A stretch of 64,000 nucleotides of DNA from assembly GCF_009909615.1 (NCBI RefSeq), contig NZ_WWNE01000003.1, forward strand, positions 495,248 to 559,247. Direction: 5' to 3'. The translations under genes and the position numbers were made by a program. Below the pieces are notes generated by a model. It was not told the DNA's origin. It saw nothing but the letters and a program-made list of their open reading frames with translations, and searched no databases. Origin of the DNA: Acidiluteibacter ferrifornacis (GTDB taxonomy: Bacteria > Bacteroidota > Bacteroidia > Flavobacteriales_E > Vicingaceae). How positions within the stretch are numbered: position 1 is the first letter of the stretch; each line of letters opens with the position of its first letter. Shown here in pieces: positions 1 through 64,000 of the stretch.

Positions 1-78
1 ATGATTGATGTTACAATATTTGATTTTGAATAAGGTAGTTCAAAACAGTTTAACACTGTCACCTTAGAAGTGCTAATC

Positions 79-114
79 AATGCAAATTCTAATGCAAAGT
101 CTAATGCATTTTTT
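79..114. repeat. Three 12-base tandem repeats in intergenic DNA
   Basis: Three consecutive 12-base units begin with AATGCA (79-90, 91-102, 103-114). The first two differ by one base and the third diverges after AATGCA. The third unit can also pair with TGCATT at 114-119 to give a weak 6-bp hairpin followed by a short T run. This may be a weak terminator for a plus-strand gene ending before the window, but the stem is short and AT-only apart from two pairs. Confidence 0.4.
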
Positions 115-154
115 GCATTTTTAGAGAAGTCTGTCAATACTAATAAGTTCATCT

Positions 155-871
155 TTATGAATTTTGGTCTGTTTGTTTTATATACAATTTAAAGCCTTTA
201 CCATGAATATTAATAATCTCTATACCATCATCGGCTTTTAAGTATTTTCTCAGTTTAGTGATGTAAACATCCATACTTCTTGAATTGAAATAATTATCAT
301 CTCCCCATATTAACATTAAAGCAGCTTTTCTTTCCAACGTTTTCCCATCGCTTTGCGCTAACAGCTTCAATAAATCATTTTCTTTTGAGGTTAGTTTCAC
401 CTCTTTACCGTTTCTTGACAAAACTCTTCTATCAGAGTCGAAAGTATAACTACCAATTTCAAAGGTTGTTTGATCTTTATCAATACTTCCTGCATCTAAA
501 GACCTTCTGAGAATTGCTTTAATTCTTAGAAGTAAAACTTCCATACTAAATGGCTTAGTTATGTAATCATCCGCCCCTAAAGTAAACCCTTCCATCGTAT
601 CTTCTTTCATGCTTTTCGCAGTCAAAAATACAATTGGTATATCAGAATTGATTGCTCTAATCTCTTTTGCTAAAGTAAATCCGTCCATTACAGGCATCAT
701 TACATCTAAAATACACAAATCAAATGATTGATTCAAAAACTTTTTAAGACCTCGCTCCCCATCAGTTGCTAATTCTGTTTGGTATCCTTTAGAATTTAAA
801 TATTCACTTAATAATGATCCTAAATTATCATCATCTTCAACTAATAGTATAGTTCCATTTATCTGCTTCAT
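155..871 (-). CDS. OmpR/PhoB-family response regulator
   Basis: A cytoplasmic DNA-binding response regulator of 238 residues. The N-terminal receiver domain (about 7-120) has the acidic pocket VEDDD, phospho-acceptor Asp56 in LDVMMP, a conserved Thr in FLTAKS and Lys in TKPFS. The C-terminal part (about 140-230) is a winged-helix trans_reg_C domain. It lies 4 bp downstream of a histidine kinase gene on the same strand, so the two form a cognate pair transcribed kinase first. The regulon cannot be read from the sequence. The start ATG at 871 is the only sensible one and the length is normal for the family. Confidence 0.95.
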   Translation of the reverse strand: MKQINGTILLVEDDDNLGSLLSEYLNSKGYQTELATDGERGLKKFLNQSFDLCILDVMMPVMDGFTLAKEIRAINSDIPIVFLTAKSMKEDTMEGFTLGADDYITKPFSMEVLLLRIKAILRRSLDAGSIDKDQTTFEIGSYTFDSDRRVLSRNGKEVKLTSKENDLLKLLAQSDGKTLERKAALMLIWGDDNYFNSRSMDVYITKLRKYLKADDGIEIINIHGKGFKLYIKQTDQNS

Positions 872-875
872 ATTT

Positions 876-2450
876 TTATTTTTTTAATAGAGGTATTGTT
901 ACTGTAAACTTACTTCCTATTCCTAGCTTACTGGAAAAAGTAATTGATCCTCCGTGTTTCTCTACAATTTCTTTTACATAATTCAATCCTAATCCAAAAC
1001 CTTTAACGTTATGAATATTTCCTGTTGGCACTCTATAAAATTTCTCAAAAATCTTTTTTTGATCCACTTTTGAAATCCCTATTCCTTTATCTTCTATAGT
1101 TAAACTGATAGTTGTTGCTTTTATTTCAGTAGAAACATGAATTTCTGGTACCTCTTTTGAATATTTTATTGCATTGTCTAGCAAATTAAATACCAGATTT
1201 GTGATTAAAACTTTATCTGCTAAAATTAGATCATCCCCCTCATCAAAACTAGAAGTAATGACTCCACCTCTAGTTTTTACTTGAATTTCTATGCTTCGGA
1301 TAACATCATCAACCAATAAATTAAACCTTACTTTTTTCAATTTTAACTCAAAATCACCGGAATCCCAAATAGCACTTTTCAACACATTCTCTACTAACAA
1401 AGCCAATCGATTATTCTCTTGGCCAATCATCCGAACGTAATTATTTCGTCTTTTTTCATCCACCCCTAACTCGCTATCTGACAAAGCCTCACAGGCCAAA
1501 GAGATAGTTGAAATAGGTGTTTTTAGCTCATGAGTCATATTGTTAATAAAATCATTTTTAATGATCGAAATTCTTTTCTGTTGAAAAATAGTCCTAAGAG
1601 CAAAATAAAAAATTCCAATCAATATGGATATCAAGATAACTGAGGCAACTAATATTTGCCATACTTTTTTCAACAAATACTTCGCACGATTGGGGAATAA
1701 AATCAACAGAGCATCAGTTTCCATTAAATAGTCATTGGGAAATAAATCTATTCTATATGGAGTTTCTAATAACTCCAAAGTCCATTCATTTTCAGTATTG
1801 GCCAGCAACGCTCTATTCTTCGCATTGTATATATCAATTATTGCTTCTGCCCTAATCCCTCTTTGTCTTAATTCATTTCTTACAATTGTATCAAGAGTAT
1901 TGACATTTATTCGTTCAACAGCACTTTTATTGATACTAATAAAAGCCAATTCATTTACGATATCATTTACTAATACCGACTTATTCTTTATTTGGTCAGC
2001 TGTTAACCCCTTATTCACAGAACTAGCATTTTCATCTGATCGAAGCACTCGCTTCTGTGTTTTTCGAATTATAAATGTATTTGAATCTTTAAAAGAGGGT
2101 CCTGGAAATTCAATTTTAAATTGCTCTCGATTAGGATTTCTACCTGAAGAATCTAAACTAATAATAGGACTACTAAACCCCTTTTGCGAAGCTACATCAT
2201 CTCCCATATCCTGTAAGTAGAGGCTTAAATCTGAAGAGTTTGATTGATTAAACTTTTTACTAACTTGAGTGATTGCTTCTTTCTTCTCAAGCCTAAACAA
2301 AGCCTGCTCTAAGCTTTCCATTACAGCTTGATCAAACTTTTCTCTTCTTAACTCTATTGCATTATTAATCCAATACAATTGAATTAATAATATCCCAAAT
2401 AGCACTACAGAGGTAACTGTAATTAACAATAGAAAGTTTGACTTTTTCAC
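876..2450 (-). CDS. Membrane sensor histidine kinase
   Basis: A two-component sensor kinase of 524 residues. A transmembrane helix at about 6-27 is followed by a periplasmic sensor region of about 235 residues with no domain I recognise. A second helix lies at about 265-285. Then come HisKA with phospho-acceptor His307 in THELKTP, and an HATPase_c domain with N box (FNLLDNAIKY), DKGIGI, and GFGLGLNYVK boxes. It reads from a GTG codon at 2450, and the leader region holds no better ATG. It overlaps no other gene and is followed after 4 bp by its response regulator. The signal it senses is unknown. Confidence 0.93.
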   Translation of the reverse strand: MKKSNFLLLITVTSVVLFGILLIQLYWINNAIELRREKFDQAVMESLEQALFRLEKKEAITQVSKKFNQSNSSDLSLYLQDMGDDVASQKGFSSPIISLDSSGRNPNREQFKIEFPGPSFKDSNTFIIRKTQKRVLRSDENASSVNKGLTADQIKNKSVLVNDIVNELAFISINKSAVERINVNTLDTIVRNELRQRGIRAEAIIDIYNAKNRALLANTENEWTLELLETPYRIDLFPNDYLMETDALLILFPNRAKYLLKKVWQILVASVILISILIGIFYFALRTIFQQKRISIIKNDFINNMTHELKTPISTISLACEALSDSELGVDEKRRNNYVRMIGQENNRLALLVENVLKSAIWDSGDFELKLKKVRFNLLVDDVIRSIEIQVKTRGGVITSSFDEGDDLILADKVLITNLVFNLLDNAIKYSKEVPEIHVSTEIKATTISLTIEDKGIGISKVDQKKIFEKFYRVPTGNIHNVKGFGLGLNYVKEIVEKHGGSITFSSKLGIGSKFTVTIPLLKK

Positions 2451-2566
2451 AAAGACGAAGTTAAATATCCAATTCTCAATATCTCTAGTGTTTAACTTTA
2501 ATTAACAGGCCTTAACGCTTGCTTAACAATTCATTATAAAAGTTCGTATTACCTTAGCAAGGTCTA

Positions 2567-2620
2567 ATGAAAATTGGATCAATACATACAGAATTTATGT
2601 TAAATAAAAACTACAGTTAA
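2567..2620 (+). other. Possible 17-codon mini-ORF in front of an orphan terminator
   Basis: In the divergent gap between the histidine kinase and the aldehyde dehydrogenase, an ATG at 2567 opens a 17-residue reading frame (MKIGSIHTEFMLNKNYS). Its stop codon merges into a strong terminator stem. A near-consensus Bacteroidota -7 element, TACCTTAG, lies at 2550-2557. This could be a tiny leader peptide or a small RNA. There is no conservation evidence from one sequence, and the ORF is short enough to be chance. Confidence 0.25.
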
Positions 2621-2650
2621 AAGGCACCGAAAACGGTGCCTTTTGTTTTT
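2619..2650 (+). terminator. Strong intrinsic terminator upstream of the aldehyde dehydrogenase gene
   Basis: An 11-bp perfect stem (AAAAGGCACCG at 2619-2629 with CGGTGCCTTTT at 2634-2644) with a 4-base loop is followed by GTTTTT. It lies between two divergent promoters, so it ends neither neighbouring gene. It implies a separate short transcript from about 2560 to 2650, or attenuation of the downstream gene. Confidence 0.85.
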
Positions 2651-2695
2651 TACCTACCTTATTCATTACTTTTACCTTTACTAAAAAAGGTGAAT

Positions 2696-4141
2696 ATGAT
2701 ACAACTTCAAAACTATATAAACGGCTCACTTACGACTCCCATATCCAATGAATACCTAGACAACTACAACCCTTCAACTGGCAAAGTTTATTCTAAAATA
2801 CCTGACTCAGACCATAGGGATGTTCAAATGGCAGTTGATGCAGCGAAAAAAGCTTTCGAAGCTTGGAGTAATACTTCTAAAGATGACCGTTCTGCAATTT
2901 TATATCGTATTTCCACTTTAATCGAGCAGAATTTAGACCGACTAGCCGAGGCGGAGTCTAGAGATAATGGCAAACCCGTAAGCTTAGCAAAAAGAGTGGA
3001 CATCCCCAGAGCAGCACACAATTTTAGATTTTATGCTACTGCTATTCTCCATTTTAGCTCGGAGTCTCACAGTATGGAAAGCAACGCAATCAATTATACT
3101 CATCGTGACCCTGTAGGTGTGGCCGGTTGTATTTCTCCTTGGAATTTACCTTTGTATTTATTTAGTTGGAAAATTGCGCCAGCACTTGCTGCGGGAAATT
3201 GTGTAGTGGCTAAGCCTTCTGAGATTACCCCAATGACCGCTTTTTTACTTTCTGAAATTTGTATAGAAGCAGGCTTACCAAAAGGTGTTTTGAATATTGT
3301 GCATGGTTACGGTCCTAAAGTTGGTGAAGCTATTGTATCCCACCCGGACATCCCTCTCATTTCATTCACCGGCGGAACTCAAACAGGTAAGCATATAGCG
3401 CAAGTTGCCGCACCGATGTTTAAAAAACTATCATTAGAACTTGGTGGCAAAAACCCTACGATTATCTTTGAGGATTGTGATTTTGATAAAATGTTAAATA
3501 CAGTAGTATCATCTTCTTTTGATAATCAAGGGCAGATTTGTTTATGTGGGTCACGAATATTTATTCAAGATAGCCTATATGATAAATTCAAAGCTGAGTT
3601 CATAAAAAGGGTAGATGGTTTAAAAGTAGGGGATCCAAAACTAGAAACAACCAATATGGGAGCTTTGGTTTCAGCGTCTCACCTGAATAAAGTATTGTCT
3701 TATGTTGATCTTGCCAAAGAAGAAGGAGGTCGTGTTTTAACAGGTGGAAGTAGAATTCGATTAGAAGGGAATCTTGAAGAGGGATGGTATATGGAACCTA
3801 CTGTAATTGAAGGCCTAGATTATCAATGTAGAACAAATCAAGAAGAAATTTTTGGCCCTGTTGTAACTATTACCCCTTTTTCAACGATTGAAGAGGTTTT
3901 AAAAATGGCAAATAGCACAAAATATGGGTTGGCGAGTAGTGTTTGGACAAATGACATCAACAAAGCAAACTATATATCAAAAAAAATACACGCAGGAATT
4001 GTATGGATTAATTGCTGGCTACTGCGTGATTTAAGGACCCCTTTTGGAGGTGTTAAGCAAAGTGGTGTAGGAAGAGAAGGTGGAAATGAAGCTTTACAGT
4101 TTTTTACCGAACCCAAAAATGTGTGCATCAAATACAACTAA
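2696..4141 (+). CDS. ALDH8-like aldehyde dehydrogenase (2-aminomuconate/2-hydroxymuconate semialdehyde dehydrogenase type)
   Basis: An NAD(P)-dependent aldehyde dehydrogenase of 481 residues. Visible family landmarks are SPWNLPLYLF near the cofactor site, FTGGTQTG, LELGGKNP with the general-base Glu, and the nucleophilic Cys in GQICLCGS. The C-terminal INCWLLRDLRTPFGG stretch followed by FFTEPKNVCIKY resembles the ALDH8 group, which oxidises 2-aminomuconate or 2-hydroxymuconate semialdehydes in tryptophan (kynurenine) or aromatic breakdown. A longer reading frame opens at 2636, but that codon lies inside the terminator stem, so ATG 2696, just after AAAAAAGG, is chosen. No other kynurenine-pathway gene is adjacent. 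A RidA-family gene that could act next in that route is 28 kb away. Confidence 0.88.
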   Translation: MIQLQNYINGSLTTPISNEYLDNYNPSTGKVYSKIPDSDHRDVQMAVDAAKKAFEAWSNTSKDDRSAILYRISTLIEQNLDRLAEAESRDNGKPVSLAKRVDIPRAAHNFRFYATAILHFSSESHSMESNAINYTHRDPVGVAGCISPWNLPLYLFSWKIAPALAAGNCVVAKPSEITPMTAFLLSEICIEAGLPKGVLNIVHGYGPKVGEAIVSHPDIPLISFTGGTQTGKHIAQVAAPMFKKLSLELGGKNPTIIFEDCDFDKMLNTVVSSSFDNQGQICLCGSRIFIQDSLYDKFKAEFIKRVDGLKVGDPKLETTNMGALVSASHLNKVLSYVDLAKEEGGRVLTGGSRIRLEGNLEEGWYMEPTVIEGLDYQCRTNQEEIFGPVVTITPFSTIEEVLKMANSTKYGLASSVWTNDINKANYISKKIHAGIVWINCWLLRDLRTPFGGVKQSGVGREGGNEALQFFTEPKNVCIKYN

Positions 4142-4152
4142 TTCTACTAAGT

Positions 4153-4653
4153 ATGATCCTCTGCAATAAAAATGTTTTTAGATATGTCTCAATTGTAATG
4201 TTATTGTTTACTATGCAAACCGCTGCGGTTGCACAAACTTCATTAGCTGTTGATAAAAAAGGAAAAGTAAAGAGAATACATTTTTATAGAGGTGATATTA
4301 TCACCATAAAAATCAAAGAAGAAAAGAATAACCTGACAGGATTTATTGAAATGATTGAAGACTCTGCAGTAATAATTGAAGGTAGAAAAGTTAATGTAAA
4401 TCAAATTGAATATATAATAAACCCACAAGGCCCTTTTATTTGGCGCCTTTTAAGTCAATTAGGTATTAAAGGTGCAATTATCTACTTCACATTGGATACT
4501 GGTAATAGAGTTATTAATAATGAAAAGCCGATCGTAGACGAAAAAACTTTAAAAGTGACGTTGCCTTTTCTTGTAGTTGGGGTCGTAGCAACTTTAATTA
4601 AAAATAAAAAGTACCGGAACAATGGTTCTAATATCAAGATTGTAAAATTATAA
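4153..4653 (+). CDS. Exported hypothetical protein
   Basis: A protein of 166 residues that I do not recognise. The N-terminus (NVFRYVSIVMLLFTMQTAAVAQ) is a convincing signal peptide ending at an A-Q junction typical of this phylum. The rest is rich in short beta-strand-like segments with many Lys residues. A hydrophobic segment near the C-terminus (VTLPFLVVGVVATLIKN) may insert in a membrane. ATG 4153 is preferred over the 4123 codon because it leaves only a short basic N-region before the hydrophobic core and does not overlap the aldehyde dehydrogenase. It lies 11 bp after that gene, possibly in the same transcript. Confidence 0.7.
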   Translation: MILCNKNVFRYVSIVMLLFTMQTAAVAQTSLAVDKKGKVKRIHFYRGDIITIKIKEEKNNLTGFIEMIEDSAVIIEGRKVNVNQIEYIINPQGPFIWRLLSQLGIKGAIIYFTLDTGNRVINNEKPIVDEKTLKVTLPFLVVGVVATLIKNKKYRNNGSNIKIVKL

Positions 4654-4734
4654 CTTATTCCATTTACTGAGTTTTGAACACTAAAAGTGTTAATAGTAAT
4701 AACAACATTAAATTCTAGACGCCCACATTTACAA

Positions 4735-4742
4735 TACATTTG
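4735..4742 (+). promoter_or_regulatory. -7 promoter element TACATTTG
   Basis: An exact match to the Bacteroidota -7 consensus TAnnTTTG, 16 bases before ATG 4759. It probably drives the tandem TPR/SPOR genes. Confidence 0.55.
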
Positions 4743-4758
4743 TTAGAAACACAGAGGA

Positions 4759-6009
4759 ATGAACATTAAATCACTAATTGTACTGTTTTTTCTTTCATTA
4801 TCGCTTTCTAGCTATAGTCAGTCAAGAGATAAAGAATTTCAAATAAAATTTAACCAAGCTAAAAATCATCTATCTCATCGAAAGATGATGAAAGCACTAC
4901 CGATCCTTTACGAACTATATCAAATAGATAGCGCCAATTCCAATATTAATTACTTAATAGGGGTCTGTTTTGTTGAAGGAAATATCATAACCGAAAGATC
5001 AATATATCATTTAGAAAAATCCTTAAAAGATGCTTCAGCGAGATATGACTCTGATAGTCATGAAGAACGAAATGCACCAATTTATGTTCATTACTATCTT
5101 TCAATCGCCTACAGCCAAAATAAAAAATGTTATTTAGCCATAAGTAGACGAGCTAGTTTCATGGAAATTTATACTTATGATGATCAATACTATCCAAGAG
5201 AATCGCAAAAATGGATCGACAAGTGTGCTGAGGAAGAGGAATTAATTCCTTCTAATCTAGAATTTTTAGCCAAATTAGAAGAGCCAGTAAAAGAACTTCC
5301 AAAAGAAGAAGTTGAATATTCTCTTCCCTTGCTATCACTACAATCAGTAAAAAAAGAAAAAGAGCAGAAGAAAGAAGAGAAAGAGCCTGAACCTTTTAAG
5401 CCAACAAGCATTGTAACAAAAGAAGTTGAATACACTACAAACATGCCACTATACGGGGTTCAGGTGGGTGCGTTTAAGGAAATGATGCCGGTTTTACGAT
5501 TCCCAGATCTTAAAAATGTAGACGCCTTTGTTGACTCTACTGGATGGGTTAGATATGTTGTAGGGCATTTTTCTTATCGATCGCAAGCCGAATCACTCAA
5601 AAAAGTGATCATAGATGCTGGCTACCCAGATGTTTTCATTGTTGATGTCAATAAAGATAAAAAATATGCTGACAACGTAATTAGCATTGACAATATGAGC
5701 TTAAAATCAACAATCTCAGGTAAAATTGAGTTTAGAGTTCAATTGGGAGCATTTAAAGATGAAATTCCAGTCGAAATTGCTCAAAACTACCTTAAAATAA
5801 GCCACCTAGAAGAATACACTGTTGGTAACATTACTTATTTAACTTCAGTAGGCTTTCCTACCTATAGCCAGGCAATACAAGCAAAAGATCAATATGTTAA
5901 AATTGGAGTGTCTGACGCTTTTATTGTCGCCTTTAATAAAAAGAAGAAAATACCTTTGATAGATGCTCTAAACTATACACACGAGAATCCTGCCAATAAC
6001 CTACAATAA
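4759..6009 (+). CDS. Secreted TPR and double SPOR-like protein (first tandem copy)
   Basis: A protein of 416 residues with an N-terminal signal peptide (to about residue 20, ...LSSYSQ). TPR-like helices follow (about 25-150). Next comes a charged Glu/Lys-rich linker (about 170-220). Two SPOR-like repeats begin YGVQVGAFKE and FRVQLGAFKD. SPOR domains bind glycan strands of peptidoglycan that lack stem peptides, so a periplasmic wall-associated role is likely. The following gene is a full-length paralogue only 2 bp downstream. The function is inferred from domains only. Confidence 0.82.
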   Translation: MNIKSLIVLFFLSLSLSSYSQSRDKEFQIKFNQAKNHLSHRKMMKALPILYELYQIDSANSNINYLIGVCFVEGNIITERSIYHLEKSLKDASARYDSDSHEERNAPIYVHYYLSIAYSQNKKCYLAISRRASFMEIYTYDDQYYPRESQKWIDKCAEEEELIPSNLEFLAKLEEPVKELPKEEVEYSLPLLSLQSVKKEKEQKKEEKEPEPFKPTSIVTKEVEYTTNMPLYGVQVGAFKEMMPVLRFPDLKNVDAFVDSTGWVRYVVGHFSYRSQAESLKKVIIDAGYPDVFIVDVNKDKKYADNVISIDNMSLKSTISGKIEFRVQLGAFKDEIPVEIAQNYLKISHLEEYTVGNITYLTSVGFPTYSQAIQAKDQYVKIGVSDAFIVAFNKKKKIPLIDALNYTHENPANNLQ

Positions 6010-6011
6010 AT

Positions 6012-7187
6012 ATGAACTACAGAATACTTACTATTATTAGCATTTTATTTTCATCTGCATTATTTAGCCAGAATAATAACGATGAAGAAAAGATGTTTAT
6101 TCAAGCCAGACAACTGCTAGCGATGCGTCAGATAGAAGAAGCAATTCCCAGCCTTGAAACATTGTATAACCTTAATCCTGAAAACGCCAACTACAATTTT
6201 TTACTTGGGGCAGCATATAGGGAACTAGGAAAAAACCGAGCATCCGCAATATTTCATTTACAAAAGGCTATTTTAAACATAACAGAGAAATATGATGCCT
6301 CTACCTACAAAGAGGAAAAAGCGCCTATTTTAACTTACTATTATCTAGCAACTGCCCAAGTTGATGATGATCGATGCAAAGATGCCGAGAAATCTTTAGA
6401 AAGCTTAAAAATGTATGGAGAACAAGTCGACGCTTATTTTATTCGGGAGATTGAGCGAAATCTAAGTAAGTGTGATTATGATGCTATACCAGAAGTCATA
6501 AAAGAAGAAAATCTTCCTATTGCTGAGCTGGTTGTTGCTCCGAAAGCTGAAATAAAAAAGGAAATTCGAAAAGAAGAAATTGTAGAGAAAAAAGACCCAA
6601 TGGCAGGCTTAGTGACCAAAACCATTAGTTACACTACCAAAGCTCCCTTATGGGGAGTGCAAATTGGGGCTTTTAAAGAGGTTATACCTACCAGCAGGTT
6701 TGACAATATTAAGAATGTTGATGCATTTGTAGATAAAGAAGGTCTTATCAGATATGTTGTAGGACACTTTTCATACAAACAACAAGCAGAGTCATTACTT
6801 GAGGTTATTCAAGAAAGTGGAATCCCTGACGCCTTTATTGTTGATGTAAATGATAACACCAAATTCCATGAGTCAATTGTAAGTGTCAATAATATCAATA
6901 TTAAACGTGGTATTATTGGAAAAGTAACTTTTAAAATTCAGATTGGTGCATTTAAAAATGAAGTTCCTGAAGAAGTTGCCAATAAGTACCTTATGGTAGA
7001 TAACATTCAGGAAGTAAATTATGAAGGTCTTACCCTATTATTGGTAGGCAACCATGAATCATATGATGAAGCGTTAAAACATAAAGAGAAATTAATACTA
7101 GAAGGTCTTGATGAGGCTTTTGTAGTAGCATTTAACAATGGTAAAAAAATTCCACTCAAGGAGGCAAAAGAGCACTCTCAGAAGTAA
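6012..7187 (+). CDS. Secreted TPR and double SPOR-like protein (second tandem copy)
   Basis: A 391-residue paralogue of the preceding gene with the same order of parts: signal peptide (to about residue 19), TPR-like helices, Glu/Lys linker, then SPOR-like repeats beginning WGVQIGAFKE and FKIQIGAFKN. The segment KNVDAFVD and the stretch YVVGHFSY are shared word for word with the first copy, while the linker and TPR part have diverged more. The two genes are 2 bp apart and almost certainly co-transcribed. The pair is best explained by an old tandem duplication that was kept, perhaps as partners in one envelope complex. Confidence 0.82.
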   Translation: MNYRILTIISILFSSALFSQNNNDEEKMFIQARQLLAMRQIEEAIPSLETLYNLNPENANYNFLLGAAYRELGKNRASAIFHLQKAILNITEKYDASTYKEEKAPILTYYYLATAQVDDDRCKDAEKSLESLKMYGEQVDAYFIREIERNLSKCDYDAIPEVIKEENLPIAELVVAPKAEIKKEIRKEEIVEKKDPMAGLVTKTISYTTKAPLWGVQIGAFKEVIPTSRFDNIKNVDAFVDKEGLIRYVVGHFSYKQQAESLLEVIQESGIPDAFIVDVNDNTKFHESIVSVNNINIKRGIIGKVTFKIQIGAFKNEVPEEVANKYLMVDNIQEVNYEGLTLLLVGNHESYDEALKHKEKLILEGLDEAFVVAFNNGKKIPLKEAKEHSQK

Positions 7188-7292
7188 ACTAACCGACAGA
7201 ATTATTTAATCTTATTGGTTTTGATTTAATGTTGTATATTTTGATAATATTACACGCAGCAAGATTCTTAAATATAATAAATCAATAATTCA

Positions 7293-8783
7293 GTGGGGAA
7301 TATAGTTCAACTCATTTTTCAGAACAGAAGTACGCGAATATTAATGTTACTGTTCTCTTCTCTGCTAATTATTTCTGGCTACTTTATTGTTTCGTCCTAC
7401 TTTTCTCAACTAAACCTGCACAAAGAAAGAGTGCATAATAAACTTGATGCAATTGTCTCCACACTAGCCTCTCAAATAAAAGCTGAACACATTGATTATT
7501 TAATCAATCACTTTCCTGAGGTGGATGATATAAAATACAATAATCAAGATGATGTCTATAATGAAATACATCAGTTACTTTCTGATGCGAAAAATGGCAA
7601 CCGCCTCAAAACAGATATCTATACGATACATTTAGTTGATTCCTCCTTCTTTTTTGGAGTAAGTAGCTCCGCCAATCCCTACTTCAAACACGAATACGTT
7701 AAATTTCCGGCCGAATTACTTTCCTTATATAACAAAGGGGGCAGTCTAGATTTCTATGAAAGCGAAAATGGAACTTGGCTTTCTGCTGTAGCCCCTATTC
7801 GAAATTCAATAGGAAATACTATTGGACTGGTTCAAGCTGATGAACGTTTTGATGATTTTATAAGTCAAGCAAGAAGTCAAATTTATATCAATATTTCCGT
7901 TTCATTATTAATCTTTATAATTATCATTTTCATAATGGTAAGCGCTTTGAAAAAAATCCTTAAAAAAGAAGATGAGCTCTCTGAAAAGTTAATGCTATCA
8001 AAGCAGCAATTAGAGAGAAAGAACAAAGAAATGGCGGATAGTATTAAATATGCTAAAAGAATTCAAGAATCTATCCTTCCTATTAAAGATAATATTTTAC
8101 AATCACTACCTCAATCCTTCATCTTGTATCAACCTAAAGATATAGTAAGCGGTGACTTTTACTGGTATAAAAAAATAGAGAACAAGATATTAATAGCCGT
8201 AGTAGATTGTACAGGCCATGGTGTTCCCGGGGCACTTATGAGCATGATCGGAAATACCCTACTTAATGATATTGTAACAAAGTCGAAAAATCTTAATCCT
8301 GGAGAAATACTTAATCAATTAAATAAAGGTATAGTTCGAACTCTCAAACAAAAAGGAAATAATGTGTTATCTCAAGATGGTATGGATATCGCATTGTGTG
8401 AAATCCATTTAGACACCCTGTTATTAAAATTTTCAGGTGCTCAACGCCCTCTCTACCTTATCAGAGAGGCCAATCTTATTATAGCCAAAGGAGATTCATT
8501 TTCAATTGGCGGGACCTCATTTGATCATGAAAAAAATTTCCAAGCACAACAATTTCAACTGTTAAAAGATGATAGCATCTATCTTTTTTCAGATGGATAC
8601 CCAGATCAATTTGGAGGAGAAAAGAATAAAAAGTACCTCATCGGAAAGTTTAAAAAGTACCTATTATCTATACAGGACAGTCCAATGAGAGAACAAGAGA
8701 CTTTATTAAGATCGGAATTTTATAACTGGATGGGAGATGAGGAACAAGTTGATGATATTCTGGTTATTGGAATTAAGTTTTAA
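7293..8783 (+). CDS. Membrane-anchored SpoIIE-type (PP2C-like) serine phosphatase
   Basis: A 496-residue signalling phosphatase. A transmembrane helix at about 17-36 is followed by an extracytoplasmic sensor region of about 165 residues (PAS/CACHE-like in size) and a second helix at about 200-220. A short coiled coil (EDELSEKLMLSKQQLERKN) leads into the catalytic domain. That domain carries YAKRIQESILP, KDIVSGDFYW and DCTGHGVPGALMSM with the metal-binding Asp and Gly residues. The C-terminus keeps YLFSDGYPDQFGG and DDILVIGIKF. The start used is GTG 7293, and no ATG fits the first helix better. Related enzymes dephosphorylate anti-anti-sigma-like or receiver proteins, but no STAS partner lies nearby. 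Confidence 0.88.
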   Translation: MGNIVQLIFQNRSTRILMLLFSSLLIISGYFIVSSYFSQLNLHKERVHNKLDAIVSTLASQIKAEHIDYLINHFPEVDDIKYNNQDDVYNEIHQLLSDAKNGNRLKTDIYTIHLVDSSFFFGVSSSANPYFKHEYVKFPAELLSLYNKGGSLDFYESENGTWLSAVAPIRNSIGNTIGLVQADERFDDFISQARSQIYINISVSLLIFIIIIFIMVSALKKILKKEDELSEKLMLSKQQLERKNKEMADSIKYAKRIQESILPIKDNILQSLPQSFILYQPKDIVSGDFYWYKKIENKILIAVVDCTGHGVPGALMSMIGNTLLNDIVTKSKNLNPGEILNQLNKGIVRTLKQKGNNVLSQDGMDIALCEIHLDTLLLKFSGAQRPLYLIREANLIIAKGDSFSIGGTSFDHEKNFQAQQFQLLKDDSIYLFSDGYPDQFGGEKNKKYLIGKFKKYLLSIQDSPMREQETLLRSEFYNWMGDEEQVDDILVIGIKF

Positions 8784-8797
8784 GCTTTATAAAAAAC

Positions 8798-8829
8798 AAA
8801 ATGGGCTACTTTTAAAAGTAGCCCATTTT
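8798..8829. terminator. Bidirectional terminator between convergent genes
   Basis: A perfect 32-base inverted repeat (AAAATGGGCTACTTTT at 8798-8813 with its exact complement to 8829), flanked by A and T runs. It can end both the phosphatase gene (plus) and the Omp28-like gene (minus). Confidence 0.9.
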
Positions 8830-8848
8830 TATTTACATTAATTTTCTA

Positions 8849-9841
8849 TTATTGAATTGGAATTTCAATGGCATTTAAAACATCTTTTTGACCTCTAGTA
8901 ACAAAAACCACTACCTTCATATCAGCAGTAACTACGGGACCACCACCATCAGGCCCAGATCCGTTATAATCTGATGGAATGGTGTAATTAAACGTTTCTC
9001 TTACGAAGTGATCTTTTTCAGTAGAAGCGGTCACAGTTTGCCCCCATTGTCCTGTAATAAAATCTCTTAAAACATGGTTTTGAATATATCCATTTTCCGG
9101 ATTTCCTCCTGATTGTTTAGAGGATATTCCTGACTGAAGCAAAGCTACGTTGATAGAGGTAGTTGCATTAACAGTTGAGGTGTAATATAAATCCACTTTT
9201 ACTGTTAAATCGTTGCCCACTAAAGTTGCCTTAGCTCCAATATTTACAGGGGCACTTAGATTAGAAGCGGCACGAGCAGCTCCATCCCAACCTCCTCTTC
9301 CCATAGCCATTCCACTATCAGAAGGAGTTGTATCTTGAGCTGCGCCCCCTAAAAGAACAGCAGGCATTCTATTCACTTGACCGGCAGGATATCCCTTTAC
9401 CTTTGCTTGTGAAATTAAAGCCGCAGCGTATGGTGTTGTAAAATCCATCCAACCCGGCGAAGGTTGAGCATAACTTCCACCATGGACAGCCATTACTATA
9501 AATTTAGAGCCCATTGAATTCTTAATATTAACAGCAATATCATGACCAGCTGGACAAAAACCACACCTTACACCCGTAAAGTCCTCAAGAAGTGCTACCC
9601 GTTTACCAGCAGCTGTGGAAGCCATAAAGCCAGCAGGTGGTTGTCCACTACCTGAAGTTGTAGTGTCAGTTCCTCCACCTCCACCATTAGTTGTGTCGGT
9701 AATCGTTGTGTCAATCGTTCCACCACCAGTACCATCCTCTACGTATTTAGGATTAGGTGTCAGCGAGCCTTCTTTTTCACAACTAGCAAAGCCAATTGCT
9801 AGTCCTAAAGAAAGCATTAATAGTATTTTATTAGTTTTCAT
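8849..9841 (-). CDS. Omp28-like lipoprotein with a thioredoxin-type CxxC
   Basis: A 330-residue lipoprotein. The signal peptide ends in a lipobox, FASC, so Cys21 is lipidated. The mature start, CEKEGSLTPNP, is followed by a low-complexity Gly/Thr linker (about 36-68). The globular part begins LLEDFTGVRCGFCPAG, a thioredoxin-like CxxC found in Omp28-related outer-membrane proteins of Bacteroidota. A redox or scaffold role on the outer membrane is plausible, but the exact substrate is unknown. It is a single gene with a terminator downstream. Its mature N-terminus is nearly the same as that of the lipoprotein at 38290. Confidence 0.82.
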   Translation of the reverse strand: MKTNKILLMLSLGLAIGFASCEKEGSLTPNPKYVEDGTGGGTIDTTITDTTNGGGGGTDTTTSGSGQPPAGFMASTAAGKRVALLEDFTGVRCGFCPAGHDIAVNIKNSMGSKFIVMAVHGGSYAQPSPGWMDFTTPYAAALISQAKVKGYPAGQVNRMPAVLLGGAAQDTTPSDSGMAMGRGGWDGAARAASNLSAPVNIGAKATLVGNDLTVKVDLYYTSTVNATTSINVALLQSGISSKQSGGNPENGYIQNHVLRDFITGQWGQTVTASTEKDHFVRETFNYTIPSDYNGSGPDGGGPVVTADMKVVVFVTRGQKDVLNAIEIPIQ

Positions 9842-9988
9842 AACTTTTGAAGATTACAATTTGTATTTAAAGCCCTTTTTTAATAAACGCCTAATTTAAG
9901 AAATTTTAAGTTATTCTAAGAAAAATTCAAAATTTTATACCTCAATGTAAGTGTTTCCTCGCAATTATAATTACAAAGAGAATAATGA

Positions 9989-9996
9989 TAAATTTG
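9989..9996 (+). promoter_or_regulatory. -7 element TAAATTTG 4 bases before a GTG start
   Basis: An exact TAnnTTTG match ending 4 bases before GTG 10001. Transcription would start at or very near the start codon, suggesting a leaderless message for the YdcF-like gene. Confidence 0.5.
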
Positions 9997-10000
9997 ATTC

Positions 10001-10684
10001 GTGAAGAAGAAATTAAAAAAGTACAGCGTCAATTTGATTTATATAGTTGGAATTTTATCCATCACACTTTTTTTATTAAGTTTTACTCGCATTCCATATC
10101 TCGCCTATAGAAAATTGGCCGCAGTAGAGATACAACTTAATTCCAATCCAACCCATATCGTAATACTAAGTGGGAACGGAATGCCAAGTCCAGATGCATT
10201 GATTAAAGCATACTTTGGAGCTGAAACTGCATTAAAACATCCTAACAGTAAAGTTATTATTGCCTTACCTAAAGGCAATAGAGGTAGTCTGAAACCATTA
10301 AAAATGCTAGCAAATGAGTTGATAGTAAAAGGAATCGACTCCAACAGAATTACCTATGAGCCAAACGGTTTTAATACATATACTCAAATTTTCGCCATTT
10401 CTAAAATGATTAAAAAAGACGCGTCAATTTTAATTATTACTAATCCTGAGCATATGTATAGAAGTATCAAAACCTTTGATAAATTAGGATATTCTAAAGT
10501 AGGAAGTTTACCCACCTTTGAGACACCAAACGAGGAACAATCATTGAAGAATAACTCTGAAGAGAGTAATCAGATTAAGAATGTTGATTTACGTTATAAC
10601 GTATGGAGTTATATGCAATATGAGATAAAAGTAATTCGAGAATATTTTGCCATTGCCTATTATTGGGTGAAAGGTTGGATATAA
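10001..10684 (+). CDS. YdcF/DUF218-family membrane protein
   Basis: A 227-residue protein with one N-terminal transmembrane helix (about 11-28) and a DUF218 (YdcF-like) domain. The DUF218 landmarks are HIVILSGNGMPSPDAL, the central KVIIALPKGNRG and the EPNGFNTYTQ motif, followed by LIITNPEHMYR. This family includes SanA/ElyC-like proteins linked to envelope integrity, but the biochemical activity is not established. The start is GTG 10001. An upstream ATG at 9984 is out of frame. A terminator shared with the facing tRNA gene follows. Confidence 0.8.
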   Translation: MKKKLKKYSVNLIYIVGILSITLFLLSFTRIPYLAYRKLAAVEIQLNSNPTHIVILSGNGMPSPDALIKAYFGAETALKHPNSKVIIALPKGNRGSLKPLKMLANELIVKGIDSNRITYEPNGFNTYTQIFAISKMIKKDASILIITNPEHMYRSIKTFDKLGYSKVGSLPTFETPNEEQSLKNNSEESNQIKNVDLRYNVWSYMQYEIKVIREYFAIAYYWVKGWI

Positions 10685-10715
10685 AAAAACGACACCAAAT
10701 ACTCGATGTCGTTTT
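10685..10715. terminator. Terminator between the YdcF-like gene and tRNA-Ala
   Basis: AAAACGACA pairs with TGTCGTTTT around an internal loop, with A and T runs outside, so it can work in both directions. Confidence 0.75.
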
Positions 10716-10718
10716 AAG

Positions 10719-10793
<75 letters not shown>

Positions 10794-10802
10794 TAAGGCC
10801 GT

Positions 10803-10810
10803 CAAATGTA
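10803..10810 (-). promoter_or_regulatory. tRNA-Ala promoter -7 element TACATTTG
   Basis: An exact TAnnTTTG match on the minus strand, 10 bases upstream of the tRNA 5' end. This is the spacing expected for a housekeeping Bacteroidota promoter. Confidence 0.65.
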
Positions 10811-10896
10811 ATTATTAATTTGATTCTTCACTTACAGTGGTTAAATAATTATATGATTTTAGTGAATTTTTACCTGATACTTCGTTTAAGAGTTCC

Positions 10897-10904
10897 TATT
10901 TTTG
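10897..10904 (+). promoter_or_regulatory. -7 element TATTTTTG before the fructosamine-kinase-like gene
   Basis: An exact TAnnTTTG match 27 bases before ATG 10932. It overlaps the alternative TTG start at 10902, which argues that ATG 10932 is the true start. Confidence 0.5.
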
Positions 10905-10931
10905 CCATCCCTTAATTCTTATTCTCTTCCA

Positions 10932-11807
10932 ATGCTTCCCACCGACCTCCTCTGTTTTATTGAAACTAGTATCAGTAAGCATGTAAATATTCCTGTTAAG
11001 GTTTTAAATGTTAGAAAGTTACATGGAGGTTCGGTAAATTTTTCATATCAATTAAATACCTCTCAAGGGTCTTTTTTTATAAAGATTAATAAACGCGAAC
11101 ATTTTCCTTTAATGTTTGAGAAAGAAATAGATGGTCTAAATCAAATTAGCCCCTTTTTTCCGGTTCCAAAAGTATTTTGTAAAGGTGAATTCTCTGAGTA
11201 TTCGTTTCTGTTATTAGAATTTATTGAAACGGAGACTGCTAACAAGAACCATTGGGAAACCTTTGGTGAAAAATTAGCGAAAATGCATCAAAACTCATCT
11301 AAATTGTTTGGTTATAAAGAAGATAATTACAATGGCTCATTATTGCAGGTGAACTCGAAAACTAATCTATGGAGTGATTTTTTTGTTCAAAATCGATTAA
11401 TGATTCAATGTAAAATGGCTCGTGATAAACAGTTAATTGATAATAATTTTGTAACTCAATTTGAGAAACTTTATCCGAAGATTTCAAATCTATTTCCTCA
11501 GGAAAAACCTTCACTCTTGCATGGTGATCTTTGGTCCGGAAATTATATTATTAGTCATTCATCAACTCCTTTTTTAATCGACCCTGCTGTATACTATGGA
11601 CATCGAGAAGTCGATATTGCTATGACTTTGTTGTTTGGTGGTTTTAATAAACAGCTATACGAAAGCTATGAAGCATATTATCCATTAGAAAGGGGATGGC
11701 AACAGCGAGTAGATATCGCTAACATATACCCTTTAATGGTGCATGTAAATTTATTTGGAGCTAGTTACGCACAAAGAGTAAAGTCGGTGATTAAGCATTT
11801 AGTTTAG
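10932..11807 (+). CDS. Fructosamine/ketosamine kinase family protein
   Basis: A 291-residue small-molecule kinase of the protein-kinase-like fold. The N-lobe includes LHGGSVNFSYQL and the nucleotide-binding FFIKIN segment. The C-lobe has the catalytic loop LLHGDLWSGNY and the metal-binding IDPAVYYGHREVD. These are the diagnostic motifs of the fructosamine-3-kinase family, which phosphorylates ketosamines on glycated amines so that they fall apart. The bacterial substrate may differ. An in-frame TTG at 10902 would add 10 residues but overlaps the promoter element. Its 3' end overlaps the convergent repressor gene by 9 bp. Confidence 0.87.
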   Translation: MLPTDLLCFIETSISKHVNIPVKVLNVRKLHGGSVNFSYQLNTSQGSFFIKINKREHFPLMFEKEIDGLNQISPFFPVPKVFCKGEFSEYSFLLLEFIETETANKNHWETFGEKLAKMHQNSSKLFGYKEDNYNGSLLQVNSKTNLWSDFFVQNRLMIQCKMARDKQLIDNNFVTQFEKLYPKISNLFPQEKPSLLHGDLWSGNYIISHSSTPFLIDPAVYYGHREVDIAMTLLFGGFNKQLYESYEAYYPLERGWQQRVDIANIYPLMVHVNLFGASYAQRVKSVIKHLV

Positions 11808-12584
11808 ATTTCCTTTTAATTGCTTTACTTCTTTTTGTAATTGAAGGAGCATATTATTCATTTGACTTAGCTGATCTTTCCCCTCAGATTGATTCTTTGA
11901 CAAATCAAAATTTAGATAACCAATAGCTTTCCATACCTCCATAACCTCATTTATATTAATTGTGTAAGGTTCGTATAATTGATTATCAGAATGTAATTCA
12001 AAAGCATGATTATTTTTATTTACTATTCTTTTAAATACCACTCCTTCATCAGTAGAAACTAGGATTGATGGTTGATAGTCTTTTACTAAAGTCCAATCTA
12101 AAACATACTCACCAATAATATAGGCTCCCGAAGGAATTGGTAACATTGAATCTCCGTTAATTTGAAACATTCTATAAGTTGCATTGCGGTTCAACTCGCT
12201 TAGAGGTAAATTAAAGGTGGGTAATTGTTCGATATATTCCAAATCAGAATGACCATCAAGATACCCTGCAGCAGCCTTAATGGGAACTAATGAAATCTGT
12301 TCTGTGTTTTGACGATCCACTATAATTGGCAATACTCGCAAAGTAGCTCCCGTCAAATCCTTTTCTTTTGGTTGCTCTTTTGACAAATCTTTTTCTAGCA
12401 AATCATCAATATTCACTTTATAAAAATGAGAAATCTGCTGAATAACCCCAAGTTTAGGCTCAGCACGACCTTCTTCGTATGAACCTATTTTAGGACGATT
12501 GATACCTATTTTATCTGCTAGTTCTGATTGTGTTAATCCCTTCTGCTTCCTCAGGAATTTTATATTAGATGCAAAAAAATTCAT
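11799..12584 (-). CDS. XRE-type HTH repressor with S24 (LexA/CI-like) peptidase domain
   Basis: A 261-residue regulator. An HTH_3 domain (about 5-62, LRKQKGLTQSELADKIG) is followed by a linker with an Ala-Gly pair at 106-107, the position of the self-cleavage site in LexA and CI. An S24 domain carries the Ser146 (NGDSM) and Lys185 (VVFKR) dyad. The C-terminus (about 235-258) is a short coiled coil, unusual beyond the usual S24 end. All catalytic elements are present, so damage-triggered autocleavage is possible. The upstream gap contains inverted repeats that look like its own operator. It is divergent from the small DUF1883-like gene. Confidence 0.88.
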   Translation of the reverse strand: MNFFASNIKFLRKQKGLTQSELADKIGINRPKIGSYEEGRAEPKLGVIQQISHFYKVNIDDLLEKDLSKEQPKEKDLTGATLRVLPIIVDRQNTEQISLVPIKAAAGYLDGHSDLEYIEQLPTFNLPLSELNRNATYRMFQINGDSMLPIPSGAYIIGEYVLDWTLVKDYQPSILVSTDEGVVFKRIVNKNNHAFELHSDNQLYEPYTININEVMEVWKAIGYLNFDLSKNQSEGKDQLSQMNNMLLQLQKEVKQLKGNLN

Positions 12585-12602
12585 TTTATTTTGCTAATTA
12601 TA

Positions 12603-12624
12603 TTAGTAAACTAAATATTTTAGT
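12603..12624. promoter_or_regulatory. Candidate operator of the S24 repressor
   Basis: Two overlapping inverted repeats lie between the divergent genes: TTAG-TAAA-CTAA at 12603-12614 and ACTAAA-TAT-TTTAGT at 12610-12624. A -7 element, TATTTTTG, for the rightward gene starts at 12624. A repressor bound here would block both directions. Confidence 0.5.
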
Positions 12625-12668
12625 ATTTTTGAACGGTAAATTTATGAATTACTAATTAATTTAGCAAG

Positions 12669-12935
12669 ATGAGACAGATATATCACAAAATTAGAGGAAG
12701 TCATCCGGGTTACATAGGAATTGAGCTTCCAAATGAAACGGAAGTAATTTTATTAGACGAAGAAAACTTTAACCTTTTTAGAAAATCCAGTAACTATAAT
12801 GGTACTCGAATTCTAATCAAAGACCAATACTGTCATTTCTTAAAACCTACCCATGGTTCATGGCACATCGTCATTGAAGGGAGATCGACAGACTTTAAAC
12901 CTGAGATGGTTAATATTATTTATAAGGCAGCTTAA
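12669..12935 (+). CDS. Small DUF1883-like protein
   Basis: An 88-residue protein without signal peptide or membrane segment. The order of motifs (RGSHPGYIGIEL, VILLDEENFNLFR, then P.HGSWHIVIE) resembles DUF1883, a small beta-rich domain of unknown function that also occurs next to TIR-like domains. I judge the match by eye only. It is divergently transcribed from an S24 repressor, across a shared palindromic gap, so the repressor probably controls it. Its stop overlaps the convergent 12932 gene by 4 bp. It could equally be a family of its own. Confidence 0.6.
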   Translation: MRQIYHKIRGSHPGYIGIELPNETEVILLDEENFNLFRKSSNYNGTRILIKDQYCHFLKPTHGSWHIVIEGRSTDFKPEMVNIIYKAA

Positions 12936-13408
12936 GGGTTTGTAGCTAAGTCTTCCACTAATCCACTAGAAACTGCAACTGCGACACAACCAGATCTTTC
13001 AATTTTATTTGAAGTAAACTTTTGAGGGATGTTAATTTTTATTTCAACATTTCTATCTCTAATGGATCGTAGATCAATATACTGTTTTGTTTGATTAATA
13101 TAAAGAACTCCATCGTTCAATTGGTCAGATATTTCCGTACTAATTAGGCCTAAATATTTATCTGCTTCAATCAATATTCTGTAAGTTCGGTTGGCTTCTA
13201 ACTCTTGGTTGATAATTGCAGAATCTCCAGGATACATTTTGGCCATTTGCACACCTTCACAATTCTCAAAAGGGCTTAATGATTCCCGATTCATTTTTTT
13301 TACAAAACTGTTACACTGACCAAAAGTGCTAATAACGGAAAGTGTCATCAATAAAGTGATTAAAACGATTGAAATTAAATACTCGACTTTGCTGTTTGTA
13401 GTTTTCAT
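12932..13408 (-). CDS. Exported hypothetical protein
   Basis: A 158-residue protein that I do not recognise. The N-terminal hydrophobic stretch YLISIVLITLLMTLSVISTFGQ is a signal peptide with a typical G-Q end. The mature part contains four or fewer Cys residues, including an early one and one in RSGCVAVAV, and looks beta-rich (RTYRILIEADKYLG, VEIKINIP). Upstream, CAAATTTG on the minus strand is one base short of the -7 consensus. It is a stand-alone gene converging with the small DUF1883-like gene. Confidence 0.65.
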   Translation of the reverse strand: MKTTNSKVEYLISIVLITLLMTLSVISTFGQCNSFVKKMNRESLSPFENCEGVQMAKMYPGDSAIINQELEANRTYRILIEADKYLGLISTEISDQLNDGVLYINQTKQYIDLRSIRDRNVEIKINIPQKFTSNKIERSGCVAVAVSSGLVEDLATNP

Positions 13409-13562
13409 TTGTTTGATTTTTACACCGCAAATTTGAGTGAGTAGCTGTAACTTAAGTTCAAGTTGAGTTTAAGGTATTATTAATATTACAGCGATTTTAT
13501 TCTGTTCTTATTAATCAAAAAGAAGTATTGGATGATGTTCTTAACGTATAGTAAAAGAATCG

Positions 13563-14126
13563 TTAACGTAGTTTTCCAACTAGTCTGAAATAATCTGATA
13601 ATGTCTTTGATAATGACTTACGATGTTTTTCAGAAATACCCAATTCTACTAGCTTGTCTTGCTGATTTCGAAAATAAAAATTAGATCCTGCAGTCAATTG
13701 CTCAAAAAAATGCGCTGCAAATATAAAATGAGCCTCTGCATCGGACCCATTTAGCATAAGTGTGTCACATCTATTTTTGTTTTTACTAAACAATCCACCA
13801 TCAATAAACGAATATGGATGAAACTCTGCTAAAATATAATTTTCGTCTTGTAACCAGTTATTGACTATTAGGAAGTTTAGTCCAACTAAAGTGGTGTCCT
13901 TTTCTCTGCTTTTTATCCGATAAAGAATATAATTTGCTTTATCATCTACAATTCGGTCATAAGAGAATGATCTCATATTTTTAAAGTAAAGTTCTGCAGA
14001 TTCTGTGCTATGAAAATTAACAGACCTCAAGTTTATACGCTTCGTTTTAGGACCAAATACTGCATAGAGTGTGGTCAGAACGAGCATAGAGAATAACCAG
14101 TAGAAGAAAATTTTTTTGAGTTTCAT
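13563..14126 (-). CDS. Membrane-anchored hypothetical protein
   Basis: A 187-residue protein from ATG 14126. An earlier in-frame codon at 14135 adds three residues and is less likely. One N-terminal transmembrane helix (KIFFYWLFSMLVLTTLYAVFG) is followed by an extracytoplasmic domain of about 160 residues with no motif I know. It is divergent from crtZ across an 80-bp gap that holds the 28-bp inverted repeat described at 14170, so the two genes may be co-regulated. Confidence 0.65.
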   Translation of the reverse strand: MKLKKIFFYWLFSMLVLTTLYAVFGPKTKRINLRSVNFHSTESAELYFKNMRSFSYDRIVDDKANYILYRIKSREKDTTLVGLNFLIVNNWLQDENYILAEFHPYSFIDGGLFSKNKNRCDTLMLNGSDAEAHFIFAAHFFEQLTAGSNFYFRNQQDKLVELGISEKHRKSLSKTLSDYFRLVGKLR

Positions 14127-14169
14127 TTGCAACACAATATTGAAAATTAAACATTCGAGACTCAGAACT

Positions 14170-14197
14170 GTTTAATCTGGTTGAAAACTGATTAAAT
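14170..14197. promoter_or_regulatory. 28-bp inverted repeat over the crtZ promoter (candidate light-regulator operator)
   Basis: GTTTAA (14170-14175), 16 bases, then TTAAAT (14192-14197). The inner arms extend to a perfect TTTAATC/GATTAAA pair. The -7 element TAAATTTG (14193-14200) overlaps the right arm. The same geometry, GTTTAA-N16-TTAAAC, covers the promoter of the sigma-crtIB string at 53975-54002. Confidence 0.5.
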
Positions 14198-14200
14198 TTG
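14193..14200 (+). promoter_or_regulatory. crtZ -7 element TAAATTTG
   Basis: An exact TAnnTTTG match ending 6 bases before ATG 14207, so the message is probably leaderless or nearly so. Confidence 0.55.
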
Positions 14201-14206
14201 CTTCAA

Positions 14207-14671
14207 ATGGAAACGACTTTATACATAATGGTCACCTTAGCTACATTCTTCTTTATGGAATTTATGGCTTGGTTTTCCCATAAATATATCATGCATGGAT
14301 TTGGGTGGTACTTACACAAGGACCATCATCAACCTCATCCAGGTTGGTTTGAGAAAAATGATATTTACTTCATCTTCTATGCGGTCATTAGCACTGGGCT
14401 GTTTTTACTTTGGCAGCTAGGTATTTTCAAATTTGGTTTATCAATTGGTTTGGGTATTCTATTATACGGAATAGCCTACTTTTTGGTGCATGACGTTTTT
14501 ATCCACCAACGATTCAATTGGCTTAAAAAGACGGACAATATCTATTTTAGAGCTATTAGGAAAGCCCACAAAGTGCATCACAAACATTTAGGAAAAGAAA
14601 AAGGGGAGTGTTTTGGTATGCTCCTAGTACCTATGAAGTATTTCAAAGAAGCGGCCAAGTCGAACAAATAG
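14207..14671 (+). CDS. crtZ: Beta-carotene 3-hydroxylase (CrtZ)
   Basis: A 154-residue integral membrane di-iron hydroxylase of the fatty-acid-hydroxylase superfamily, which adds 3-OH groups to beta-ionone rings to make zeaxanthin-type carotenoids. All histidine boxes are visible: SHKYIMHG, HKDHHQPHPG, HDVFIHQR and HKVHHKH. Hydrophobic helices surround them. ATG 14207 is chosen because an upstream TTG (14198) lies inside the -7 element. It sits 37 kb from crtI/crtB, and no lycopene cyclase is seen in the window. It is followed 36 bp later by an FeS photolyase gene. Confidence 0.92.
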   Translation: METTLYIMVTLATFFFMEFMAWFSHKYIMHGFGWYLHKDHHQPHPGWFEKNDIYFIFYAVISTGLFLLWQLGIFKFGLSIGLGILLYGIAYFLVHDVFIHQRFNWLKKTDNIYFRAIRKAHKVHHKHLGKEKGECFGMLLVPMKYFKEAAKSNK

Positions 14672-14707
14672 TTAGGTTAGAGCGTTGGTAGATTCTAATT
14701 TCTACTT

Positions 14708-16243
14708 ATGTCAAAAACGTTACGACTAATTCTTGGAGACCAATTAAATATCAATCATAGTTGGTTCAACAAAACTGATTCAACCGTTATTTATTGCATG
14801 ATGGAAATGCGTCAAGAGACGGATTATACAACTCATCACATTCAAAAAGTAATTGGATTTTTCTCCTCAATGCGAGAATTCGCAAGTCAGTTGAAAGACG
14901 GCGGCCATGAAATAATTTATTTAAAATTAGACGACCATAATAACAAACAGACTCTTAGAGAAAACCTCAAATCCATCATAGAATCTGAACAAGTGGATTT
15001 GTTTGAATATCAACTTCCAGATGAGTATCGTCTAGATGAACAATTAAATGAGATTTGCAATTTTTTAGAAGTTGAAACACGTAGTTATGATTCTGAACAT
15101 TTCTATACGTCTAGAAAAGAATTAAGCAATCACTTTGAGGGCAAAAAACAGTGGGTTATGGAGAGTTTCTATCGCATGATGCGTGAGAATCACAATGTGC
15201 TTATGCAGGGCAGCAAACCTATAGGCGGCAAATGGAACTACGATGCTAGTAACCGAAAAAGATTGCCTCAAAAACATAAACCTACACTTCCTCTTGTTTT
15301 CAATCATGATGTTTCAGATTTGCTAAACATTATAAATAAAGCCGGGGTTAAAACAATTGGTTATATAGACTCAAAACATTTCGTTTGGCCAATAAATCGA
15401 AGAGAAAGCCTTGATCTATTGGATTATTTTTTAGAGAATTGTTTACCACTTTTTGGAGACTTTCAAGATGCTATGGCTGTTAATGAATGGAGCGTCTATC
15501 ATTCTAGAATATCCTTCTCATTAAACTGTAAACTAATCTCCCCTAAAGAGGTAGTTGATGCTGCGATTGATTATTATCAAAAAAATAAGGACAAAGTTGA
15601 CATATCTCAAATAGAAGGATTCGTTCGTCAAGTTATTGGATGGAGAGAATATATGCGTGGCATGTATTGGGCAAAAATGCCTGAATATGGGAAAATCAAC
15701 GAATTAAACAATAAACATAAATTACCTAAATTTTATTGGACGGGTAATACAAAAATGAACTGCTTAAAGACAGCTATTAACCAATCGCTGGCATATGCCT
15801 ACGCTCATCACATTCAGCGGCTCATGATCACAGGCAATTTTGCCTTACTTGCAAGTGTTGACCCTGACGAAGTAGAGAGTTGGTATTTAGGAATTTATAT
15901 TGATGCTATTGAGTGGGTAGAAATGCCAAATACTAGGGGAATGAGCCAATATGCTGATGGAGGTCTGATTGCTACAAAGCCATATATTTCTTCAGCTAAT
16001 TACATCGATAAAATGAGTAACTATTGCGGCAGTTGCTATTACGATAAGAAGCAGAAAACGGGCAACAAATCATGTCCGTTTAATAGCTTATATTGGAACT
16101 TTATTTCCCGCCATGAAGAATACTTGTCCTCAAATCCTCGAATGGGTATGATGCTAAATCTGTGGAGAAAGATGGATGGGGAGCAACAATCAAATATTCT
16201 TGAACAAGCTGAATTCTATCTAAATCATATCAATGATTTATAA
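14708..16243 (+). CDS. Iron-sulfur bacterial cryptochrome/(6-4) photolyase (FeS-BCP, DPRP family)
   Basis: A 511-residue photolyase-related protein. The N-terminal Rossmann-like domain begins LRLILGDQLNINHSWF, as in the DPRP family. The FAD-binding helical domain follows, with the conserved GWREYMRGMYW. Four cysteines fit the [4Fe-4S] cluster of this family: Cys352, Cys440, Cys443 and Cys456, in MNC and CGSC...C contexts. Their spacing equals that recalled for PhrB of Agrobacterium, offset by two. Characterised members repair (6-4) photoproducts or act as photoreceptors. It lies 36 bp after crtZ on the same strand, so it probably shares that light-regulated transcript. Its stop overlaps the convergent 16238 gene by 6 bp. 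Confidence 0.93.
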   Translation: MSKTLRLILGDQLNINHSWFNKTDSTVIYCMMEMRQETDYTTHHIQKVIGFFSSMREFASQLKDGGHEIIYLKLDDHNNKQTLRENLKSIIESEQVDLFEYQLPDEYRLDEQLNEICNFLEVETRSYDSEHFYTSRKELSNHFEGKKQWVMESFYRMMRENHNVLMQGSKPIGGKWNYDASNRKRLPQKHKPTLPLVFNHDVSDLLNIINKAGVKTIGYIDSKHFVWPINRRESLDLLDYFLENCLPLFGDFQDAMAVNEWSVYHSRISFSLNCKLISPKEVVDAAIDYYQKNKDKVDISQIEGFVRQVIGWREYMRGMYWAKMPEYGKINELNNKHKLPKFYWTGNTKMNCLKTAINQSLAYAYAHHIQRLMITGNFALLASVDPDEVESWYLGIYIDAIEWVEMPNTRGMSQYADGGLIATKPYISSANYIDKMSNYCGSCYYDKKQKTGNKSCPFNSLYWNFISRHEEYLSSNPRMGMMLNLWRKMDGEQQSNILEQAEFYLNHINDL

Positions 16244-16675
16244 TATTAATCTTGATAATTGATCTTGTAGTCGTTGAATTGTCATACTCACGATTCTTTT
16301 ATTCAATTCACTAAAGTTTTTAATATAATAATTGAACTCTTCAATTGTAAATAATGCCACTACAATATGAATCATTTGATTTTTGAGTCTTTGATCTTTG
16401 GTTACGCTATCTTTAATAATTTCTAATTGGACTTTCTGATTGAAAGCCGAAAAAGAACGTTGCGTTCGATTGATGTAATCTTTGTAAATATCTAATATCA
16501 AAATATTTTGAAATTTCATTAATGGCCTTAAGGTGTTTGACTGAAATACCTCTAACGACTTTGAATTCTCTATAGGAAGCTCTAATTCTATTCTGATATC
16601 CATCAGCAACTCATCTCTTTCTTTCATAGTATTAAAACAACTAACATCATCACTATGTTTTGTTAACAACTCCAT
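16238..16675 (-). CDS. Conserved Bacteroidota helical protein of unknown function
   Basis: A 145-residue, mostly helical protein with no signal peptide. The central segment LRPLMKFQNILILDIYKDYI and the C-terminal ELNKRIVSMTIQRLQDQL recall a small family in this phylum that public annotation often calls glyoxalase. I see no metal-binding or vicinal-oxygen-chelate motif to support that name. It converges on the FeS photolyase gene with a 6-bp overlap. Its own promoter is not evident. Confidence 0.7.
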   Translation of the reverse strand: MELLTKHSDDVSCFNTMKERDELLMDIRIELELPIENSKSLEVFQSNTLRPLMKFQNILILDIYKDYINRTQRSFSAFNQKVQLEIIKDSVTKDQRLKNQMIHIVVALFTIEEFNYYIKNFSELNKRIVSMTIQRLQDQLSRLIL

Positions 16676-16778
16676 TTAATGTTAAAATTGTCACTTTTCA
16701 TAACCTAAAATTTACCTACTTAAAGATTGATTAATTATCCCATAATACACTCCTAAACTCATTACTCTAGTCATTAAA

Positions 16779-16786
16779 TAGCTTTG
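16779..16786 (+). promoter_or_regulatory. -7 element TAGCTTTG
   Basis: An exact TAnnTTTG match 24 bases before ATG 16811. It overlaps the alternative TTG start at 16784 and so supports the ATG. Confidence 0.5.
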
Positions 16787-16810
16787 CTGCAAAATATTAA
16801 ACTAGAAGAG

Positions 16811-18982
16811 ATGAAAAAAACAATTACCTTATTTTCAGGTATTTTAATGGCTGCAGGAATCTATGCCCAAAGTTTTCAAATCAATGCAATAGGCAGTTAT
16901 AATACTGGTGTATTCGATGATGGAGCAGCAGAAATTACCGCTTACGATACCACTACACAACGATTATTTTTTGTGAATGCTTCCAATTCAAGTATTCAAG
17001 TTTTAGACATTAGTAATCCTACGTTACCAAAACTTCAGAACACAATAATCTTGACTCCATATGGCTCTTCAGCAAATAGTGTCGCGTTTAAAAATGGTGT
17101 TTTAGCTGCAGCGGTAGAAGATACCAACAAGCAAGCCAACGGAAAGGTTGTATTTTTTGATGCGGCCGGAGTATATTTAAATGATGTTCCCGTTGGAGCT
17201 TTGCCAGATATGTTGACATTTTCTCCCGATGGTAATAAAATTGTCGTGGCAAATGAAGGAGAACCAAATGATGATTATACCATCGATCCGGAAGGGTCAG
17301 TTAGTATTATTGATATTAACGCAGGAGTATCTCAAGCTACGGTTTCAAATGTTTCTTTTGCTCTATTCAATAATGTTATAGATAGTTTAGAATCTGGTAT
17401 GCCTTCGGGATGGTTAAATGCAGGAGGATACTTCAATACAAGTAGTGCTAATTCAGGAAATGGAAAAGCAGGATTAAATACCACAGGTGACATCATCAGA
17501 ACAGGTAAGTACTCTGCACTTCAAGGATTAAGTTTTTATGCTAAAATTTCAAGTGCAGGAGCAAATTGGCAAACTTCTATTGAAATTTCTCAAGACAGTA
17601 TGGTATGGACTGCAATAGATACAATTATTGCAGATGGCAACAATACCGGGGATGTTGTAGATTCTATTTATAGAAAATTTAACTACAATGTTGGATCAAG
17701 CCTACCACATTATGTTCGCTTCAATATGTACAACAGAATAGGTGGAAGTTTTTATTTTGATGATATAGAAGTAAGCACTATTTCCAAAGATGTGCGCGTT
17801 TTTGGACCAAATGCTACTGTAGCAATGGACTTGGAGCCAGAGTACATCACTGTAGATCAAAACAATGCTTTTGCATACGTTAGTTGCCAAGAAAACAACG
17901 CAATTGTTAAAGTCGATCTTTCAACGGCTACAGCGGTTGAGATTATGCCATTAGGCTATAAAGATTGGTCAGCTGTTGGAAATACTTTAGATGCTAGTGA
18001 TAAAGATGGTGTGATTAATATGAGAAACTACCCTATAAAAGGGATGTATATGCCAGACGCTATAGATGGTCATGTGATTGGTGGCAACTTCTATATTTTT
18101 ACTGCAAATGAAGGAGACTCGAGAGATTATAATGGTTTTTCAGAAGAAGATAGAATAAAAGACATAATCCTTGATTCAATTGCTTTCCCAAATTATGCCG
18201 CATTACAAGACGAGGATAGTCTTGGAAGATTGAATATTACAAACACAATGGGTGACATTGACAACGATGGAGATTTCGATGAGCTTTTCTCTTATGGTGC
18301 AAGGTCATTCTCTATTTTCTCAACAACGGGAGCTTTAATTTATGACAGTGGTGATGATTTTGAAAGTTATATCGCCGCTAATCACGCTACTCATTTTAAC
18401 TCAAATAATGACGATAACGACTCTTTTGATAAAAGAAGTGACGATAAGGGAGTAGAGCCAGAAGCAATTATTGTAGAAGAAATCAGAGGAAAGCAATATG
18501 CATTTATTGGGTTAGAAAGAATGGGTGGAATAATGGTTTACGATGTGAGCAATGTAAATGCTCCAACTTTTGAACAGTATTTCTTAAATAGAGACTTCTC
18601 AACTGTAGCGACCGATTCAGCAGCAGGAGATTTAGGGCCTGAAGGTCTTTTCTTCATTCCTGCTAGTGTCTCTCCTAATGGATTAGATTTGTTGGTTGCT
18701 TCTAATGAAATCAGTGGAAACGTATCAATTTATAGCCTTTCTTTTACCACTTCATTGATTGAAAGCGGAATAAAAGGTATTGAATTGAGCATTTATCCTA
18801 ACCCATCAAAAGGAAATACAGTTAATCTGAATAAAATGGCAACAGGTTCTATTTTCAATATGATTGGAAAAGAAGTTGTACGTTTTGACCACACCAATAC
18901 AATTGACATCTCTTCATTAACTGAAGGAATGTACATCATAAAAACAACTTCAGGTGAAAGCCAAAAGTTGATTAAGAATTAG
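16811..18982 (+). CDS. Secreted choice-of-anchor I-type beta-propeller protein with T9SS sorting domain
   Basis: A 723-residue secreted protein from ATG 16811. A signal peptide (about 1-19, ending YAQ) is followed by a beta-propeller-like region. Repeats include RLFFVNASNSSIQVLDISNP, LTFSPDGNKIVVANEGEPNDDY and MVYDVSNVNAPTF, typical of choice-of-anchor I (alkaline phosphatase-like) proteins. An inserted jelly-roll-like segment with a W.TSIEISQDS stretch lies at about 190-320. The C-terminus carries a type A sorting domain (LSIYPNPSKGN ... GMYIIKT). It is therefore exported by the type IX system, either released or surface-held. Phosphatase activity is not proven by the motifs I can see. Confidence 0.82.
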   Translation: MKKTITLFSGILMAAGIYAQSFQINAIGSYNTGVFDDGAAEITAYDTTTQRLFFVNASNSSIQVLDISNPTLPKLQNTIILTPYGSSANSVAFKNGVLAAAVEDTNKQANGKVVFFDAAGVYLNDVPVGALPDMLTFSPDGNKIVVANEGEPNDDYTIDPEGSVSIIDINAGVSQATVSNVSFALFNNVIDSLESGMPSGWLNAGGYFNTSSANSGNGKAGLNTTGDIIRTGKYSALQGLSFYAKISSAGANWQTSIEISQDSMVWTAIDTIIADGNNTGDVVDSIYRKFNYNVGSSLPHYVRFNMYNRIGGSFYFDDIEVSTISKDVRVFGPNATVAMDLEPEYITVDQNNAFAYVSCQENNAIVKVDLSTATAVEIMPLGYKDWSAVGNTLDASDKDGVINMRNYPIKGMYMPDAIDGHVIGGNFYIFTANEGDSRDYNGFSEEDRIKDIILDSIAFPNYAALQDEDSLGRLNITNTMGDIDNDGDFDELFSYGARSFSIFSTTGALIYDSGDDFESYIAANHATHFNSNNDDNDSFDKRSDDKGVEPEAIIVEEIRGKQYAFIGLERMGGIMVYDVSNVNAPTFEQYFLNRDFSTVATDSAAGDLGPEGLFFIPASVSPNGLDLLVASNEISGNVSIYSLSFTTSLIESGIKGIELSIYPNPSKGNTVNLNKMATGSIFNMIGKEVVRFDHTNTIDISSLTEGMYIIKTTSGESQKLIKN

Positions 18983-19010
18983 AATAATAGTTAGTTAAGT
19001 TAGTGTGAAA

Positions 19011-19046
19011 AAGAGGTCTTAGGCAGCAATGCTTAAGGCCTTTTTT
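19011..19046 (+). terminator. Terminator after the choice-of-anchor gene
   Basis: An imperfect stem of AGGTCTTAGGC with GCTTAAGGCCT, followed by six T residues. It lies in the 317-base gap between 18983 and 19299. Confidence 0.7.
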
Positions 19047-19071
19047 GATTGACCTTCTTTATAATAAATAA

Positions 19072-19281
19072 TCAACGAAGCTTATTAATCTTGTCGTATA
19101 ATTTGGCTGTCAAAACTGGTGGTAAAATTAACCCAATGACAAATCCAACACAAGCCGAAAGTATACAGATTATCCAATGTAACTTAAACTCTATAGCCAA
19201 ATCAACAGCCTCCAATGCAAGAATCTAGGATAGGATTGCTCCAAGAATAAAAGATAAGTTAATTACAATATTCCTTTTCAT
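19072..19281 (-). pseudogene. Small two-helix membrane protein gene interrupted by an in-frame TAG
   Basis: On the minus strand, ATG 19281 opens a frame reading MKRNIVINLSFILGAILS. An amber codon (19225-19227) comes next, and the frame continues without further stops as ILALEAVDLAIEFKLHW and a second hydrophobic helix (ICILSACVGFVIGLILPPVL) ending DKINKLR-stop at 19072. The total of 69 codons makes a sensible small membrane protein apart from the single TAG. It is either a recent nonsense mutation, a sequencing error, or a truncated gene re-initiating at a TTG downstream. It fills most of the only gap in the window longer than 300 bases. Confidence 0.55.
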
Positions 19282-19299
19282 CTTTTGTGAAAGCCCACC

Positions 19300-21912
19300 C
19301 TATAACCTTCCACCTAAAACAAACGTTTTTTTGAATTTCTCTGTGTCTCCTTTTTCAGTGAATGCTTCAAATATTAAGACGTAGGCTCCGATGGCAGCCT
19401 TTGAATTGGTGTCGTTAATTCCATCCCATATAAAGCTTCCAGATGCTCCAACCACTTTATTATTTGCTAAATTTTTAACTAGTCTTCCTTTTGCATCGTA
19501 GATGTTTAAGGTTACAATATATCCTGGATTATCGAACTGATAATTGAAGCTAATCAAGTCTTCAAAACCATCATTATCTGGCGAAAAAACTTCTGGTGTG
19601 ATTGAAACTTTAGAAGTAGGACTTTCTAATCCAAAATACTGAGAGTTTTTATACGTTGGTGTTGCAAACCCTACACTAGAAGAAGCCGAGTGCCAAGTTC
19701 CCTCTTCATTGGTTGGTCTGTCAAAGCTGATGCGCTCCAATGACACACCATTTAAATCGGTCAAAAGTGCCAAATGCATGTCGTCATTGTACAGAAAGAA
19801 GTCGGACACCAATGAATCATTGATCAGTAAATAAATATTCCCTTCGCTATCGTTCATTGATGGTAATGATGCCATTTCTAAAAATCTATCAGAAAAACTC
19901 AGAGGATATTCCTTTTTAATATTTTCAGGGTCAGTCGTCAATACGGTGTATTCCCCAGGTAGTATCACATAAGATTCGACACTAATTTCTTTGATATTTT
20001 TATATCCTACACTATCGCTATTCGCCAATTTCCAGCCTTGCAAACTAATTGCTTTTTGGCTGTTGTTATAAACTTCAACAAAATCTACACCTCCGGAACG
20101 AGGATTAAACAGCACCTCATTTAAAATAATATCTCCAGGTTGTGGTTGCTCAGGCAATGAAAACGACTTCGAGTTAATATTTCCAATCAAGTTTCCAGAG
20201 CAATCCGTTAAATTAGAAACTGTGATGCTTTCTATCACTCCAGGCTGTAGAGGTTGGTTTAGCCCTATCAATATTCGCTGATACATTGGCGGAACATTGG
20301 AAAGAAATCCAACTGTATTCCCTTGATCAAAAACATAATTAGCAAGCAACACAGATGAGCTATCTAATGTCTCATTGAACTCTAAAATAATAGTATCCGC
20401 TGATACGATCAATACGTTTAATAGTTCAGGCCCGGTTTGGTCCAAAATATTACTGAACACACTGTTTTGAGCTCCAGGAGTTCCACCTGAAGCAGCGTTA
20501 GAGGCCGACCAATTGAACCTTCCACCACAAATGGCAGTTGGGTTAATTTGCTCTAATGTGTATCCGCCAGACTTTTTTGTAGCATCTTGATACCAATCAT
20601 CTGTATAATTTACTTGATCGATGATCACTCCATTGTTGTCTTTTAAGGTGATGAAATCACCTGAATTATTTAATGTGGGAAATGATGAAACTCCCAAAAC
20701 TTTTCCGAAAGGTTGAAAAAGAGAGCTATCGGCTGTAGCGCAAATAATTAAATATTCATCAGGAGCTAAGGTTAAAGTTGATAAATTAGCCGTGCTAGAT
20801 CCATCGGAAATAGTCCAACCGTTCAAATCAAAAGCCTCGTTTGAAGCATTGAAAAGTTCTATAAACTCCCTTTCAGGCAACCCTACTACTGGAGTTGGAT
20901 CAGGAAATAACTCATTGATAACAACATCTCGATAAGAAGCAGTTGCGGGAATAAAATACATGAATGACTTTGTATCAGCAAGCATTACGTTTGAAGCCCT
21001 GTCAGCTACGTTACTAATTGAAATATTGTAAGTTGATCCACTAGAAAAAGGTGTTGTAATCATTAAGTTAACAATTGAACTATCAGCAACATCAATACTT
21101 GCAGATTGAGGCATCCCTATTCCACCATCAACATTATAATTGGAAAGATTTACTGCGGTAGTAACATCGACGAATTCAGAAAATTTGATCGCTAATTCGG
21201 TTGATGAACTTATTGTAACACTAGAAATAGTAGGTTTTATGTTATCTTGAAAACCTGTCCCGCTTACTATAAAATCATCAAAATAAAACTTGTCTGAACG
21301 AGTTGAAGTATAAATACAATGAACTCCAAAAAACGCTGACTGTGTATGAGTCGCATCTAATGTAAAACCTTCTGAAACATATGAATTTCCAGTCCCTGAA
21401 ACATCAACATAAAGCTCCCAGTTTCCAATACTGTCTCTCGTTACTTTAATTTTTAATTCAGGGTTAGTTGCTGCAGTACCATCAATTCCATCAATTATTT
21501 TTACATCATTACTACCATCTTTTCGATATAAAGAGACATCATCAACTGTGCCTGTTTCTCCACCTATTTTTACAAAGTATCCATTAAAAGCTGCTGTAAT
21601 ATCTTGGTTATTTGAAATTAACGCAACCTTGGCATAATTGGAAGACGAAGGAGCAAAGTCCAGTTTCACATAAAACTCCCAACTTGCATTATACACGGCC
21701 TGAGAGGTAGTACTTAAGTAGGCAGGACTCGTTGCAGTGGCATCGTTCAAACGAAGTTGATTTTGAGGCGTTACCTCAAATTTAGTAGTTTGTCCAACCC
21801 ATATTGGATTAGTTGAAAAGTTTCCATCTGAAAAATCATCCGAAAACTGTGCTTTTGAGCATATTGAAAAGGCTAGGACGAAAAGGAGTGTAAGACCAAA
21901 TTGAATTCTCAT
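19300..21912 (-). CDS. Secreted multidomain protein with two lamin-tail domains and a gliding-motility C-terminal domain
   Basis: An 870-residue protein from ATG 21912. An upstream in-frame extension to 22014 runs into the promoter of the divergent asd gene and lacks a signal peptide. A signal peptide (about 1-22, ...CSKAQ) leads into a laminin-G/jelly-roll-like part (about 25-225), then Ig-like segments. Two lamin-tail domains begin VVINELFPDPTP and DIILNEVLFNPRSGG, each with the ...EFIELFN/DFVEVYN signature. The end, FSPDNDGFED ... GAYVLIFEA, matches the CHU_C/FlgD-like C-terminal domain that serves as a type B sorting signal for the type IX system. Its role is likely surface or extracellular; the ligand is unknown. 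Confidence 0.85.
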   Translation of the reverse strand: MRIQFGLTLLFVLAFSICSKAQFSDDFSDGNFSTNPIWVGQTTKFEVTPQNQLRLNDATATSPAYLSTTSQAVYNASWEFYVKLDFAPSSSNYAKVALISNNQDITAAFNGYFVKIGGETGTVDDVSLYRKDGSNDVKIIDGIDGTAATNPELKIKVTRDSIGNWELYVDVSGTGNSYVSEGFTLDATHTQSAFFGVHCIYTSTRSDKFYFDDFIVSGTGFQDNIKPTISSVTISSSTELAIKFSEFVDVTTAVNLSNYNVDGGIGMPQSASIDVADSSIVNLMITTPFSSGSTYNISISNVADRASNVMLADTKSFMYFIPATASYRDVVINELFPDPTPVVGLPEREFIELFNASNEAFDLNGWTISDGSSTANLSTLTLAPDEYLIICATADSSLFQPFGKVLGVSSFPTLNNSGDFITLKDNNGVIIDQVNYTDDWYQDATKKSGGYTLEQINPTAICGGRFNWSASNAASGGTPGAQNSVFSNILDQTGPELLNVLIVSADTIILEFNETLDSSSVLLANYVFDQGNTVGFLSNVPPMYQRILIGLNQPLQPGVIESITVSNLTDCSGNLIGNINSKSFSLPEQPQPGDIILNEVLFNPRSGGVDFVEVYNNSQKAISLQGWKLANSDSVGYKNIKEISVESYVILPGEYTVLTTDPENIKKEYPLSFSDRFLEMASLPSMNDSEGNIYLLINDSLVSDFFLYNDDMHLALLTDLNGVSLERISFDRPTNEEGTWHSASSSVGFATPTYKNSQYFGLESPTSKVSITPEVFSPDNDGFEDLISFNYQFDNPGYIVTLNIYDAKGRLVKNLANNKVVGASGSFIWDGINDTNSKAAIGAYVLIFEAFTEKGDTEKFKKTFVLGGRL

Positions 21913-21942
21913 AAATATAATTTCTCTAGAACGTAAATATAG

Positions 21943-21950
21943 TATTTTTG
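21943..21950 (+). promoter_or_regulatory. asd -7 element TATTTTTG
   Basis: An exact TAnnTTTG match 39 bases before the asd start ATG 21990. It also overlaps the non-ATG codon at 21948, which is therefore rejected as a start. Confidence 0.5.
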
Positions 21951-21989
21951 TGTCCTTTAAGAATGAAGTTAACATTAAATCAAAATAGA

Positions 21990-22979
21990 ATGAAAGTAGC
22001 GGTAGTAGGTGCAACAGGTCTTGTAGGAACAGTGATGCTTAAATTATTAGTTGAACGCAAATTTCCATTGACTGATTTGATACCAGTTGCTTCCGAAAAA
22101 TCTGTCGGAAAACAACTTGAATTTAATGGAAAAAACTACCGTATTCACTCTATGCAGGAAGCGATAGATGCTCAACCCAACATTGCTATTTTCTCAGCTG
22201 GCGGTGAGGTCTCATTAGAATTTGCTCCTAAGTTTGCAGCCGTAGGAACAACAGTTATCGACAACTCTTCTGCATGGAGAATGGATCCCGATAAAAAACT
22301 AATTGTACCCGAAATAAACGCTTGGGCATTGCGTGCAAGTGATAAAATAATTGCTAATCCAAATTGTTCAACCATTCAAATGGTGATGGCATTGAATCCG
22401 TTAAATAAAAAATACGGAGTTAAACGAGTGATTGTATCTACTTATCAATCAATAACGGGTACTGGCGTTAAAGCTGTTAATCAATTGGCGAATGAAAGTT
22501 CTGGAGTTAAAGGAGAAATGGCTTATCCCTATCAAATTCACCAAAACTGTATTCCACATTGTGATGTTTTCCTAGAAAATGGATACACCAAGGAGGAAAT
22601 GAAATTGATGAAAGAAACGAATAAGATCTTAGCAGATGATAATATTAAAGTTACCGCTACTGCCGTTCGTGTTCCAGTAATGGGAGGTCATTCTGAATCA
22701 GTTAATGTAGAGTTGAATATGCCATTTGAGCTAGCTGACGTGCGAAAATTACTTTCAGAAACAGAAGGAATTACAGTTCAAGATCAACCAGAAGTAAATA
22801 ATTATCCAATGCCTTTTTATTCTAAAGATAAAAACGATGTTTTTGTCGGAAGAATTCGTCGTGATGATACAAGAGATAATGCACTAAACATGTGGATTGT
22901 TGCGGATAATTTGAGAAAAGGGGCTGCTACTAACGCGATTCAAATTGCAGAATATTTGGTGAAACAAGCCTTGGTCTAA
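21990..22979 (+). CDS. asd: Aspartate-semialdehyde dehydrogenase
   Basis: A 329-residue cytoplasmic enzyme that reduces aspartyl phosphate to aspartate semialdehyde with NADPH, feeding lysine/diaminopimelate, threonine and methionine synthesis. The N-terminus MKVAVVGATGLVGTVML is the NADP-binding fold. The nucleophilic Cys is in IANPNCSTIQM, and the substrate-binding VPVMGGHSESVNVE segment with its conserved His is present. Length and motifs are normal. It is a single gene; its neighbours are unrelated. Confidence 0.96.
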   Translation: MKVAVVGATGLVGTVMLKLLVERKFPLTDLIPVASEKSVGKQLEFNGKNYRIHSMQEAIDAQPNIAIFSAGGEVSLEFAPKFAAVGTTVIDNSSAWRMDPDKKLIVPEINAWALRASDKIIANPNCSTIQMVMALNPLNKKYGVKRVIVSTYQSITGTGVKAVNQLANESSGVKGEMAYPYQIHQNCIPHCDVFLENGYTKEEMKLMKETNKILADDNIKVTATAVRVPVMGGHSESVNVELNMPFELADVRKLLSETEGITVQDQPEVNNYPMPFYSKDKNDVFVGRIRRDDTRDNALNMWIVADNLRKGAATNAIQIAEYLVKQALV

Positions 22980-23081
22980 TCCCAATTTTTAACTTTTCCA
23001 AGATTTCTTTTTCTAATTTCTTAATTTAAAGCAGCGAAACACTCTATTCTGGAGTCTTGTTATAAACCCGCTTTGTATATT

Positions 23082-23621
23082 ATGCGAGAAGAAGAACTCA
23101 TAAAAGGCTGTATAAACGAAGATCAAGCTTGCCAAAAGGCACTTTATCAAAAGTTTAGCGGACTAATGTATGCAGTTTGTTTGCGTTATGCTAAGCATAA
23201 AGCAGAAGCTCAAGACATTATGCAGGATGGGTTTATCAAAGTTTTCGATAATATCTCCAAATTTTCTTTTAATGGTTCTTTTGAAGGCTGGATTCGACGA
23301 ATAATGGTCAATACAGCACTAAACTATTACCGCAGATCAAGCAGTCATAAAGAACAAATAGGAATTGAAGAGTATCAAGAAGGAGCCACTGAACCAATGG
23401 CTAACAGCAACTTAGGAGAAAAGGAATTAATGATTATTATACAACAATTACCCGAAGGCTATAAATTAGTTTTCAATTTATATGCCATTGAGGGTTATAG
23501 TCATAAAGAGATTGGAGAAATGCTTGATATCACAGAAAGCACTTCACGATCCCAGCTTTCAAAAGCAAGAAAGTGGATACAAAACATTTTAGAAAAATAT
23601 AATATAGACGCTAATGTTTAA
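23082..23621 (+). CDS. ECF sigma factor
   Basis: A 179-residue RNA polymerase sigma factor of the ECF type. Region 2 (about 25-90) includes the RYAKHKAEAQDIMQDGFIKVF core-binding and -10 recognition helices. Region 4 (about 120-175) has the YSHKEIGEMLDITESTSRSQLSKAR helix-turn-helix. Region 3 is absent. ATG 23082 is chosen over the TTG at 23073. Its last 8 bases overlap the start of the next gene, which encodes a membrane-spanning protein with a beta-barrel C-terminus, so the two are translationally coupled. Confidence 0.93.
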   Translation: MREEELIKGCINEDQACQKALYQKFSGLMYAVCLRYAKHKAEAQDIMQDGFIKVFDNISKFSFNGSFEGWIRRIMVNTALNYYRRSSSHKEQIGIEEYQEGATEPMANSNLGEKELMIIIQQLPEGYKLVFNLYAIEGYSHKEIGEMLDITESTSRSQLSKARKWIQNILEKYNIDANV

Positions 23622-25155
23622 CGAAGAGGGAAACCATATCGATGAACTTTTTAGATTGGCTTTAAAAGGCCATCAAGAAACACCTCCTGCATCGGCATGG
23701 GATAATATAGTGGAGAAAAGAAGCTTTGGGCACATTTTGTTGAATCAAATTTCGTTGAACTGGAAAAACTTTCTGTTTTTGACGTTCGTTTTTGCCACAG
23801 CAGGTATCGCTATTGTTTTTGGTACAGATACAACGAATAAAGACTCGAATGTAGCAGCTAAGCCTATCCCTGTGGACAAAAGTGTTGGGTATGCTAATAG
23901 TCATCTATTGTTGGCCTCACACTCGCCTAGTGCTGGAAGCATAAATGGATTACGTCAAGCTGAATTGAATACCCCTCAAATTCAAAAACATGAATTTGAG
24001 TCAATTATTCACTCTAATAACACAATAGCTAATCACACAGTTCAAATTAATAATACGATTCTCAGCTCTCAAAACATAGTAAGAAAAAACAATACAAAAT
24101 CGGATCACCTTTCAAATCAACCATTTGAAAAAAAGGAAAGCGAAGAACAAATAATTCATTCTTCAATTACAAAATTGGATGAAAATAAGAAAAGCAATCG
24201 CCCAAATTCCTTGATTAACGATAATAATTTACTAAATGATGGAGCTTCTATTTCTAACTCTAGCAATCGCTTAAAAGAAGTAGTTCAGCCAATTAATGAT
24301 ATTGAAAGCAAGATAGAATTATTATCTTCAATGAAAGTTTCAACGCTATCATTGTTGAATGAAAAAACTTTAGCATTAGATTCAAATTATTACAAGCCAT
24401 TCGAAAAAAGAAAAATCACATTAAAGAATCATTTATTTGTAAACTTTAAGATAGGTCCTGAGTTTCATCAAACCAACTATATTTCAAACAATAAAGAATA
24501 CATTGATTACGTTCAAGCTAGAAAAAATAGCACCTCTTCTAAAATTGGAGGCTCTTTGCAATTGACATTAAGCTATTACATGCATAATAATGTATTTATC
24601 GAGTCGGGATTTAGGTACAATCAAATAAAGGAAGAGGTGAATTATGAAACATATACTGTGCTTTCTGAAACTACAGTTATAGACTCTACATTGTTAGGTT
24701 ACAAAGTGGGACCTACAGGCGAGCCCGTTCCCATTTACGAAATTTCTGAAAGAACTGAAATAGAAAAAGATATTACGAAAACTAATAGTGTGAATGTTTA
24801 TCACACTTTAAGCATTCCTGTGTTGGTAGGTTATCAGTTAGACTTTAATCGCTTCTCCTTTCAACTCAAAACTGGAGCAAGCATTTCTTTGATTAGTTCC
24901 AGAAGTGGAAGTATTGTAGGTCATCATGAAAATGAAATCATTAAATTAGGTGGAAGTTCAGACCCCTATAAAAATGCTATGGTTTATAATTGGGAACTTG
25001 CAGGTAGTGTAGGTTATCAGCTTTCAGAGAAAGTTCATTTAATCATAGAGCCAACATATAGAACCTCCTTAAATAGTTTGACTAAGACTGATGGATCACT
25101 ATCAGAAAAAAATAAAACTTTTGGATTTTTAACTGGAATTAGGTTTAAATTATAA
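23614..25155 (+). CDS. Putative sigma-linked membrane protein with a C-terminal beta-barrel domain
   Basis: A 513-residue protein. The N-terminal cytoplasmic segment (about 1-45, including IDELFRLALKGHQETPPASAWDNI) precedes one transmembrane helix (about 50-70). A long, low-complexity Asn/Ser-rich linker (about 75-270) leads to a C-terminal PorT/OMP_b-brl-like region (about 275-513) of alternating amphipathic strands ending in ...FLTGIRFKL, with a terminal hydrophobic residue. This layout could link the outer membrane to a cytoplasmic sigma factor. It overlaps the ECF sigma gene by 8 bp and probably controls it. No ZAS anti-sigma motif (HxxxCxxC) is visible. Confidence 0.72.
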   Translation: MFNEEGNHIDELFRLALKGHQETPPASAWDNIVEKRSFGHILLNQISLNWKNFLFLTFVFATAGIAIVFGTDTTNKDSNVAAKPIPVDKSVGYANSHLLLASHSPSAGSINGLRQAELNTPQIQKHEFESIIHSNNTIANHTVQINNTILSSQNIVRKNNTKSDHLSNQPFEKKESEEQIIHSSITKLDENKKSNRPNSLINDNNLLNDGASISNSSNRLKEVVQPINDIESKIELLSSMKVSTLSLLNEKTLALDSNYYKPFEKRKITLKNHLFVNFKIGPEFHQTNYISNNKEYIDYVQARKNSTSSKIGGSLQLTLSYYMHNNVFIESGFRYNQIKEEVNYETYTVLSETTVIDSTLLGYKVGPTGEPVPIYEISERTEIEKDITKTNSVNVYHTLSIPVLVGYQLDFNRFSFQLKTGASISLISSRSGSIVGHHENEIIKLGGSSDPYKNAMVYNWELAGSVGYQLSEKVHLIIEPTYRTSLNSLTKTDGSLSEKNKTFGFLTGIRFKL

Positions 25156-25208
25156 TTATGTGTAATTTAATACCCCTCAAACCTTTATGATTGAAAACTT
25201 GATTTGAA

Positions 25209-26822
25209 ATGAAACTTATTAAACCCATTATACTATCTCTCTTCTGTGCGTTAGGAAATGCGGGGGTTTCGCAAGCTACATATCAAGAATTCGAAGTCGG
25301 AAACATCAGCACAAGAGTTTATGCTGATGGTTGGTTATTCAACGATCTTCATTACCAAAAAGCGAGGTTTGATATTCCAAAAAATTCAGGAGTTAATGCC
25401 ATTTACATGTCTGGCTTTTGGATAGGTGGTCACATTGATTTGAAAAACCCCAATCAGCCAAATATCCTCAGGCTCTCGAAAATGTACAATACATCTAACA
25501 GTTTTAAACAAGGCCCTATCCGTCTGCAAAATAGAACCGGTGCAGACCCATCCTATTGGAATAAAACTTGGATTGTCAACAAATCAGTAGTGCTAAAACA
25601 CATCCAAAGTTTTCAGAATAAAAGTTATGAAATTCCCGATGAGATTTTAAACTGGCCTGCTCACGGAAGGAATGGAACTGCTGATATTTTGGCCCCTTTT
25701 ATTGATGTAAATGGAAACTCAATTTATGAGCCAGAGAAAGGAGACTATCCAGATATTAAAGGTGATAAAGCAATCTATTTTATGTTCAATGATGCCGGAC
25801 AGGGATCCAATAATGATGGATTAGTAATTGAAGTTCACGGCATGCTTTACGGTTTTAACTCAGATGACGAAAGAATCAATAATACGTTATTTTTAAACTT
25901 AAAAGTAATCAACCGGTCAACTTATGATTACAAGGATGTTTATTTTGGTATGTATAATGATTTTGACTTAGGTGATCCAAGCGATGATTATATCGGTACA
26001 GATTCCGCTCTTGATTTAGTCTATGCATACAATGGAGATGATCAAGATGGACCCGCCAAAGGAATTCCGTCTTATGGTGAATCTCCTCCTGCAATTGGAA
26101 TGGTTTATTTAAACAAAACGCTTTCGAACAGTATCTACTTTGACTTAAATGACGAGGTGAGAGGCGTTCCATCTACAAATCAACACTACTACAACTACTT
26201 GCGTTCCATTTTTAAAGATGGGAGTGATTTAAGATATGGTGGTGATGGGCATTATAAATCTGATGGGGTAACGAATCAAGGTGCTTCCTATGTTTTTCCA
26301 GGCGACCCAATCCAACCTTCTAATTCTGACTGGACAGAGTCGAATAATTTTTCATTGCCTAATCCTCCAAGCGATCGAAGAATAATTGCATCACACCAAC
26401 AGAACAACTTCGCTATCAACGACTTTATTGAAATAGACATTGCATATATTTTTGCAGAAAACAGCAAAAATGATAGAACTAATACTCAATCTGTGGCTGA
26501 TTTAAAAAAGCTCGCAGCAGATATTAAAATATTATATGATTCAGGAGAGTTCAGTAAACCTACTCCACCTGTTATTCAGCCTCCCATTAACTCTATAACA
26601 GAAATTTATCCTAATCCTTTGGGAGATGGTGAAACGCTACAAATAACCGATGAACTAGTTACCAATATAGCTGTTTTTAATATAAATGGAACTAAGGTTT
26701 TAGAAAAACAAAAGGCTGAATCCACAATAGAAATTTCTCATAATGAGTTATCCAGTGGGATGTATATTATCAGATTAAACTCAGCCTATAGCTCTAGAAG
26801 CGAAAAATTGATTGTAAAGTAA
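25209..26822 (+). CDS. Secreted protein with T9SS type A sorting domain
   Basis: A 537-residue secreted protein. A signal peptide (about 1-22, ...GVSQA) precedes a large beta-rich region that I cannot assign to a named domain. It has repeated Asp/Gly-rich, possibly calcium-binding loops such as DPSDDYIGTD and GDDQDGPAK. The C-terminus is a type A sorting domain (ITEIYPNPLGDGE ... GMYIIRL). It lies 53 bp after the sigma/beta-barrel pair on the same strand, so it may belong to the same operon. Confidence 0.78.
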   Translation: MKLIKPIILSLFCALGNAGVSQATYQEFEVGNISTRVYADGWLFNDLHYQKARFDIPKNSGVNAIYMSGFWIGGHIDLKNPNQPNILRLSKMYNTSNSFKQGPIRLQNRTGADPSYWNKTWIVNKSVVLKHIQSFQNKSYEIPDEILNWPAHGRNGTADILAPFIDVNGNSIYEPEKGDYPDIKGDKAIYFMFNDAGQGSNNDGLVIEVHGMLYGFNSDDERINNTLFLNLKVINRSTYDYKDVYFGMYNDFDLGDPSDDYIGTDSALDLVYAYNGDDQDGPAKGIPSYGESPPAIGMVYLNKTLSNSIYFDLNDEVRGVPSTNQHYYNYLRSIFKDGSDLRYGGDGHYKSDGVTNQGASYVFPGDPIQPSNSDWTESNNFSLPNPPSDRRIIASHQQNNFAINDFIEIDIAYIFAENSKNDRTNTQSVADLKKLAADIKILYDSGEFSKPTPPVIQPPINSITEIYPNPLGDGETLQITDELVTNIAVFNINGTKVLEKQKAESTIEISHNELSSGMYIIRLNSAYSSRSEKLIVK

Positions 26823-26878
26823 ATTAACAATAATAGCCTTTAGAACATTCTCCCAACAACCCTCTCAAATAAAAGACC

Positions 26879-27496
26879 TTATAAATTTTTAAAGAATTTT
26901 CTTTGAAAGATTAGTAAGCTAAAAATTCCAACTGTAATAGCAGAATCTGCAATATTGAAAACAGGACGAAAGAAGAGAAAGTGTTGACCACCCCATATTG
27001 GCAACCAATCAGGAAAAAACCCATCCATCAAAGGAAAATAAAGCATATCTACGACTTTTCCATAAAGCAATGGGGAATATCCACCAGACTCTGGTAAAAA
27101 AGTCGCTACCTGATTGTAACTTTCGTCAAAAATAACTCCATAAAATACACTGTCGATAATATTGCCAACAGCTCCCGCAAAAATCAGTGAACCAGTGATT
27201 AATAATCCTTTTGAGGTAGTTTTTTTAGGCAATCTAAACAGATAAATTCCTATTACGGTCACAACGATAATCCTAAATAGTGTAAGGAAAAGTTTACCGT
27301 ATTCACCAGCGAACTCAATTCCAAACGCCATTCCATTATTCTCAGTAAAATGAATGATAAACCAATCACCCAAAACCGGAAACTCTTCACCCAAGAACAT
27401 ATTGGTTTTGATCCAGAATTTGGACCATTGATCGGCCGTTAAAATCGTTAGAACAATAAATAATGGATGAGATAGGAAGTTGACAACTCTCTTCAT
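26879..27496 (-). CDS. lspA: Lipoprotein signal peptidase II
   Basis: A 205-residue inner-membrane aspartyl protease that cleaves prolipoprotein signal peptides ahead of the lipidated Cys. There are four hydrophobic helices. The catalytic Asp residues are Asp115 in VGNIIDSVFYG and Asp184 in FNIADSAITVG, and the conserved ADQWSKFW and FTENNGMAFG segments are present. It has a roughly 40-residue insertion between the two catalytic motifs (about 121-165) compared with the E. coli enzyme, which is common in this phylum. A terminator-like hairpin lies between it and the DksA-like gene upstream. Confidence 0.95.
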   Translation of the reverse strand: MKRVVNFLSHPLFIVLTILTADQWSKFWIKTNMFLGEEFPVLGDWFIIHFTENNGMAFGIEFAGEYGKLFLTLFRIIVVTVIGIYLFRLPKKTTSKGLLITGSLIFAGAVGNIIDSVFYGVIFDESYNQVATFLPESGGYSPLLYGKVVDMLYFPLMDGFFPDWLPIWGGQHFLFFRPVFNIADSAITVGIFSLLIFQRKFFKNL

Positions 27497-27512
27497 GGGG
27501 AATGGTATAAAG

Positions 27513-27535
27513 AAAAAGGGCTAAATGCCCTTTTT
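27513..27535 (-). terminator. Terminator or attenuator between the dksA-like gene and lspA
   Basis: A 9-bp stem AAAAAGGGC/GCCCTTTTT with a 5-base loop, lying directly after the DksA-like stop codon and before the lspA start on the same strand. lspA is reached only by read-through or its own promoter. Confidence 0.75.
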
Positions 27536-27537
27536 GC

Positions 27538-27924
27538 TTATCTATTGTTTTGAGCTTCTTTTGCCTCAATAGTTAATGTAGCGTGAGGTACAGCTTTCAA
27601 TCGCTGCTTTGGTATTAATTGGCCAGTTTCTCTACAAATGCCATACGTTTTATTCTCAATGCGAATTAATGCATTTTCTAAATGAGAAATAAACTTCTCC
27701 TGTCTAATTGCTAATTGAGAAATTTCTTCTCTAGAAAGTGTCTCAGAGCCATCCTCCATCATCTTAAAACTAGGTGAAGTGTCATCTGTACCATGATCAT
27801 CTTTATAAGAAAGAGTATTTCTTAAATTGGTTAAATCCTTTCTTGCTTCCTCCAATTTACCATTAATTAACTCCTTAAATTCAGCTAATTCTGCATCGGA
27901 ATATCTCGTCTTTTCTTCGCTCAT
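27538..27924 (-). CDS. TraR/DksA-family transcription regulator with a degenerate zinc finger
   Basis: A 128-residue protein. An N-terminal coiled-coil segment (about 8-90, LAEFKELINGKLEEARKDL... and LENALIRIE) precedes a C-terminal finger-like stretch (YGICRETGQLIPKQRLKAVPH). In canonical DksA four Cys residues bind zinc. Here only one remains (CRETG), so metal binding is doubtful, as in many Bacteroidota homologues. DksA-type proteins bind in the RNA polymerase secondary channel with ppGpp. It lies only 2 bp downstream of ileS on the same strand, with its stop next to a terminator, so it probably ends the ileS transcript. Confidence 0.88.
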   Translation of the reverse strand: MSEEKTRYSDAELAEFKELINGKLEEARKDLTNLRNTLSYKDDHGTDDTSPSFKMMEDGSETLSREEISQLAIRQEKFISHLENALIRIENKTYGICRETGQLIPKQRLKAVPHATLTIEAKEAQNNR

Positions 27925-27926
27925 AA

Positions 27927-30900
27927 TTATATTTTTTCTAAAGAAACCTGCGTTTCTAAATTAGTATCTAATTCTATCAAATGTGATTCGTTGGCAATAT
28001 TATCCACAAAAATGATATTATCGGCCAAAGTTTCTGAACAAATATACTTTTTATTCGCTTCTATAGCAGCATCCAACTCCGTGTGTTTTTGAACAGTTAT
28101 CCGAATTTTATCTGTAACTTCAAAACCATTATCTTTTCTAAGATTTTGAATCCTATTCACCAATTCTCTTGCTATTCCCTCCTCCTTTAATTCCGAAGAA
28201 ATGTTAATATCCAAAGCTACCGTATAAGCTCCTTCAGTGGCAACTAACCATCCAGGAATATCATTTGTCGTAATTTCTACATCATCGGTTGAAATTGAAA
28301 ACTCATTCCCCTCAGCTATTAAATCATAGGTTTGATTTCGCTCCAATGTTGCAATTGCATCTTGATCCATAGCAGCAATAGCGGATGCTACTTGCTTCAT
28401 TTGCTTTCCAAACTTAGGACCTAGCTTCTTAAAGTCAGCTTTTATCCGCTTTACTAAAACACCAGTTGTGTCTTCTAAGTATTCAATTTCCTTGACATTA
28501 ACTTCAGACAAAATTAAATCCTGCACTTCAGTTAATTGACGCTTAAATGTTGGGTCTAAAACAGGAACCATAATTCGTTGGAGTGGCTGTCGAACTTTGA
28601 TTTGCTCCTTTTTTCTTAGGGCTAAAATCATAGAAGTCACTTTTTGAGCTATTCCCATTCGCTGCTCTAAATCAAGATCGATTAAAGAGTCGTCTGCTTG
28701 AGTAAACAAAGCTAAATGAACCGAATTATTTTTATCCTTCCCACTGATTAAATTCAAATCATTAAATAAACGATCCATAAAGAAAGGAGCTACTGGTGCT
28801 GAAAGTCTTGCTACCGTTTCTAAGCAGGTATACAAGGTTTGATAAGCAGAAATTTTATCAGTTGTATAATCTCCTTTCCAAAAACGTCTTCTACATAAGC
28901 GAACGTACCAATTACTCAAATTCTCCGTTACAAAATCTTGTATAAGCCTTGTTGCCTTGGTAGGTTCAAAATCTGCGTAAAGAGCGTCAACCTCTTTTAC
29001 CAAAGAATTCAATTTAGACAAAACCCAACGGTCGATTTCAGGACGGTCTTTTAATGCTACTTCACCTTCACTGTAAGTAAACCCGTCAATATTCGCATAC
29101 AATGCAAAAAAGTTATAAGTATTATAAAGCGTACCAAAGAACTTACGCTGAACTTCGGTAATACCATCCAGATCAAACTTTAAGTTATCCCAAGGCTGCG
29201 CATTACTAATCATATACCAACGCGTTGCATCTGGACCATATTTATCCAACGTAGTAAATGGATCAATTGCATTCCCCAATCGTTTAGACATTTTCTGCCC
29301 ATTTTTATCCAGCACCAATCCATTTGAAACGACATTCTTGAATGCTACTGAATCAAAACACAATGTAGCAATAGCATGAAGCGTAAAAAACCAACCTCTT
29401 GTTTGGTCTACGCCTTCTGCAATAAAATCAGCTGGGTAGAATTGATTCTGTTCGATGAGTTCCTTATTTTCAAATGGATAATGCCATTGTGCATAAGGCA
29501 TTGAGCCGGAATCAAACCATACATCAATTAAGTCTGCTTCTCTTTTCATTGGTTTCCCTGACTCAGAAACTAAAGTAATTTCATCTACAAATGGACGGTG
29601 GAAATCAAATGAATTATAATTCTCTTTAGAAAAATCACCTGGAACAAAATCTGCCATTGGATTTTTAACCATAACACCAGCTGCTACGGCTTTTTCACAT
29701 GCTGATTTTAATTCCTCAGCGGATTCAATCAATACTTCCTCTTCGCCATCTTCAGTTCGCCAAATCGGCAATGGAATACCCCAATAGCGAGAACGAGATA
29801 AATTCCAATCTTGTAGGTTTTCTAACCAATTCCCGAAACGACCCGTTCCGGTGCTTTCTGGCTTCCAATTAATGGTTTTATTGTTTGCAATTAACTCTGG
29901 CTTCAAGGCTGTAGTTTTTACAAACCAAGAATCCAACGGAAAGTACAAAACAGGCTTATCTGTTCTCCAACAATGTGGATAACTATGCTCATATTTTTGA
30001 ACATCAAAAGCACGATTTTGCTCTTTTAGTTTGATAGAAATTCTCACATCAGCCGATTTATAATCAGCTGGTTTTGTGGCTTCATCTTCATATTGTTCTT
30101 TCACATAAACCCCTGCAAAATCAGTCACTTCTGGCACAAATCTACCTTGCATATCCACCAAATGAAGTGCTCCAATTCCATTGGCTTTTGCCACTCTAAA
30201 GTCATCCGCTCCATAGCTCGGAGCTAAATGCACGATACCTGTACCATCTTCGGTGGTAACAAAATCGCCTAAAATTACACGGAAAGCATCTCCTTCTTCT
30301 GGCTGTACATATGGCAACAATTGCTCATAGCGCATTCCGTCTAAATCAGCACCCGATACTTCTTGAACTACTTCAAAAGGAATCTTCTTATCGCCAGCTT
30401 TATATTCTGCTAGCTTTAACTCTGCATCTTTTGGAGAGAACCACTTGTTCACCAAATCTTTGGCTAAAAGAACTGTAATCGGCTCGAATGTATATTTATT
30501 AAAGGTTTTAACTTTTACATAAGTGATTTTTGGACCAACTCCCAAAGCCGTATTAGATGGCAATGTCCACGGAGTAGTTGTCCATGCGATAAAAAACAAA
30601 TCACCATGGACATCTTCAAATAAATTTGCAGATTGCTCATTATTAACGACTTTAAATTGAGCAACAGCAGACGTATCTTTTACATCTTTATAGCATCCAG
30701 GCTGATTTAATTCATGTGTGCTTAAGCCAGTGCCCGCAGCAGGAGAATAGGGCTGAATCGTGTACCCCTTGTAAATCAACCCTTTTTTATACAACTTCGA
30801 TAATAAATACCAGACACTTTCAATGTATTTATTGTCATACGTTACGTAAGGATCTTTCATATCGACCCAATAACCCATTTGCTTGGTCAAATTATTCCAA

Positions 30901-31292
30901 ACATCTGTGTAACGCATTACGGCTTCACGGCATTTTTGATTATATTCTTCTACGGTGATGGTTTTACCAATATCTTCTTTAGTAATTCCTAGTTCTTTCT
31001 CAACACCAAGCTCCACAGGAAGGCCATGAGTATCCCATCCAGCTTTTCGCTTTACTTGAAAACCTTTTTGAGTTTTGTATCGACAAAAAATATCTTTAAT
31101 CGTTCGCCCCATTACGTGGTGAATACCAGGTAATCCATTGGCAGAGGGCGGTCCTTCATAAAAAACGAAAGATGGTGCATCTTCTCTAGAATCAATACTT
31201 TGTTGAAAAGTATCCTCTTCTTCCCATTTATTTAAAACTTCAGAAGCTATCTCTGTCAAATTCAATTGCTTATATTCTTTATACTTACTCAT
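27927..31292 (-). CDS. ileS: Isoleucyl-tRNA synthetase with a swapped GxHH signature
   Basis: An 1121-residue class I synthetase that charges tRNA-Ile. ATG 31292 is chosen. The ORF extends to 31520, but that part crosses the TAAATTTG promoter element and the ridA terminator. The nucleotide-binding motif, normally HxGH, reads GIHH here (residues 56-59; 31116-31127). KMSKRLGN is intact, and the editing domain contains FIAWTTTPWTLPSNTAL. The eukaryote-like pattern AAGTGLSTHELNQPG and KMSKR point to a type 2 enzyme. The C-terminal region is long and of the DUF5915 kind in position. It is followed after 2 bp by the DksA-like gene. Confidence 0.95.
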   Translation of the reverse strand: MSKYKEYKQLNLTEIASEVLNKWEEEDTFQQSIDSREDAPSFVFYEGPPSANGLPGIHHVMGRTIKDIFCRYKTQKGFQVKRKAGWDTHGLPVELGVEKELGITKEDIGKTITVEEYNQKCREAVMRYTDVWNNLTKQMGYWVDMKDPYVTYDNKYIESVWYLLSKLYKKGLIYKGYTIQPYSPAAGTGLSTHELNQPGCYKDVKDTSAVAQFKVVNNEQSANLFEDVHGDLFFIAWTTTPWTLPSNTALGVGPKITYVKVKTFNKYTFEPITVLLAKDLVNKWFSPKDAELKLAEYKAGDKKIPFEVVQEVSGADLDGMRYEQLLPYVQPEEGDAFRVILGDFVTTEDGTGIVHLAPSYGADDFRVAKANGIGALHLVDMQGRFVPEVTDFAGVYVKEQYEDEATKPADYKSADVRISIKLKEQNRAFDVQKYEHSYPHCWRTDKPVLYFPLDSWFVKTTALKPELIANNKTINWKPESTGTGRFGNWLENLQDWNLSRSRYWGIPLPIWRTEDGEEEVLIESAEELKSACEKAVAAGVMVKNPMADFVPGDFSKENYNSFDFHRPFVDEITLVSESGKPMKREADLIDVWFDSGSMPYAQWHYPFENKELIEQNQFYPADFIAEGVDQTRGWFFTLHAIATLCFDSVAFKNVVSNGLVLDKNGQKMSKRLGNAIDPFTTLDKYGPDATRWYMISNAQPWDNLKFDLDGITEVQRKFFGTLYNTYNFFALYANIDGFTYSEGEVALKDRPEIDRWVLSKLNSLVKEVDALYADFEPTKATRLIQDFVTENLSNWYVRLCRRRFWKGDYTTDKISAYQTLYTCLETVARLSAPVAPFFMDRLFNDLNLISGKDKNNSVHLALFTQADDSLIDLDLEQRMGIAQKVTSMILALRKKEQIKVRQPLQRIMVPVLDPTFKRQLTEVQDLILSEVNVKEIEYLEDTTGVLVKRIKADFKKLGPKFGKQMKQVASAIAAMDQDAIATLERNQTYDLIAEGNEFSISTDDVEITTNDIPGWLVATEGAYTVALDINISSELKEEGIARELVNRIQNLRKDNGFEVTDKIRITVQKHTELDAAIEANKKYICSETLADNIIFVDNIANESHLIELDTNLETQVSLEKI

Positions 31293-31330
31293 GCTGAAAA
31301 ATAACCTTTTGGCAACGATTTTAATGGGCG

Positions 31331-31338
31331 CAAATTTA
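31331..31338 (-). promoter_or_regulatory. ileS -7 element TAAATTTG
   Basis: An exact TAnnTTTG match on the minus strand, 38 bases before the ileS ATG. It supports the shorter start at 31292. Confidence 0.5.
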
Positions 31339-31388
31339 ACAATTCTGAACCAGATGGGAATCATCTGTTTTAAACCCACAATTATGTG

Positions 31389-31424
31389 ATAAAAAATAGC
31401 CAACTGTATAAACAGTTGGCTATT
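31389..31424 (-). terminator. Terminator after the RidA-family gene
   Basis: A perfect 13-bp stem (AATAGCCAACTGT with its complement at 31412-31424) with a 4-base loop. On the minus strand it ends in a run of T residues. It separates the RidA gene from ileS. Confidence 0.85.
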
Positions 31425-31444
31425 CAAAAAATTAAAATTATCTT

Positions 31445-31861
31445 CTAAATCGTAGCAATTACTTTTAGTTCGATACCAATTGGAGTAGGTAAACTCTTGA
31501 TTTCGACAGTAGTTCTGCAAGGCTGATTATCAGCAAAATATTCTGCATAAATTCGGTTGTACGTTTTAAAGTCTGCTTTCATGTTGGTTAAAAACACGGT
31601 TACATCTACGATTTTATCCCAAGACGAACCCGAGTCCTCTACAATTGCTCTAACATTATTGAATACAGAATGACATTGTTTTTCAATATCATATGATAAA
31701 ATCTCACCATTCTCATCCAGTTCAACACCTGGAATTACTTTTGTTCCTCTCTCTCTTGGACCTACACCTGATAAAAAGAGTAGATTACCGACTTTTCTGG
31801 CATGTGGATAAGCTCCTACTGGTTCCGGAGCTTTCTGAGAATCAAATTTTTCGCTTGACAT
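31445..31861 (-). CDS. RidA-family enamine/imine deaminase (possible 2-aminomuconate deaminase)
   Basis: A 138-residue protein of the YjgF/YER057c/UK114 family, which forms trimers and hydrolyses enamine or imine intermediates. Family landmarks are VGAYPHARKVGNLLFLSG near the N-terminus, VFNNVRAIVEDSGSSWDKIVDVTVFLTNM in the middle, and the conserved Arg in NQPCRTTVEI. The ...ELDENGEI and RERGTK insertions resemble the 2-aminomuconate deaminase subgroup, which would act just after the ALDH8-like enzyme at 2696. Generic RidA activity (2-aminoacrylate removal) is the alternative. Confidence 0.88.
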   Translation of the reverse strand: MSSEKFDSQKAPEPVGAYPHARKVGNLLFLSGVGPRERGTKVIPGVELDENGEILSYDIEKQCHSVFNNVRAIVEDSGSSWDKIVDVTVFLTNMKADFKTYNRIYAEYFADNQPCRTTVEIKSLPTPIGIELKVIATI

Positions 31862-31880
31862 ATAAGATATAATTTGAAAA

Positions 31881-31888
31881 CAAAGGTA
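31881..31888 (-). promoter_or_regulatory. -7 element TACCTTTG before the RidA-family gene
   Basis: An exact TAnnTTTG match on the minus strand, 19 bases before the start codon at 31861. Confidence 0.5.
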
Positions 31889-32040
31889 ATAATCTAAGAT
31901 TACTTACAAGAAGCTGATAAAAAAACATCTCAATTTCTTTTTTACCAAGAAAAATGAACCTTATGTCGAAAGAATGGCATAAGTACTTCTGTTTTAGAGT
32001 AACTTTAACTTTTTAAATTCGTTTTTCTATTTCTTAAATC

Positions 32041-34020
32041 ATGAATTCAGAATACGCTTCACTAAAAGATTTAAAACAAGTATTTGACACTCTTGCTTCA
32101 TGCATGAAAGAAGCACTAATTATTGTAAATACTAAAGGTCAATTTGTAAAGGTAAATTTATCTGCAATAGAAATGTTTGGTTTAGAAAAAGAGCCGAATA
32201 AGCCAGAAATGGCAAAATACTATGGCGCTTTTCATCTAGACGAAAAAACATTCTATAAAAAAGAGGAACTACCTTCGTATAGGGCATTGAATGGAGAAAA
32301 TGTAAAAGATGAAATCATTTTTATTAGAAACTCCAAAAAGCCAAATGGAGTATACGCATGTGCAAACGCAAAGCCCATCTTAAATAGTGGAAAAGAAATT
32401 ATTGGTGCAGTAATAGTTGCGACGAACATAACCGAACAGAAGAAAAGAGAAACAGAAATACAACGAAATAAAGATCTCTTGGAGCAATCTCAGCAAATGG
32501 CTCAAATTGGTTATTGGGAAATCGATTTAATACAAAATACTTTAGAGTGGTCTAATGAAACCAAAATTATACATGAAGTAGGGCCAGACTTTATCCCAGA
32601 TTTAGAAACAGGCATTAATTTTTATGACGAAGATTCAAAACCCATCATTACGAAGATAGTAGAAGACGGAATCATAAAAAATAAAAGTTGGGACATCAAG
32701 TTAGGAATTATAACGGCTAAAGGGAATCACAAGTGGGTTAGATCTATTGGAAGGCCATATGTTGGAAAACAAGGGGTAGAAAAGGTAGTAGGAGTTTTTC
32801 AAGATATTACAAAAGACAAACTTGCGGAAGATCAACTAATCAAAAATGAAAAAGAAATTAAAAAGCTAAATGCTCAACTAAAAGAAAAAATAGAATTACG
32901 TACGAAGGAGTTGAGCAAAACCAAACAAGATTATCAAAAGCTTTATAACGAAGCTCCTGATATGATGGCATCAATTGATACTAATAAGTTGACAATTATT
33001 GATTGTAATCAAACCGTTTGTGACTATTTAGGATATTCAAAGGCAGAATTGGTTAATCAATCATTTTTAAATCTATATCATTCAGACTCTTACAACATTA
33101 TTAAAAGAGCAATACAGCAATTTAAAAAAGAGGGAGAAATTAAAAATCAACGATTATATCTCAAGAAAAAAAATGGAGAAAAGCTGCCTGTAACACTAAA
33201 CACTTCAGCAATAAAAGATGCATCAGGTAATATTATTCAAGCGAACTCTGTTTGGAGAGATATTACTCAATTAGAAAAAGTAGAAAAGGAGCTTAAGTTT
33301 TTAAATAATGAACTAGAAAATAGAGTAATAGAGCGAACAGAAGAAATTCAAAAGGTAAATGAAGAACTAGAGGAGTTTGCATACATGACTACTCATGATT
33401 TAAAATCCCCAATTTCCAATATTAGGGGTCATATTGAAATTTTAGAGTTGGAAATGAACACCTCTTCAAATCCAGTTATCGGTCAATCGATTCATTGGAT
33501 GAAGGATTCTATAGAAAAAGCTGAATCAAATATTCAAAGTATTATTAAAGTAGCTCAAATCAGAGAGCCTGCATCAAGTATTACGACTGATGTTAGCTTA
33601 AATAAAATTATCAAACAGGTTATAGAAGATATAAATTTTGAAAAGGCTGAAATAAGCATTTCTACTGATCGTGATTACCGAATATCCTTCAATGAAAAAA
33701 ATATCTACAGCATCATCCAAAATTTGATATCCAATTCAATTAAATACAAAAAAAGTGACACTACAGCTGTCATAAATATTAAAGTATTTGATAATAATGA
33801 ATATACTTGTGTATCCATTTCCGATAACGGGCTAGGTATAAACTTAGATATGAATCAGGCTAATCTATTCGGAATGTTTAAGCGACTGCATGATCATGTT
33901 GAAGGAAGTGGAATTGGGCTTTATCTTGTAAAGCGAATGCTTGATGCTGCTGGAGGAAAGATAGAGGTGGAAAGCAAACTAAATGAAGGATCTACATTTA
34001 CTGTTTTTTTTAAAAAATAA
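32041..34020 (+). CDS. Cytoplasmic multi-PAS sensor histidine kinase
   Basis: A 659-residue kinase without transmembrane helices. Three PAS-type modules (about 10-140, 145-270 and 300-415) are joined by coiled coils such as KKLNAQLKEKIELRTKEL and LNNELENRVIERTEEIQ. HisKA carries the phospho-acceptor His in MTTHDLKSPISNIRGH. HATPase_c has NLISNSIKY, SDNGLGI and GSGIGLYLVKRM. The H-box type (HDLKSP) is that of kinases paired with single-domain receivers. Its stop codon shares one base with the start of the receiver gene that follows, so they form an operon. The input could be redox, light or a small ligand. Confidence 0.92.
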   Translation: MNSEYASLKDLKQVFDTLASCMKEALIIVNTKGQFVKVNLSAIEMFGLEKEPNKPEMAKYYGAFHLDEKTFYKKEELPSYRALNGENVKDEIIFIRNSKKPNGVYACANAKPILNSGKEIIGAVIVATNITEQKKRETEIQRNKDLLEQSQQMAQIGYWEIDLIQNTLEWSNETKIIHEVGPDFIPDLETGINFYDEDSKPIITKIVEDGIIKNKSWDIKLGIITAKGNHKWVRSIGRPYVGKQGVEKVVGVFQDITKDKLAEDQLIKNEKEIKKLNAQLKEKIELRTKELSKTKQDYQKLYNEAPDMMASIDTNKLTIIDCNQTVCDYLGYSKAELVNQSFLNLYHSDSYNIIKRAIQQFKKEGEIKNQRLYLKKKNGEKLPVTLNTSAIKDASGNIIQANSVWRDITQLEKVEKELKFLNNELENRVIERTEEIQKVNEELEEFAYMTTHDLKSPISNIRGHIEILELEMNTSSNPVIGQSIHWMKDSIEKAESNIQSIIKVAQIREPASSITTDVSLNKIIKQVIEDINFEKAEISISTDRDYRISFNEKNIYSIIQNLISNSIKYKKSDTTAVINIKVFDNNEYTCVSISDNGLGINLDMNQANLFGMFKRLHDHVEGSGIGLYLVKRMLDAAGGKIEVESKLNEGSTFTVFFKK

Positions 34021-34439
34021 TGAAGAAATTAAAACGAATTTTATTAATCGATGATAGTGAGGCAACTAACTATATGAATCAATACTTCTTTGAAAAGTTA
34101 GAGGCATGTGATAGAATTGATGTAGCAACAAATGGTCAAGAAGCCTTAGATATAATTACAAGTATAAAAGAAGAAAATTGGGACACAGAAATGCCCGATC
34201 TTATTTTGTTAGATATTAAAATGCCCGTTCTGGATGGATTCGGTTTTCTCGAGCATTATGAAAAACTACCTTCTGAAATGCGGAAATCTGTTATCACTGT
34301 TCTTTTAACTACATCAATGAGTCAAACCGATAGAGATAGGGCACAAAAATATGAGTCTGTAAATAGCTTTCTCAATAAACCGTTAACAATTGGCCATGTT
34401 AAAACGCTGCTAGAAAAGGTTTCAGGGCTAAATCAATAA
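34020..34439 (+). CDS. Single-domain response regulator (CheY/Rcp1-like)
   Basis: A 139-residue receiver protein with no output domain. It has the acidic pocket LIDDSEATNYMNQYF, phospho-acceptor Asp65 in LLDIKMPVLDGFGF, a conserved Thr in LLTTSMS and Lys in NKPLT. It overlaps the preceding PAS kinase by one base (TAATG), a strong sign of translational coupling and of a cognate pair. Output may pass to the SpoIIE/HPt group 1.3 kb downstream, which is inference from order only. Confidence 0.93.
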   Translation: MKKLKRILLIDDSEATNYMNQYFFEKLEACDRIDVATNGQEALDIITSIKEENWDTEMPDLILLDIKMPVLDGFGFLEHYEKLPSEMRKSVITVLLTTSMSQTDRDRAQKYESVNSFLNKPLTIGHVKTLLEKVSGLNQ

Positions 34440-34509
34440 TGAAATAGATTTATAATTATTGCTGAAGTAATTGTAAATGATTTATATTAGTGCTCTAATT
34501 AAAGCCATT

Positions 34510-35631
34510 ATGAAGCACTTCAACTTACTTTTATTTACCCTATTTGTATCTTTTATAGGATTCAATACCGTTAATGCTCAAGGCAACTTTAGAGTTCTCT
34601 CCAATTCCATTTTAACAGCAAACCCTTTAGAATGTGATACAATTGCTGTAGATGTTACAACATATTTAGGGTGTAGAAATTTTATAAATAATGGTTATAC
34701 CTACTCCGTTTCTGGAAATACAATTATAATAGATGTAAAATATACTAGTTCTCCCATTTGCTTAGGAGCATTAAGTCAACCTATTTATAATGTAAAAATG
34801 GTTGGAATTCCTGCAGGGAGTTACACCATTTCAAGTGAGGCCTATTTAGACAATGTTTTTGTTAATGCAGTAACAACCCCCATAACAGTAGCAGCTTGCT
34901 GCCCATCAACAAGTCAAGTAAAAGCAAGCTTTTTTTTAGATGATTCTACTTTTTGTGTTGGAGATACTTTTTACTTAAACAATTTGTCTGCGAATGCACT
35001 TAATTTTGAATGGTTCAAAAATGACACTTCATTTTCAACAAGTAGTAGCCCCTTCCTAATCGCATCAACTGTTGGCATAAATACGATTCGATTACGAGCC
35101 GATAGTGGACTTTGTAGTGATGATACTACCTTAAGGTATCGTGTGAATGCTAATCCATCAGTGAATTTGGGAATGGATACAATAATTTGTCAAGGTGCAT
35201 CTATTACACTCAGACCAAACCTTCCATATTCAAGCTATATTTGGCAAGACTCTACAACCTTAGATAGCTTAATAGTTAATAGCGCAGGAAATTACAGCGT
35301 AATAGCTATTGATTCAAACGGCTGTGTTGGTATGGATACGGTGCTTATTGGTGTGTCTGTTTGTACATTTTTGGAACAACAATCCTCAAATGAAAACATA
35401 TGGACGGTATTCCCAAATCCAGTAGACAATAAGCTTTTTATAAATCACAGTTCATTAAAAAGCACCAACTTTACTTACAAGATTATTAGTTTAACAGGAC
35501 AACTTATTTCTGAAGGTATACTAACCAATACTCATTCAGAAATCTCTACTCAACATTTAGAACCAGGTGTTTATTTCATTCAAGTAATGCATGGAAATAC
35601 CACCACTACCCAAAAAATCACTAAAAAATAA
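34510..35631 (+). CDS. Secreted protein with T9SS type A sorting domain
   Basis: A 373-residue protein from ATG 34510, where a signal peptide begins (MKHFNLLLFTLFVSF...NAQ). The codon at 34477 would put 11 extra residues before it. The N-terminal half has several Cys residues (ECDT, YLGCRNF, PICLGA, AACCPST) that may form disulfides. The second half holds Ig/PKD-like segments (ADSGLCSDDTTLRY; NLGMDTIICQGASITLRPNLPYSSYIWQD). It ends in a type A sorting domain (IWTVFPNPVDNKLFI ... GVYFIQV). It sits between two signalling operons on the same strand. Confidence 0.78.
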   Translation: MKHFNLLLFTLFVSFIGFNTVNAQGNFRVLSNSILTANPLECDTIAVDVTTYLGCRNFINNGYTYSVSGNTIIIDVKYTSSPICLGALSQPIYNVKMVGIPAGSYTISSEAYLDNVFVNAVTTPITVAACCPSTSQVKASFFLDDSTFCVGDTFYLNNLSANALNFEWFKNDTSFSTSSSPFLIASTVGINTIRLRADSGLCSDDTTLRYRVNANPSVNLGMDTIICQGASITLRPNLPYSSYIWQDSTTLDSLIVNSAGNYSVIAIDSNGCVGMDTVLIGVSVCTFLEQQSSNENIWTVFPNPVDNKLFINHSSLKSTNFTYKIISLTGQLISEGILTNTHSEISTQHLEPGVYFIQVMHGNTTTTQKITKK

Positions 35632-35762
35632 ATTAAAGGTGTAAAATACTAACCGAGCCACATTACTGCTCATGCTATATTTTTAACAATTCATCTAAAT
35701 TTACATCTATTCGATTAAGGTGATGACTAATTTAGCTCTTACAAACTACATATATCCCTTAA

Positions 35763-37109
35763 ATGATTCACAAACTAAACAACTATGTTTCACGAAATGG
35801 TATCTATAACGATGCGTCTGCAAGTGGCTCACTTAAGGTTAAAACATTTAACTGGATACTATTTTGGACTTTTTGGGCAAGTATTCTATGGAGTTCATTG
35901 CTATTTGGGTTAGGTCAAACTTATGCAGCTTATATACCTCTCATAGCGACTTTATCCATTCCGATTTCCTTTTATACCTTAGCAAAGAAGCAAAATTTTC
36001 ATCTAGCTTTAAACATTTACATTACCTCTCTTTTAATTCTCCCTCCTTTAGTTCAACTCTTTCACGGGGGAATTATTAATTCTGGTGCTGTAATAGTTTG
36101 GACTATTCTCGCACCAATAACCGCGATGATTTTTAAGAAAATGAAAATTGCAAAATTAATTTTTTGCCTTTTTATTTTGTCTCTTCTAATTGGCTCTTTA
36201 GCAGAATTATTGATAGATGTCCCTTTCAAAATAATGAGCTCAAATCAGATCATCACTCAATTTATTCTAAACATAATTGGTTTGTTAACAATTATCTATT
36301 TCCCAATACTACATTTTACTAACGAAATGTTAAACCAACGGAAAATTATAAAATCTCAGAATGACAAAATTGTTAGCAGTATAGAATATGCTAAATATAT
36401 TCAAACTGCGAGTTTATTATCTCATGATGAATTAAGTGCTTGCCTTAATAATGACTTCTTTTTATACTATAAACCCAAAGATATCGTGAGTGGAGATTTT
36501 TATTGGGTAAACCATAAAAATGGCCGATTAATAATTATTTGCGCAGATTGTACTGGACATGGAGTTCCTGGTGCATTTATGACAATGATGGGAATAAACC
36601 ACCTGAATAATATTGTTAATGAGAAGGGTATAACTGACCCTTCTATGATATTATTATTTTTACATTATGCTGTTAGAGATTCTTTGAAGTATTCACCGGA
36701 GAAAATTAACGATGGGATGGATATTTCTGTATGCAGCATCGACTTATCTGAAATGAAGATGGAATACTCAGGAGCTAGAAATAAATTATATTATTTTGAT
36801 AAAACGTTAAAAATTTTTCCTGGAACAAAAATAAGTATTGGAGATGATCAAGAAAATGTTTTATTTGAAAAGCACACCATAAAAATGAATGGGGGAGACC
36901 ACTTTTATATGTTCTCTGACGGTTATATTGATCAATTTGGAGGTCCAAAGAATAAAAGATTTGGTAGCAAGCAACTAGCTTCCTTAATTAAAGAAATGAA
37001 TGGAATGGATATAAAACAGCAAGGAAGAATTATCTCCACTAAAATGAAAGAGTGGAAAAGGGGAATTGACCAAATTGATGATATAACCATAATGGGATTT
37101 AAAGTATAA
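35763..37109 (+). CDS. Polytopic-membrane SpoIIE-type serine phosphatase
   Basis: A 448-residue protein. The first half has about six hydrophobic helices (about 28-190) with no large extracytoplasmic domain. A short linker (QRKIIKSQNDKIVSSIEYAKYIQ) leads into a SpoIIE/PP2C-like catalytic domain with KDIVSGDFYW, ADCTGHGVPGAFMTM, GMDISVCSIDL, MFSDGYIDQFGG and DDITIMGFKV. The catalytic half is clearly paralogous to the 7293 enzyme, but the sensor half is unrelated. It is followed after 2 bp by two receiver genes and an HPt gene, so phosphatase and phosphorelay parts are co-transcribed. Confidence 0.9.
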   Translation: MIHKLNNYVSRNGIYNDASASGSLKVKTFNWILFWTFWASILWSSLLFGLGQTYAAYIPLIATLSIPISFYTLAKKQNFHLALNIYITSLLILPPLVQLFHGGIINSGAVIVWTILAPITAMIFKKMKIAKLIFCLFILSLLIGSLAELLIDVPFKIMSSNQIITQFILNIIGLLTIIYFPILHFTNEMLNQRKIIKSQNDKIVSSIEYAKYIQTASLLSHDELSACLNNDFFLYYKPKDIVSGDFYWVNHKNGRLIIICADCTGHGVPGAFMTMMGINHLNNIVNEKGITDPSMILLFLHYAVRDSLKYSPEKINDGMDISVCSIDLSEMKMEYSGARNKLYYFDKTLKIFPGTKISIGDDQENVLFEKHTIKMNGGDHFYMFSDGYIDQFGGPKNKRFGSKQLASLIKEMNGMDIKQQGRIISTKMKEWKRGIDQIDDITIMGFKV

Positions 37110-37111
37110 AT

Positions 37112-37465
37112 ATGGAAATAAAGAAAAAAATACTTATTATTGAGGATGACTCACTTACATTATTGGTTTTAAAAAACCTATTGAGCAATAGAAATTTTGA
37201 AATTTTAGCATTAAATGATGGCCGACATTACAAACAAAAAATGGAGGGAGTGGAAGCAGTCATTATAGATTGTGGGCTACCATTTACTTCAGGAGAAGAT
37301 ATTGCATTAGAAATTAAAAACTCTCACCCTAGCACCAAAATCATTTTAACTTCTGTTTCATCTGTAGAAAAGTTAAAGCCTGAAACAAAAAATGTAATTA
37401 ATGGATTTATAGGTAAACCCTATAATTCAGAGAAGATTGACGATTTATTTACTCTTATTTTTTAA
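37112..37465 (+). CDS. Single-domain receiver protein
   Basis: A 117-residue CheY-like protein: IIEDDSLTLLVL, Asp53 in IIDCGLP, a Thr/Ser in ILTSVSS and Lys in IGKPYN. It has no output domain. It follows the SpoIIE phosphatase gene by 2 bp and precedes a second receiver gene by 1 bp. It is shorter than its neighbour and of a different sequence type, so the pair is not a recent duplication. Confidence 0.9.
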   Translation: MEIKKKILIIEDDSLTLLVLKNLLSNRNFEILALNDGRHYKQKMEGVEAVIIDCGLPFTSGEDIALEIKNSHPSTKIILTSVSSVEKLKPETKNVINGFIGKPYNSEKIDDLFTLIF

Positions 37466-37466
37466 C

Positions 37467-37895
37467 ATGGAAAAACTGAATACCATTATACTTATCGACG
37501 ATAGTAATGCTGCAAATGCTATTAATTCAGCTATTATTAAAGAAATGAATATAGCTGATAATATCATTTTAATGAATAAAACTTCAACAGCTTTAGACTA
37601 CTTAAAGAATGACGACAAGATTAATTATCCAATCCCCGAATTAATCTTATTGGATATTGAAATGCCTGATGAGAATGGGTTTGAATTTTTGAAAAATTAT
37701 TCTACTCTCGATCAAGCTGTTACTAATTCATTTTCTCCGATCATAGTCATCTTAAGTAATCATATTACACCAGAAAACTTTACTAAAGGAAAAGACTTTA
37801 GATTAGTGGGTGTAGAGTGTATTTTAAGAAAACCTATGGAAAGAGAAGATATTGAAGATGTATTGGAGGAACATTTCGGTTTTGAATTCGATTAA
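37467..37895 (+). CDS. Single-domain receiver protein
   Basis: A 142-residue CheY-like protein from ATG 37467. A longer frame opens at 37437 inside the previous gene, but ATG 37467 just after that gene's stop fits the family N-terminus. It has LIDDSNAANAINSAI, Asp63 in LLDIEMPDENGFEF, a Ser in VILSNH and Lys in LRKPME. It resembles the receiver at 34020 more than the one at 37112. The next gene starts 1 base after its stop. Confidence 0.9.
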   Translation: MEKLNTIILIDDSNAANAINSAIIKEMNIADNIILMNKTSTALDYLKNDDKINYPIPELILLDIEMPDENGFEFLKNYSTLDQAVTNSFSPIIVILSNHITPENFTKGKDFRLVGVECILRKPMEREDIEDVLEEHFGFEFD

Positions 37896-37896
37896 A

Positions 37897-38226
37897 ATGA
37901 AATTTCTTATACCCCCTAGCCATATATCCATTGAAGTCTATCAGAAACTACTTCCTCTTTTTTTGGATGAAATTGTTGCTGATTTTAAGCAATTAAAATC
38001 TAGCTATATGGAAAATAATTGGGAAGAAGTAAAAAGACTTTCTCACAAAATAAATGGAGTTGCAAGTAGCTATGGTGCCTTTGAAATACAAAAAGAGGCA
38101 GCTTACATAGAAAACTCCAGCAAAAAAGACGTCGAATTGAATAAAAAAGCAGTATTGAGCCTAGAGTGTGCAATCGAAAGACTCAATAACTACATTCAAA
38201 CTGAATTCAAGCAACTATATTCTTAA
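37897..38226 (+). CDS. Histidine phosphotransfer (HPt) protein
   Basis: A 109-residue helical HPt protein from ATG 37897; the earlier codon at 37852 lies inside the preceding receiver gene. The phospho-accepting His50 is in the motif LSHKINGVASSYGA, the standard HxxKGxxxxxGA pattern with Asn in place of one Gly-side residue. HPt proteins carry phosphoryl groups between receivers. It is the last gene of a tight SpoIIE-receiver-receiver-HPt operon, which implies a multistep relay made of separate small proteins. Confidence 0.9.
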   Translation: MKFLIPPSHISIEVYQKLLPLFLDEIVADFKQLKSSYMENNWEEVKRLSHKINGVASSYGAFEIQKEAAYIENSSKKDVELNKKAVLSLECAIERLNNYIQTEFKQLYS

Positions 38227-38289
38227 TTATTCCGTCAGGTATTTGATTTTACTTACAAATAAATTAGAATATTTGTATTCCTTAAAAAA

Positions 38290-39198
38290 ATGAATATGAA
38301 AAACTTATTAATTGCTATTATTACATTAGCCTTCACGATTACATTCACTTCTTGTGAAAAAGAAACCTCACTAACTCCAAATCCGCTTTATAACCAAACT
38401 CTAAGTCAACCTCAGAGTTTCCAAGCTGATATTGATAGTTCTACCTATATTTTTAACATAACTACTAGTGTTGAATCTAGTGGACTTCTAAATCTGGAAG
38501 GCGTAAAGGGAAACTATAAAATAGTAGTGGTTACTAGCTCATTAACACCTGGTGTATATAAAACAATAGATAATGGTTTGAATAATGTTAGTATATATAT
38601 CAATAATGGTGTAATGGGCATCTATTCTAGTGCATTTGTACCAGTGCCTGACATGGAGGTTAAAATTAATTCTTTCGATGCTATAAATAGAACCATTACA
38701 GGGTCTTTCAGTGGTTTGGTGCAGGATATTAGCACAAAAGATACCATTCGAATATCAAATGGAATCTTCACCAATGTAAAAGTATTAAAAGGCCCAGATG
38801 TAAACTTGGGAAAGATGACTGCAAAAATAGATGGAACTCCTTTCGAGTCATACTTTTGTGTTCAAACCAGTGCATCTTACAATGGCTTTGAAATAAGCCA
38901 AATAGATGGATCAAGCACCGGAGTTAACAAATCGTTGAAGCTGTTATTTGATGATAAAATTAAAACCGGAACATTTAATATTGACGGATTTGATATTTCT
39001 GCGCAGTATTATGCCAACTTATCATCAAATCAAGACCCATTTAAAGATATTTATGATGGAATAAGCGGATCAATAGTAGTGAGCAAAGTAGACACCGTTG
39101 CCAAAATAGTAGAAGGTACTTTTAACTTTGAGGCTTTAAATATAGATTCTGACACCGTGAAAGTAACTGACGGTAAATTTGAAGCAGTAATTCAATAG
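38290..39198 (+). CDS. Lipoprotein of unknown function
   Basis: A 302-residue lipoprotein. The signal peptide ends in lipobox FTSC, followed by CEKETSLTPNPLY, nearly the same mature start as the Omp28-like lipoprotein at 8849. The body is beta-rich, with two repeats of related shape (GLLNLEGVKGNYKIVVV..., LNIDSDTVKVTDGKF). No enzyme motif is evident. ATG 38290 is used; ATG 38296 is possible. Its 3' end overlaps the convergent DASH cryptochrome gene by 7 bp. Confidence 0.75.
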   Translation: MNMKNLLIAIITLAFTITFTSCEKETSLTPNPLYNQTLSQPQSFQADIDSSTYIFNITTSVESSGLLNLEGVKGNYKIVVVTSSLTPGVYKTIDNGLNNVSIYINNGVMGIYSSAFVPVPDMEVKINSFDAINRTITGSFSGLVQDISTKDTIRISNGIFTNVKVLKGPDVNLGKMTAKIDGTPFESYFCVQTSASYNGFEISQIDGSSTGVNKSLKLLFDDKIKTGTFNIDGFDISAQYYANLSSNQDPFKDIYDGISGSIVVSKVDTVAKIVEGTFNFEALNIDSDTVKVTDGKFEAVIQ

Positions 39199-40604
39199 TG
39201 CTTTTTCCAATAATCTGGTGGAAGAATAATTAACTTAGGGTAGTCAACGACATCCAAATGGTTAAATAAAGTTTTAGGAGAGGCCCACGGATGGTGGACC
39301 TCTTTTTTTTCCACATTATTTAATTCAGGAATCCACAACCGAACGAACTCCCCTTGACTATCATAATTTTTTGCCTGAAGAATAACATTAAAAAACCGAT
39401 CTCTACTGTCATTTCCAACTCCGGCAATATACATCCAGTTTCCATAATTGCTACAAACATCATAATCCAGTAACATAGATTCAAAGTATTCTGCCCCTAC
39501 TCTCCAGTCTTGTTGAAGCTCCTTCACAAAAAAAGATGCTACATTCTGCCTCCCTCTGTTACTCATAAAGCCTGTAGCGGCTAATTCTCTCATATTAGCA
39601 TCAATAAACGGAATACCCGTTTTTCCTCTTATCCAAGCATTTACAAATTCTGGATTCGGATTCACCAAATTCTGATGACCATTTATTCCATAGGAATGGA
39701 AAATTTTATTGCCATTTTTTAAAGCAGTATATTTAAAAAAGTCTCTCCAAATCAATTCAAATATAAGCCAGTAAGTAGAATCATTAGAATAATATTCGTG
39801 CTCAAACCTCTTAACTTCCCAATAAATATGTCGAGGAGAAATACATCCATTCCATAACCAAACTGATAGTTTACTAGAATAATCGGCACCTATTAATCCA
39901 TTTCTTTTTTCTTTGTATAGGAGTAGTTCTTGTGATTCATAAAAATAATGATTCAGTCTATTGTTTGCTTCATCTTCTCCACCTTTGAAAGCAAGAACTG
40001 ACCGATTATCCTTAATAGGATTTGAAAATTTAAAGTCGTTGAGAGACGGTATAGTCCCTTTTTGAATCCTGTTAGACAAGTTATTGAGCTTGGAGGGTAG
40101 GGCAATGCAGGGCCGAATAGAGGTATTTCTTTCTAATAGCTTCCGAAATGAAGTAAAAATAAAAGGGGTATCTTCTAAAGCAAAGGGTATATCATCTGGG
40201 TGAAACAAAAAAGCATCGTAGGCATATTCTATTGAACCATTAAAAACTCTTTCTACTCTTCTTTCTAACTCAACCTCTTCAAAAGTTATTTCTTTTTGAG
40301 TGTAAATCGTAGTTGCATTTGTTTCAAGTGATAAATGCTTTAAATATGAAGCAGTATTTCCAACTCTAATCACTAAATCACTTCCTACTTTTCTGAGGTT
40401 TTCTCTTAAATTTTGAACACTTTCAATAAGTAACTGAGCTCGATGGACTCCTATTTTAGGATAGCCAAACTTAGTCGTTGAAAATAGAATCTCGTCAAAA
40501 CAATAAAAGGGGATTACAATAGAATGATTTTTCAATGCTTTGGTTAGCGATTCATTATCATGTAATCTTAAGTTATTTCTAAACCAAACTATTGCAACGC
40601 TCAT
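39192..40604 (-). CDS. DASH-type cryptochrome/photolyase
   Basis: A 470-residue flavoprotein from ATG 40604. The frame extends to 40643 but those codons are the tail of a different gene, DUF2256, read in another frame. The N-terminal photolyase domain begins VAIVWFRNNLRLHDNESL. The C-terminal FAD domain has LIWRDFFKYTALKNG, GKTGIPFIDANMRELAATGFMSNRGRQNVASFFVKEL and the WRVGAEYFESMLLDYDVCSNYGNW stretch typical of cry-DASH. Such proteins repair CPDs in single-stranded DNA or act as photoreceptors. It forms a run with DUF2256 and DUF2892 on the same strand. Confidence 0.92.
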   Translation of the reverse strand: MSVAIVWFRNNLRLHDNESLTKALKNHSIVIPFYCFDEILFSTTKFGYPKIGVHRAQLLIESVQNLRENLRKVGSDLVIRVGNTASYLKHLSLETNATTIYTQKEITFEEVELERRVERVFNGSIEYAYDAFLFHPDDIPFALEDTPFIFTSFRKLLERNTSIRPCIALPSKLNNLSNRIQKGTIPSLNDFKFSNPIKDNRSVLAFKGGEDEANNRLNHYFYESQELLLYKEKRNGLIGADYSSKLSVWLWNGCISPRHIYWEVKRFEHEYYSNDSTYWLIFELIWRDFFKYTALKNGNKIFHSYGINGHQNLVNPNPEFVNAWIRGKTGIPFIDANMRELAATGFMSNRGRQNVASFFVKELQQDWRVGAEYFESMLLDYDVCSNYGNWMYIAGVGNDSRDRFFNVILQAKNYDSQGEFVRLWIPELNNVEKKEVHHPWASPKTLFNHLDVVDYPKLIILPPDYWKKHY

Positions 40605-40737
40605 TCTTTTTATTTCTTCTACACTTTTCTCCACAGTATACAACTGTATTCCAACTCAACCTCCACTTCTTTCTCCAAAAGAATGGTCTATTACAAGTTG
40701 GACATATTTTTTGTGGTAAGTCTCTTTTATTAACCAA
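40579..40737 (-). CDS. DUF2256 small cysteine-rich protein
   Basis: A 52-residue protein too short for usual gene calling. Read on the minus strand from TTG 40737, it begins VNKRDLPQKICPTCNRPF, continues WRKKWRLSW, and ends YCGEKCRRNKK. This is the DUF2256 pattern: CPxCxRPFxWRKKW followed by YCxxxC, a probable four-Cys zinc site. No ATG is available in frame. TTG places the N-terminus exactly where the family begins. Its 3' end overlaps the cryptochrome start by 26 bp, and DUF2256 genes are known to accompany photolyase or cryptochrome genes, so it is very probably real. Confidence 0.85.
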   Translation of the reverse strand: MVNKRDLPQKICPTCNRPFFWRKKWRLSWNTVVYCGEKCRRNKKNERCNSLV

Positions 40738-40754
40738 ATTGGATGGTATTTGTT

Positions 40755-40967
40755 CTATGGGCGATCATCTGAATAGGTCCCTAAAAGCTTGTATAAAGGT
40801 GAGCGACCAATTAACCCAACGATTAAAAAGAACAAACCAAGAATAACCATAACAATGGAAAACGCAATTGACTCACTTTTTGTAAAAGTGAAATAAAAAG
40901 TAACCAAAGCCATCAAGATTCGAAGTATTCGATCCAATAGACCCATATTTTTTTTGAATCCAAACAT
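40755..40967 (-). CDS. DUF2892 small membrane protein
   Basis: A 70-residue protein with two hydrophobic helices (LRILMALVTFYFTF and IAFSIVMVILGLFFLIVGL) and the closing SPLYKLLG motif of DUF2892 (YgaP-like) proteins. Members often end in a Cys-containing tail; here the tail is TYSDDRP without Cys. Function is unknown. It lies 17 bp upstream of the DUF2256 start and 49 bp downstream of the YbjT-like gene on the same strand, so a single transcript YbjT-DUF2892-DUF2256-cry is likely. Confidence 0.85.
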   Translation of the reverse strand: MFGFKKNMGLLDRILRILMALVTFYFTFTKSESIAFSIVMVILGLFFLIVGLIGRSPLYKLLGTYSDDRP

Positions 40968-41016
40968 TATCTATAAATTTTACAGAATGTATCCATTTTT
41001 ATTAAAAAAAGGAAGT

Positions 41017-42465
41017 TTATTGTGACAAAACAATCTGTTTTGCCATATTTTTGAATATAAACCCGTGAAAAGGTAAAACAGAATACCAATATAAACGGCC
41101 TGCCAAACCTTTGGGACGAAAAGTAGCCGTCTGGACCATGCAAAAACCTTCCAGTCCACCTGCGATAGGAATGATTTTGAATTCTAGCCATGCATCTCCT
41201 GGCAACTTCATTTCAGCATATAATAATAATCTAACATTTACCTCATCTGCTAAAAGCACCCTCCAAAAGTCCAAAGAATCTCCAGCGTGGATATCTGTAG
41301 GACTACGTCTTCCCCTTCTCAAGCCTACTCCCCCCACTAACTTATCCATATGGCCACGAATCTTCCATAGAAAATTTCCATAGTACCAACCTTTGTTACC
41401 CCCAATGGACCAAATGTTCCGCTTAACTTGATCAAATTTTGATGCTTCAAAAGCTACCTTCTTAACATCTTCAAATGTTCCATTTTGTGGTACTTCTATA
41501 TAATCATTTAATGAAGACTCCGGATGTATAAAATGATCCGAATCTACCCATGAAGAAACAACCATATTTTGTTCTATCCTTTTGAATGCCAACTGCACCG
41601 CTTCTTTATAAGTAAATAGCTTTATTTTAATTATTTCATGCAAGTCGTTTTTTACAATGACTTCATTTTTCATGCTGTCCACTAAGTTGACCGCCAAATG
41701 GTAAGAAGTTGAGGTTACAAAATAAAGCCAATAAGATGAAATGCGAGGACTGAATACTGGGACTGTAAAAATAAATCTCTTTATCCCTCTAACCTTTGCA
41801 AACTCTAACAACATTTGTTTATAGGTAAGTATGTCTGGACCTCCGATGTCGAAGGTTTTGTGATACGTTTTTTCATTCAGGGCCGCAAGAGTCAGGTATT
41901 CAATTACATTTCGAATACCAATAGGTTGACATTTCGTATTCAACCATTTTGGAGCAATCATTACAGGCAACTTTTCCACTAAATCCCGTATAATTTCAAA
42001 ACTAGCACCACCTGACCCTATTACAATCGCTGCTCGAATTACGGTAGTGGGCACCTTAGATTGCTGCAAAACATCTTCTACACTTTTTCTACTTGTGAGG
42101 TGCTTTGATAAATCGGAATCATTAGAAATACCTCCAAGATAAATTATCTGCTTTGCACTCGATCGATCAATATATTCTTTAAAGTTTTCAGCTGTTTGCT
42201 GCTCCATTTCTTCAAAATCACCTTTGGAAGTGGATAAAGAGTGTATTAAAAAATAGGCAACATCAAAATCCTCGGGCAATTCTGAAAGTGTTTCACGTTT
42301 TAAAAAATCTGCTTGATAAACTGTTACTAAACATTTCATCGAGGTGTTTATTGACAATCTATTTTTATCTCTAACCACCGCATAGACTTGGTGTCCATTT
42401 TGTGTTAAACTAGATAATAATCGTTTTCCGATGTAACCATTTGCTCCTGTTAGTAAAACTTTCAA
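41017..42465 (-). CDS. NAD(P)-binding SDR-like protein with DUF2867 (YbjT type)
   Basis: A 482-residue protein. The N-terminal Rossmann fold begins MKVLLTGANGYIGKRLLSSL (extended SDR, NmrA/YbjT-like, about 1-300). The C-terminal part (about 320-480) with GGVGLRRGRRSPTDIHAGDSLDFWRV and KLPGDAWLEF is DUF2867, an SRPBCC-like region. A role in light or redox response is suggested only by its repeated company with cryptochrome genes in this phylum. It is divergent from an SRPBCC gene across a 69-bp gap. Confidence 0.87.
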   Translation of the reverse strand: MKVLLTGANGYIGKRLLSSLTQNGHQVYAVVRDKNRLSINTSMKCLVTVYQADFLKRETLSELPEDFDVAYFLIHSLSTSKGDFEEMEQQTAENFKEYIDRSSAKQIIYLGGISNDSDLSKHLTSRKSVEDVLQQSKVPTTVIRAAIVIGSGGASFEIIRDLVEKLPVMIAPKWLNTKCQPIGIRNVIEYLTLAALNEKTYHKTFDIGGPDILTYKQMLLEFAKVRGIKRFIFTVPVFSPRISSYWLYFVTSTSYHLAVNLVDSMKNEVIVKNDLHEIIKIKLFTYKEAVQLAFKRIEQNMVVSSWVDSDHFIHPESSLNDYIEVPQNGTFEDVKKVAFEASKFDQVKRNIWSIGGNKGWYYGNFLWKIRGHMDKLVGGVGLRRGRRSPTDIHAGDSLDFWRVLLADEVNVRLLLYAEMKLPGDAWLEFKIIPIAGGLEGFCMVQTATFRPKGLAGRLYWYSVLPFHGFIFKNMAKQIVLSQ

Positions 42466-42481
42466 GTTGATTTTATTTTAA

Positions 42482-42488
42482 GTTAAAC
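42482..42488. promoter_or_regulatory. GTTAAAC half-site between the YbjT-like and SRPBCC genes
   Basis: GTTAAAC, with downstream AAATTT, resembles one arm of the crt operator (GTTAAACAAAATTT on the minus strand near 53970). No second arm is found at the correct 16-base spacing, so this is a weak candidate. Confidence 0.25.
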
Positions 42489-42534
42489 AAATTTCTATTG
42501 TTTATTGTTTGAGAAATATTGTAAAATACGAAAC

Positions 42535-42990
42535 ATGCATAGATTATCACGAACAAGTCGATTACCCATTTCACTTGAGAAAGCTTGGGATTTTTTTTCT
42601 TCTCCTAAAAACCTAAAAGAAATCACACCTGACTATATGGGTTTTGATATTACTTGTACACTTCCAGAAAAAATGTATCCTGGAATGATTATTACTTATA
42701 AAGTGAAGCCTCTATTAGGAATACCAATTGGTTGGATGACAGAAATTACTCATATAGAAGATAAAAAATTCTTTGTAGATGAACAACGAGTAGGGCCGTA
42801 TACTATTTGGCATCATCAACATCATTTTAAAGCTATAGAAGGCGGAGTAGAGATGATTGATACTGTAGACTATGTTTTACCTTTAGGACTTATAGGAAGG
42901 GCTTTAGAACCGATTTTAGTAAGAGGGAAATTGAAAGAAATTTTTGATTATAGAGAGAAAAAAGTGGAAGAGCTATTTGGTAAATTTTAA
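42535..42990 (+). CDS. SRPBCC-family ligand-binding protein
   Basis: A 151-residue protein from ATG 42535; the codon at 42505 adds an unconvincing tail. It has the START-like helix-grip fold pattern of the coenzyme Q-binding/polyketide-cyclase family: RLPISLEKAWDFFSSPKNLKEITPDYMGFDI at the start, then GWMTEITHIED, FVDEQRVGPYTIWHHQHHF, and MIDTVDYVLPLGLIG. The ligand is unknown. Divergent from the YbjT-like gene, as commonly seen with photolyase/cryptochrome clusters. Confidence 0.85.
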   Translation: MHRLSRTSRLPISLEKAWDFFSSPKNLKEITPDYMGFDITCTLPEKMYPGMIITYKVKPLLGIPIGWMTEITHIEDKKFFVDEQRVGPYTIWHHQHHFKAIEGGVEMIDTVDYVLPLGLIGRALEPILVRGKLKEIFDYREKKVEELFGKF

Positions 42991-43018
42991 CGGTAAGTAA
43001 ATCTAATTCTAACCTAAA

Positions 43019-44191
43019 AAAAAGGGCGAAATCAATAATGATTTCGCCCTTTCATGCGATCTAAAAATTAACTTATCTGATAGTCAACTTTTGGATGGTA
43101 TTGTTTCCATTGATATTTGTTCTCAAGAAATACATTCCATTATTTAAGCTTGATAAATCAATTTGCTCTTGTACTGTATTTGCTCCAGAGAAATTGTTAT
43201 TGTAAACTACCTTTCCTGTAATGTCATATACTTCTACTTGAACATTTCCAATCTTATTCTCATCAGTAATGTTTAAAGTAATGAATCCATTTGACGGGTT
43301 TGGATAAACTTTAATTGCAGATGATGCGCTCAAAATTTCGTTTGTTCCAATAATTACATTTCTAGGAGTACCGAAGTTTGGACGAATCATATAAGTCACA
43401 TTAAAGTTGAAGTTTTCATTTGGCGTCCAAGGAGTTGTCCCAAAGGTTACAAAATTTGTATTTGCTATGAATTTTGTTGGAGTAGTTCCAACAGTAACAT
43501 TTGAATCTTGCTCTTCTACACCAACGAAAAAAGAATCAGCAGGAAGAATTACATATCCACCAGCATTATTAAACGTTAAGGTAGCATAAGAAGCACCAGT
43601 ATTAGTATACGTAATGGTGTCAGTTGTTGCAATGATTCCACCAGGCAAACCATTCGAAAAGCTTCTAACTTGAGCGCTAAGTGGTTGGTTCGTCATAGAG
43701 CCGCCTCCATTATTAATAAATACTGTAACAGAAGTTAAAGTATCACTTTTACTGATTTCATAAACAGAACCTAACTCACCTTTAATGCCTGCCCCAATTC
43801 CTAAGGAACCTGTGGCGATACCATTATCTCTAGCCATAGTAGTGTCGGTTACGATAAGTGTGTCGGAAGAATTAGAATTGTTATTTGGAGTTGCATCAAC
43901 ATTTGAGTGTGAAACTAAGTAATCTACAGTGTAAGCACCTATTACAGTAGGAACATAATTCGCTACTTTAATAAATGTATTGTTAGCACCTGGAGCTAGT
44001 TTCGTTATTGAAGAACTATCAGTATATACAACCGTTGCATTTCTTTTAACCGTGTAATTCACTTTCACATTCCTTAAAGTATCTGCACCAATATTTGCGG
44101 CAATTGCTGCAAAAACAATGGAGTCAGTTTGATTGAATGGCAGCCTAGTATATTCGGATAATCTATTTGTAGCTAATAACTCCACATCAAA
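43019..44191. repeat. Duplicated block, copy A (3' half of T9SS gene plus terminator)
   Basis: From the FDVELLATNRLSEYT segment to beyond the stop codon, including the GGGCGAAATCA hairpin, this block matches 45980-47154. Protein identity is very high by eye and long DNA stretches match exactly. Confidence 0.85.
43021..43052 (-). terminator. Terminator after the 43073 T9SS gene
   Basis: A perfect 14-bp stem (AAAGGGCGAAATCA with its complement), with a T run on the minus strand. A nearly identical hairpin follows the paralogous gene at 45984. Confidence 0.9.
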
Positions 44192-45910
44192 GCTAGCTGC
44201 ATTCTTAATAGAAATATCGTCAATAGCAATATCGTCATAGAATGTACCATTGGTTTCATCTACAATGAATCTAACTTTTATTGGAGTAGTAGCTCCCAAT
44301 GAGGATAAATTCACGCTATTTCTCTTCCATCCATTCGTATTTACAGAGTCTACAAAAACAGTATCTAAATTAGTCCCATATTCTACTGTTACATAAAGTG
44401 TAGCATTTCTTGTTCCAGTTTCTCGATCACTGTAGTGGAAAAATTCTAACTCAGGATTAGTTAATCCACTAATATCAATATCAGGCATTTGCAAAGTAAC
44501 ATCAGAAGAAGATGGAGACTCAGAATCATCCACATACGCAAAATATCCAGTCCCACTATTATCAGTTGCAGGACCGTGCCCACCTTGTGCTGGGGAATAG
44601 GCTTGTGATAACACCCATAATTCATTTGAGCTTGAGTAATTAGTTATACATGGATCGAAAGTAGCTGAACCAAAACTTTGAGTATAAGGAGCTACTACTG
44701 CCGCACAGGCGGTAGCAAATCTACCTTTTACAGACCAAAAGCTATTATTTGCAGCACTGCAGCTATCTTCTACTCTAAATTCATAGACTGTAGATGCTGA
44801 TAAACCAGTTAAGGTATAAGGTTTAGTTGTAATATTAGAAATTTTAGTTCCTGTTCCAGAAACAAAACCTAAGGGACCATATTCAATATTCCAAATAGTA
44901 GCCCCACCAGAAGTCCAGTTTAAATCTACCGTAGTAGTTGTTGCATTACTAGCAACCGGTAATGTAGGATTTAAACAATTAGGAACAACTACGTCATATC
45001 CAAAAAGAATATCAGGCGTACCTTGCATTACACCGAACACTTGTAGGTTTGAAGTACTGTATTGGTCTGTGATAAACAAACCTCCTGCTATTGGAGCAGC
45101 ATTAGGCTGCTGTAGACCAATCAAATCAGGTGTAACAGTATAAAAAATACCAGTTGGCATACCAGAGGGAATCGCAATTACATCTATCCTTGCTTGTTCA
45201 AGCGCACCGGTAGCTCCCTGATTAAACATATATAAATAAGGACCACCTGCTGTTACAGTATCTACAGCACCTCCATAAATAGCAGAAACGCCATGAGTAG
45301 CCATTGGAATAACAGTTGAAGCAACTCCTGTTTTACTTACCAAAACAACATCAGAAGTAAAGTTTCCAATCCAGAAACCACCTGCACCACTAAACGCAGT
45401 AGGATCATATGCACACATTCTAGCTCCTACAGTTGTTCCTGTAATAGTAATGGTTGAGGTTCTTGTTTTCGTAACAGGATCAACTACAAAAATTGAGGAT
45501 CCTGCCGCCCCCATGTATAAGGAAGTACCATCTGTAGTTATAGATCGAACTCCTGTAACACCAGGTATAGTAAACTTGGATGTGACTTGACCTTGAGCAT
45601 TCATAGTACAAAGAGAGTCAGAGGCCCATTTTGAAATCCAGAACTGCCCATTTAAATAAGCTACTCCTGCATTTCCATTAGCTACAGATCCTTGTTGAAA
45701 TTTTATTAAAGAATCTCCAATATTTACAGTTAGAAATGGATTTAGGGCGGCTTTACTAATGTTTGCGGTTGCCCCTTTTGAGGTTGGATTTATTGTCAAC
45801 CCATTAATAGATTCAGATTGCGCAAATAGTGACGAAGAAGCCACTAAAGCAGTACTAGCTAATGCGACAGCGAGTCCTTTTAGCCTTTTACTAGGTAATA
45901 AATTTCTCAT
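43073..45910 (-). CDS. Secreted multidomain protein with fibronectin III, jelly-roll and T9SS sorting domains
   Basis: A 945-residue secreted protein. A signal peptide (about 1-30, ...SSSLFAQ) precedes a propeller-like region (about 50-310, GVRSITTDGTSLYMGAAGSSIFVVD). A fibronectin III domain (about 313-400, WTSGGATIWNIEYG...STVYEFRV) and a MAM/jelly-roll-like segment (about 400-570) follow. Then comes a CARDB-like and outer region (about 574-860) and a type A sorting domain (SAIKVYPNPSNGF ... GMYFLRTN). The last 372 residues or so, plus the terminator, are nearly identical to the gene upstream at 46036, a recent duplication. Likely a surface or released adhesin-like protein. Confidence 0.85.
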   Translation of the reverse strand: MRNLLPSKRLKGLAVALASTALVASSSLFAQSESINGLTINPTSKGATANISKAALNPFLTVNIGDSLIKFQQGSVANGNAGVAYLNGQFWISKWASDSLCTMNAQGQVTSKFTIPGVTGVRSITTDGTSLYMGAAGSSIFVVDPVTKTRTSTITITGTTVGARMCAYDPTAFSGAGGFWIGNFTSDVVLVSKTGVASTVIPMATHGVSAIYGGAVDTVTAGGPYLYMFNQGATGALEQARIDVIAIPSGMPTGIFYTVTPDLIGLQQPNAAPIAGGLFITDQYSTSNLQVFGVMQGTPDILFGYDVVVPNCLNPTLPVASNATTTTVDLNWTSGGATIWNIEYGPLGFVSGTGTKISNITTKPYTLTGLSASTVYEFRVEDSCSAANNSFWSVKGRFATACAAVVAPYTQSFGSATFDPCITNYSSSNELWVLSQAYSPAQGGHGPATDNSGTGYFAYVDDSESPSSSDVTLQMPDIDISGLTNPELEFFHYSDRETGTRNATLYVTVEYGTNLDTVFVDSVNTNGWKRNSVNLSSLGATTPIKVRFIVDETNGTFYDDIAIDDISIKNAASFDVELLATNRLSEYTRLPFNQTDSIVFAAIAANIGADTLRNVKVNYTVKRNATVVYTDSSSITKLAPGANNTFIKVANYVPTVIGAYTVDYLVSHSNVDATPNNNSNSSDTLIVTDTTMARDNGIATGSLGIGAGIKGELGSVYEISKSDTLTSVTVFINNGGGSMTNQPLSAQVRSFSNGLPGGIIATTDTITYTNTGASYATLTFNNAGGYVILPADSFFVGVEEQDSNVTVGTTPTKFIANTNFVTFGTTPWTPNENFNFNVTYMIRPNFGTPRNVIIGTNEILSASSAIKVYPNPSNGFITLNITDENKIGNVQVEVYDITGKVVYNNNFSGANTVQEQIDLSSLNNGMYFLRTNINGNNTIQKLTIR

Positions 45911-45979
45911 ATTTAATAGTTTTTAGACCTTTAAGACGAATAAAAGAAATAAATAGTTGCCGAAACTAAAAATTTTTAA

Positions 45980-47154
45980 AAAAAAAGGGCGAAATCAATA
46001 TTGACTTCGCCCTTTCGTTTGATCTAAAAGTTGACTTATTTGATTGTCACTTTTTGAATAGTATTGTTTCCATTGATATTCGTTCTCAAGAAATACATTC
46101 CATTGTTCAATCCCGATAAGTCAATTTGCTCTTGTACTGTATTTGCTCCAGAGAAATTGTTATTGTAAACTACTTTTCCTGTAATGTCATATACTTCTAC
46201 TTGAACAGTACCAATTTTATTTTCATCAGTAATATTTAAAGTAATGAATCCATTTGACGGATTTGGATAAACTTTAATTGCAGATGTAGCACTCAAAATT
46301 TCATTATTCCCAACAGTGACAGTTCTTGGAGTTCCAAAATTTGGACGAATCATATAAGTCACATTAAAGTTGAAGTTTTCATTTGGCGTCCAAGGAGTTG
46401 TTCCAAAGGTTACAAAATTTGTATTCTGTATAAATTTAGTTGGAGTTGTACCAATTGTTATATTAGAATCTTGCTCTTCTACACCTACAAAGAATGAATC
46501 AGCAGGAAGAATTACATATCCACCTGCATTATTAAACGTTAAAGTAGCATAAGAAGCACCTGTATTTGTGTAAGTAATAGTATCTGTTGTAGCTAAAACA
46601 CTACCAGGCAAACCATTAGAAAAACTTCTCACTTGAGCGCTCACAGGCTGATTAGTCATAGAACCTGTAGCATTTCTGATAAATACAGAAACTGAAGTTA
46701 AAGTATCACTATTAGCGATAGCATAAACAGAACCTAATTCACCTTTGATGCCTGCTCCAATTCCTAAAGAACCTGTAGCAATACCGTTATCTCTAGCAAT
46801 TGTAGTATCTGTTACAATTAATGTATCAGAAGAGCCCATATTGTTAGATAACGTTGCGTCTACATTTGAATGAGAAACAACATAATCTACCGTGTAAACA
46901 CCAGTCATAGTAGGCATATAGTTCGCAAGTTTAACAAAAGTGTTAGTTGCGTTTGGTGCCAATGAAGCTAAAGCTGAACTGTCAGTATAAACAACGGTAG
47001 AACCTCTTTTTACACTATAGTTTACTTTCAAACTTTTCAAAGTATCAGTACCATTATTACCAACTATTGCCGCAAAAACGATCGAGTCCGTTTGGTTAGA
47101 AGGCAGTTGAGTATATTCTGACAGTCTATTCGTTGCCAACAATTCAACTTCGAA
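45980..47154. repeat. Duplicated block, copy B (3' half of T9SS gene plus terminator)
   Basis: Matches 43019-44191 in the same orientation, so the two form a direct repeat about 2.96 kb apart. This arrangement could recombine to delete or fuse the two genes. Confidence 0.85.
45984..46015 (-). terminator. Terminator after the 46036 T9SS gene
   Basis: A stem of AAAGGGCGAA-A-TCAA with TTGA-C-TTCGCCCTTT (one A-C mismatch), with a T run on the minus strand. It is the duplicate of the hairpin at 43021. Confidence 0.85.
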
Positions 47155-47727
47155 AGCTGGAACAACAGAAACAACAAAATTATCGATCAATAAGATGTTC
47201 ATATCAGTGGAGTTGTTTCTTATCGCTAAATGAACCGTTTGGCCCGCATAAGCAGATAAATCAACGGTTCTATTGGTCCATACACCTGTTGCGGCAGGTA
47301 CATTTAATAAAACTGGGTTAGCATTTAAACCTGCAGTATCAGGAGTAGTTGTGGAAATTAACACTTGATATCCATCAGGAAAATTTGCATCTGAAGCTCG
47401 CACATCAAAAGACAAAACTGCATTTTGAGGAAGTAGCATTGAAGGTGATATCATGTAATCATTCGCAGTACCTGCTGGAGTAAACCAAGAAGTACTTGCA
47501 ACACAAGTATCACCTACTACAGAACTATCCGGATCTGGGAAAGAGATAAAAGCATCAGTAAAAAAAGCGTAATTCGCTTGGGGTGTATTACCATCTAAAT
47601 CAAGTAAAGTCCAATTGGCTAAAGACGCTGAGCTGTTAAAATTTTCTGAAAAAACTGTTTGTGCGGTTGAGCTAAAGCTAGTCATGCCAAGAAGAGCTGC
47701 TCCCAAAATTTTGTAAAATCTATTCAT
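46036..47727 (-). CDS. Secreted jelly-roll protein with T9SS sorting domain (paralogue of 43073)
   Basis: A 563-residue secreted protein from ATG 47727; an upstream TTG at 47745 adds six residues before the signal peptide. After the signal peptide (ending SSTAQ) comes a choice-of-anchor J/MAM-like jelly-roll domain (about 25-190) with NWTLLDLDGNTP and YMISPSMLLP. The remaining part is shared almost residue for residue with the 43073 protein: CARDB-like segment, outer domain and type A sorting domain. The N-terminal halves are unrelated, so the shared half was joined to different front modules. Confidence 0.84.
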   Translation of the reverse strand: MNRFYKILGAALLGMTSFSSTAQTVFSENFNSSASLANWTLLDLDGNTPQANYAFFTDAFISFPDPDSSVVGDTCVASTSWFTPAGTANDYMISPSMLLPQNAVLSFDVRASDANFPDGYQVLISTTTPDTAGLNANPVLLNVPAATGVWTNRTVDLSAYAGQTVHLAIRNNSTDMNILLIDNFVVSVVPAFEVELLATNRLSEYTQLPSNQTDSIVFAAIVGNNGTDTLKSLKVNYSVKRGSTVVYTDSSALASLAPNATNTFVKLANYMPTMTGVYTVDYVVSHSNVDATLSNNMGSSDTLIVTDTTIARDNGIATGSLGIGAGIKGELGSVYAIANSDTLTSVSVFIRNATGSMTNQPVSAQVRSFSNGLPGSVLATTDTITYTNTGASYATLTFNNAGGYVILPADSFFVGVEEQDSNITIGTTPTKFIQNTNFVTFGTTPWTPNENFNFNVTYMIRPNFGTPRTVTVGNNEILSATSAIKVYPNPSNGFITLNITDENKIGTVQVEVYDITGKVVYNNNFSGANTVQEQIDLSGLNNGMYFLRTNINGNNTIQKVTIK

Positions 47728-47805
47728 ATAAAAATATTTGTTCAATCAATTTGAATGAACTGGTTAATAATTCAAATTAGTAATGTCCTTTGCTTTTAGG
47801 GTCGC

Positions 47806-47813
47806 CAAATTTA
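47806..47813 (-). promoter_or_regulatory. -7 element TAAATTTG before the 46036 gene
   Basis: An exact TAnnTTTG match on the minus strand, 78 bases before the start codon at 47727. Confidence 0.45.
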
Positions 47814-47911
47814 CTATTAATAAGAGGGAATACTTGTTAAAAAATATAAAAGGGTAATAGGAGTGACGAATGGTTATTTGATGTTATCTCTTGCTATTAA
47901 TTGATTTAAAC

Positions 47912-49213
47912 CTAACTCAGCGCATTTTTGTATGTATCTAAAGCCCTATTTCTAGCCATTTTGTGTTCTACTATTGGATCAGGGTATTGGTCTGTATTCC
48001 ATTCTTTTACCCATTTTTTGATGTATTGGTAATCTTTATCAAACCGTTTGATTTGTTCAGATGGATTAAAAACTCTGAAATATGGTGCTGCGTCTACCCC
48101 TGTTCCAGCTGCCCACTGCCAATTTCCATTATTGGCAGACAATTCATAGTCTAATAGCTTTTCTGCAAAATAAGCTTCTCCCCACCTCCAATCAATTAAT
48201 AAATGTTTTGTTAAAAAGCTTGCTACAACCATTCGTACCCTGTTGTGCATAAACCCCGTCTGATTTAATTCTCTCATACCCGCATCTACCAATGGGTATC
48301 CTGTTTTACCCTCACACCACAACTGAAACTCCTCTTCGTTATTTCTCCATCTTACAGCATCGTACTTCCGATGAAAATTATTCGAAACAACATCTGGATA
48401 ATAATTCAATATGGTCATAAAAAACTCTCTCCATATTAATTCATTTAAAAACACCTCACTCTTTTCCTTAGCTCTTGTGGCAATTTCTCGTATAGAAACC
48501 GTACCAAACCTAAGATGAACACCTAACTTAGAAGTACTGCCCTTAGCTGGAAAATCACGCTCCTCTGCATAAGCTTCTAAAATTTCATCTTTAAGTTTAG
48601 AACTAGGTATTTCAATATTGGTTAACTCAAACCCTAACTCATTTAAAGTTGGAGGTTTGAATTCGGACGGATTCCACCCATCAAATCGCAGTGCAGATGA
48701 GTATGACTCTAATTGATTTTTCTGCAATACTGATTTCCATTTCCTGCTATAAGGAGTATATACTAAATATGGCGTCCCATCATCTTTTAACACTTGTCCT
48801 GGTTCAAGAATTACTTGATCTTTAAAACTATAAAAAGAAATATCTTTAGCATTTAAAAATTTCCTTACCCACTCATCGCGTTCTTTAGCATAAGGCTCAT
48901 AGTCGCGATTTGAATAGACCGAATGAACTTTAAAATCTTCCACAATTTGCTTCCATACTTCCTTAGGTTTTCCGTGATATACCTTTATACTAGTCCCTTT
49001 AGTTTTTAAAGATTCATTTATATCACTCAAATTCTGATGAATAAAACTAACCCTTGCATCTGCTTTGTTTTTAAGGTCTGATAATATTTCCTCATCAAAA
49101 ATAAAAATAGGTTGTACTTTTTCTTCACCAGAAAGGGCATGGTACAAGCCTGTGTTATCTTGTAACCTTAAATCTCTTCTAAACCAGAAAATAGCTACTT
49201 TTTCGTTTTTCAC
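47912..49213 (-). CDS. phrB: Class I photolyase (CPD type likely)
   Basis: A 433-residue flavoprotein. It begins KVAIFWFRRDLRLQDNTGLYHAL (antenna-binding domain). The FAD domain has LNELIWREFFMTIL, GKTGYPLVDAGMRELNQTGFMHNRVRMVVASFLTKHLLIDWRWGE and LDYELSANNGNWQW. The closing FNPSEQIKRFD stretch is that of class I DNA photolyases, which split cyclobutane dimers with blue light. It is the last gene of the minus-strand crt/light string, 5 bp after a flavin reductase that could supply reduced flavin. It is a different family branch from the DASH protein at 39192. Confidence 0.92.
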   Translation of the reverse strand: MKNEKVAIFWFRRDLRLQDNTGLYHALSGEEKVQPIFIFDEEILSDLKNKADARVSFIHQNLSDINESLKTKGTSIKVYHGKPKEVWKQIVEDFKVHSVYSNRDYEPYAKERDEWVRKFLNAKDISFYSFKDQVILEPGQVLKDDGTPYLVYTPYSRKWKSVLQKNQLESYSSALRFDGWNPSEFKPPTLNELGFELTNIEIPSSKLKDEILEAYAEERDFPAKGSTSKLGVHLRFGTVSIREIATRAKEKSEVFLNELIWREFFMTILNYYPDVVSNNFHRKYDAVRWRNNEEEFQLWCEGKTGYPLVDAGMRELNQTGFMHNRVRMVVASFLTKHLLIDWRWGEAYFAEKLLDYELSANNGNWQWAAGTGVDAAPYFRVFNPSEQIKRFDKDYQYIKKWVKEWNTDQYPDPIVEHKMARNRALDTYKNALS

Positions 49214-49218
49214 TTTAT

Positions 49219-49839
49219 TTACATTAAAGGTTTTGCATAAGGTAATCGTTCAAGCAAGGAAGTTTTGTAGTAGGCATCTAATCCAGCTACTGTTATGGTT
49301 CCTAGTTGCTGAATATCGACAAAGCCATCTTCAGATATTTTATTCGTTGCCATTTCTATATGTATAATTTCACCTATTATGATGTAGGTTCCATTCAATT
49401 CAACGGTTTTAATTTCTCGCAGTTCCAGACCCATTTTAAGCTTACTCTCTTGAACAAAAGGAGCAGAGAAGCCATTTATAAATTGTTCATTCAGTCCTAC
49501 TGCTTTAAACTCAGATACGTTGGTATCATACCTTGCAGCAGATTGATGCGCTTTTCTATAAATAGTTTCATTCACATGATTTAGAGTGAACTGACCAGTA
49601 CTTCTAATATTTTCTAGAGTATGACGATCCACAGTATCCGGACGAGAAACCATCCCAATTAAAGGTGGATTAGCTCCTATATGGAAAATAGAATTAAAGG
49701 GAGCTAAATTAGTACCCCCATTTGAATGGATTGTTCCCACTAAATTCAAAGCTTTGAAACCCTCAATTGAATTGATGAAATTGGCTCGAAATCGCTGGTC
49801 TAGGTGCGCAATGTCTTTTTTACTAACTATTTTTTTCAT
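49219..49839 (-). CDS. FMN-binding flavin reductase-like protein
   Basis: A 206-residue protein of the flavin reductase-like/FMN-binding split-barrel superfamily. Landmarks are GTNLAPFNSIFHIGANPPLIGMV with the FMN-contacting Ser/Thr region, and NLVGTIHSNG before it. C-terminal EIIHIEM and IQQLGTITVAGLDAYY close the barrel. It overlaps the preceding SDR gene by one base and precedes the photolyase by 5 bp, so the three are one operon. It may reduce the photolyase flavin, though that is inference. Confidence 0.87.
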   Translation of the reverse strand: MKKIVSKKDIAHLDQRFRANFINSIEGFKALNLVGTIHSNGGTNLAPFNSIFHIGANPPLIGMVSRPDTVDRHTLENIRSTGQFTLNHVNETIYRKAHQSAARYDTNVSEFKAVGLNEQFINGFSAPFVQESKLKMGLELREIKTVELNGTYIIIGEIIHIEMATNKISEDGFVDIQQLGTITVAGLDAYYKTSLLERLPYAKPLM

Positions 49840-50531
49840 TATTTCAATCTACCCATTCCCCCATCAACATGCAATACTTGTCCGGTAATCCACGAAGATT
49901 TCTCTGTCAGTAAAAAAACCGCAGCATTAGCAATATCAGTTGCTAATCCTATTTTTTTTAGTGGATGACGTTCTGCATTCGCTTTTCGTTTTTCTTCAGA
50001 TGATAGTAAATTACTCGCTAAGGGTGTCTCGGTTAATGATGGAGCAACAAGGTTAACCCTAATCTTTGGTGCTAATTCTGAAGCGAGTGCCCTTCCAAAA
50101 CCTTCTAAAGCACCTTTAGCCATAGCCACTGATGTATGAAAAGTAAGCCCAGTTTGAACAGCTACTGTACTAAACATCACTATTGAAGCATTTTCAGACT
50201 TTTTTAATGCTGACAATGCTTGTTGAATCACTTTTGTAGCACCTAAAGTATTTAATTGTAATTCATCCAAAAATTCTTCTGTTTTTATTCGGTGAAAGGG
50301 TTTTAGACTTATTGAGCCCGGACAATACACCAAACCATCCAATTTTTCAGGAAGGTCTAATTCAAAAGTTTCTGTTACGTCAATATTTTGAAAGCTAACG
50401 TTATTCAAATCTTCAATATTGTTGCTTTCTCTAGAAGCAACAATAACCTCGTAACCAAGACTGACTAACTGACGTACAATCTGATTACCAATTCCTGAGG
50501 TTCCTCCGACTACTAAATACTTTTTACTCAT
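49839..50531 (-). CDS. Short-chain dehydrogenase/reductase
   Basis: A 230-residue classical SDR. The N-terminus KYLVVGGTSGIGNQIVRQL is the cofactor-binding motif. The NAG-type region is replaced by YCPGSISLKP. The catalytic Ser is in MFSTVAVQTG. The usual YxxxK position reads TSVAMAKGALEG, so the Tyr appears replaced by a Val or Ala while Lys remains; this subgroup (CYP-light clusters) may not be a normal oxidoreductase. The end WITGQVLHVDGGMG is typical. It lies between idi and the flavin reductase on the same strand. Confidence 0.87.
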   Translation of the reverse strand: MSKKYLVVGGTSGIGNQIVRQLVSLGYEVIVASRESNNIEDLNNVSFQNIDVTETFELDLPEKLDGLVYCPGSISLKPFHRIKTEEFLDELQLNTLGATKVIQQALSALKKSENASIVMFSTVAVQTGLTFHTSVAMAKGALEGFGRALASELAPKIRVNLVAPSLTETPLASNLLSSEEKRKANAERHPLKKIGLATDIANAAVFLLTEKSSWITGQVLHVDGGMGRLK

Positions 50532-50598
50532 TTTCTTTTATTATTGGAACAATAGAAATGAGTAAATGTTTAAAGTAACATTGTATAGAAACGTTTCA

Positions 50599-51123
50599 CT
50601 AGGCTCTTTTTTCCAAACGTGACTTGACTACTTTCTCCCAACTCATCAAAAACCAAGGAGTATACTTCTCAGGATTTTCAAGAGTGTCAACTTCTAAGTA
50701 GCTAATATCTACCCACTTCCAATCATTTACCTCTAAGACATTTGGTTGAGGATGATTTGAGTAATGCCCAATAAATACATGATCATATTCATGCTCTATT
50801 AATCCATTAGAAAACTCTGCTCTGTAGGTAAATTCAAATTGTTTCACCAGTTCGCAATCAAATCCCATTTCTTCTAACAGTCTACGATGAGCAGCTTGTT
50901 CATTGGACTCTCCAGGCTGTTGATGACTACAACAGGCATTAGTCCATAAGCCTGGAGAATGATATTTATTTAATGCTCGCTGATGAATCATCATTTGATT
51001 GTGCTGATTGAAAATGAAAACAGAGAAAGCCCTATGAAGCAAACCTTTTTCATGAGCTTCAATTTTTTCCATTATTCCAATCTGATTATCAGATTTATCC
51101 ACTAAAATTACTGACTTCCCCAA
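50599..51123 (-). CDS. idi: Isopentenyl-diphosphate delta-isomerase, type 1
   Basis: A 174-residue Nudix-fold enzyme that interconverts IPP and DMAPP, the first branch point feeding carotenoid synthesis. The catalytic Cys is in WTNACCSHQQPGES. The Nudix-like helix reads AAHRRLLEEMGF, and the metal-binding EHEYDHVFIG segment is present. It starts 1 bp after crtB, on the same strand, so the isoprenoid supply is directly coupled to phytoene synthesis. Length is normal. Confidence 0.95.
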   Translation of the reverse strand: MGKSVILVDKSDNQIGIMEKIEAHEKGLLHRAFSVFIFNQHNQMMIHQRALNKYHSPGLWTNACCSHQQPGESNEQAAHRRLLEEMGFDCELVKQFEFTYRAEFSNGLIEHEYDHVFIGHYSNHPQPNVLEVNDWKWVDISYLEVDTLENPEKYTPWFLMSWEKVVKSRLEKRA

Positions 51124-51124
51124 A

Positions 51125-51961
51125 TTATAAAATGTTAAAACTGTGTTTAATATACGAACTCAATAACAAACCATATTTTTTATTGTTAGGAATACGAATT
51201 CTCTTGGCTAAAATTGTCGAAGGAGCGGTGCTCTGGATTTTTTTAAAAAGAGCATAGTAATAAACGTATGCGGTATACACTCCGAGTCTAGAATTTTTAG
51301 GCAATTGCTTAATTCCAATATAGGCGTCTTTAAAGTCCTGCTCAATGTCTGCTTCAATATTCTTTTTACACGACTCACTAAAAGAGCCTAGGTCTACATT
51401 TGGAAAATAACTTCTTCCCATATCCTTAAAGTCTTGCTTTAAATCCCTTAAAAAGTTGATTTTTTGAAAAGCGGCTCCCAATTTCATTGCAGAAGGCTTT
51501 AAATGTTGATATTGTTCTTCATTTCCTTGACAGAAAACCCTTAAACACATTAGTCCAACCACTTCCGCTGACCCTAATATATACTTTTCAAAACTCTCTT
51601 GATCAAACACTTTTTGAGATAAATCCATTTCCATACTGTAAAGAAATGCTTCAATCAACTCCTTCTCAATCCCGTATTGATTAACAGTGGCCTGAAATGC
51701 ATTCAATACAGGATTTAAACTTATACCTTCCGCTATTGATTGATAAGTGTCAGCTTTAAATTCTTGTAAAAGTTTTAATTTATCAAAGTCGTGAAAAGAA
51801 TCGACAATTTCGTCTGCTAACCTTACAAACCCATAGATGGCATAAATCGGTTGATGAATTTTTCTATCTAACACATAGATACCAATTGAAAATGAAGTAC
51901 TATATGCATTTGTAATTAGTTTACTAATTCTATTTGAGGTTTTATCGTAGAGTGCCTTCAT
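51125..51961 (-). CDS. crtB: Phytoene synthase
   Basis: A 278-residue enzyme that condenses two GGPP molecules to phytoene. Two Asp-rich Mg-binding regions are visible: VRLADEIVDSFHDFD near residue 50 and INFLRDLKQDFKDMGRSYFP near 165. The N-terminal KLITNAYSTSFSIGI is the usual entry of the trans-isoprenyl synthase fold. It starts 4 bp after crtI and is followed by idi. No geranylgeranyl-diphosphate synthase gene is present in the window. Confidence 0.95.
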   Translation of the reverse strand: MKALYDKTSNRISKLITNAYSTSFSIGIYVLDRKIHQPIYAIYGFVRLADEIVDSFHDFDKLKLLQEFKADTYQSIAEGISLNPVLNAFQATVNQYGIEKELIEAFLYSMEMDLSQKVFDQESFEKYILGSAEVVGLMCLRVFCQGNEEQYQHLKPSAMKLGAAFQKINFLRDLKQDFKDMGRSYFPNVDLGSFSESCKKNIEADIEQDFKDAYIGIKQLPKNSRLGVYTAYVYYYALFKKIQSTAPSTILAKRIRIPNNKKYGLLLSSYIKHSFNIL

Positions 51962-51965
51962 CTTT

Positions 51966-53438
51966 CTAATTTACTTTTTTTTGAACTAGCTCTGAAACCA
52001 CTTTCCCCGAAATAATAGAAGGTGGTACACCAGGTCCAGGTGTGGTTAATTGACCGGTAAAGAATAGGTTTTTCACTTTCTTATTAATCATAGACGGCTT
52101 AAAAATAGCCGTTTGACTCAATGTATTAGCCAATCCATATGCGTTTCCTTTAAAAGAATTATAATCCGAAACGAAGTCAGAATATCCGTAAAACCGCTTA
52201 TAGATAATATTGTTTTTTAAGTTCGTTTTTAACAGTCGTTCCATTCTCTTCAAAACATCATTTAAGTACATCTCCATCAACTCTTTATCCTCTTTCATGT
52301 CTGGGGCGGTGGGAATAAGTATAAAAATGTTTTCATGTCCCTCAGGAGCTACTGTTGGATCTATTTTCGATGGACAAGAAACATAAAACAGAGGTTTGCT
52401 TGGCCACTTGGGTGTATCATATATTTCTATTGCGTGATCATTAAAAGATTCGTCAAAAAACAAATTATGGTGTTGTAAACCATCAATCTTTTTATCAAAC
52501 CCCAAGTAATAAATTAAACTGGATGGTGCCATGATTCTAGAATCCCAATACTTTTGATCATACTTACGATATTTAGCCTCTAGAAGATGTTGCTCCACAT
52601 GATGATAATCTGCACCTGCTACAACTGCATCAAAATTTAAGTATTTATCATTAACAACTATACCATTAGCTGTTCCTTCTTTTACTTCTATTTTTGAGAC
52701 TCTATGATTTAAGTGAAATTTCACACCCAAACTGCTTGCCAACTTTGTCATTGCAGCCACAATGTTGTACATTCCGCCTTGAGGGTACCATGTTCCTAAT
52801 GAAATGTCAGCATAATTCATAAGGCTATATAAAGCCGGAGTTTTTGAAGGCTTTGCCCCTAAAAAAAGCACTGGAAACTCCATCAATTCAATGATATTTG
52901 GATGTTTAAAATACTTTCTAACGTGATCACTAAAAGAATTAAATAAGTTCAACTTTAATGAGCCTACTATCACCCTCCAATCTATAAATTCTGTGAATGA
53001 TAAAGACGGCTTGGTCACTAGGTCATTAATACCCACATCATATTTATACTTGGCGTCAGCTATAAACTGATCCAATCGATCACTTGCTCCTACTTCCTTA
53101 GATTCTAATAACGCTTTAAATGCGGAATAGTCAGCAGGAATATCCCATTTTTCTCCGTTTTGAAAGTAAACACTATATGAAGGATCCAATCGCAATAACT
53201 GATAATAATCTGATACTTTTTTACTAAAATCTGCAAAAAAACGGTCAAACACATCTGGCATCCAATACCAACTTGGTCCCATATCAAAAGTGAAACCATC
53301 ACTTGAAAATTGTCGAGCTCTACCACCTGTTTGTTCATTTTTTTCAAATACCTCTACCTGATATCCAGCTTTCGCCAAATAACACGCTGCAGAAAGCGAT
53401 GAAAAACCCGAACCTATTATTGCAATTTGCTTACTCAT
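51966..53438 (-). CDS. crtI: Phytoene desaturase
   Basis: A 490-residue FAD-dependent desaturase that converts phytoene towards lycopene. The N-terminal dinucleotide-binding fold IAIIGSGFSSLSAACYLAKAG is followed by FEKNEQTGGRARQF. The family segment TFDMGPSWYWMPDVF and the C-terminal LFFTGQLTTPGPGVPPSIISGKVV are diagnostic. It starts 10 bp after the ECF sigma gene stop on the same strand and is followed by crtB. Carotenoid products probably become zeaxanthin-like after CrtZ and a cyclase located elsewhere. Confidence 0.96.
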   Translation of the reverse strand: MSKQIAIIGSGFSSLSAACYLAKAGYQVEVFEKNEQTGGRARQFSSDGFTFDMGPSWYWMPDVFDRFFADFSKKVSDYYQLLRLDPSYSVYFQNGEKWDIPADYSAFKALLESKEVGASDRLDQFIADAKYKYDVGINDLVTKPSLSFTEFIDWRVIVGSLKLNLFNSFSDHVRKYFKHPNIIELMEFPVLFLGAKPSKTPALYSLMNYADISLGTWYPQGGMYNIVAAMTKLASSLGVKFHLNHRVSKIEVKEGTANGIVVNDKYLNFDAVVAGADYHHVEQHLLEAKYRKYDQKYWDSRIMAPSSLIYYLGFDKKIDGLQHHNLFFDESFNDHAIEIYDTPKWPSKPLFYVSCPSKIDPTVAPEGHENIFILIPTAPDMKEDKELMEMYLNDVLKRMERLLKTNLKNNIIYKRFYGYSDFVSDYNSFKGNAYGLANTLSQTAIFKPSMINKKVKNLFFTGQLTTPGPGVPPSIISGKVVSELVQKKVN

Positions 53439-53448
53439 ACTTTCAAAT

Positions 53449-53952
53449 CTAAGCGTAATCCTCTAAAGCTGATGTTAATTTTTTACGTGCCAGGAAGATT
53501 CTGCTTTTCACTGTACCTATTGGCATATTCAGTTCATCTGCAATTTCTTTATACTTGAAACCACTATTATGCATATCAAATGGAATTCTTACATCATCCT
53601 CTAACCGATCTACCTCTTTCTTAATTTCCTCATACCGCAAAGCCGAATCAGGCGTCTCTGATGCCGATTCTTTTGAGATATTTAAAAAATAAGATTCTTC
53701 CGTAGAATCGATAATGGTTTTTTGACGAGAAACCCTTCTATAATTATTGATGAATGTATTTTTCATTATGGTATACATCCAAGCTTTTAAATTTGTTGGA
53801 TCAACAAACTTTTCTCTATATCGTAATGCTTTAAGCAATGTTTCTTGCAATAAATCATTCGCGTCCTCTTGGTCTGCCGTCAATTTTAATGCAAAATACT
53901 TTAATGGATTCTGAAGCGAAACGATCTGATTGTTAAACTCTATTGCTGTCAT
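53449..53952 (-). CDS. ECF sigma factor heading the carotenoid operon
   Basis: A 167-residue ECF sigma factor. Region 2 includes KLTADQEDANDLLQETLLKALRYREKF and AWMYTIMKNTFINNYRR. Region 4 has FKYKEIADELNMPIGTVKSRIFLARKKL. No anti-sigma gene follows; crtI comes 10 bp later. The promoter in front of it lies within a 28-bp inverted repeat and next to a CarH-like gene, so light rather than an anti-sigma factor may set its level. Targets could include the crt and photolyase genes. Confidence 0.93.
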   Translation of the reverse strand: MTAIEFNNQIVSLQNPLKYFALKLTADQEDANDLLQETLLKALRYREKFVDPTNLKAWMYTIMKNTFINNYRRVSRQKTIIDSTEESYFLNISKESASETPDSALRYEEIKKEVDRLEDDVRIPFDMHNSGFKYKEIADELNMPIGTVKSRIFLARKKLTSALEDYA

Positions 53953-53974
53953 AGCTTAATGTTTTTTAAATTTT

Positions 53975-54002
53975 GTTTAACAAATGTATGTTTTAGTTAA
54001 AC
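53975..54002. promoter_or_regulatory. 28-bp inverted-repeat operator over the sigma-crtIB promoter
   Basis: GTTTAAC (53975-53981) and GTTAAAC (53996-54002) are perfect inverted 7-bp arms, 21 bases centre to centre, two helical turns. The minus-strand -7 element TACATTTG (53981-53988) lies between the arms, and a TTG lies 20 bases upstream of it. A repressor bound to the arms would block transcription. The matching layout at crtZ (14170) strengthens this. Confidence 0.6.
53981..53988 (-). promoter_or_regulatory. -7 element TACATTTG of the sigma-crtIB operon
   Basis: An exact TAnnTTTG match on the minus strand, 28 bases before the sigma factor ATG at 53952. It is the only good promoter candidate ahead of the carotenoid string. 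Confidence 0.6.
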
Positions 54003-54117
54003 ACAAATCAAAAAACCAGAGCACTTTTTTTGCTAAAATTTATTAAAAAAAGCAAAAAACAACACTCAATAAATTATAATTCAATGAGTTATGATGTTTA
54101 ATAAAATTAAAAATATA

Positions 54118-55005
54118 TTAAACAAGATTATTGTCCAAGAATTTTACGAAACCATTAACTTTTTTAAAAGTCTTTATATTATTCGGAAGCTTTAATGGTT
54201 GATGTTGAAGTTGAAAACCTGAAAGGACAATCGTTTTTCCTTTGCCCTCCTTAGAAAGACCATCGATATAACTTTGAATATCAATATCGGGAAATGGGGC
54301 TGTGAATGAACTAACAATACAATCGATATTTGGATGACTTTTGCACACACGTTGAACATCAGCAAATGGAACAAACTGACCCAAATATATGACCTTGTGT
54401 CCTCTTTTTCGTATTAAATAATTTGAAAACAATAAGCTCAGTTCGTGCATTTCATGCTCAGGCAAAAACAACAGAAAAGTTTTGTAATTGGGGGATAAGT
54501 AAGAAAATTTATCAGTTTCTGAAATGATCTTTTGACGAATAATATTACTTACAAAATGTTCTTGAGCAGGAGAAATGCTATCCGATAACCATAAAGAGCC
54601 CACCTTGTGTAAAAATGGATATACGATTTCCGTCATGGCAGTTTCCATGCCTGATTCAGCAATGAATGCATCAACCTTCTGTATAAAATCAACCTCATCC
54701 AAATCCATTAATGGTTGAAGTAAACTGTCAATTTTTTGAACCGTATTGGTGTCGGTATTGAGGTATTCTGCTACTTTCTGAGCGATCGCCTCTTGCTTAA
54801 GTTCAGCAATCTTTGAAATTTTTAATCCAGATCGATTAAGAATAGCAATGTTTAATAGCTTTTTTAATTGTTCATCATTATAAGTTCTGAAGTTGGTTTC
54901 CGTCCGGTTGGGATGAATGAGGTTGTATCTTTTTTCCCAAATACGAATAGTGTGCGCTTTTATTCCAGTAATCTGCTCCAGATCTTTTATGTTGTACTTC
55001 GCCAT
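54118..55005 (-). CDS. CarH/LitR-type B12-dependent light-sensing MerR regulator
   Basis: A 295-residue regulator. The MerR-type HTH (about 3-70) includes YNIKDLEQITGIKAHTIRIWEKRY. The cobalamin-binding module follows: a helical cap (about 90-165) and a Rossmann-like part (about 175-295). The photoreceptor motif Wx9EH is complete (Trp139, Glu149, His150), and the ExH motif with the lower cobalt-ligand His is present (Glu185, His187). In CarH, adenosylcobalamin-bound tetramers repress carotenoid genes in the dark and fall apart on illumination. It lies directly upstream of the sigma-crt operon on the same strand. Confidence 0.9.
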   Translation of the reverse strand: MAKYNIKDLEQITGIKAHTIRIWEKRYNLIHPNRTETNFRTYNDEQLKKLLNIAILNRSGLKISKIAELKQEAIAQKVAEYLNTDTNTVQKIDSLLQPLMDLDEVDFIQKVDAFIAESGMETAMTEIVYPFLHKVGSLWLSDSISPAQEHFVSNIIRQKIISETDKFSYLSPNYKTFLLFLPEHEMHELSLLFSNYLIRKRGHKVIYLGQFVPFADVQRVCKSHPNIDCIVSSFTAPFPDIDIQSYIDGLSKEGKGKTIVLSGFQLQHQPLKLPNNIKTFKKVNGFVKFLDNNLV

Positions 55006-55119
55006 TTGATATCTCTATATTAATAAGCTATAAATACATGAACAATCATTTGAATAAAATGTTTGGACGGCTAATTTACAATAGATTTTGTACTCAATCA
55101 CCAATTAATAATCTCTACG

Positions 55120-55127
55120 TAATTTTG
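55120..55127 (+). promoter_or_regulatory. uvrC -7 element TAATTTTG 4 bases before the start
   Basis: An exact TAnnTTTG match ending 4 bases before ATG 55132, suggesting a leaderless uvrC message. Confidence 0.5.
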
Positions 55128-55131
55128 ATGC

Positions 55132-56934
55132 ATGCCAAAAGCAGACCTCAAATCCATTATACAATCAGCTCCTAAAAAACCAGGCGTATATCAATATTTT
55201 GATAAGGAGGGAACTATTATTTATGTTGGAAAAGCTAAAAATCTCAAAAACAGGGTCAGTTCTTATTTTAACAATAAGCATCTAGATAGTGGAAAAACAA
55301 GGGTTTTAGTAAAGAAAATAGCCGATATAAAATACATTATTGTTGATACAGAACTTGATGCTTTATTGCTGGAGAATAACCTTATAAAGAAATATCAGCC
55401 TAGATATAATGTTCTTTTAAAGGATGATAAAACATTCCCTTGGATTTGTATTAAAAATGAACGGTTTCCCAGAGTTTTTGCGACTAGAAATAAGATAAAA
55501 GATGGATCAGAGTATTTTGGTCCATATCCCTCGGTTCGCATGATGTATACCGTACTAGAACTCATAAAACAGCTCTATCCATTAAGAAGTTGCACTTTAA
55601 ATTTATCTCCTTTAAACATTAATAATCATAAATTCAAAGTATGCTTAGAATATCACATAGGCAATTGCAAAGGACCTTGTGAAGGCCTACAAGAAGAGGT
55701 AGATTACAATGAGATGATCAAGGAAGTCAGAGGTATCATAAAAGGAAACATCTCAGAAATTAACAAACAGTTGAAAGAAATCATGCACAAATATGCAGAT
55801 GCATTAGATTTCGAAAATGCCCATAAAGTAAAAGAAAAGATTGCTGCTTTAGAAACCTTTCAAAATAAGAGTACTGTGGTTAGTCCTACTATTAACAACG
55901 TAGATGTTTTCAGTATTCAAAGTGATGAAAAAACAGGTTTTGTCAACTACATGAGAGTGGTGAATGGAGCGATTATTCAAGCTCACACGGTTGAACTGAA
56001 AAAAAAGTTGGATGAGACGGATGAAGAACTACTGGCGATTGGAATGCTAGAACTTAGAACAAGGTACGAATCTGAATCTAAAGAAATCATTGTCCCGTTT
56101 GAACTAGACTTTAGTATTCCCAACTCATTTTTTACTATTCCTCAAAGGGGGGATAAAAAGAAGCTACTTGAACTGTCGGAACGAAATGCAAAATTTTATC
56201 GACTAGAAAGTAAAAAACAAGCTGAACGAGTAGATCCTGAAAGACATTCTAAACGAATTTTAGAACAATTAAAGGCCGACTTAAGATTGAGTGAATTACC
56301 TCAACACATAGAATGTTTTGACAACTCTAATATTCAAGGAAGTAATCCAGTTGGTGCTTGTGTTGTTTTTCGAAATGCTAAACCGGCAAAAAGAGATTAC
56401 CGCCATTTTAATATCAAAACTGTGGAAGGGCCAGATGACTTTGCCTCAATGGAGGAAGTGGTATACCGACGCTATAAACGGTTAATTGAAGAAGGGGAAT
56501 CGCTACCTCAGTTAATTGTTATTGATGGGGGAAAAGGACAGCTTGGAGCAGCATTAAAAAGTTTAGAAAAATTGGGATTAAGAGGGAAGATCGCCATCAT
56601 AGGGATTGCAAAGCGTTTAGAGGAAATTTACTTTCCGGGTGATAGCTTACCTTTATACTTGAAAAAATCTTCAGAAAGCCTGAAAGTTATACAGCAACTA
56701 AGAAATGAAGCACACCGTTTTGGAATTACTCACCATAGAAATAGACGTTCTAAAGGAGCCATTCAATCTGAACTTTCCGAAATAAAAGGCATCGGAGAAA
56801 AAACGGCCAAAGAGTTGCTCTTACGTTTTAAATCTGTTAAACGGGTAAAAGAATTGCAACTAAAAGACTTAGAAGAAATTATTGGATTTAGTAAAGCCAA
56901 GTTGGTCTATGAGCATTTTCATAAGGAGGGGTAA
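55132..56934 (+). CDS. uvrC: Excinuclease ABC subunit C
   Basis: A 600-residue nucleotide-excision-repair nuclease that makes both cuts around a lesion marked by UvrB. The GIY-YIG domain (about 15-95) has KPGVYQYFDKEGTIIYVGKAKNLKNRV. A UVR motif (about 200-235, HKYADALDFENAHKVKEKI) binds UvrB. The RNase H-like domain has IECFDNSNIQGSNPVGACVVF and LIVIDGGKGQLGAA. Tandem helix-hairpin-helix motifs close the protein (EIKGIGEKTAKELLLRF). It is divergent from the CarH-like gene, so light-driven and dark repair genes are neighbours. Confidence 0.97.
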   Translation: MPKADLKSIIQSAPKKPGVYQYFDKEGTIIYVGKAKNLKNRVSSYFNNKHLDSGKTRVLVKKIADIKYIIVDTELDALLLENNLIKKYQPRYNVLLKDDKTFPWICIKNERFPRVFATRNKIKDGSEYFGPYPSVRMMYTVLELIKQLYPLRSCTLNLSPLNINNHKFKVCLEYHIGNCKGPCEGLQEEVDYNEMIKEVRGIIKGNISEINKQLKEIMHKYADALDFENAHKVKEKIAALETFQNKSTVVSPTINNVDVFSIQSDEKTGFVNYMRVVNGAIIQAHTVELKKKLDETDEELLAIGMLELRTRYESESKEIIVPFELDFSIPNSFFTIPQRGDKKKLLELSERNAKFYRLESKKQAERVDPERHSKRILEQLKADLRLSELPQHIECFDNSNIQGSNPVGACVVFRNAKPAKRDYRHFNIKTVEGPDDFASMEEVVYRRYKRLIEEGESLPQLIVIDGGKGQLGAALKSLEKLGLRGKIAIIGIAKRLEEIYFPGDSLPLYLKKSSESLKVIQQLRNEAHRFGITHHRNRRSKGAIQSELSEIKGIGEKTAKELLLRFKSVKRVKELQLKDLEEIIGFSKAKLVYEHFHKEG

Positions 56935-56981
56935 TTTTACTTACTATCTAACTGTTTCCTGTTGAATGCTACTCAATACAT

Positions 56982-57989
56982 CTAAGTCAATTTATCTGTC
57001 AAAATTCTCATTTCAATAGCTGGGCTAATTTTCTCGTATAGAATTCGATAAACAGCTTCGGCAATAGGAATTTCCACATTGAACTTCTTATTGATTTCAA
57101 TGATACTTTTTACCGCATAATATCCTTCAGCAGTCATGTTCATTTCAAATTGAGCCGATTTTACAGAATAACCTTTACCAACCATACTACCGAACGTTCT
57201 ATTTCTTGAAAACTGAGAATATGCTGTCACCAACAAGTCACCTAAGTAGGCCGACGACTTAACATCACGATGTATAGGGTTGACGGCATCAACAAACTTT
57301 TCAATTTCTTGAATCGCATTAGCAATTAAAACTGCTTGGAAGTTATCTCCATAGCCCAAACCATGACAAATTCCTGCAGCAATAGCATAAACGTTTTTAA
57401 GTACAGCTGATAACTCCGTTCCAAATAAATCATCGGAAGTAGAAACTTTAATGTATCTGCATTCGAATAAACTCGCCATAATTGCTGCATTCTCTTCTGT
57501 TTGGCAAGCAAAAGTTAGGTAAGACAACCGTTCTAATGCTACTTCTTCAGCGTGACAAGGACCACAAATAATTCCAATATTTTCGTAAGGTGTTCCAAAT
57601 TGCTTGTGAAAATAACGTGCAGGAATAGCATGATATTCAGGCACAATACCCTTTATTGCAGAGAAAATTATTTTATTTTCAAGTCCTAGAGAACCCTTTC
57701 CTTCGAACACATCTGAAAGGAAGGCTGCAGGAGTTCCCATTACAATCCAATCTGAAGAGTCTAACACTTCTTCTAAGTCATTGCTTACATGAATTTTCTC
57801 CTTATCAAATTGTATGGAAGACAAATACCTAGGATTGTGATGGTACTTGTTAATATAATTTGCTTTATCTGCATTACGCATCCACCAAAATACCTTTCCT
57901 TCAATATTGTTGCAAAGCATTTTTACAATAGCAGTTGCCCAGCTTCCTCCACCTATTACAGCGATATTTTTCGGTTGTTTCAATTCCAT
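56982..57989 (-). CDS. gpsA: NAD(P)-dependent glycerol-3-phosphate dehydrogenase
   Basis: A 335-residue enzyme that makes sn-glycerol 3-phosphate for phospholipids. The N-terminal NIAVIGGGSWATAIVKML is the cofactor fold. IICGPCHAEEVALERLSYLTFA and the catalytic Lys in TELSAVLKNVYAIAAGICHGLGYGDN are clear. ATG 57989 is used; a TTG at 57998 lies within the -7 element. It is the gene after lysS on the same strand but a terminator lies between. Confidence 0.95.
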   Translation of the reverse strand: MELKQPKNIAVIGGGSWATAIVKMLCNNIEGKVFWWMRNADKANYINKYHHNPRYLSSIQFDKEKIHVSNDLEEVLDSSDWIVMGTPAAFLSDVFEGKGSLGLENKIIFSAIKGIVPEYHAIPARYFHKQFGTPYENIGIICGPCHAEEVALERLSYLTFACQTEENAAIMASLFECRYIKVSTSDDLFGTELSAVLKNVYAIAAGICHGLGYGDNFQAVLIANAIQEIEKFVDAVNPIHRDVKSSAYLGDLLVTAYSQFSRNRTFGSMVGKGYSVKSAQFEMNMTAEGYYAVKSIIEINKKFNVEIPIAEAVYRILYEKISPAIEMRILTDKLT

Positions 57990-57995
57990 ATCTAA

Positions 57996-58003
57996 CAAAT
58001 ATA
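57996..58003 (-). promoter_or_regulatory. gpsA -7 element TATATTTG 6 bases before the start
   Basis: An exact TAnnTTTG match on the minus strand, with a 6-base spacer to ATG 57989, the same spacing as crtZ. A leaderless message is likely. Confidence 0.5.
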
Positions 58004-58076
58004 ATTAAAAGGCTTTTCTAAAACGAATCTTCTGAATAGACCAAATACAAACGTAAGGAAATAGCACCTTTCAATA

Positions 58077-58104
58077 AAAAATCGAGGTTTTGGGCCTCGA
58101 TTTT
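58077..58104 (-). terminator. Terminator after lysS
   Basis: AAAATCGAGG pairs perfectly with CCTCGATTTT around an 8-base loop, between lysS and gpsA. Confidence 0.85.
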
Positions 58105-58124
58105 AGTCTTCTTATTGCTTTAAA

Positions 58125-59855
58125 TTATTGTATAAATTCAATAATTGCCTCTCCTTGTTCATTCTTAGAAAAAGCAATCAACTTTTCCTCTCTTAGTTTT
58201 TTGATGGCTTTGTCCCACTTCTTATTACTTATTTCGTGGGATTCTTGGTATCCAGATTTTGCAGCTCCAATTTCTGCTTTTTCTTTTGATTTTATGTAAG
58301 CCAATACGCTTTTCTCTTCATCGTCCAGCTCTACTACTCTTACTTTTTTCTGTGGACGCATTTGAGGGAAGAACAATACATCTTGAATAGAGTTTGAATT
58401 GGTCATAATCATGGATAAACGATCGATTCCGATTCCTAAACCAGCTGTAGGAGGCATTCCATATTCAATCGCTCTTAAGAAGTCTTCGTCTAAAACCATC
58501 GCTTCTTCATCACCTCTTTTCCCTAATTCTAATTGCTCTTCAAAACGTGCTCGTTGATCAATTGGGTCGTTCAATTCGGAGAAAGCATTACATATTTCTT
58601 TACCATTACAAATGGCTTCAAAACGTTCTACTAAACCTTCTTTACTTCTATGCTTCTTTGCCAATGGGGACATCTCTACAGGATAGTCAGTAATAAAGGT
58701 TGGCTGAATCAACTTTCCTTCGCACATCTCACCAAAAATCTCATCAATCAGTTTTCCTCTACCCATTGTTTCGTCCACTTCTATTCCAAGTTTCTTGGCA
58801 GTATTAAACATTTCTTCTTCTGTCATTTTAGAGACATCAATTCCTGTAAAATGCTCAATCGCACCATACATCGTAAAACGCTTCCAAGGACGTTGGAAAT
58901 TAATTACATTATTACCAACCTGTACTTCAGTCTTACCATGAATGTCCATGGCAATTTTTTCAACCATTTCCTCTACTAAATCCATCATCCACTCATAATC
59001 CTTATAAGCCACATATAACTCCATTTGAGTAAACTCAGGATTGTGAAAACGGCTCATTCCTTCGTTTCTAAAGTCTTTTGCAAACTCATAAACTCCATCA
59101 AACCCTCCAACGATCAATCTCTTTAAATACAACTCATTCGCTATACGCAAATACAATTGCATATCCAAGGTGTTATGATGCGTTTTAAAAGGTCTAGCTG
59201 CTGCACCTCCATATAAAGGTTGTAAAATAGGAGTTTCAACTTCCATATACCCTTTATTGTTTAGGTAATTCCTCATGCTGTTCGTTAGCTGAGTTCTTTT
59301 CACAAAAGCATCTTTCACATGTGGATTTACAATTAAATCAACATATCGCTGACGGTATCTCGTTTCTGGGTCATTAAACCCATCATGAATATTTCCTTCT
59401 TTATCCGTTTTTACGATTGGAATAGGACGAAGTGATTTAGTCAATAAAACTAATTCAGTGGCATGGATGGTAATTTCCCCAACTTGAGTAGTAAATACGT
59501 ATCCTTTTATTCCAATGATATCCCCGATGTCCAACAGCTTTTTATAAACCTCGTTATAAAGTGTTTTATCCTCACCTGGACAAATTTCATCTCTGTTCAC
59601 GTATACTTGGATTCTACCTGAAGAATCTTGTATTTCAGAAAAAGAAGCCTTTCCCATCACACGTGTACTCATCAAACGACCAGCGATACAGATGTTTTTA
59701 TAAGATAGTTTATCTCTTTCGTAATTGTCGTGAATCTCTTTAGCCGACACATTCACCGGGAAAAGGTCTGCTGGATAAGGATCTATACCCAATTCTTTGA
59801 TTCTTTTTAGCGCATCTCTACGCACAATTTCTTGTTCTGATAATTCTCTTTGCAT
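58125..59855 (-). CDS. lysS: Lysyl-tRNA synthetase, class II, with C-terminal extension
   Basis: A 576-residue class II synthetase. The OB-fold anticodon-binding domain (about 50-150, [31 protein letters not shown]) precedes the catalytic core. Motif 2 is [18 protein letters not shown] and motif 3 is [13 protein letters not shown]. The usual enzyme ends near LFFPQMRP. Here about 75 residues follow, with [18 protein letters not shown] and [22 protein letters not shown], a likely winged-helix-like tail seen in other Bacteroidota. Its role is unknown. Confidence 0.96.
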
Positions 59856-59876
59856 CTGTATTGGCTAAATTTTTCG

Positions 59877-59884
59877 CAAAGATA
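59877..59884 (-). promoter_or_regulatory. lysS -7 element TATCTTTG
   Basis: An exact TAnnTTTG match on the minus strand, 21 bases before the lysS ATG at 59855. Confidence 0.5.
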
Positions 59885-59977
59885 TTAATTCTAATAAAGA
59901 ATTAAGAATTCCTCTACTGGCAACTTATTGCTCCTATGTATTTTTTCCTTTATTTTGTGAGCCAAAATGAAATCATT

Positions 59978-60967
59978 ATGATGGATCAACATATCGCAGA
60001 CTTTTCAAGTCATTTAGAGCAATCTATTAAGATTGGTAAAGCAAAATCTTTTCAACCCACTTCAAAAAGCATTCAAAATGTTTTGATTTGTGGTTTAGGT
60101 GGCTCTGGTATTGGTGGAACCATAGTTGCTCAGTTAGTAAGCGATGTCGCGAAGTGTCCATTCGTAATCAACAAAGATTATATCATACCGTCTTTTGTTA
60201 ATGAGCACACTTTAGTCATATGTTGTTCTTACTCAGGAAATACAGAAGAAACGATTAAAATGTATGAGCAAGCCGTTCAAAAAGGAGCAGAAATTGCGAT
60301 TATCAGCTCAGGTGGTAAGTTCATAGATATAGCGAAAGAGAAAGGATTTAACCATATTCAAATTCCTGCTGGTTTTCCACCTCGAGCAGCTTTTGGATTA
60401 TCGTTTCCACAATTGTTACAAGTCCTTTCTTTTTATAAGGTAATTCCTTCAGACATGGAGACAGAATTGGTTGATGCCATTTCTTTGCTCAATAAAGAAG
60501 AAGAGAATATTAAGTTGGAAGCTCAATCTGTTGCTAAGCAGTTGCACAATAAAATGCCAATTATATATGCTGATGCCTCCTTTGAGGGTGTTGCAGTTCG
60601 ATTTAGACAGCAAATTAATGAAAACTCTAAAATGCTTTGTTGGCATCACGTGATTCCTGAAATGAATCACAATGAGTTAGTGGGTTGGAGAACAAAAGAT
60701 GAAAACCTGGCAGTGGTTTTATTGAGAAACAACATCGATTATGATCGGAATCAAAAACGAATGGAGTACAACAAAGAGAATATCTTTAGTAAGTATACCT
60801 CAACAATTATTGATATCTATTCAAAAGGAGACAGTAGATTAGCCAATATTCTTTATCACATCCATTTAGAAGACTGGATTTCATTCTATTTAGCTGATAT
60901 TAAAAAGATTGATGCTGTTGAAGTTGATGTCATCACTGGATTGAAGACGTTCCTTTCTAAAATTTAA
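59978..60967 (+). CDS. Bifunctional phosphoglucose/phosphomannose isomerase (SIS domain)
   Basis: A 329-residue protein from ATG 59978 (ATG 59981 equally possible; the codon at 59936 is not convincing). The first SIS domain has NVLICGLGGSGIGGTIVAQL and the phosphate-binding CCSYSGNTEETIKMYEQA. The C-terminal domain has NENSKMLCWHHVIPEMNHNELVGW, a hallmark of the PGI/PMI family that isomerises glucose-6-P, mannose-6-P and fructose-6-P. Its place ahead of a serine hydrolase gene (20 bp) may be operonic. Confidence 0.88.
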   Translation: MMDQHIADFSSHLEQSIKIGKAKSFQPTSKSIQNVLICGLGGSGIGGTIVAQLVSDVAKCPFVINKDYIIPSFVNEHTLVICCSYSGNTEETIKMYEQAVQKGAEIAIISSGGKFIDIAKEKGFNHIQIPAGFPPRAAFGLSFPQLLQVLSFYKVIPSDMETELVDAISLLNKEEENIKLEAQSVAKQLHNKMPIIYADASFEGVAVRFRQQINENSKMLCWHHVIPEMNHNELVGWRTKDENLAVVLLRNNIDYDRNQKRMEYNKENIFSKYTSTIIDIYSKGDSRLANILYHIHLEDWISFYLADIKKIDAVEVDVITGLKTFLSKI

Positions 60968-60987
60968 TTTTCTTAAATTGCCTTTAT

Positions 60988-62151
60988 ATGAAAAAGGTAA
61001 TCCGAATTCTATTCATTCTTGCAATTTTCATTGCAACAGCTTGTTTATTGGCCTTATTTACAGGAAATGGCCATTTAATTAAAGCAGTCTCTAATACCTA
61101 TTTAAAAGGAAGAAGTGGCCCTAGTATCGATGAATATTCCATTTTTGAAAATCGGGTTGTTAAAGCTTCAAAAAAGCCTTTTATATGGCCCTCGTCGGTT
61201 AATTATAATTCCAAAAAACTGACTACTGAAGAGTTGAATTTACACGAAGAGTTAAAATCTGTTGCCTTTTTAGTTTTTCACAAAGATTCCATTGTTCATG
61301 AAAATTATTGGAATCAATTCAATGACACCAGTAAAACCAACACCTTTTCAGTTGCAAAATCATTTATTGGACTATTAATAGGTGCTGCAATTGATGAAGG
61401 GTATATCAAAAGTGTCGATCAGAAGCTGGGAGATTTTTTGCCAGAATTTAAGAGTGGCGAAAAGGCAAAAGTTACTATTAAGCATCTTTTGCAAATGAAC
61501 TCTGGAATTGATTTTGGAGAAAGCTATGGCGATCCTTTTGGTTTTATGGCGAAAGCTTATTACGGAGACGACTTATATGATTTAACGGTCCACAAAGAAG
61601 TGACTCAAGCTCCGGGATCTGTATGGATGTATCAAGGAGGAAACACCTTACTACTGAGTTTTATCATTCGAAAAGCTACAGGTAAAACGGTTAGTGAATA
61701 TTTTAGCGAAAAAATTTGGCAACCTATTGGAGCTAAAGAGAGTGCACTATGGAATTTGGATGCTGAGAATGGTCTTGAAAAAGCGTATTGTTGTTTTTAC
61801 AGTAATGCACGTGATTTTGGAAAAATTGGAAGATTAATCTTAAACTATGGAACCATAAACGACCAGGTTATTCTATCCCAAAATTATTTTGAACAGGCTA
61901 TTCAACCTGTAAACTCAAAAACACTAAATGGAGATTTAGTAGATTATTATGGTTACCAAATATGGATGACCTATTACCAACAACAAAAAGTAATTTACGC
62001 TAGAGGAATTCAAGGGCAATATATCGTAGCTCTCCCAGATGAAGAGTTGATTATTGTTAGACTAGGGAGAAAGCGATATGAAGAAAAAGTAAATAATGTA
62101 CCTCTAGATTTATTGCACTATATTGATATGGCAAAACGATTGAAAAATTAA
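60988..62151 (+). CDS. Membrane-anchored serine hydrolase, beta-lactamase (class C-like) family
   Basis: A 387-residue protein with one N-terminal transmembrane helix or uncleaved signal (about 5-25). The penicillin-binding fold has the SxxK motif at Ser121-Lys124 (NTFSVAKSFIG), a YxN-like element in WMYQGGNTLL, and a C-terminal GIQGQYIVALPDEELIIV in place of KTG. Such proteins are mostly esterases, peptidases or D-aminopeptidases and not true beta-lactamases. It lies 5 bp before a rhodanese gene. Confidence 0.87.
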   Translation: MKKVIRILFILAIFIATACLLALFTGNGHLIKAVSNTYLKGRSGPSIDEYSIFENRVVKASKKPFIWPSSVNYNSKKLTTEELNLHEELKSVAFLVFHKDSIVHENYWNQFNDTSKTNTFSVAKSFIGLLIGAAIDEGYIKSVDQKLGDFLPEFKSGEKAKVTIKHLLQMNSGIDFGESYGDPFGFMAKAYYGDDLYDLTVHKEVTQAPGSVWMYQGGNTLLLSFIIRKATGKTVSEYFSEKIWQPIGAKESALWNLDAENGLEKAYCCFYSNARDFGKIGRLILNYGTINDQVILSQNYFEQAIQPVNSKTLNGDLVDYYGYQIWMTYYQQQKVIYARGIQGQYIVALPDEELIIVRLGRKRYEEKVNNVPLDLLHYIDMAKRLKN

Positions 62152-62156
62152 AAAGC

Positions 62157-62396
62157 ATGGAAAAAAAGACAATAGTAGACGTACGTTCAATTGAAGAATT
62201 TAAAAGTGGACATGTTGAAGGAAGCATTAACATACCTTTGCAAGAGGTTCCTGAAAAAGTAGAAGAGTTTAAAACCATGGAAAAGCCCATAATCCTATGC
62301 TGCAAAAGTGGCTATAGAAGTGAACAAGCGATGCTTTATTTAAGACAATTCGGTATCGATTGCGAAAATGGTGGTGGCTGGACCGATTTAATTTAA
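62157..62396 (+). CDS. Single-domain rhodanese-like protein
   Basis: A 79-residue protein, a short rhodanese domain. IVDVRSIEEFKSGHVEGSINIPL is the CH2A-type region. The active-site loop with Cys49 reads CKSGYR (49-54), and the tail ends in NGGGWTDL. It is a likely sulfurtransferase or persulfide carrier. No signal peptide is seen, so it acts in the cytoplasm. It is 5 bp after the hydrolase and 19 bp before the haem-protein gene. Confidence 0.9.
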   Translation: MEKKTIVDVRSIEEFKSGHVEGSINIPLQEVPEKVEEFKTMEKPIILCCKSGYRSEQAMLYLRQFGIDCENGGGWTDLI

Positions 62397-62415
62397 AAAC
62401 TAAAATCATAGAATT

Positions 62416-62871
62416 ATGTTGAAAAAAGTAGGGTTAGGATTACTAGTTGTATTCATTGTTTGTCAATTTTTTACGATTGATAAATCTGTGCCAGAGCACA
62501 CCAAAGAAGAAGACTTTTTCACCCATCACGTAGCAACTGAAGAGTTGCAAATTTTAATAGAAAGCGCGTGTTATGATTGTCATTCTTACAAAACTGAATA
62601 TCCATTTTACAGTAACATCGCTCCTATTTCGTGGTGGCTAGCTGAGCATATTGAAGATGGAAGAAAACACTTAAACTTCAGTAAATGGACTACCTATTCA
62701 GATAAAAAAGCTGATCACAAATTGGAAGAGTGTGTTGAGGAGTTAGAAAAAGGAGAAATGCCATTAGAAGAATATACCTATACGCATGCTGAAGCCAAGC
62801 TAAGCGAGGAGCAAAGAGAACTTTTAATGATTTGGTTTAAAGCACAAAGACAACAGTATAAAGTAAATTAA
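62416..62871 (+). CDS. Haem-binding domain protein with one CxxCH
   Basis: A 151-residue protein with an N-terminal hydrophobic anchor (about 4-20) and a single c-type haem motif CYDCH (Cys52, Cys55, His56). After it comes SYKTEYPFYSNIAPISWWLAEHIEDGRKHLNFSKW, typical of the Haem_bd (DUF) family of Bacteroidota. The distal region with Met or His ligands cannot be fixed. It is an extracytoplasmic electron-transfer or sensing protein. Confidence 0.88.
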   Translation: MLKKVGLGLLVVFIVCQFFTIDKSVPEHTKEEDFFTHHVATEELQILIESACYDCHSYKTEYPFYSNIAPISWWLAEHIEDGRKHLNFSKWTTYSDKKADHKLEECVEELEKGEMPLEEYTYTHAEAKLSEEQRELLMIWFKAQRQQYKVN

Positions 62872-62882
62872 TTATTTGAGTC

Positions 62883-63497
62883 ATGGACACGAGTAACGGT
62901 CTTGAACCTTACCAGAAAGACAAAGGTTTTAAGCAGCTTATCAAGTATTTTTTGCAAGGGTTATTTTACCTGATGCCTATTGCCATTACTATTTACATAG
63001 TAGTTCAATCCATTTTATTAATAGATAATTTAATCCCTATAGATATACCTGGGCTAGGTCTGTTGATTATACTAGGATTCATTACTTTGGTTGGCTATTT
63101 GTTTTCTACCTATTTATCGGCATTACTCCGACCTTTTGAACGAGCAATAATGCGAACCCCTTTAATCAAGTTGATTTACACATCCATTAAAGACTTGATG
63201 AATGCATTTGTGGGGAGCAAGAAACAATTTAGCAGACCAGTTTTGGTAATGATTCAAAAAGATCCATTAATAGAAAGAATGGGTTTTGTTACTAAAGATG
63301 ATGTTTCTGATTTAGGACTTAGTGATGAGAAAGTAGTGGTTTATTTACCATTTTCTTACGCCGTTTCTGGAGAAGTAGTTATTGTGCCTAAAACTGCTGT
63401 AACTCCATTGAATGCCAAATCTGCCGACATCATGAAATTAATTATTTCTGGAGGTGTAACTTCCGTAGAAAATTCTGAAAATCATGAAAATACATAA
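62883..63497 (+). CDS. DUF502 membrane protein
   Basis: A 204-residue protein with two transmembrane helices (about 20-48 and 60-84) and a C-terminal cytoplasmic or periplasmic domain. Landmarks are LFYLMPIAITIYIVV, the RTPLIKLIYTSIKDLMNAF segment and VVVYLPFSYAVSGEVVIVPKTAVTPL, all of DUF502. Its function is unknown. It overlaps the next gene by 14 bp. Confidence 0.88.
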   Translation: MDTSNGLEPYQKDKGFKQLIKYFLQGLFYLMPIAITIYIVVQSILLIDNLIPIDIPGLGLLIILGFITLVGYLFSTYLSALLRPFERAIMRTPLIKLIYTSIKDLMNAFVGSKKQFSRPVLVMIQKDPLIERMGFVTKDDVSDLGLSDEKVVVYLPFSYAVSGEVVIVPKTAVTPLNAKSADIMKLIISGGVTSVENSENHENT

Positions 63498-64000
63498 ATT
63501 TTTTCTAGCCAGTTTCTTTTGTGTGTTGGCTTTCGTTTCCAAATCACAAAAAGTAGTTGAAGTAACCGCTTCCAGTGAAGTGGTCGGAGTTACTAATAAA
63601 TCTTTTGAGACAATTATTTATAATTCAACTTCTTCTGACATTGAAAAAGCTTGGAGAGAGCTAATGAAGGAGTATGATGGAAAAGTGAAAAAAAGTAAGC
63701 GAGACTTAATCTCTTCCAGTACAATGATTCCTTTATTCGGATCTACCCCGCAAAATATTTACTTCAGAACTTATGAGCTAAACGATTCTACTTCAAAAAT
63801 AATAGTAGCCATAGAAGTAGGCACAGACTACATTGACCCTTCGAGTGCAAAAGGAGAAGCAGCAAAAAGCTTTATTCGAACATTTGCTTTTGATCATTCT
63901 AAAACAAAAACAAACGCCAAACTGCAAAGTAAAGAACGAGAAAACAATCAATTAACAAGCAAGAAAAGGCAGTTGGTTCGAGAGAAAGAAAAACTGGAAA
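63484..64000 (+). CDS. Exported hypothetical protein, coiled-coil C-terminus (truncated by window end)
   Basis: A frame opens at ATG 63484, 14 bp before the end of the DUF502 gene, and continues to the window edge. The N-terminus KIHKFFLASFFCVLAFVSKSQ is a signal peptide ending at S-Q. Next come about 105 residues of unknown fold (SSSTMIPLFGSTPQNIYFRTYEL; TDYIDPSSAKGEAAKSF). Near the end a Lys/Glu-rich coiled coil starts (SKKRQLVREKEKLE). Overlap with DUF502 implies co-translation. The C-terminus is outside the window. Confidence 0.75.
   Translation, partial: MKIHKFFLASFFCVLAFVSKSQKVVEVTASSEVVGVTNKSFETIIYNSTSSDIEKAWRELMKEYDGKVKKSKRDLISSSTMIPLFGSTPQNIYFRTYELNDSTSKIIVAIEVGTDYIDPSSAKGEAAKSFIRTFAFDHSKTKTNAKLQSKERENNQLTSKKRQLVREKEKLE

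Follow-up and report, generated by a model that had tools for sequence, protein, structure and literature searches.

In the window, i.e. the whole 64,000-nucleotide stretch of Acidiluteibacter ferrifornacis DNA analysed here, the inverted repeat at 53974-54003 and its twin at 54095-54124 are, as judged from sequence, very probably the operator of the adjacent CarH/LitR-like regulator, a reading to which we assign a probability of about 0.83. The arrangement appears to represent a new, inverted-site variant of the CarH/LitR light-repressor system, with an operator that is solid in the gap between the regulator gene (carH in the following) and a sigma factor gene but doubtful ahead of crtZ. Light-induced pigmentation is known in Bacteroidota. 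Its mechanism in Chryseobacterium was still called unknown in a 2020 study (PMC7064467), and a search of the open literature returned no description of Bacteroidota CarH operators or of an operator TGTTTAAY-N14-RTTAAACA. A fixed 30-bp operator names its regulator and would predict targets in any sequenced genome, including B12-linked light control of proteorhodopsin in some relatives.

Putative operators in the carH-sigma gap

A preliminary description had reported GTTTAA-N16-TTAAAC at 53975-54002. This site is confirmed as a perfect 6 + 6 palindrome, and a third, perfect 28-bp copy, absent from that description, is found at 54096-54123. The features of the locus are as follows.

53974-54003, no strand: operator 1, TGTTTAAC-N14-GTTAAACA, covering the promoter of the sigma-crtIB operon
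54095-54124, no strand: operator 2, TGTTTAAT-N14-ATTAAACA, perfect, over the stop codon of the carH-like gene
53981-53988, minus strand: TACATTTG, by its sequence the sigma-A -7 element of the sigma-crtIB promoter, abutting an operator 1 arm
54118-55005, minus strand: CarH/LitR-like MerR-family regulator, 295 aa, the presumed binder (Pfam, fold and cobalamin-site residues)
53449-53952, minus strand: ECF-type sigma-70 factor, first gene of the putatively regulated operon (Pfam Sigma70_r2 and r4)
51966-53438, minus strand: phytoene desaturase CrtI (NCBIfam CrtID, above cut-off)
51125-51961, minus strand: phytoene synthase CrtB (squalene/phytoene synthase family)
50599-51123, minus strand: isopentenyl-diphosphate isomerase
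49839-50531, minus strand: SDR oxidoreductase, by its spacing likely in the sigma-crtIB operon
49219-49839, minus strand: flavin-reductase-like protein, likely in the sigma-crtIB operon
47912-49213, minus strand: DNA photolyase, by its spacing the end of the sigma-crtIB gene run

Operator 1 shows no mismatch to the 16-letter consensus (see below), and operator 2 sits between it and the body of the regulator gene. The two are separated by 121 bp, in a carH-sigma gap of 165 bp, and this distance is the same in 3/3 genomes of the window's genus, with the intervening DNA diverged. Operator 1 is in place in both sister genomes and carries 0-2 mismatches at the carH-sigma loci of the family; the letters of the -7 element TACATTTG are identical in locus L016. 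Scored with a family profile built without the own genome, the two sites reach 27.0 and 30.0 bits. The earlier proposal of an operator-like element over the sigma-crtIB promoter is upheld, and the adjoining CarH-like regulator appears its best assignment in view of the fixed geometry, the promoter overlap and the link to the regulator.

Consensus and half-site geometry

The consensus was refined on 59 distinct family sites to TGTTTAAY-N14-RTTAAACA, with 97% conservation of the outer T/A and a spacer that is merely AT-rich. The arms correspond to two inverted TAAACA half-sites, TGTTTA-N18-TAAACA, each fitting the CarH half-site TnnACA. Spacing was analysed by counting exact GTTTAA-Nk-TTAAAC for k = 4 to 30 at 31 family loci fetched by the regulator protein alone: 27 matches fell at k = 16, compared to 0-1 at every other k. 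Outside the family, 28 loci belonging to other families in the class gave the same peak (19 at 16 bp vs 0-1 elsewhere). Across 60 loci, the non-coding DNA contained 76 inverted TGTnnA/TnnACA pairs lying 24 bp apart, start to start, vs 1.2 after shuffling, whereas tandem 11-bp direct repeats of nnnnTnnACAn (6 pairs vs 2.5) were not clearly enriched in the same DNA; a canonical tandem CarH operator was set aside on this comparison. Direct TnnACA pairs at 21 bp are likewise in excess, which seems to arise largely from TTTG boxes that directly adjoin an arm (TTTG-TTAAACA, on the other strand). TAnnTTTG, the sigma-A -7 box consensus in flavobacteria (PMC9723704), lies over or within 15 bp of 40/83 operators, compared to 10.6 expected from shuffled spacers and flanks. 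At each of the two loci of the window such a box had been noted at the downstream arm, and this observation holds: TAAATTTG at 14193-14200 overlaps the right arm of the crtZ copy, and TACATTTG abuts the arm on the sigma side.

The copy upstream of crtZ

The second site of the preliminary description, GTTTAA-N16-TTAAAT at 14170-14197, is likewise present as reported. The features at this locus are as follows.

14170-14197, plus strand: crtZ-promoter copy, GTTTAA-N16-TTAAAT, with 2/16 consensus letters wrong and 6.8 bits
14193-14200, plus strand: TAAATTTG, by its sequence the putative crtZ -7 element (TAATTTTG in the sister genome), making up most of the supposed right arm
14148-14156, plus strand: TAAACATTC block, conserved in the sister genome along with the TGTTTAA of 14169-14175 (two-genome alignment)
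14207-14671, plus strand: CrtZ-like hydroxylase, as assigned in the preliminary description
14708-16243, plus strand: FeS photolyase-related protein (Pfam DPRP), 36 bp after crtZ
13563-14135, minus strand: divergent gene, 190 aa, a neighbour of crtZ in other genera too

The hydroxylase gave no Pfam or NCBIfam match. The claim that crtZ and the sigma gene share the same 28-bp repeat stands for the letters that had been chosen, but not by the family profile, in which the crtZ copy is far below the 27.0 and 30.0 bits of the carH-sigma sites and level with background, as two further positions in the window reach 6.6-6.7 bits. From the sequence, the crtZ copy is probably not a true operator. That it could be a true but weakened operator of the CarH-like regulator is suggested by its exact left arm (TGTTTAAT) and correct spacing, by its place among the about 14 sites with at most two mismatches to the consensus in the 3.5-Mb genome, and by the retention of TGTTTAA in the sister genome along with TAAACATTC, these two half-sites facing each other 15 bp apart. 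We nevertheless regard this as unlikely, though with a real residual chance. Apart from the low score, the right arm is the -7 box TTAAATTTG, and an exact operator is impossible with the box at that place, since the C required by the arm would fall on a T of the box. In addition, the spacing in the sister genome is 17, and conservation elsewhere is missing: no exact copy was found upstream of crtZ at 29 other family crtZ loci (0/29), the nearest match, with one mismatch, falling within the terminal part of idi (L095). Ten stand-alone crtZ promoters instead contain, at the equivalent position, another inverted repeat of the form TAACAA-N13-TTGTTA, which is exact in 8 and has one mismatch in 2. 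The further suggestion that the crtZ copy controls the FeS photolyase and the divergent membrane protein gene hinges on this site and is equally weak. In those genera in which crtZ lies downstream of crtB and idi, the gene order indicates that co-regulation could proceed through the operon promoter.

The repeat TAACAA-N13-TTGTTA (e.g. L117 and L127-L133, at about 1501) is absent from the crtZ promoters of the window's genus and is a candidate site for a second regulator of crtZ, perhaps also of the FeS photolyase. A 25-mer of this form, identical in two species, is located between an ECF-type sigma gene and a uvrA-like gene (G000:C22:90796-90820, i.e. L228:5097, and G001:C1:889655-889679, L108).

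The regulator and its co-occurrence with the motif

The regulator matches Pfam MerR_1 (3.5e-15), as its N-terminal DNA-binding domain, and B12-binding_2 (2.5e-8). Its AlphaFold2 model (pLDDT 88) found CarH (5c8e) as best Foldseek match, and a VIA-align superposition on 5c8e_C gave Z 20.3 and rmsd 2.9 over 197 residues, the matched part being residues 86-293. A full B12 fold, with a helical bundle and a Rossmann-type B12-binding domain, is predicted. The protein contains WLSDSISPAQEH, a W-x9-EH motif, and W139, E149, H150 and H187 are invariant among 13 aligned family sequences; the motif and the lower-ligand histidine (lower face) belong to the cobalamin site. As its score of 91.4 bits against the NCBIfam CarH equivalog NF052513 is far below the cut-off of 400, the protein is called CarH-like rather than a CarH equivalog.

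The family set comprised 46 genomes, identical to the set for the order, and was searched by the regulator protein, so that the loci were not picked by the motif. The regulator was matched in 32/46 of these genomes, with a 65%-identical protein in Vicingaceae AH-660-G13, and in 189/295 genomes drawn from the class. Nearly all family carH loci feature one to three copies of the motif, exact or with one mismatch, next to carH, crtI or the sigma gene; the copy at the equivalent place in genus g3 has two mismatches. Among the 32 genomes encoding the regulator, 51/97 exact sites are exact 30-mers, compared to 1/31 among the 14 genomes that lack it (Fisher p 1.6e-7, counted on sites, related sites not being independent), and the lone 30-mer of the latter group stems from a 79%-complete assembly.

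As the carH-less genomes have also lost many target genes, the same correlation could be obtained from a second regulator that was lost together with carH. The motif might then be bound by this other protein, inherited and lost with carH; an example would be the TetR_C_23 protein, as a site is found at its gene in two genomes. Further regulators occur within the regulon (L159, L179), and the link between carH and the motif is a genomic one. We give this a small chance, given that the half-site TAAACA fits the TnnACA of CarH and that the site adjoins carH in most of the family genomes possessing the gene, and in other families too, often standing ahead of carH itself.

The sigma factor and motif abundance

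Assignment to the CarH-like regulator also has to be weighed against a promoter function. The motif lies immediately upstream of the sigma gene, also in G003, where carH is unlinked, as would be expected for a promoter read by the product of that gene, the ECF-type sigma factor whose gene stands between carH and crtI. This reading is very improbable and was rejected: genera g5, g8, g15 and g16 keep the motif beside carH and crtI but have no sigma orthologue (best match about 30% identity), so that the motif is not a sigma promoter. Moreover, it is palindromic, stands at variable distance from the genes and has a separate TAnnTTTG box alongside.

Raw counts of the motif are unremarkable. The window contains 9 matches at one mismatch or fewer vs 4.9 in shuffles (sd 2.8), i.e. 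not above chance, and across the 3.5-Mb genome the equally loose motif gave 25 matches vs 70 in a reversed control, hence no enrichment. The enrichment ahead of light genes, proposed earlier as a check, holds strongly at the family level (see below). Exact 28-mers occur three times in the genome, twice within the carH-sigma gap and once inside a tolC-like gene (C16:383815), the latter being rejected as an operator and ascribed to chance. The 16-letter consensus is matched with 0 mismatches genome-wide only at the two carH-sigma sites. It is placement, not raw count, that exceeds chance, and only near-perfect sites carry signal. The repeats as mere chance palindromes of AT-rich intergenic DNA, in keeping with totals not above controls both in the window and genome-wide, are refuted as regards the carH-sigma pair by the single-spacing peak and the conservation across families, and as a general explanation are practically excluded. 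For many isolated one-mismatch matches chance is the likeliest reading, and possibly for the crtZ copy.

Proposed mechanism and comparison with known systems

From the element, its conserved geometry, its promoter overlap, its co-occurrence with the regulator and its link to light genes, as read from the genomes, together with the modelled B12-module fold, we infer physical binding and repression, dependence on light and B12, and a role for the second operator. By analogy to CarH, an adenosylcobalamin-loaded oligomer of the regulator would bind the paired half-sites in the dark. Operator 1 covers the -7 box that serves the sigma-crtI-crtB-idi-SDR-flavin reductase-photolyase run, so that the bound regulator would block RNA polymerase. 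Light would break the complex, as for CarH, and free the promoter, so that carotenoid synthesis and photorepair would be switched on together. Operator 2 may add cooperativity or stop readthrough from carH.

Like CarH of Thermus thermophilus and Bacillus megaterium, a B12 photoreceptor repressor, the regulator combines a MerR-type domain with a B12-binding domain, in the same predicted fold and with the same cobalamin-site residues. The half-site TnnACA and an operator over a carotenoid-gene promoter are shared as well (PMC9304148). CarH of Thermus and Bacillus reads TnnACA in tandem 11-bp direct repeats (PMC9304148), three or four of them, whereas two inverted half-sites, 24 bp start to start, are observed here. 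In the published complex of CarH with DNA, a single head-to-tail dimer touches the first and third of the 11-bp repeats (PMC9304148), i.e. sites 22 bp apart, which puts the half-site distance found here within reach, albeit one DNA-binding domain would have to be turned round to fit inverted half-sites. If true, the DNA-binding unit of CarH can use inverted half-sites in addition to tandem ones.

The CarA/CarH operator of Myxococcus xanthus likewise concerns a carotenoid promoter and the same regulator family, and inverted repeats have been described for it (PMC9304148). However, it is a single operator of ~55 bp with several repeats, in contrast to the compact 30-bp palindrome that is found here ahead of many unlinked genes. 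Class II LitR of Pseudomonas (PplR1, PmlR2) provides a further parallel, with two half-sites per site and a light regulon including photolyase and FolE (PMC9758184). Its site T(G/A)TACA-N12-TGTA(C/T)A (PMC9758184) differs in half-site and spacing, and class II LitR is without the full B12 module, PmlR2 acting via a LOV protein, unlike the full B12 fold predicted here.

The predicted regulon

All exact family sites were retrieved along with their flanking DNA, and protein families were checked on representatives. The genes behind promoter sites include carH, crtI and the sigma gene, as well as those for DNA photolyases, proteorhodopsin-like proteins and glutathione peroxidase. Pterin synthesis is represented by GTP cyclohydrolase I (FolE) and 6-pyruvoyl-tetrahydropterin synthase (PTPS), and further members are fasciclin and DUF4397 surface proteins, SRPBCC, TetR_C_23 and a DUF2867 oxidoreductase. 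At the family level, this is the strong enrichment ahead of light genes that had been put forward as support for the operator. The gene content resembles the light regulon of LitR in Pseudomonas putida, which contains photolyase, FolE and cryptochrome (PMC9758184).

We slightly favour the broader reading of a Bacteroidia-wide, B12-dependent light repressor acting on inverted CarH half-sites, with a wide light regulon in the family (proteorhodopsin, photolyases, pterin-cofactor synthesis and oxidative-stress genes). If this applies, one photoreceptor would couple light harvesting with light protection. The own genome shows few targets beyond the sigma-crtIB operon, namely fasciclin and perhaps crtZ. 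In a gene-led comparison, i.e. with orthologues not chosen by the motif, 7/14 fasciclin genes had a site with 0-1 mismatches within 115 bp. The own-genome site, G000:C9:214336-214365 (L004:1500-1529), has one mismatch, and its distance to the gene is the same in one sister; this fasciclin gene is likely a regulon member outside the window.

In three genomes (L165, L168 and L171, at about 1500) an exact operator is located 60-80 bp ahead of proteorhodopsin-like genes. For the pump of these three genomes, control by light or B12 is predicted from the sequence.

Within the window, the DUF2867 gene (41017-42465) was rejected as a target, a good site being present in only 2/22 orthologues. The gap between it and a divergent SRPBCC-like gene (ATG at 42535) contains the degenerate half-sites GTTAAACA, TGTTTATTGTTTGA and CGAAACA at 42483-42535, and both gene types have exact operators in other genera. 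A further photolyase/cryptochrome gene, at 39192-40643, has no good operator upstream.

A separate inverted repeat, GTTTAATTCCGTT-CATTAAAC, recurs in four genomes (G005, G009, G043 and G044) at the unrelated loci L051, L197, L199, L183, L212, L214 and L220. One copy lies ahead of a gene with a Cas12a-like N-terminus. The repeat looks like another element rather than an operator, and it was set aside as such.
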